Virus record (IMG/VR): IMGVR_UViG_3300043419_000155
Coordinates: 1 to 20,497 of that record
DNA: 20,497 bases
Direction: 5' to 3' (one strand)
Source of the DNA: a virus
The notes beneath the pieces are model-generated. The model made no database searches, had not been told where the DNA came from, and worked only from the letters and a program-made list of their open reading frames with translations. Positions within the stretch are counted from its first letter, which is position 1, and each line of letters starts with the position of its first letter. Below are positions 1-20,497 of the stretch, piece after piece. The translations under genes were made by a program, and so were the position numbers.

Positions 1-659
1 AAGAAACTTTTGGTTTTATGGCTGGTAAAACAAAATCTTTGATGTCTGGTGTTGAAGCATCTTCTGAGTTTGCTAAATGGGAATTAGATAACGCTGATTT
101 GTTTGATACACCCTATGGTGAAATTGTTGGCTACTTTGCGCCTAAGGGTTCAAACTATGACCATGCAGCGTGGTTGTATCAAATCAATACTGGCAAGCGT
201 GAACGAATCCCGCCTATCCCAACACAGGTTGAATTGGCTGAGTATGTTTTAGGTATGCACAAGTATCGTGCGCTTGTTGAAGCAGGTGGAGAGCGACCAA
301 ATGCTCAACAACGCCAGGCAATTGCTGACCAAAAGGTTCTTCTTGAAATGGAATACCCTGGTATGGTTTCTCAATCAAGTCTTGATGTTGAACAGGCGAA
401 AAAGAATATGAAGATGTTGCGTCTTGCTGTTCAAGACCCACGTTTGAAAAATAATGAAACTGCTATTGCTTTGAAGGAATATCTCAGTTTCCGTGATATG
501 GCTATTATGGGTGCTAAGGCTGCTGGAAACGAATGGGGTAGCGATAAGGCGATTGGTCTTCGTACAGCCCTACGTTTCCAAGGTTTGCTTCTTGTAAAAG
601 AAACACCCGAATTCGCTCGTGTTTTTGACAGATTACTTCTACCTGAATTGGATAAATAA
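1..659 (+). CDS. Putative virion protein, C-terminal part (5' end cut by window)
   Basis: The reading frame is open from the first complete codon at base 3, and the first ATG (18) has no convincing ribosome-binding site. The visible 218 residues are therefore probably the C-terminus of a longer protein. They are largely helical and soluble, with no signal peptide or membrane segment: a Pro-rich turn (IPPIPTQ) near residue 66 counted from ATG18, a YPGM motif, and the end LLLPELDK. The pattern (a hydrophilic region, then helices, then a PEFARVFDRLLLPEL ending) resembles, from memory, the C-terminal part of large actinophage structural proteins. That is family recall and is not proven here. It overlaps the next gene by TAATG and heads a four-gene run leading to the capsid genes, so a virion or DNA-ejection role is plausible. 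No enzymatic motif was seen. If the gene does start at 18 it would be 213 residues. Confidence 0.75.
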   Translation, partial: ETFGFMAGKTKSLMSGVEASSEFAKWELDNADLFDTPYGEIVGYFAPKGSNYDHAAWLYQINTGKRERIPPIPTQVELAEYVLGMHKYRALVEAGGERPNAQQRQAIADQKVLLEMEYPGMVSQSSLDVEQAKKNMKMLRLAVQDPRLKNNETAIALKEYLSFRDMAIMGAKAAGNEWGSDKAIGLRTALRFQGLLLVKETPEFARVFDRLLLPELDK

Positions 660-1462
660 TGGCACCGAAACCTATGGAAACTTCAGATGAGATTACGTTC
701 ACAAGGCAGTTAACTGCTGAAGAATTAGCGAAACTTACGCCTGCACAGCAGCAAGCGTATTTGATGTGGCTTGGTCAACAGGGCGCAGCATCTGGCTCAA
801 CTGGCTTACCATCAAATTATAAACTTCCCCCACGTAAGTACACAGACCCAACCACGGGTGAAGTAAAAACATACAACGGCACTGAACTTATCAATTTAAC
901 AACTGGCGCAACACGTCCTTTGTACATGATTGACCAAGACCCGACAGCAATTATCGGTGACAAACTTACAAAAGAGGGACCAACAGGTCTACTTAAATTC
1001 CTACGTAATCTTAAATCTCTAGGTTATTATTTCGGTGGAGAAGTAGGAAACGGTAACTCATCTTCAGATATCACTGCCGTTGCTTCGTTCCTCCGCTATG
1101 CAAACCAAACTGGTTTGGACATGAACTCTGCTATGACAGTTGCACGTTCAGACAGGTCTGGAATGTTCAACGCAAATGCTGGCATGGGTGCTGCACGTGT
1201 GACAAGCCCAACAGATTTGAAGAATGTTTTTCAATCAGTTTCAATGTCAACCCTTGGTCGTGGGCTTTCCGAATCACAAATTGAAGGAATGGTCCAGTCG
1301 TATCAGCAACTTGAACGCAACTCCGCATACGGTTCAACACAGGCACCTAATGCCCAGACCTACGCTAATGAAAATTTGCGTTCTAAGTTTAAGGGTGAAG
1401 CACAAGATTTCCAGGCGATGAATGTCGCAGACACAATGCTAGATATTATTAAAGGTTTATAA
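659..1462 (+). CDS. Putative virion-associated protein, unknown function
   Basis: A 267-residue protein. The ATG overlaps the previous stop (TAATG), so translation is probably coupled. The N-terminal third is Gln/Pro/Thr-rich (LTPAQQQAYLMWLGQQ near residue 27). A Gly/Asn/Ser-rich linker follows near residues 125-135, and then a helical C-terminal half containing TLGRGLSESQIEGMVQSYQQ near residue 199. There is no signal peptide and no transmembrane helix. The sequence looks like other small helical actinophage proteins encoded near capsid genes, but I cannot name a family. The position between the large upstream protein and the scaffold/capsid genes suggests an internal virion, ejection or connector-associated role; this is inference from context. 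No catalytic motif is visible. Confidence 0.75.
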   Translation: MAPKPMETSDEITFTRQLTAEELAKLTPAQQQAYLMWLGQQGAASGSTGLPSNYKLPPRKYTDPTTGEVKTYNGTELINLTTGATRPLYMIDQDPTAIIGDKLTKEGPTGLLKFLRNLKSLGYYFGGEVGNGNSSSDITAVASFLRYANQTGLDMNSAMTVARSDRSGMFNANAGMGAARVTSPTDLKNVFQSVSMSTLGRGLSESQIEGMVQSYQQLERNSAYGSTQAPNAQTYANENLRSKFKGEAQDFQAMNVADTMLDIIKGL

Positions 1463-2571
1463 TGGCTGAAGATGTAAAGAAACTGAAGAAATCTCTTGAC
1501 AAGGATTTCCTTGGATTTAAAAATAACCAACTTACAAAGTCATACAAAAACGTTAATGACTATCTAACTGACGGCGGGAAAGTACCTGTCGGTAGTGCTG
1601 TGTATAACCGTCGTATGGCTGCGTACAGTAAGTTCTCTGAAGAATGGAAAGCCAATCTGAACGAGGCTGGTGTCCAGTCAGGCAAACTTCTTCCTGCTTA
1701 TCAGCAGCAGATTGAAAAGATGTACCCATCTTTGGCTGCTTATATGAAGCAGTACCCTGAGTTGCAACAGATTTTCCGTGATGCTGTTACTTCTCCTACC
1801 CCCCCTTCGGCGCAGATATTAAATACAAAAATGCGGGGCACTCAGTTCTGGCAGACGCTAACTGATTCATCTGTGGAATATGACACAGCGAACGATGCAA
1901 CACGTCAACAGATGACTGACGGTTCGTTGTTGAAGATTCAAACACTCGCTCAAAGTAGCGGTGTAAAGATTGACATTAACGAGGCGAAGTTTAAAGATTT
2001 GGCTGTTAAGTCTGTTCGTGAGGGCTGGACTGACCAGATGGTATCTAACGCTTTAGGTGGTCTTCTTGTTGAAGATGATGAAGATGTTATTCAGTTGCGT
2101 CAGGGTCTTGTCGGTACAAAAGTAAATCAAACTCTTGACACTTGGGGTTACCCTACTCGTGGTGGTAGCCGCCAGGAATTTGTGAACCAGTGGATTAGCA
2201 AGATTGCTACTGGTGCGGAATCAACCGATACATTGCAGACCTATATGAAGGAACAGGCGAAGGTTTGGTATCCATCTTTTGCTAACGAGTTTGAAGCAGG
2301 TCGTACTTTTAAGCAGGTTGTTGACCCGTATGCTCGTATTGCTGCTAGCACGTTGGAGAAGAATCAGGAATCTATTGACTGGACTGACCCTTTGTATTCT
2401 CAGGCTTTGAACCAGGGTCCTGAGAAGGGCAATGCTCCGATGTCATTTGCTGACTGGAATAAAAAGTTACGCACAGATGCTTCGTATGGTTGGAACCAGA
2501 CACAGCAGGCTAATGATTTGGCTGCCACTATTGGGCGTTCTTTGACTCGTGCTTTTGGTAAGGTTAAATAA
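1462..2571 (+). CDS. Putative virion-associated protein, unknown function
   Basis: A 369-residue helical protein that starts with an overlapping TAATG junction. The N-terminus is Lys-rich (AEDVKKLKKSLDKDF). The middle is rich in aromatic and Gln residues (QYPELQQIFRDAV). The C-terminal third runs through WYPSFANEFEAGRTF, then VVDPYARIAASTLEKN, then PMSFADWNKKLRTDASYGW. I recall a similar ordered C-terminal pattern (a WYP segment, a DPY...A..LE segment, then an lR.d..y.W..T segment) in actinophage structural proteins of unknown role. There is no signal peptide and no membrane segment. It sits in one translationally coupled block with its neighbours, and its abundance and order suggest a virion component. 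Function is otherwise unassigned. Confidence 0.75.
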   Translation: MAEDVKKLKKSLDKDFLGFKNNQLTKSYKNVNDYLTDGGKVPVGSAVYNRRMAAYSKFSEEWKANLNEAGVQSGKLLPAYQQQIEKMYPSLAAYMKQYPELQQIFRDAVTSPTPPSAQILNTKMRGTQFWQTLTDSSVEYDTANDATRQQMTDGSLLKIQTLAQSSGVKIDINEAKFKDLAVKSVREGWTDQMVSNALGGLLVEDDEDVIQLRQGLVGTKVNQTLDTWGYPTRGGSRQEFVNQWISKIATGAESTDTLQTYMKEQAKVWYPSFANEFEAGRTFKQVVDPYARIAASTLEKNQESIDWTDPLYSQALNQGPEKGNAPMSFADWNKKLRTDASYGWNQTQQANDLAATIGRSLTRAFGKVK

Positions 2572-3407
2572 TGGCTGACGCACGTGACACTCTCGCTTCT
2601 TATCTTCGCCCTTACGGGCTTGATGCACAGGATGCAATTGATGCTTTGTGGACTTTTGCCCAAGCGAACCCTGGTCTTGTAGATAACGAGGCGATTCTTA
2701 TTGATTCCACTAGGAACACTAAGACGTATAAGGATAGGTTTGCGGGTAATGCTGCTCGTGTTGCTAAGAGTTTACCTGAGTTGTCGCCTGCTTCTTATCT
2801 TCAGTACGAGGAGGCTTACCGCCAGAAGTTGCGTTCTTCTGGTATGCCCATAGGGTTTTACGATTCACAGCAGGATTTAGCCAGGTTCATTGGGAACGAC
2901 ACAGACCCTGACGAAATCACACAACGGATAAACCTGGGGTACAAGGCTGTCAAAGATGCCGACCCACAGATTATTGCAGAGATGAAACGCCTCTACATGG
3001 TTGACGATGCCTCCCTTGCTGCTTTCTTTATTGACCCTGAGAAATCAAAGGACATCGTTCTACGACAGGCACAGGCTGCTCAGATTGCCGCCGAAGCACA
3101 GACCCAGGCACAGATGCGTTTGTCTGCCCAGGAAGCCGAAATGCTTTCACAACAAGGTGTACAGCCAGCAGATGCTCGTAGGGCTTTTGGAGGTCTGAGC
3201 GCATCAAGAGAGTTGTTTGACACAACTATGGCTGGTGAAGAACAAATCACCCGTGAAGAACAAATCAGTGGTGTAGTCGGAACCAATGCAGCAGCAGCCC
3301 AACGAATCGCCAAACGTCAACGTCAACGCAAAGCCGCATTTGAAACAGGTGGCGGTCTAAGCGAAACACAACAAGGTGTCACAGGTCTACGCACAGCAGG
3401 ACAGTAG
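2571..3407 (+). CDS. Putative virion protein with Ala/Gln-rich coiled coil
   Basis: A 278-residue protein; its ATG overlaps the preceding TAA. It has an N-terminal helical domain (SYLRPYGLDAQDAIDALW), a conserved-looking LSPASYLQYEEAYRQKLRSSG and PIGFYDSQQDLA segment at about residues 72-105, and an Ala/Gln-rich predicted coiled coil at about 163-195. The tail is basic and low-complexity, with RIAKRQRQRKAAF near residue 248. I recall the YEEAYR...GmP.GFYD pattern from actinophage proteins encoded just before capsid genes; the function there is also unsettled. The basic tail could touch DNA or the capsid interior. It is the last gene of the upstream block and is followed by the structured leader of the scaffold gene. 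Codon-position composition shifts from T-rich to A/C-rich within the gene, near base 2870. Confidence 0.75.
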   Translation: MADARDTLASYLRPYGLDAQDAIDALWTFAQANPGLVDNEAILIDSTRNTKTYKDRFAGNAARVAKSLPELSPASYLQYEEAYRQKLRSSGMPIGFYDSQQDLARFIGNDTDPDEITQRINLGYKAVKDADPQIIAEMKRLYMVDDASLAAFFIDPEKSKDIVLRQAQAAQIAAEAQTQAQMRLSAQEAEMLSQQGVQPADARRAFGGLSASRELFDTTMAGEEQITREEQISGVVGTNAAAAQRIAKRQRQRKAAFETGGGLSETQQGVTGLRTAGQ

Positions 3408-3409
3408 TG

Positions 3410-3418
3410 TGATATAGT
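3410..3418 (+). promoter_or_regulatory. Extended -10 promoter candidate before scaffold/capsid genes
   Basis: TG-A-TATAGT fits the extended -10 pattern TGnTATAAT and lies three bases after the upstream stop codon. There is no good -35 at the expected distance (CGCACA at 3390). Predicted start of transcription is near 3425, giving a leader of about 115 bases before the scaffold ATG. Pattern match only. Confidence 0.45.
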
Positions 3419-3419
3419 T

Positions 3420-3540
3420 CACTCTGTAAGCCGATGGCTGAAACCTACGGGAAATCCCCCGATACCGTAGCGTCACATGGGGTGTAATTATGTAGCCACC
3501 ACGTTCCTCCGATGTGGTGTGGACCTAAGGAGAGTGCCAT
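3420..3540 (+). promoter_or_regulatory. Structured 5' leader upstream of scaffold and capsid genes
   Basis: This 120-base leader holds four nested inverted repeats read by eye. CACTCT (3420-3425) pairs with AGAGTG (3531-3536) and would close the whole leader. Inside it are AGCC/GGCT (3429-3432/3436-3439), CTACGG/CCGTAG (3445-3450/3465-3470) and CACCAC/GTGGTG (3497-3502/3514-3519). The loop of the last hairpin contains CCTCC (3506-3510), which is complementary to the GGAG of the ribosome-binding site at 3529-3532. The closing stem also covers part of that site. This suggests translational control of scaffold and capsid synthesis, or a stabilising leader. No known riboswitch consensus was recognised. 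Confidence 0.45.
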
Positions 3541-4005
3541 ATGTCAGATTTCGCAGACAACTACGATGAAGACGATTACGAACAGCAAGCATCTGATACG
3601 AACCCAGTTCGTGCCAGAATGAAGCAACTGGAAAAAGAAAACCGTGAAGCAAAGAAACTTCTTGCGGAACTACAAGGTCAAGCCAAAGAACTTGAGTTTG
3701 TAAAAGCAGGAGTAGACACGGCAGACCCGAAGTTTAAATACTTTGTGAAAGCCTACGACGGTGAAATGAATTCAGAAGCCATCAAGCAGGCTCTCGTAGA
3801 AGCACAACTGATTGCACCCCAGAACAACCCACAGGACGTTGATAAGGCAGGATGGCAGCAAACCAACAGGATTGCAGCAGGAGCCGACACCGCATCTAGT
3901 GGACCATCTTGGATGAAACGAATCAATGATGCGTCGTCCCAAGAAGAACTGTTAGCGATTTTTGCAGAGGCACAAGCCCAAGGTGTTGACCTTGGGGAAA
4001 TTTAA
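3541..4005 (+). CDS. Capsid scaffold-like protein
   Basis: A 154-residue protein immediately before the major capsid gene, with a strong ribosome-binding site (TAAGGAGA, 3526-3533). The N-terminus is very acidic (DNYDEDDYE). A predicted coiled coil follows at about residues 24-52 (MKQLEKENREAKKLLAELQ), then a flexible Gln/Asn-rich stretch and a short C-terminal helix rich in Glu/Ala (SSQEELLAIFAEAQAQ). Small size, acidity, a coiled coil and position directly upstream of the capsid gene are the usual marks of phage scaffolding proteins, which chaperone procapsid assembly and are then removed or cleaved. There is no visible protease domain. The call rests on position and composition rather than on a conserved motif. 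Confidence 0.7.
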   Translation: MSDFADNYDEDDYEQQASDTNPVRARMKQLEKENREAKKLLAELQGQAKELEFVKAGVDTADPKFKYFVKAYDGEMNSEAIKQALVEAQLIAPQNNPQDVDKAGWQQTNRIAAGADTASSGPSWMKRINDASSQEELLAIFAEAQAQGVDLGEI

Positions 4006-4033
4006 ACCCTCTACCTATTAAGGAAAAAAAATC

Positions 4034-5014
4034 ATGGCTGATTACTACGCAGCAGAAACAGGCACCTCCAACCTTTCGGTTGACCAGGTTGCTTTTGAGA
4101 AGTTGGCATACTTTGCCCTTCGCCCAGAAATGTACTTTGACCAGTTCGCAGACGTGCAAGCCACGAACGCAACGAACCCAGGTGCATCCGTAAAGTTCAC
4201 AGTGTTCTCCGACCTCGCAGCAGCGACCACGGAACTCGGTGAAGCAGAAGACGTAACCCCTGTCGCTATGAGTGACAACCAGGTTACCGTCACCCTCCGT
4301 GAATACGGTAACGCAACAGTTACGACAGCGAAACTTCGTGCTTCGTCTTTCCTCCCTGTTGACCCAGTAGCCGCTAACGCTGTTGGTTACAACGCTGGTT
4401 TGTCAATTGACACCATCGCTCGTGACGTAATCCAGGCTGGCGACAACGTAATCTACGCAACAGGTGGAGCAGTAGCCCCATCAAGCCGTACAACCATCAA
4501 CACAGACGACACCCTTACCGCTAAGGACATCCGTCGTGCAGTTGCTCAACTCCGTGCAGCAAACGTTCCTACCATCGGTGGAAACTACGTTGGCTTCATT
4601 CACCCAGACGTGTCCTACGACCTTCGTGGCATCACCGATGCTTCAGGCTGGCGTGACTCATACAAGTACACCAACGCAATGCCTCTTTACAATGGTGAAA
4701 TTGGTATGTTTGAAGGTGTTCGTTTCATTGAGTCGCCACGTGCGCCTCTGTTCGCAAACGCATCCAACAACTCTGGTGCATCTGGAACAATTGACGCATA
4801 CGGTACCCTCATCATGGGTCAGCAGGCACTTGCCAAGGCTGTCTCAATGGGTGGCGAGTACGGTTCACAGCCAACCATCGTGTATGGCACAGTGACCGAC
4901 CTCCTCCAGCGTTTCCGTCCAGTTGGTTGGAAGCACTTCGTTGGTTACGGTGTGTTCCGTCAGGAAGCATTGCGCCGCATTGAATCATCTTCAAGCATTG
5001 GTGCAAACGCCTAA
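4034..5014 (+). CDS. Major capsid protein (N4-gp56-like, HK97 fold)
   Basis: A 326-residue protein with a good ribosome-binding site (AAGGA, 4020-4024). It shows the ordered features I associate with the N4-gp56-like major capsid family. Near the N-terminus is a YFALRPEMYFDQFA helix. Next comes a beta-rich segment ending in LGEAEDVTP, then VTVTLREYGN followed by TTAKLRASSF, and a long helix (NAGLSIDTIARDVIQAG). Then come LTAKDIRRAVAQLRAANVP and an IHPDVSYDLRG segment, and finally NGEIGMFEGVRFIES near residue 220. This length is typical of the family. It forms the icosahedral shell. It follows the scaffold gene and is followed by a strong intrinsic terminator, consistent with a highly expressed gene. 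Its codons favour C and A in third positions, unlike the T-rich first genes. Confidence 0.9.
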   Translation: MADYYAAETGTSNLSVDQVAFEKLAYFALRPEMYFDQFADVQATNATNPGASVKFTVFSDLAAATTELGEAEDVTPVAMSDNQVTVTLREYGNATVTTAKLRASSFLPVDPVAANAVGYNAGLSIDTIARDVIQAGDNVIYATGGAVAPSSRTTINTDDTLTAKDIRRAVAQLRAANVPTIGGNYVGFIHPDVSYDLRGITDASGWRDSYKYTNAMPLYNGEIGMFEGVRFIESPRAPLFANASNNSGASGTIDAYGTLIMGQQALAKAVSMGGEYGSQPTIVYGTVTDLLQRFRPVGWKHFVGYGVFRQEALRRIESSSSIGANA

Positions 5015-5023
5015 TAACCCCTG

Positions 5024-5029
5024 TATAGT
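5024..5029 (+). promoter_or_regulatory. Possible -10 box (TATAGT) just upstream of the terminator
   Basis: TATAGT lies ten bases after the capsid stop codon, with TG directly before it (no spacer base) and no clear -35. If active it would start an RNA near 5036 that runs into the terminator ending at 5090, giving a transcript of about 55 bases. A chance match is quite possible. Confidence 0.25.
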
Positions 5030-5060
5030 GTCCGTGTCCTAGAGACACAGCACAGCAAGC

Positions 5061-5090
5061 GAAAGCCCTCTGCTTCGGCGGGGGGCTTTT
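5061..5090 (+). terminator. Intrinsic terminator after the capsid gene
   Basis: A 12-13 bp stem (left arm 5061-5073, right arm 5078-5090) is closed by a TTCG tetraloop (5074-5077) and ends in TTTT. Only two G-T pairs lie inside the stem, plus one at its base. This is a textbook Rho-independent terminator on the plus strand. A smaller hairpin, GTGTC-N5-GACAC (5034-5048), sits just upstream. Confidence 0.9.
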
Positions 5091-5098
5091 GCTATTGT
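5090..5098 (+). promoter_or_regulatory. Extended -10 promoter abutting the terminator
   Basis: TG-C-TATTGT begins at the last T of the terminator, and the next ATG is only six bases after the hexamer. The predicted transcription start therefore falls at or next to the ATG at 5105. No ribosome-binding site precedes that ATG, which supports a leaderless message. Confidence 0.5.
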
Positions 5099-5104
5099 GT
5101 AGAC

Positions 5105-5362
5105 ATGGCAACTTTTCGCCCACCAACAGACAACTATGTGAACTGGGCTTTACCTGGGGAACGTGGAATCCTTGCGTATCTGAAACCAGGTAGGCGTGGA
5201 CGTAACGTGTTCAAATTAAAAGACGGGTCGTTCACGGAATGGCAGCCAGGGGATGTTGACGATATTGCTTTCACCTACCACGGTGGGCATATTCATCAGT
5301 TAACAGCGCAAGAGGAAGCAGACCTTACGGCTGCTGGATATGGTGATTACATTGAAGCATAG
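5105..5362 (+). CDS. Small conserved phage protein, possible capsid accessory
   Basis: An 85-residue soluble protein. It has a beta-rich N-terminal part (GILAYLKPGRRGRNVFKL), an acidic turn (QPGDVDDIAFTYHGGHIHQL near residue 50) and a C-terminal helix ending AAGYGDYIEA. I recall the combination of a YHGGH motif and an AAGYGdyI ending from small actinophage proteins encoded right after the capsid gene, but their role is not established to my knowledge. The position suggests a head decoration or accessory role; that is inference. There is no ribosome-binding site before the ATG, and an extended -10 box lies six bases before the start, so it is probably read from a leaderless message. It overlaps the next gene by 23 bases. 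Confidence 0.75.
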   Translation: MATFRPPTDNYVNWALPGERGILAYLKPGRRGRNVFKLKDGSFTEWQPGDVDDIAFTYHGGHIHQLTAQEEADLTAAGYGDYIEA

Positions 5363-5624
5363 AGAGACACATCCTGGTTTGGATGTTGAGGGTTGTTTCG
5401 GATGCAAGGTTGCAGGGGTACAGATTGGGTCTAACTCCACCACCACCAAAGGTGAGGCGGTAGCGGTCATTAACCAGCGTGAAAAGAACTGGTCTAAGGA
5501 TATGCCTGCCTATAAGCGTCTTCGTGCTGAAGGTTTGCAACCTAAGACAATTGATGGTTGCCATGCGGTTGAGCAGTTGGCTACGTCTAAGCATCAAATT
5601 GAAGGCACCCCTGCCCCGTTGTGA
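5340..5624 (+). CDS. Small conserved actinophage protein with GCFGC motif
   Basis: A 94-residue protein. An HPGLDVEGCFGC motif near residues 11-22 places Cys19 and Cys22 as a possible metal-binding or redox pair. Downstream is an AYKRLRAEGLQPKTIDGC stretch. The set HPGLD, GCFGC, AYkRL and qPk.IDG is one I recognise as a recurring small actinophage protein of unknown function. It overlaps the preceding gene by 23 bases. An in-frame TTG at 5352 is an alternative start that would shorten the overlap. The gene ends in GTGA shared with the start of the glycosyltransferase, so the two are probably translationally coupled. No signal peptide or membrane helix is present. Confidence 0.7.
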   Translation: MVITLKHRETHPGLDVEGCFGCKVAGVQIGSNSTTTKGEAVAVINQREKNWSKDMPAYKRLRAEGLQPKTIDGCHAVEQLATSKHQIEGTPAPL

Positions 5625-6706
5625 ACTATCAATCGTGGAGGGGATTTGATGACCCTAAATTGGGTTATGGGTCTATGCTCCAAGGCTTCAAGGATTCTCT
5701 GCCGAAATCGGTGAAGTTAGATAACTCTGCATCTGTTGATGTTCATATGCAGGTTCCTTATGCTTGCAAGGGTTGGCTGGACGGGCAGCATCGTGTTTTG
5801 TTTTCTATGTGGGAAACAGATGTTTTGCCTAATAGTTTCCGTAGATGGCTGGTTCACTTTGACCAGGTAGTTGTTCCTTGCCAGCACAATGTTGAACTGT
5901 TTAGTCAGTTTCATGATGATGTTTCTTACTGCCCGTTGGGGGTGGACCACAAGTTTTGGAAACCGTTAGGTGAACCTAATAACGATGTGTTTCGTTTTCA
6001 TGGTGGTGGGTCTTTGTGGCACCGCAAAGGTCTTGACGTTTTGGTGAAGGCGTTTAACGCTTTGAAACTTCCTGATGCTGAACTGCACATCAAAGCAGCC
6101 CCTCACGCACAAGATGTCCCCACCAAAAAACTAGGTGAAAAAATCTTTCTCAACAGGGAATGGATGACACCTGAAGAACAAAGAACATGGTTTAACCAAG
6201 CCGATTGTTTTGTGGCTGTTTCCCGTGGCGAAGGATTCGGACTGATGCCGTTACAAGCCATCGCTAGTGGCATCCCCACAATCATCTCAGACAGCACAGG
6301 ACAGTCCCAGTTCGCCCATCTCGCCTTCGGGGTAGTTCCATGCACCAAATCCAAAGCAGAGACAACAGGACAATGGGATGAACCAAACCAAAAAGTCCTA
6401 GAAGAACTAATGATGGAGGCATACCGCAACCGTGGAACCATCAGACAAACTGCCATCTCCCGTGTCCCAGAAACCAAAGCGTTCTCCTGGTCAAAAGCCA
6501 CCAGCAAACTTCTATCTCTCATCCCTGAAGGCACCCTCCTTGATAACCCTGAATTTGTCAGACCAGAAATAAAAGTTGAAATCCAGGTTGTCAGAAAAGT
6601 CAACGCCTACATCGGGAACGAGTCTTATAACCTGATACCAGGGGAAACATACGTTGTCCCTGAGAATGTCCATGATGTTTTGTTGGCTTCGGGCGCAGTA
6701 AAATAG
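5621..6706 (+). CDS. GT-B (GT4-like) glycosyltransferase with C-terminal add-on
   Basis: A 361-residue protein with a GTG start overlapping the previous stop (GTGA). The N-terminal half carries a degenerate Rossmann-like region. The C-terminal GT-B domain is clear: WHRKGLDVLVKAF near residue 135, ELHIKAAP, and SRGEGFGLMPLQAIASGIPTI. The EGFGLMPLQ stretch is the nucleotide-sugar-binding E-x7-E motif, but the second Glu is Gln (E204, Q212). This type transfers a sugar from an activated donor to protein, teichoic acid or DNA; the acceptor is unknown. Residues from about 317 form a short extra domain (NLIPGETYVVPENVHDVLLASGAV) resembling small phage virion-associated modules. The first half of the gene is T-rich and the second half A-rich, a sharp switch near base 6080. 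It lies before the collagen-like fibre, a possible substrate. Confidence 0.85.
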   Translation: MNYQSWRGFDDPKLGYGSMLQGFKDSLPKSVKLDNSASVDVHMQVPYACKGWLDGQHRVLFSMWETDVLPNSFRRWLVHFDQVVVPCQHNVELFSQFHDDVSYCPLGVDHKFWKPLGEPNNDVFRFHGGGSLWHRKGLDVLVKAFNALKLPDAELHIKAAPHAQDVPTKKLGEKIFLNREWMTPEEQRTWFNQADCFVAVSRGEGFGLMPLQAIASGIPTIISDSTGQSQFAHLAFGVVPCTKSKAETTGQWDEPNQKVLEELMMEAYRNRGTIRQTAISRVPETKAFSWSKATSKLLSLIPEGTLLDNPEFVRPEIKVEIQVVRKVNAYIGNESYNLIPGETYVVPENVHDVLLASGAVK

Positions 6707-6715
6707 TGCTATGCT
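6707..6715 (+). promoter_or_regulatory. Extended -10 promoter before the BppU-like gene
   Basis: TG-C-TATGCT starts immediately after the glycosyltransferase TAG. The ATG at 6725 is nine bases after the hexamer, so the leader would be zero to four bases. No ribosome-binding site is seen before that ATG. There is no good -35. Confidence 0.4.
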
Positions 6716-6724
6716 GTACCCCGT

Positions 6725-8493
<1,769 letters not shown>

Positions 8494-8494
8494 T

Positions 8495-8809
8495 ATGAAA
8501 CTTGCTATATCACGATGGATATACTGCGAAAACAACGCAGAAAAATCACCTGGAACAATTGAAGAACTTGACTGGTGTATGCGTGACTTGCGTGAAGTTC
8601 TACTTAAAGAATGTGACTGGACCGTAGGAGCAGATTCTCCACTAGAGCAGTCAGTTAAAGATGAATGGATTGCTTGGCGACAGTGGATGCGTGACATCAC
8701 ACAACACATCACGATTACCGATGTTGTTGAATATGTTGATATCCTAACTCCGCCTACTACTGGTCGTCCTAAAAGTTGGGTCAACTTTGAAGTTGTAGAA
8801 TCTATATAG
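8495..8809 (+). CDS. Tail assembly chaperone-like protein (pfam16778 type)
   Basis: A 104-residue protein starting one base after the fibre stop. The core, LREVLLKECDWTVGADSPL followed by EWIAWRQWMRDIT, matches the pattern of the phage tail assembly chaperone family pfam16778: an R..LL..cDWT...Dspl segment, a W..YR-like segment, then RDI. Such genes usually sit directly downstream of tail-fibre genes carrying tail-collar domains, exactly as here, and are thought to help fibre folding or attachment. The N-terminal WIYCENN segment is less typical. There is no signal peptide. The AAGG at 8485-8488 is a weak ribosome-binding site, so re-initiation after the fibre gene is likely. Confidence 0.75.
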   Translation: MKLAISRWIYCENNAEKSPGTIEELDWCMRDLREVLLKECDWTVGADSPLEQSVKDEWIAWRQWMRDITQHITITDVVEYVDILTPPTTGRPKSWVNFEVVESI

Positions 8810-8813
8810 ATTC
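8798..8813. repeat. Perfect 16-base palindrome at a gene junction
   Basis: GAATCTATATAGATTC is its own reverse complement. It spans the TAG stop of the chaperone-like gene and lies 13 bases before the ATG at 8827, next to the strong AAGGAGGGG ribosome-binding site (8817-8825). It could be an operator for a dimeric repressor or a cruciform. No function is proven. Confidence 0.7.
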
Positions 8814-8826
8814 CTAAGGAGGGGCA

Positions 8827-9864
8827 ATGAAAATTGCGGTCTATACAATCGCTAAGAATGAAGCCAAGCACGTAGCACTTTGGGCTGAATCCTGCAAGGA
8901 AGCCGACTGTCGGTTCATCCTTGACACAGGCTCAACAGACACCACACTGTACGAAGCGGAGCAAAACAAGGTATCTGCTTTGACTGAGGTGTACGACCCG
9001 TTTAGGTTTGACGAAGCCCGCAATCGTGCGCTCTCCTTGCTCCCCGAAGACATAGACCTGTGCATCTCCCTAGACATGGACGAAGTGCTAACCCCAGGAT
9101 GGCGAGAAGCATTAGAAAACCTTGACCCATCAGTGAACTTTGTGCGCCACAAAGTAGTGACAAGTTTCAACCCTGACGGTTCAGAAGGACAATCATTCAC
9201 CATCGGACGTATCCACGGCAGGCACAGCCACACCTGGAAATACCCAATCCATGAAATCCTCACGCCAGTAGCATTAGAAAACTCTATATATGTCACTGGT
9301 CTAGAAATCCATCATCATCCTGACAACAGCAAACCACGAAGCCAATACCTAGAGATGCTGAAACTGGCAGCCGAAGAAAATCCCAATGACGAACGCAACC
9401 AGTTCTACCTAGCCCGTGAATACTATTTCCACGGACGTTATGCACTAGCCCAACACCATTTCTCACGGCACCTAATCATCTCCCAATGGAAACCAGAACG
9501 AGCCTCATCACATCGCTACATGGCAAAGATGCGACCCGATGCCGCCGAACACCACCTATACAAAGCAGTAGCGGAAGACCCAACACGCCGAGAAAACTGG
9601 GTAGCACTAGCAGACCTATACAGAATCCGTGAAGACTGGACAGCCTGCCGAGCCGCCTGCGAAATGGCGTTCCGAATCAAAACAAAACCAACCGACTACT
9701 TTTGTGAACCCGAAGCATGGGGCTGGCAAATCCATGACTGCATGGCTCTTGCCTGCTACCACCTTGGCGACCACGACGAAGCCTGGCATCACGGTGCCGA
9801 AGCAATCTCCCTCAACCCTGACGATGAAAGGCTGCAAGCCAACCTCACATGGTATCGGCTATGA
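8827..9864 (+). CDS. GT2-like (GT-A) glycosyltransferase with TPR-like C-terminus
   Basis: A 345-residue protein with the strongest ribosome-binding site in the window (AAGGAGG). Residues 1-110 hold the GT-A hallmarks: IAKNEAKHV near residue 8, DTGSTDTT at 33-40, FRFDEARNRAL at 59-69, and DMDE at 83-86 as the metal/nucleotide-sugar-binding D-x-D. The second half is helical, with TPR-like repeats (RNQFYLAREYYFHGRYALAQHHF near 200; NWVALADLYRIREDWTACRAACEMAF near 258; ACYHLGDHDEAWHHGAEAISLNPDD near 312). This GT2-plus-TPR architecture is known for peptide or protein O/S-glycosyltransferases in bacteria. With the GT-B enzyme at 5621 it brackets the Thr-rich fibre, a likely acceptor, though teichoic acid or host targets are possible. 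Codons are strongly A/C-rich at third positions. Confidence 0.85.
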   Translation: MKIAVYTIAKNEAKHVALWAESCKEADCRFILDTGSTDTTLYEAEQNKVSALTEVYDPFRFDEARNRALSLLPEDIDLCISLDMDEVLTPGWREALENLDPSVNFVRHKVVTSFNPDGSEGQSFTIGRIHGRHSHTWKYPIHEILTPVALENSIYVTGLEIHHHPDNSKPRSQYLEMLKLAAEENPNDERNQFYLAREYYFHGRYALAQHHFSRHLIISQWKPERASSHRYMAKMRPDAAEHHLYKAVAEDPTRRENWVALADLYRIREDWTACRAACEMAFRIKTKPTDYFCEPEAWGWQIHDCMALACYHLGDHDEAWHHGAEAISLNPDDERLQANLTWYRL

Positions 9865-9870
9865 TATAGC
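9862..9870 (+). promoter_or_regulatory. Extended -10 promoter formed from a stop codon
   Basis: TGA (the glycosyltransferase stop, 9862-9864) is followed directly by TATAGC, giving TGnTATAGC. The downstream ATG at 9894 has its own AGGAG (9884-9888), so this would be a leadered message of about 17 bases. No clear -35. Confidence 0.4.
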
Positions 9871-9893
9871 CACCTCTACAATCAGGAGAATCT

Positions 9894-10046
9894 ATGTCTG
9901 CCAAGGGTGAAATGTACAAGTCCAAGGGTGCCATGAAGAAGCACGAAAAGGGCGAAGGTATGAAGGACAAGATGATGGAATATGGCAAGAAGAACGCCAT
10001 GTCAAAGAAGGCTCCAGTTCGCAAGGCTAAGGCTAAGAAGAAGTAA
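9894..10046 (+). CDS. Lysine-rich small protein (50 aa)
   Basis: A 50-residue, very basic protein: about 18 Lys and 1 Arg, 7 Met, no Cys or Trp. The sequence runs from SAKGEMYKSKGAMKKHEKG to an AKAKKK end. A good AGGAG site lies six bases before the ATG, which decides the start. The stop overlaps the next ATG (TAATG), so it is coupled to the DUF6496-like gene. Small basic proteins like this could bind DNA or RNA, neutralise packaged DNA or act as a minor virion protein; none of these is shown. No homologous family was recognised with confidence. The frame is credible because the ribosome-binding site, the overlap and the composition all match its partner. Confidence 0.7.
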   Translation: MSAKGEMYKSKGAMKKHEKGEGMKDKMMEYGKKNAMSKKAPVRKAKAKKK

Positions 10047-10219
10047 TGCCAGCCAAGAAAAAGACTTCTGCCAAAGTGCAGAAAGTCATGCACGAATTCA
10101 AAGCAGGAAGTCTTCACTCTGGCAAGGGTGGACCTGTTGTTAAGTCCCGTAAGCAGGCTGTTGCTATTGCTATGTCAGAAGCAGGTATGAAGCCTAAGGC
10201 TAAGAAGAAGAAGAAGTAA
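10046..10219 (+). CDS. DUF6496-like small basic protein
   Basis: A 57-residue protein, coupled by TAATG to the gene before it and by TAATG to the adaptor gene after it. The middle (VMHEFKAGSLHSGKGG, then VVKSRKQAVAIAMSEAG) matches the DUF6496 pattern I recall: mhEFk.G.L.SG.gg.V.SRkQAiAIalseA. The C-terminus is a run of lysines. DUF6496 proteins are short basic proteins found in phages and bacteria, with no established function. Its place in the tail gene block suggests a virion or DNA-associated role, but this is only inference. Confidence 0.75.
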   Translation: MPAKKKTSAKVQKVMHEFKAGSLHSGKGGPVVKSRKQAVAIAMSEAGMKPKAKKKKK

Positions 10220-11106
10220 TGTCTACAGTCGGTACCGTTATTGATAGGACAGTGCGCCAGTTAATGTCTGGCACGGTAGAGGAACGAAACAAAATCGTTT
10301 CTTCTATTACTGCTACCTCTACTTCTATCTCTATGCAGTATGACCTTGGCGGTATCCGACCTGGTGGGGTTATCCAAATAGATAACGAACTTATGTATGT
10401 ATGGGAAATTTCTGCTGGTTCAAAGTCTGTGACTGTTGAGCGAGGTTGGAACGGCACTACAGCAGCAGCCCATGCTGCGTCTTCTGTTGCAACTGTTGAC
10501 CCCAAGTTTCCACGTGCGCAAATCCTAGAAGCGATGAACGCTGAACTTGACGACCTTGCATCCCCAATGAACGGTTTGTTCCAAATCAAAATCTTGGAGT
10601 TGAACTACAACGGCACCGACCTAATGGTTAACCTGCCGACAACAGACAAAATCATTGACCTGATTTCAGTTTCGTTACGCTACATATCAACTGACTACAT
10701 CAAGGTCCGTCGTTGCCGACTTATCCGTGACCTCCCCAACGATGACTTCAACACTGGATACGCAATCCGTTTTGATGAGCAGGTACGTGCAGGACGAATG
10801 GTTATCGTATACAAGTCACCATTCAGCAACATCACAGCAGAAACACAAAACATCCAGAATGTTACGGGTCTTCCAACATCATGTGAAGACATCCTGATTA
10901 TCGGTTCGCAGATTCGTTTAGTTGGTCCACGAGAAATCAAACGCAACTTCACAGAATCACAAGGCGACACCCGCCGTCCAGATGAGGTTCCGTCTGGGTC
11001 TGTTAGCAACTCAATCACTAACTTGTTGCGTATGCGTCGTGACCGCATCACATCTGAAGCAGCAAAACTTATGAGGCAATACCCAACATTCCTAAACAGG
11101 GATTAA
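10219..11106 (+). CDS. Head-tail/neck adaptor-like protein
   Basis: A 295-residue protein coupled by TAATG to the previous gene. Residues 55-95 form a beta module: PGGVIQIDNELMYVWEI, then a strand ending SVTVERGWNGTTAAAH. The helical part carries FPRAQILEAMNAELDDL near residue 97. The C-terminal half is beta-rich, then ends in a helix (RITSEAAKLMRQYPTFLNRD). Helical proteins of this size ending with a ..R..Eaa.L...yP.fl.r helix are typical adaptor/tail-tube-A-like neck proteins in short-tailed and actinobacterial phages. It directly precedes the large beta-rich tail protein (stop and start three bases apart), matching the adaptor-nozzle order (gp11-gp12 in T7). The gene shifts from T-rich to A/C-rich after about 10500. 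Confidence 0.65.
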   Translation: MSTVGTVIDRTVRQLMSGTVEERNKIVSSITATSTSISMQYDLGGIRPGGVIQIDNELMYVWEISAGSKSVTVERGWNGTTAAAHAASSVATVDPKFPRAQILEAMNAELDDLASPMNGLFQIKILELNYNGTDLMVNLPTTDKIIDLISVSLRYISTDYIKVRRCRLIRDLPNDDFNTGYAIRFDEQVRAGRMVIVYKSPFSNITAETQNIQNVTGLPTSCEDILIIGSQIRLVGPREIKRNFTESQGDTRRPDEVPSGSVSNSITNLLRMRRDRITSEAAKLMRQYPTFLNRD

Positions 11107-11109
11107 GCA

Positions 11110-12975
11110 ATGGCGGTATCCACCTTCACACTGCCGTATTTTGGCACACCACCGTATTTCTCTGGTACAGCCTCATCATCTTTGGTGCCGCACACTTTCC
11201 CTGTCGCCATTGATGGTCGCCCATACATGATTGACCAGAAATCAAATCAGTTCAAACGTGGCTATGAGCAGCGTGTTCGTGATTCACAAGATGGTTCTAC
11301 TTCTCCTGGTGAGGGCGCTATTAACCCTGGTGGTTTGTGGAGGCGTGGTCAAGACTCGTGGCATTATGGTTCGGGTCAACAGTATGCCGACACTGCTGAG
11401 TCTAAGGACTATATGTTCTATAAGTCTAAGGGTATTAACCCTTGGGTGAAGGGTCAGTTGTCGTTGCTTAATGCTACGAAGGTGTCATTATCTTCTTCTG
11501 CTACTTCTCAACATATGGTTGTGCAAGATGGTCGTGTGTATGTTTCTTTAAACGGTGATGTTAAATACACTGCTAACCCGTTTGCGTCTAGCCCTACATG
11601 GACTGACTGCACTGGCGAACCTGGTGGTTCTGTGCAGGCTATGGCTACTGATGGCAACGATATCTACCTTGCTTTTCCTTCTGATGGTGTACGCAAGATT
11701 GATACATCCGCAGCCCCAGGTACTATCAGCGGAACAAAGTTTGTTACTGGAACAAATGATTACTATATGTTGGCTTTTGCAAAAGGTTATATGTTCGGCG
11801 CACACGACAAAAACCTACGACAGATTTCAGGGGCAGGTGCAACAACAGACAGAATTACAATAGATGACCCTGATTGGCGTTGGGTCGGTGTAGCCACAGG
11901 ACAAAACGCTGTGTACGCAGCAGGTTATGCAGGCAAGAAATCCCTTATCTACAAAATCACAATCAAAACAGACGGCACACTTGACCAAGGTGTTGTAGCC
12001 CTTGAACTCCCAACAGGAGAAGTAGTCACAGCAATCTCTGGCTACCTCGGATTCATTCTCATCGGAACAAACCAGGGTGTTCGTTTCTGTAGCACAGACT
12101 CAAACTCAAACCTTAATGCTGGACAACTCATCCCAACAGTAGGACCTGTATACAAGTTCTCCTCTTATGACCGATTCGTTTGGTTCACGTATTCGCACTA
12201 TGACAGCACATCAGGCGGCTTGGGTCGTCTTGACCTATCCGTGTTCACTTCACCTAACACCCCCGCATATGCAACAGACCTGATGTACTCATCAACCAAT
12301 GATGTAACAAATGTTGTTGTATTCGCAGATGCAGTATCAGGTGTGTACAAGCACGTCTTCATGGTTAGTGGCGTAGGTATTGTCGCAGAAGATTCAGCAA
12401 ACCTTGTCGCAACAGGAGAGATTGAAACAGGAACATGGCGTTGGGGTATCCCAGACCGTAAGTTCGTAGCCAAGATAGACACCCGTTCCACCCCACTCGT
12501 AGGTTCCATCACTTCCTACCTGAAACTGGACGACGGGGACTACACGGAAGTAGGAGTATGGGACACAGGCAACGACATTGAAAACTCCTTTGACGGTTCC
12601 AACACACGAGCCATTGAAGCAGACTTCAAGTACGTCCTCACCAGGTCCTCCACTGCCACATCAACAGGACCAACATTCACCCGTTGGATGGCTAGAGCAT
12701 ATGCCGCACCGTTCCGTTCACAAGTATTCGTTGTTCCTGTCCTGCTCCACCAGTCGGTCACTGTCCGTGGCAAAGAGTATTACTACGACATTGAAGAAGA
12801 ACAATCATTTTTTGATGGGCTAATCGGGTCACCTCGTATCATCGCTTTGCAAATGGGTTCGGTTACGCACTCAGTAATTTTGGAAGATTTGCAGTGGGAT
12901 GCGTCAGATTCGCAGGGGAATACATGGCAATTTAACGGGACGCTTGTTGTAACCTTGCGTTCAGTGGAAAACTAG
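11110..12975 (+). CDS. Large beta-rich tail protein, possible tail nozzle
   Basis: A 621-residue protein with no signal peptide. It is mostly beta-strand, with repeated blade-like segments (GRVYVSLNGDVKYT; DGNDIYLAFPSDGVRKID; AFAKGYMFGAHDKNLRQISG; GYLGFILIGTNQGVRFC; SSYDRFVWFTYSHYDS; ASAVSG-like turns), consistent with a beta-propeller core at about residues 140-430. The C-terminal third is another beta domain (SITSYLKLDDGDYTEVGVWD; VRGKEYYYDIEEEQSFFDGL). Podovirus tail nozzles such as T7 gp12 contain beta-propellers and follow the adaptor gene, as here; this protein is shorter than T7 gp12. A host-recognising or minor tail protein is the alternative. The first part (to about 11700) is T-rich and the rest A/C-rich. 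Confidence 0.6.
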   Translation: MAVSTFTLPYFGTPPYFSGTASSSLVPHTFPVAIDGRPYMIDQKSNQFKRGYEQRVRDSQDGSTSPGEGAINPGGLWRRGQDSWHYGSGQQYADTAESKDYMFYKSKGINPWVKGQLSLLNATKVSLSSSATSQHMVVQDGRVYVSLNGDVKYTANPFASSPTWTDCTGEPGGSVQAMATDGNDIYLAFPSDGVRKIDTSAAPGTISGTKFVTGTNDYYMLAFAKGYMFGAHDKNLRQISGAGATTDRITIDDPDWRWVGVATGQNAVYAAGYAGKKSLIYKITIKTDGTLDQGVVALELPTGEVVTAISGYLGFILIGTNQGVRFCSTDSNSNLNAGQLIPTVGPVYKFSSYDRFVWFTYSHYDSTSGGLGRLDLSVFTSPNTPAYATDLMYSSTNDVTNVVVFADAVSGVYKHVFMVSGVGIVAEDSANLVATGEIETGTWRWGIPDRKFVAKIDTRSTPLVGSITSYLKLDDGDYTEVGVWDTGNDIENSFDGSNTRAIEADFKYVLTRSSTATSTGPTFTRWMARAYAAPFRSQVFVVPVLLHQSVTVRGKEYYYDIEEEQSFFDGLIGSPRIIALQMGSVTHSVILEDLQWDASDSQGNTWQFNGTLVVTLRSVEN

Positions 12976-12984
12976 GAGATAACA

Positions 12985-13998
12985 ATGGCTTATTCACGCA
13001 GGTCTTATAAAGGTGCAGCAGTAATCAATGCTTTGGGTGGTAGCGGTCTTGCCGCTAACGCTACAAGCATCACTCTTGCAGCATCAATGTCTGGATGGTC
13101 CACAAGTGGGACACCTTTCTTTGTTGTTGTGGACCCTGGCACAGCCAAAGAAGAAAAGATTTGTGTTATCTATGCTTCTACCACCACGTTGACTGTGGTT
13201 GACCCTGCTGTTACTTCAGCCTGGTCAGCATCAGTTAATGGTCGTGGTGTTGACGACACAACAGACAGAGCGCATGATGTTGGCGCAACTATCTACCCAG
13301 TGTTTACCGCTACAGAAGCGAACCAGGCTAATGAACTTGTATCCAAGTACACCACTAATGGTGACATTGTTGTGCATGGGACAACTGGTCCTAAGACAAT
13401 CTCTACTGGCGGGTCAGGCAATAACAATAAAGTCTTGATGGCTGACTCCAGCGTTACTGATGGTGGTGTCAAGTGGTCTTCTATTGACACAGCAAACATT
13501 GCTGATTCTGCTATTACGTCAGGCAAGATTGCTGATGGAACTATTGTTAATGCTGACATCAACGCCTCAGCCGCTATCGCTCTGAGCAAGTTGGCTACAG
13601 GTGCGCTTCCAACCAGCATCACTATTGCTTCTGCAAACCTTGTTGATGGCACAATCGTTGAGGCTGACATCGCAGACTCGGCTGTCACATCAGCCAAGAT
13701 TGCAGATGGAACAATTGTTAACGCCGATATCAATGCTTCGGCTGCTATCGCTCTATCCAAGTTGGCTACTGGTGCATTGCCTACCGATATCACGGTGGCT
13801 TCAGCAAACATTGTTAATGGCACAATCGTGGCAGAGGACCTTGCCAGCAACGCTGTTACCACAGCAAAGATACTTGACGCTAACGTCACAAATGCCAAAC
13901 TAAACAATGGTTCATCGGGCGATATCCCTCTCGTCACTGTTTCTACTTCTGACCCTTCAGGTGGCAAGAACGGTGATGTCTGGGTCAAGGTGGTCTAA
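12985..13998 (+). CDS. Tail fibre-like protein with 57-residue repeats
   Basis: A 337-residue protein with a good AGGAG ribosome-binding site. Residues 1-110 hold a beta module (FFVVVDPGTAKEEKICVIY to RGVDDTTDRAHDVGATIYPV) similar in plan to one in the adaptor at 10219. Residues 112-170 are a linker. Two near-identical 57-residue repeats start at residues 172 and 229, with a partial third at 286, each with ADGTIVNADINASAAIALSKLATGALPT-like parts. Such DG-T-I-V-ADI repeats are typical of trimeric beta-helical fibre shafts and structural repeats in phage tails and virus-like surface proteins. The C-terminus (GDIPLVTVSTSDPSGGKNGDVWVKVV) looks like a small end domain and overlaps the next gene by TAATG. 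Role: receptor-proximal fibre or side tail component. Confidence 0.7.
   Translation: MAYSRRSYKGAAVINALGGSGLAANATSITLAASMSGWSTSGTPFFVVVDPGTAKEEKICVIYASTTTLTVVDPAVTSAWSASVNGRGVDDTTDRAHDVGATIYPVFTATEANQANELVSKYTTNGDIVVHGTTGPKTISTGGSGNNNKVLMADSSVTDGGVKWSSIDTANIADSAITSGKIADGTIVNADINASAAIALSKLATGALPTSITIASANLVDGTIVEADIADSAVTSAKIADGTIVNADINASAAIALSKLATGALPTDITVASANIVNGTIVAEDLASNAVTTAKILDANVTNAKLNNGSSGDIPLVTVSTSDPSGGKNGDVWVKVV
13498..13902 (+). repeat. Direct 171-base (57-codon) repeats in the fibre gene
   Basis: Copy 1 is 13498-13668, copy 2 13669-13839, and a partial copy 3 begins at 13840. The period is exact (171 bases), with many synonymous changes, so the copies are old or under purifying selection at the protein level rather than a fresh duplication. 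Confidence 0.85.
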
Positions 13999-14432
13999 TG
14001 CCTGCTGTCGGTTCGCATAACACCAAAGCACAAAACGGTGGTACTTGGAAGTCGTGGTCTAACTTTTGGGCTAAACATTCTGGTACATGGAAGAAGCCTT
14101 TAGGCGTTTATGTCAAGAGCAGTGGTTCGTGGGTCAAGGTATGGGACGAACGCCCAAGCATCACGAATGTTGCCACATCGTATTTCACTGACACTAATGC
14201 TTTCCCTGTTTCCACCACCTACTATAAAAACTTCACCATCAATTCCAACGGTTTCCAAGCATCGCTTTCTGGTACCACCCCCTCTAGTTTTGGTGTTTCT
14301 TTTTCCCAAACAACCGTAAATGCCGATACTTCAGCAAATATCACTACGGAAGTATTTGCTTTTGGGACTTTTGACGCTGCTAATTACCCTACAATCACAG
14401 CAACAAATTCTTCAGGGTCGGTCACTTTCTGA
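13998..14432 (+). CDS. Small tail protein with Gly-Thr/Ser-Trp-Lys repeats
   Basis: A 144-residue protein coupled to the preceding fibre gene by TAATG. Its first third contains three Trp-rich repeats: GGTWKSWSNFWAKHSGTWKK, then GVYVKSSGSWVKVWDE. These W-K and sGtW.k patterns are common in actinophage minor tail and fibre-tip proteins and may bind sugars or stack in a beta structure. The remainder is Ser/Thr/Asn-rich beta sequence (NATSYFTDTN-like, ending TNSSGSVTF). There is no signal peptide or membrane helix. The position at the end of the tail block suggests a tail-tip or fibre-associated role. I do not recognise a named family. Confidence 0.65.
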   Translation: MPAVGSHNTKAQNGGTWKSWSNFWAKHSGTWKKPLGVYVKSSGSWVKVWDERPSITNVATSYFTDTNAFPVSTTYYKNFTINSNGFQASLSGTTPSSFGVSFSQTTVNADTSANITTEVFAFGTFDAANYPTITATNSSGSVTF

Positions 14433-14438
14433 TATACT
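14430..14438 (+). promoter_or_regulatory. Extended -10 promoter at the start of the lysis block
   Basis: TGA stop (14430-14432) followed by TATACT gives TGnTATACT, the best -10 in the window. The transcript would start near 14445 and carry a 36-base leader. That leader contains two runs (GGGG 14455-14458; CCCC 14442-14445 and 14475-14478) that could form alternative hairpins, and GGAG at 14469-14472 before the ATG. No clear -35. Confidence 0.5.
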
Positions 14439-14480
14439 GACCCCCATACCTGGAGGGGCTAACCAGTAGGAGAACCCCCC

Positions 14481-14750
14481 ATGTTGTCATTAAAGATTGC
14501 CAAGGACGTGGCAAGCCGCATCATTGCGCTGTTCATCATGTCCAGCCTTACAATCATCACAGGCTCTAGCATCATCAACTCGGTTGGCACAGGCGTGTCC
14601 ATCCCACTGTGGTACTCAGCAGCCCTCGGTGGATTCCACGCAATCGCAGACGTTCTCGTCAACCTTGCTAAGGCATCACTTGACGGCAAGTTAGAAGCAC
14701 ATGAAGTGGACGCAGCCTTCGGTGTGAAGCGTGACAACCAGGCTCAGTAG
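14481..14750 (+). CDS. Holin candidate
   Basis: An 89-residue protein with two hydrophobic segments: IIALFIMSSLTIITGSSII at about residues 14-32, and IPLWYSAALGGFHAIADVLVNL at about 41-62. A charged C-terminal tail follows (DGKLEAHEVDAAFGVKRDN). The ribosome-binding site TAGGAG lies eight bases before the ATG, which decides the start. Small size, two membrane helices, charged tail and position at the head of the lysis cassette (secreted protein, then endolysin) fit a holin, which makes lesions in the membrane to release or activate the endolysin. The last 20 bases overlap the next gene. A structural membrane protein is the alternative. Confidence 0.6.
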   Translation: MLSLKIAKDVASRIIALFIMSSLTIITGSSIINSVGTGVSIPLWYSAALGGFHAIADVLVNLAKASLDGKLEAHEVDAAFGVKRDNQAQ

Positions 14751-15786
14751 AGCCGCACTACTTTTCATAGGGGTTATCGGTGCTGCTTTACTGCTGTCAT
14801 CCAGTGCTAAAGCAGAAAACGTAATCGTCACCCAACCAACAGACTTCTGGTTTGAATACAGCGAGCCGACACGTTTTGTTGCACAAACCTACATGGTTGC
14901 AAACCATCCGTCCGACCCGCAACTCTGGCTGTACAACGAACAAGACACTTTGCTTATCAGCAACGATGACTACAACGGGTTGCAATCGTACATTTCTATA
15001 GACGTAGAACCTGGTCGCTACCGTCTACGTGCAGGAACCTGCTGTTGGCAACCTAACGTGTGGCGTGACGGGCAAACATGGAACATTGACTACGAACTGG
15101 GGTTCGGTCAGGGTTCTATTACCATCCCCGAATCGTCGCCCACAACAACGCCCCAACCAGCAACAACCACGGACCCGCCTCATACAACCACGACATCTAC
15201 TGTCCCCCCGACAACAACAACAGAACAAACAACGACCACCACAGAAGCGACAACAACAACCACAACGACAACGGTTGAGCCAACAACAACTTCCACTTCC
15301 GTTGCGCCTTCCACCACTGCAATTCAAACCACCACATCTACTGCTGTTCCTTCCACCACGACCACGACAACAAGCACACTGCCGCCGACAACAACACTGC
15401 CGTCCATTCCAGAATCCACATCAACATCCACCCTTCCAGTGACTACCTCAACTTTACCACCCGTCATCACCCCTGAACAAGCAGAAGAAGTAGCACTCAA
15501 TCCTGAGGTATTGGCAACCATTACAGAAGAAGAAGCAACCCAGGTCTTTGAAGCCCTAGTTGTGGATGACTTGTCTGATGCCCAGTTAGAACAACTCGTT
15601 GAATCCGTACAGGCAGCCCCGACAGAGGTGCGTAAAGCCTTTGAGAAAACCATCAATATCTTCGGTGGCGGTCTAGACACCTACGTCCCGACTGGTTCCA
15701 CTGTCCCCGTGTCCACCCGTAGAACCCTTGTAACCATTGGCGCTATCGCTATGGCAGCGTCAGCCATACCAATTAGAAAGTGGTAG
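14731..15786 (+). CDS. Secreted Thr-rich (mucin-like) surface protein in the lysis block
   Basis: A 351-residue protein with a GTG start that overlaps the holin by 20 bases. Residues 1-28 are a Sec signal peptide: basic head, hydrophobic core LLFIGVIGAALLL, and AKA before the likely cut site. Residues 29-134 form a beta-rich domain with a Cys-Cys pair (GTCCWQP) and a pattern resembling bacterial pre-peptidase C-type domains. Residues 136-246 are about half Thr with Pro/Ser, a mucin-like stalk. Residues 248-315 are helical (PEQAEEVALNPEVLATITEEE). The C-terminus has TGSTVPVSTRRTLVTIGAIA and a short membrane anchor. I recall very similar helical and RRTL endings in actinobacterial surface proteins. 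It was probably acquired from the host; roles such as cell-surface masking, superinfection exclusion or lysis help are inference. Confidence 0.8.
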   Translation: MTTRLSRAALLFIGVIGAALLLSSSAKAENVIVTQPTDFWFEYSEPTRFVAQTYMVANHPSDPQLWLYNEQDTLLISNDDYNGLQSYISIDVEPGRYRLRAGTCCWQPNVWRDGQTWNIDYELGFGQGSITIPESSPTTTPQPATTTDPPHTTTTSTVPPTTTTEQTTTTTEATTTTTTTTVEPTTTSTSVAPSTTAIQTTTSTAVPSTTTTTTSTLPPTTTLPSIPESTSTSTLPVTTSTLPPVITPEQAEEVALNPEVLATITEEEATQVFEALVVDDLSDAQLEQLVESVQAAPTEVRKAFEKTINIFGGGLDTYVPTGSTVPVSTRRTLVTIGAIAMAASAIPIRKW

Positions 15787-15789
15787 ATT
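15781..15789 (+). promoter_or_regulatory. Extended -10 promoter overlapping a stop codon
   Basis: TG-G-TAGATT, where TAG (15784-15786) is the stop of the Thr-rich gene. The next ATG (15797) is seven bases after the hexamer and has no ribosome-binding site, so a leaderless message is likely if the box is active. Confidence 0.35.
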
Positions 15790-15796
15790 CGTACTC

Positions 15797-15967
15797 ATGA
15801 GTAAGTATTTCAGTGCCATTGTTTCGCTACTACTCTGGGCTTCAGGCACAGGGCTAGTCCTCATCACCCTCTCAGGACCCACACTGGCTAAGGCTATCTA
15901 CATCAGCGTAGCCACCCTGTTCGTTCTTGTACTAGCAATCATCTTCAACGTAGGAGTTGACGAATAA
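15797..15967 (+). CDS. Small two-helix membrane protein (possible second holin/antiholin)
   Basis: A 56-residue protein if the ATG at 15797 is used. The same frame is open upstream to 15737, but that would overlap the Thr-rich gene by 50 bases and add an unlikely basic stretch. Two hydrophobic helices are visible: AIVSLLLWASGTGLVLITL (about 7-25) and AIYISVATLFVLVLAII (about 32-48), then NVGVDE. The N-terminus is MSKYF with one Lys. Size and topology fit a class II holin or an antiholin, and it lies between the secreted protein and the endolysin. There is no ribosome-binding site before the ATG; an extended -10 box lies seven bases upstream. Confidence 0.6.
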   Translation: MSKYFSAIVSLLLWASGTGLVLITLSGPTLAKAIYISVATLFVLVLAIIFNVGVDE

Positions 15968-15975
15968 TAGTAAAA

Positions 15976-16018
15976 GCCCCAGGCGAAGGAGAAAGGGAAA
16001 AAGAACTCCGCCTGAGGC
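15976..16018. other. Imperfect hairpin between membrane protein and endolysin
   Basis: GCCCCAGGCG (15976-15985) and CGCCTGAGGC (16009-16018) pair except for one mismatch, with a 23-base purine-rich loop. No T run follows on the plus strand. On the minus strand the stem is followed by TTTT, which would act as a terminator for minus-strand transcripts. Its purpose is unclear. Confidence 0.55.
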
Positions 16019-16070
16019 AATAGAAATAGTACACCCCTCTCCACAGTAAAGCAACATAGGAAGAATAAAA

Positions 16071-16640
16071 ATGTCAAAGACACTCCCATATAAAAAGTTA
16101 GTAGTACCAGCAGGCTTGAAAGGTCAAATCAATGGTCGCCTTGACAAGAGTCTTCTCGTTGGTGTGAAGACTGGTGGCAAGATGTACAAGGAAGCAGCCG
16201 AAGCGTTTGACAAAATGTATGACGCAGCAATGGCGGCAGGTGTACACCTTCGCAACATTGGTGACTACCGTTCCTATGACGGACAGTTCGCAATGTTCAT
16301 GGACCGCTATGAAGTAGCCAAGCCGAACGACCCACGCCTCGGCAAGAAGAACACGGTGACCCGTAAGTTTGACGGCAAGACCTGGATTCTGAAGAAGGGT
16401 AAGGCACCATCTGCTGCACCAGACCCAACAGGTAAGTCAGGTTCCAACCACGGGTGGGGTCTTGCCATTGACCTGGCTGTTGAAGGCAAGGGTGGCAACC
16501 TTGTCGGTATGGCATCGGCTAAGAAGGGCTTTAAGTGGATGTGTGAGAACGCACCAACCTTCGGGTTCTACCTTCAGGGAGACAACATCAAGTCGCCAGA
16601 GTTTGAACACTGGCATTGGCAGTGGTGTGACGGGAAGTGA
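16071..16640 (+). CDS. M15 (VanY-like) peptidase, endolysin
   Basis: A 189-residue soluble protein without a signal peptide; GGAAG lies upstream of the ATG. The zinc-peptidase signature is complete: SNHGWGLAID with H127 and D134 as zinc ligands, and E179 with H182 in EFEHWHW as catalytic Glu and third ligand. These belong to the M15 D,D-/L,D-carboxypeptidase or endopeptidase (VanY/Ply) group. The enzyme would cleave the peptide part of the cell wall, so this is the likely endolysin; no separate wall-binding domain is seen. It has no signal peptide, so holin-made lesions are needed for access to the wall. The stop overlaps the GTG of the next gene, a membrane protein, completing the lysis cassette. 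Confidence 0.85.
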   Translation: MSKTLPYKKLVVPAGLKGQINGRLDKSLLVGVKTGGKMYKEAAEAFDKMYDAAMAAGVHLRNIGDYRSYDGQFAMFMDRYEVAKPNDPRLGKKNTVTRKFDGKTWILKKGKAPSAAPDPTGKSGSNHGWGLAIDLAVEGKGGNLVGMASAKKGFKWMCENAPTFGFYLQGDNIKSPEFEHWHWQWCDGK

Positions 16641-16867
16641 CAGCCATTCAAATACTTGGCATGGTCGCTGCGGCAGTGGCTTCCCTTGGTGTCATTCACC
16701 GTGGGTTGCTACTGCCAGCGTACCGTTGGGCTAAACGCATTGAAAAGGCGATGGGGTTTGTTGAGGAGCAGATGCGCCCGAATAGTGGGTCGTCTTTGCG
16801 TGATTCTCTTGACAGAATTGAGAAGCGTTTGACATTAGTGGAAGCGTATATCACTAAGCCTGACTGA
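16637..16867 (+). CDS. Membrane-anchored coiled-coil protein, possible holin
   Basis: A 76-residue protein with a GTG start overlapping the endolysin stop (GTGA). One N-terminal membrane helix (IQILGMVAAAVASLGVIHRGLLL) is followed by a basic turn and a helical/coiled-coil tail: RIEKAMGFVEEQMRPNSGSSLRDSLDRIEKRLTLVEAYI. I recall the RPN.GsSLRD..dRIE pattern as common in actinophage and siphophage small membrane proteins encoded beside endolysins, often annotated as holins. It may regulate holin timing or make the lesion itself. There are three small membrane proteins in this region (14481, 15797, 16637), so which is the true holin cannot be decided from sequence. Confidence 0.65.
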   Translation: MTAIQILGMVAAAVASLGVIHRGLLLPAYRWAKRIEKAMGFVEEQMRPNSGSSLRDSLDRIEKRLTLVEAYITKPD

Positions 16868-16873
16868 TAAAGT
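16865..16873 (+). promoter_or_regulatory. Extended -10 promoter from a stop codon, before a tiny gene
   Basis: TGA (16865-16867, stop of the membrane protein) followed by TAAAGT gives TGnTAAAGT. The ATG at 16884 is ten bases after the hexamer, so the leader would be about four bases. No clear -35. Confidence 0.35.
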
Positions 16874-16883
16874 TGCAGGTCCT

Positions 16884-17015
16884 ATGACACTCGCAGACCT
16901 TATCTCTATCCGTAATTTCCTAGTAAAAGTAGTGGTCCGTGGACCAGAGGAAGAACAACTTGTCCGTCTTGTAGCACGTATAGACCAACTCCTCGCCACG
17001 CATAAAGCGGCGTAG
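16884..17015 (+). CDS. Small hypothetical protein (43 aa)
   Basis: A short frame from ATG 16884 to TAG 17013-17015 encodes a helical, amphipathic peptide (MTLADLISIRNFLVKVVVRG, then EEEQLVRLVARIDQLLATH). There is no membrane helix or metal motif. A weak GCAGG lies before the ATG, and an extended -10 box ends ten bases upstream. Its length is short, but the frame fits a gap otherwise unused between two genes and has coding-like codon use. Function is unknown. Confidence 0.5.
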   Translation: MTLADLISIRNFLVKVVVRGPEEEQLVRLVARIDQLLATHKAA

Positions 17016-17027
17016 TAACCTAAAGCC

Positions 17028-17147
17028 ATGACCTCGCTGTCCCACCTCTACGTATGCCCCGTCTGCGAAGAAGCATGGCATCAATCCCAGGGGCGCTACT
17101 GCCCTGAGTGTCGCACAGAAGGCGAGCCAGCAGACAATGAAGACTGA
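17028..17147 (+). CDS. Zinc-ribbon-like small protein (39 aa)
   Basis: A 39-residue frame with two CxxC knuckles: Cys10/Cys13 (YVCPVCEEAW) and Cys25/Cys28 (GRYCPECRTE), the spacing of a minimal zinc ribbon. The tail is acidic. The stop overlaps the start of the next gene (start 17137), typical of coupled small phage genes. There is no visible ribosome-binding site. Zinc ribbons in small phage proteins often bind nucleic acid or host proteins, but no target can be named. Confidence 0.6.
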   Translation: MTSLSHLYVCPVCEEAWHQSQGRYCPECRTEGEPADNED

Positions 17148-17400
17148 ATACCCAATCGTCCTTATTGAATGGGCAGACGCTTGCGGTGGGGACGCAGGAT
17201 GGCTCACACTAGAAACCATTGAAGATGACGGCGAAACCCTTGTCCACTCAGTAGGTTTCCTCGTACCATCAGAAGACCCAGGTGGCAAGAAAGACCATGT
17301 GACCCTGCTTCAGACCTACCACGATGGTGAAGGAATCAACCTGTTCTACATCCCCATCGGCATGGTCAGAAAAACTTTTGTACTTACCCCTTGTAATTGA
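17137..17400 (+). CDS. Small conserved phage protein, unknown function
   Basis: An 87-residue protein whose ATG overlaps the preceding gene by 11 bases. A beta-rich plan is seen: IVLIEWADACGGDAGWLTLE near residue 7, then a TLVHSVGFLVPSED strand-turn, then VTLLQTYHDGEG, and NLFYIPIGMVRKTFVL at the end. I recall a family of small phage proteins with a V.W.D......gW....... sVGwl.........iP...v....l pattern, usually near DNA metabolism genes, with no settled function. There is no signal peptide. Its TGA stop lies inside the TTGACA -35-like box of the following promoter. Confidence 0.65.
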   Translation: MKTEYPIVLIEWADACGGDAGWLTLETIEDDGETLVHSVGFLVPSEDPGGKKDHVTLLQTYHDGEGINLFYIPIGMVRKTFVLTPCN

Positions 17401-17427
17401 CACAACCTTCCTGTAATGTGATTTATA
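17397..17427 (+). promoter_or_regulatory. Promoter candidate for the recombination operon
   Basis: TTGACA (17397-17402, a consensus -35 that contains the upstream TGA stop) lies 19 bases before TTTATA (17422-17427), which is preceded by TG-A. The spacer is longer than ideal. A strong GGAAGGGG site (17440-17447) follows before the ATG at 17453. This is the only promoter in the window with a good -35. Confidence 0.5.
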
Positions 17428-17452
17428 CATAACACAGAAGGAAGGGGAACTC

Positions 17453-18400
17453 ATGAGTTTCACTCGGTATCGCATACCAAAAGCACCACACGGTTCACAA
17501 GCATGGCTGAACCAACGCTACACAGACGAAGACGGTAATCGCCGCATCTCCGCTAGTGCAGCAGCCGCCATCTACGGGGTACACCCGTTTGTAAAGCAAG
17601 ACCAATACGCAGCAGAACTGCTGTCAGGTGTAGCCCCAACACCAATTCCACCAAACGCCGCTATGGAAACAGGCAACCGTTTGGAAGACACCATCATCCA
17701 GTGGGCAGGCGACAGGCTTGGCATCAAGTTCGTTACACCCGATGAACTGTTCTGCTATGACGACGACGAAGGTGCACACCTCATCTCTACCCTTGACGGA
17801 TGGAATGAGGAGACTCGCCACATTCTTGAAGTCAAGACAACTAGCCGTGAATACTCAGGCACACTCCCTGACTACTGGAAAATCCAAGGTGTACAACAAG
17901 CCATCTGTTCAGATGCAAGCCGTGTGACCTGGGCAATCTTTGACAACACACTACGCCTCACCATCGTGGAACAGAACGTGACCGAAGAAGAAAAGCAGGC
18001 GCACATTGATGCCTCCGCTAAGTGGCTGAATAACATTGCACTGGGCATGGACCCCGAAGGTGTTGTCTACACATACGAGACAATCTCCACCCGCTACTCA
18101 CGATTCAATGGCGAATCAGTAGAACTCAACCCATCAGTATCGGAACTCATTGCACAGTTAAAACACGTCAAGTCTGAACTGTCCTCATACAAAGCAATGG
18201 AAGACAGACTGAAGGCTGAACTTTGTGACTTGATTGGCGAGAACGAATCTGCCACAATCAACGGGGCAACAGTTGCCACATGGAAGGGATACAAGCGTGA
18301 CTGGTTTGACGCAAAGAAGTTCCAGGCTGAGAACCCCGACCTGTACGCACAGTACCTAAAGTCCACATCATCACGCACACTCCGCTTGAAAGGCGAATAA
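17453..18400 (+). CDS. YqaJ-like recombination exonuclease
   Basis: A 315-residue protein with a strong ribosome-binding site. It shows the YqaJ / lambda-exonuclease PD-(D/E)XK order: GNRLEDTIIQWA with E78 near residue 74-85, then STLDGW with D115, E126-V-K128 (LEVKTTS), and a Gln-containing helix (YWKIQGVQQAI) as the usual fourth motif. The early ASAAAAIYGVHPF segment is typical of the family N-terminus. A coiled coil at about 227-265 (LIAQLKHVKSELSSYKAMEDR) extends beyond the nuclease core. The enzyme resects double-stranded DNA ends, giving single strands for the annealing protein encoded right after it (two bases apart). Together they form a phage recombination pair for genome repair, recombination or concatemer processing. 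Confidence 0.85.
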   Translation: MSFTRYRIPKAPHGSQAWLNQRYTDEDGNRRISASAAAAIYGVHPFVKQDQYAAELLSGVAPTPIPPNAAMETGNRLEDTIIQWAGDRLGIKFVTPDELFCYDDDEGAHLISTLDGWNEETRHILEVKTTSREYSGTLPDYWKIQGVQQAICSDASRVTWAIFDNTLRLTIVEQNVTEEEKQAHIDASAKWLNNIALGMDPEGVVYTYETISTRYSRFNGESVELNPSVSELIAQLKHVKSELSSYKAMEDRLKAELCDLIGENESATINGATVATWKGYKRDWFDAKKFQAENPDLYAQYLKSTSSRTLRLKGE

Positions 18401-18402
18401 CA

Positions 18403-19068
18403 ATGGAAACTTCTTACACATACACAACACCAAGAAAGGTAAACAAAGTGGAAGACAACAACAAAGCACAAGAACTCAGGAACATCCTGAAGGACTACGC
18501 AAAACCAGACCCATCAATTGTCCAGCAACTCCCCAAGGGGGGCACCAAGTTGGACTTCGTAGGACACGCAGACATCACACGTATCCTCATTGAGATTGAC
18601 CCATACTGGTCATGGGAACCATGCGGCTGGGTACAGGGTCGTCCTGCTATCCACGTTGAGAACGGCATGGCAACCATGTGGGGTTGGCTTACTGTCCACG
18701 GTAAGGAACTCCTCGGTGTTGGCAGTGTCAAGGCTGACAAGGGTGACTACGAGAAGGAACTCATTGGTGACTTCCTGCGTAATGCGTCCATGCGTTTTGG
18801 TATCTCACTGAACCTGTGGACTAAGAACCAGTGGGCTGACCTTGATGGTGACAAGCCACAGTCAACCAAGCCTGCACCTAAGCAAGCACTGCCTGATGAT
18901 GCGCCCCTCAGTGAAGACCAAATCAATGCGTTCAACAAGGCGTGTGTAGATAACGACCTCAACCCAATGCCCATCTACAAAGATGCGAACGTGCGTTTCG
19001 GATTCGCCACACAGAAAGACCTTGCCGCATTACGTAAGGCTTTCACAGCAGCGAAGGCAGGTAAGTGA
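18403..19068 (+). CDS. Single-strand annealing protein, Rad52/Erf-like
   Basis: A 221-residue protein immediately after the exonuclease. The core has FVGHADITRILIEIDPYWSWEP near residue 52, GMATMWGWLTVHGKELLGVG near 88, and IGDFLRNASMRFGISLNLW near 121. These fit the ghadvt..L...DP.WsWep / AaMRfGv.l.LW pattern of phage annealing proteins of the Rad52/Erf-like type, usually paired with an exonuclease. The C-terminal part is a Lys/Ala/Pro linker and a small helical domain (SEDQINAFNKACVDNDLNP). Two starts are possible: ATG 18403, or GTG 18448 which has AAAGG eight bases before it and gives 206 residues. The second would leave a 47-base gap. The downstream genes overlap, so it belongs to the recombination operon. 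Confidence 0.8.
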   Translation: METSYTYTTPRKVNKVEDNNKAQELRNILKDYAKPDPSIVQQLPKGGTKLDFVGHADITRILIEIDPYWSWEPCGWVQGRPAIHVENGMATMWGWLTVHGKELLGVGSVKADKGDYEKELIGDFLRNASMRFGISLNLWTKNQWADLDGDKPQSTKPAPKQALPDDAPLSEDQINAFNKACVDNDLNPMPIYKDANVRFGFATQKDLAALRKAFTAAKAGK

Positions 19069-19256
19069 TGAGTGCGAAGCGAACAGTAGACCCAGACGGT
19101 GAGATTGCATCAACCCGTTTCATGGGATTACGTGTCACAAGCAAGCAGTGGTATCACATTGAACTTCTCTGCATGACACGTGGCGGTATTACCAAGTCAG
19201 AACTGCTGCGTCAGTTAGTGAAAGAGGCAATGGATAATGTCAAAGAACCGTTCTAA
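19068..19256 (+). CDS. Ribbon-helix-helix-like DNA-binding protein
   Basis: A 62-residue protein from ATG 19068; an in-frame GTG at 19065 is an alternative. A GAAGGCAGG site precedes it, and it overlaps the annealing-protein stop by one base. A short beta strand (STRFMGLRVTSKQW) and two helices (WYHIELLCMTRGG, then KSELLRQLVKEAMDNV) give the ribbon-helix-helix plan seen in small phage/plasmid repressors of the CopG/Arc group. It may autoregulate this operon or bind DNA during recombination. It overlaps the next gene by 20 bases. No metal or catalytic motif is visible. Confidence 0.65.
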   Translation: MSAKRTVDPDGEIASTRFMGLRVTSKQWYHIELLCMTRGGITKSELLRQLVKEAMDNVKEPF

Positions 19257-19572
19257 AGGAACATCATTTGAAACCCTCATTGCCCGCTTCATGCGTGACA
19301 ACGGGTTCCCATATGCCGAACGTCGTGCCTTGCATGGCAACCTAGATAAGGGTGACATCAACTGTGGCGCACCCCTCGTCATTGAATGTAAAGCAGCGAA
19401 GCGACATGAACTGTCGGGCTGGTTACAGGAGACTGAGGCTGAGCGTGTCAATGCTGGTGCTGACTTCGGTGTGTTGGTTGTGAAACGTCAGGGTCATGCC
19501 ACTGGTGCAGAGCAGTATGCCATCATGCGGTTTGAGGACATGGTGAAGTTGTTGAAGCAGGCAGGTTACTAA
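19237..19572 (+). CDS. Holliday-junction-resolvase-like PD-(D/E)XK nuclease
   Basis: A 111-residue protein. The order GTSFETLIARFM (E12), ERRALHGNLDKGDIN (D40), then LVIECKAAKR (E50-C-K52) gives the complete E...D...ExK set of the Hjc-like/VRR-type PD-(D/E)XK nucleases, at a spacing and length typical of phage resolvases. A metal-dependent nuclease that cleaves branched DNA would serve phage recombination or packaging of branched concatemers. The context (exonuclease, annealing protein, resolvase) forms a complete recombination set. The start overlaps the preceding gene by 20 bases, and the TAATG at 19570 couples the next gene. Annotation beyond a resolvase-like nuclease is not certain. Confidence 0.8.
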   Translation: MSKNRSKGTSFETLIARFMRDNGFPYAERRALHGNLDKGDINCGAPLVIECKAAKRHELSGWLQETEAERVNAGADFGVLVVKRQGHATGAEQYAIMRFEDMVKLLKQAGY

Positions 19573-19724
19573 TGGAACAGGCAAGCCGTGAACTCTTTGA
19601 ATGTTTAATGAACCGTATCTACAATGCGTCAGACTTTGTACGGTTACAGGCACCATCAGACCGTGAACGTAAAGCCATTGACACATGGCTACAACTACAA
19701 GAAGAAAAGGAACTATCAGAATGA
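19572..19724 (+). CDS. Small hypothetical protein (50 aa)
   Basis: A 50-residue helical protein starting inside the TAATG overlap with the resolvase gene. It is charged and helical (SRELFECLMNRIYNASDF, then SDRERKAIDTWLQLQEEKEL), with no membrane helix or metal motif. The stop overlaps the next ATG (ATGA at 19721-19724). Both junctions are of the coupled type seen through the whole region, which is the main support. Function is unknown. Confidence 0.65.
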   Translation: MEQASRELFECLMNRIYNASDFVRLQAPSDRERKAIDTWLQLQEEKELSE

Positions 19725-19921
19725 GTAGCAGACTTACACGACCAGTAGAACCAGCGTGTTACGGGAACGACCAAACATTCGGTTGGTTTTGGCGACACAA
19801 CTTTGACAAGTTGATGGCACAGGCACAGGCTGTTGAGAAAGACTACAACCAGTTGTTGATTCAGGTTCGTGCGTTAGAGGCTGAGGTCACACGGCTAGAA
19901 CGGTTGGCAACCAATGGCTGA
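19721..19921 (+). CDS. Small coiled-coil protein (66 aa)
   Basis: The frame is open upstream to an ATG at 19685, but ATG 19721 is preferred: it has AAGGA nine bases upstream and forms ATGA with the preceding stop. The N-terminal half is SSRLTRPVEPACYGNDQT with a Trp-rich stretch (FGWFWRHNFDKL). The C-terminal half is a coiled coil (EKDYNQLLIQVRALEAEVTR). It overlaps the next gene by eight bases. Function is unknown; a small regulator or assembly partner is possible. Confidence 0.65.
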   Translation: MSSRLTRPVEPACYGNDQTFGWFWRHNFDKLMAQAQAVEKDYNQLLIQVRALEAEVTRLERLATNG

Positions 19922-20273
19922 CTTCAAACACGGACGCTCGTCCTACATGAAATACAAATGCCGATGCACCATCTGCGTCACAGAAGCGCAGGCATACCGC
20001 AAGCACTACCGTGAAACAAACATCAACGCAGGGCTACGACTAGACGCAACACCACTACTAGACCGCCTCACCCGTGACGAACGTATCGGCGCAGTGGACT
20101 CAGGTGTCAAGTCAAGGTGGCGAGCAGAAGGCATGGACATCTACGCAGCCGACACATGGGCAACTCGCCTCGGCTACCACCCAATTGAAATATGGGGACA
20201 GGCGTTCTACGTCGGATGCTTTGACCAAACCAGTATCAAACAAGAGAAAGAATTACAGTATGTATCACAGTGA
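19914..20273 (+). CDS. Cys-rich small actinophage protein with helix-turn-helix-like end
   Basis: A 119-residue protein. The N-terminal HGRSSYMKYKCRCTIC (His6, Cys16, Cys18, Cys21) matches a recurring HG..Y....CRC..C..A motif I associate with actinophage and actinobacterial small DNA-binding proteins. The C-terminal half (LLDRLTRDERIGAVDSG, then IYAADTWATRLGYHPIEIWGQAF) looks like a helix-turn-helix segment. It could therefore be a zinc-containing DNA-binding regulator, but this is inference. The stop lies 13 bases inside the following gene. It begins eight bases before the end of the previous gene. Confidence 0.65.
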   Translation: MADFKHGRSSYMKYKCRCTICVTEAQAYRKHYRETNINAGLRLDATPLLDRLTRDERIGAVDSGVKSRWRAEGMDIYAADTWATRLGYHPIEIWGQAFYVGCFDQTSIKQEKELQYVSQ

Positions 20274-20445
20274 ATTAGTAAGTATTATCCGCAAGATGGT
20301 GGAAGACAATACAGATGACATTGCATACCTACCTAACTTGGCGTTAGTTGCTTGTCGTGAGATTGAACGACTCGCAGAAGAATTAAAGAGAGAGCGTAAT
20401 TACAATCGTGGCTACAGCAAGTTAGAGCACAACCCTTGGAAATAG
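20260..20445 (+). CDS. Small hypothetical protein (61 aa)
   Basis: From ATG 20260, overlapping the previous gene by 14 bases. The frame is open upstream to ATG 20074, but that would be buried in the previous gene. The protein is helical: YHSELVSIIRKMVEDN, then CREIERLAEELKRERN, then a short basic/polar tail ending HNPWK. There is no membrane helix or metal motif. Function is unknown. Confidence 0.6.
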   Translation: MYHSELVSIIRKMVEDNTDDIAYLPNLALVACREIERLAEELKRERNYNRGYSKLEHNPWK

Positions 20446-20497
20446 CAGGGTATAACCCTAAGTTTGATTTCAAAACAGACTTAGAGTACGGGCATGA
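20436..20497 (+). CDS. Partial CDS, cut by window end; possible nuclease-like protein
   Basis: An open frame runs from TTG 20436 (ten bases inside the previous gene) to the window end and encodes LEIAGYNPKFDFKTDLEYGH. The pattern YNPKFDF..DL.YG is one I recall from the N-terminus of small phage nuclease-like proteins, whose E.K part would lie beyond the window. The start codon is weak, and the frame extends a little further upstream, so an earlier start cannot be excluded. Low certainty because only 20 codons are visible. Confidence 0.45.
   Translation, partial: MEIAGYNPKFDFKTDLEYGH

Follow-up and report, generated by a model that had tools for sequence, protein, structure and literature searches.

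Architecture of the locus

The window, that is, the whole stretch of 20,497 nucleotides of viral DNA analyzed in this work (IMG/VR record IMGVR_UViG_3300043419_000155), contains a gene for a predicted stalked surface protein, which is flanked by a holin-like gene and, farther downstream, by a VanY-type (M15) endolysin candidate (Table 1). An earlier sequence-only reading had described this protein as consisting of a signal peptide, a beta-type head with a Cys-Cys pair, a stalk that is about half Thr, a helical domain, and a C-terminal anchor, and had noted its position between the holin candidate, with which its gene overlaps, and the endolysin; all of these elements were recovered. The stalk comprises 54 Thr among its 110 residues, together with 17 Pro and 12 Ser, and a tandem repeat was called within it (positions 15211-15264). 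In the AlphaFold2 model, the C-terminal part of the protein forms five helices that are followed by a sixth at the membrane anchor, with a pLDDT of 85.1 for the helical domain overall and of about 55-62 in the transmembrane (TM) part. Residues 318-351 hold the helical-domain motif, the C-terminal TM segment, and the basic tail. Because full-length relatives of 69-70% identity retain the architecture and the neighbors unchanged, the reading frame is not a chance ORF.

Table 1. Features of the stalk-protein locus in the window
Feature	Position	Strand	Basis or remark
Holin-like gene, 89 aa	14481..14750	+	20-nt overlap with stalk gene; position varies in relatives
Stalk protein gene, 351 aa	14731..15786	+	Whole ORF, GTG start, stop included
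Signal peptide, residues 1-28	14731..14814	+	Likely cleavage between AKA and EN, read by eye
Head domain, residues 29-137 as modeled, PPC/collagen-binding-domain-type beta-sandwich	14815..15141	+	AlphaFold2, Foldseek
Thr-rich stalk, residues 137-246	15139..15468	+	Composition
Conserved helical domain, ending in juxtamembrane block	15466..15729	+	Alignment, model
YVPxGSxxPVxxRRxL, residues 318-333	15682-15729	+	Near-invariant juxtamembrane block
C-terminal TM helix and basic tail RKW	15724..15783	+	Model; tail charge in family
Two-TM partner protein, 56 aa, phrog_29041	15797..15967	+	Found by eye; PHROG E 5e-9
VanY-type (M15) endolysin candidate	16071..16640	+	PF02557, E 1.4e-17

The stalk protein has the tripartite layout of sortase substrates, yet its motif reads VPTGS...PVxxRR and it retains a partner in the membrane; no LPXTG sorting motif precedes its TM segment and basic tail. 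A lipobox Cys is likewise absent from the end of its signal peptide. With regard to a possible spanin, the protein is without a lipobox, and the host envelope is probably that of a monoderm actinobacterium. The gene upstream was assigned to the "nuclease" family phrog_26427 (E 3.7e-18), which is an unlikely function for a protein of 89 aa with two hydrophobic segments, and this family is probably mislabeled. A promoter scan gave results no better than chance.

The stalk gene is paired with a two-TM gene

The sequence-only reading had overlooked a small gene between the stalk and endolysin genes, whose ATG lies 10 nt past the stop of the stalk gene. It encodes a two-TM protein with the conserved block GTGxVLITLSGxT that defines membership of this family. 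In a profile search, the two-TM gene was adjacent to the stalk gene in 217 of the 220 testable loci, namely, those in which the stalk gene is followed by enough DNA. In two further loci, L149 and L036 (phage DSL-LC01), both proteins are fused, and L174 is the sole case of separation, with the two-TM gene about 1.1 kb downstream. The profile search by itself accounted for 218 of the 220 as adjacent or fused, L149 and L174 being the two that it left over. The reverse search, for which 123 loci were fetched with the two-TM protein as bait, found a stalk C-domain next to all 119 testable two-TM genes, the remaining four lying at a contig end. The pairing of both genes is obligate.

The fusions consist of the stalk protein, its first TM, an acidic linker, and the two-TM protein. 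Among 151 distinct pairs, the tail of the stalk protein always has a net charge of +2 to +4, and that of the two-TM protein is acidic in 115. Conservation is strongest in the GTGxVLITLSGxT block and in the block just before the TM of the stalk protein. If the topology can be read from the fusions, the two blocks lie on the outer side of the membrane, and the simplest reading is that the stalk protein docks directly on the two-TM protein there; the membrane base would then be made of three helices from two proteins. A mirror-tree analysis (0.71 for C-domain and two-TM protein versus 0.65 for C-domain and holin) was set aside as evidence, since linkage confounds it.

In its size and its two TM segments, the two-TM protein fits a holin, and phrog_29041 carries no function. 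One conceivable role of the pair is that of a surface sensor, in which the head, on binding a ligand or virion, would signal by way of the docking site next to the membrane to the two-TM protein, and the latter, as holin or antiholin, would time lysis. Such a relay would fit the natural fusions that unite head, stalk, helical domain, and two-TM protein in one chain, the conserved blocks at the membrane face, and the adjacent holin and endolysin genes. However, the loci usually encode a holin-like protein as well, lesion formation by the two-TM protein is only putative, and a long flexible stalk would be a poor transmitter of signals, so that we consider this role improbable.

The module is widespread in viruses

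Searches of IMG/VR with the full stalk protein matched 34 loci, whereas the C-domain had at least 241 and the two-TM family at least 388 matches, and hundreds of viral contigs carry a member of the helical-domain family. The C-domain is present in 222 fetched viral or phage loci, which are metagenome contigs, some of them overlapping or redundant, and several of the counts given here take in near-copies. The 160 full-length copies all possess an N-terminal hydrophobic segment, a head, a Thr/Pro-rich stalk of 106-504 residues, the helical domain, and a C-terminal TM.

A single phage in GenBank matched, and only in the C-domain. This is Actinomycetia phage DSL-LC01 (OQ999401.1), whose protein WJZ48438.1 shares the C-terminal helical domain (42% identity) and Thr-rich stalks with the window protein. 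It has 944 aa, carries several beta-domain heads on several stalks, ends in a fused two-TM protein, is annotated merely as hypothetical, and, unlike the window gene, is encoded far from an endolysin. DSL-LC01 was assembled from a lake metagenome and has a predicted actinobacterial host (PMC10611076). The GenBank matches of the window's structural protein at 11110-12975 comprised 31 records, all from Streptomyces phages apart from two unassigned phages, with about 28% identity among the matches listed. Taking the predicted host of DSL-LC01 and these matches together, we infer an actinobacterial host, and the carriers of the module are probably many uncultured phages of water-dwelling actinobacteria.

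The stalk protein matched no Pfam, NCBIfam, PHROG, or PADLOC family, and neither it nor the two-TM protein was matched by PADLOC defense systems; for a module this common, the only family in these libraries is the function-less PHROG of the two-TM part. No PDB relative or convincing fold match was found for the helical C-domain, and profile matches of this domain in the PDB (protein A and others) were dismissed as helix-composition noise. Searches of the open-licence literature on stalked phage proteins, lectins, and exclusion in actinophages yielded no account of such a protein.

The earlier suggestion that the C-terminal part is of host origin was not borne out. The juxtamembrane motif was turned into a degenerate DNA pattern of 47 bases. 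This pattern, which recovers 106 of the 107 loci found by homology and matches at least 120 viral stretches, hit a single stretch, without the C-domain, in 84,980 bacterial and archaeal species genomes (one per species). Neither a combined pattern and tblastn scan of the same genomes nor a scan of plasmids revealed a C-domain. At the sensitivity of this search, the module is restricted to viruses. The near-absence of the pattern from species genomes indicates that host genomes do not commonly encode the C-domain, motif-less remote relatives aside, and that the phages are not seen there as prophages; host derivation of the C-domain is not supported. That the protein is a host surface protein taken up by phages and without a particular role in them, as the style of its stalk and the occurrence of its head folds (PPC, PA14, and fn3) in bacteria might suggest, is very improbable in view of this distribution and of the strict pairing across very diverged phages.

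Head domains differ in type and are exchanged

The head of the window protein was modeled as a domain of eight strands (mean pLDDT 89.9). Its predicted fold is closest to the PPC/clostridial collagen-binding-domain type, with a Foldseek E value of 4.5e-4 for 5sv5 and VIA Z scores of 9.8 for 1nqj (rmsd 2.0 A over 83 residues) and 9.0 for 5sv5 (rmsd 2.0 A over 85). Since the N-terminal domain of the DeCLIC channel scored alike (Z 10.6), this comparison identifies the fold of the head, not its ligand. The identity to bacterial PPC and collagen-binding domains is about 15%, and the window head differs from them in having its own invariant Cys-Cys pair. Its score against NF038127 (the NCBIfam DVUA0089 family; 18.7 bits, E 0.0019) is below the cutoff of 29; it had no Pfam match, including the SUEL lectin family (PF02140), and a PDB sequence search with the head profile returned nothing. 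No head domains were found in other ORFs of the same loci. The vicinal Cys-Cys is invariant in 36 PPC-type heads and also occurs in an unrelated third head type (L019, L177); it is possibly a vicinal disulfide at a binding site.

Other members of the family carry different heads, whose types were set by clustering. The galactose/rhamnose lectin domain SUEL scored above the Pfam cutoff in L149 and L324, either as the head or as an extra domain, and PDB relatives of this domain are a rhamnose-binding lectin (5h4s; E 1.9e-14) and, for the L324 head, the surface adhesin RemA (E 2.4e-13). Further heads are PA14-like (subthreshold, E 7.6e-4), fn3-like (subthreshold), or of the unassigned third type. 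The heads of L128 and L111 comprise about 470-570 residues and look, from their sequence, like a right-handed beta-helix joined to an fn3 domain. Glycan binding by the SUEL-headed members is well supported by these sequence matches, and a glycan may also be the ligand of the window head.

In bacterial polymorphic adhesins and other stalked surface proteins, too, the stalk and anchor are conserved and the head varies, but the module described here is viral, possesses a two-TM partner, and is without LPXTG. An adhesive function has been weighed as well: the displayed lectin might attach infected cells, or their virion-bearing debris, to particles or to cells not yet infected, which would bring new hosts to the burst. 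The lengths of the stalks and the lectin heads would suit contact in trans, and RemA is itself an adhesin; the benefit to free virions in dilute plankton would be small unless expression were early, and we regard this function as doubtful, if somewhat less so than that of a sensor.

Heads are swapped at the stalk boundary. On the C-domain tree, the starred branches require at least 12 changes for the PA14 heads, and there are three sets of identical C-domains that bear different heads. Ten locus pairs, such as L195/L211 and L068/L069, were chosen for their similar C-domains and mostly different head labels; high identity (83-98%) typically starts in the stalk and continues downstream, while the heads are unalignable. 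L195 and L211, for example, are 98% identical from the stalk onward. This exchangeability had escaped the sequence-only reading, and such frequent swapping of the knob suggests a viral means of dealing with the sugars on the host surface.

The stalk/two-TM pair also diverges faster than the flanking lysis genes. Between the window and L002, identity is 76% for the head, 73% for the stalk, 85% for the C-domain, and 71% for the two-TM protein, as against 97% for the holin, 98% for the endolysin, and 95% for YqaJ; one tail gene is 74% and another 97% identical. The type of head is weakly related to the similarity of the fiber encoded just upstream (Spearman 0.27, p 0.06, pairs not independent), and L101 and L104 have near-identical modules beside different fibers. 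Both observations speak against a strict match between head and the phage's own receptor, the weak coupling calls for caution against a simple mask of that receptor, and the true receptor-binding gene may lie elsewhere, for example, in the collagen/collar gene at 7066-8493.

Genomic context and possible function

For 166 loci, 3 kb of downstream sequence was available. In 133 of them, an endolysin from either of two M15 families lies no more than 4.5 kb downstream; 24 continue into terminase and portal genes and have no such endolysin, and in eight a collagen-like fiber region follows, with the fiber or its upstream gene next. In relatives, the endolysin is replaced by another M15 family or is absent nearby. 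A lysis region is thus the usual but not the necessary setting of the module, with holin/terminase genes or a collagen-like fiber following in other loci, so that the lysis-cassette setting proposed earlier holds as a common arrangement and fails as an invariant one. The proposal of a secreted, C-terminally anchored surface protein in a late or lysis region is supported.

The stalk gene follows tail and fiber genes, with a divergence rate similar to that of some of them, and the eight loci with a collagen-like fiber or its upstream gene next might also be taken to indicate a fiber or decoration protein of the virion. The family has, however, a signal peptide, a C-terminal TM, a basic tail, and an obligate two-TM partner, and it matches no structural PHROG or Pfam family; its relatives are neither annotated nor recognized as tail components, and a virion role is very unlikely.

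The position in the lysis region equally suits a lysis aid, in which the lectin head on envelope glycans, together with the two-TM protein, would disrupt the outer envelope or help the cell to burst after endolysin action. A possible precedent is LysZ of the Corynebacterium phages CL31 and Cog, a lysis-cassette protein of 177 aa with one TM and N-in/C-out topology (PMC13056207). LysZ is proposed to target lipid-anchored glycans; it thus resembles the window protein as a one-TM lysis-cassette protein of actinobacterial phages with a proposed action on envelope glycans outside the membrane. No lectin head or long stalk is described for LysZ, and the window protein, with 351 aa, a signal peptide, and a C-terminal TM, has the opposite topology. 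A lysis aid would also fit the usually adjacent holin-like gene and the holin-like size and topology of the two-TM partner, but the pair stays intact where the endolysin family differs or where terminase genes or a collagen fiber follow, and its faster divergence than holin and endolysin and its swapped heads would be odd for a core lysis part. By virtue of its position and of the proposed action of LysZ on envelope glycans, the lysis aid is ranked a close second, although we consider it unlikely on balance.

Blocking of phage adsorption is ranked first because the heads swap and diverge like surface-interaction parts, and the adjacent lysis genes do not. The signal peptide would export the large subunit, and the C-terminal helix would anchor it in the host plasma membrane, docked on its dedicated two-TM subunit. 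Late in infection, the Thr-rich stalk would cross the cell wall and present a glycan-binding head on the outside of the infected cell. The stalk is probably extended; at about 0.3 nm per residue, 110 residues would span some 30 nm. It is probably O-mannosylated by the host, and O-mannosylation of Thr stretches is plausible in actinobacteria. The heads would bind cell-surface glycans that serve phages as receptors and in this way block the adsorption of competing virions and stop progeny from readsorbing to spent cells and debris.

That the pair forms a surface-displayed, two-part binding module is likely. That its purpose is to block adsorption via surface glycans is a tentative proposal, and the whole reading, a viral two-component lectin on a stalk that is displayed on infected cells, binds glycans, and blocks adsorption, falls a little short of an even chance. 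The masking, superinfection exclusion, and envelope disruption suggested earlier are all still compatible with the data, with the sugar-binding heads appearing to favor the surface roles. A new class of self-contained viral surface machine, present in hundreds of phages of uncultured actinobacteria and with a cartridge-like head and a two-TM base that links glycan or virion recognition to exclusion or lysis timing, seems rather unlikely.

Small phage-made envelope lipoproteins that confer superinfection exclusion by blocking adsorption or DNA entry include Llp of T5, Cor of phi80 and T1, and Ltp of TP-J34. The window protein differs from these in being large, stalked, and TM anchored, in its interchangeable heads and dedicated partner, and in being without a lipobox Cys. 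If adsorption blocking is true, actinophages would have in the module a widespread means of exclusion, and its binding specificity, readable from the head, could help to assign phages to particular surface glycans of bacteria that have not been cultured. If the lysis aid is true, it would be a counterpart of spanins and LysZ in hosts whose walls lack an outer membrane. In both cases, the stalk/two-TM pair offers a simple two-gene test system.

Other features of the window

The collagen-like fiber gene with a Collar domain (7066-8493) is flanked by two glycosyltransferase-like genes. That at 5621-6706 belongs to the group-1 glycosyltransferases (PF13692, E 2.2e-12), and that at 8827-9864 has the look of a GT2-type enzyme by eye, its C-terminal TPRs being the confirmed part. 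Both may glycosylate the fiber and, less likely, the Thr stalk. The small gene upstream of the fiber (6725-7063) has a weak CCL2 lectin-like match (E 0.0036), and genes of its type adjoin the stalk/two-TM pair in some loci (L096:8494-8836 and L052:8491-8830). The fiber-like gene at 12985-13998 contains an imperfect tandem duplication of 171 bp (13519-13829; 1.8 copies, 80% match).
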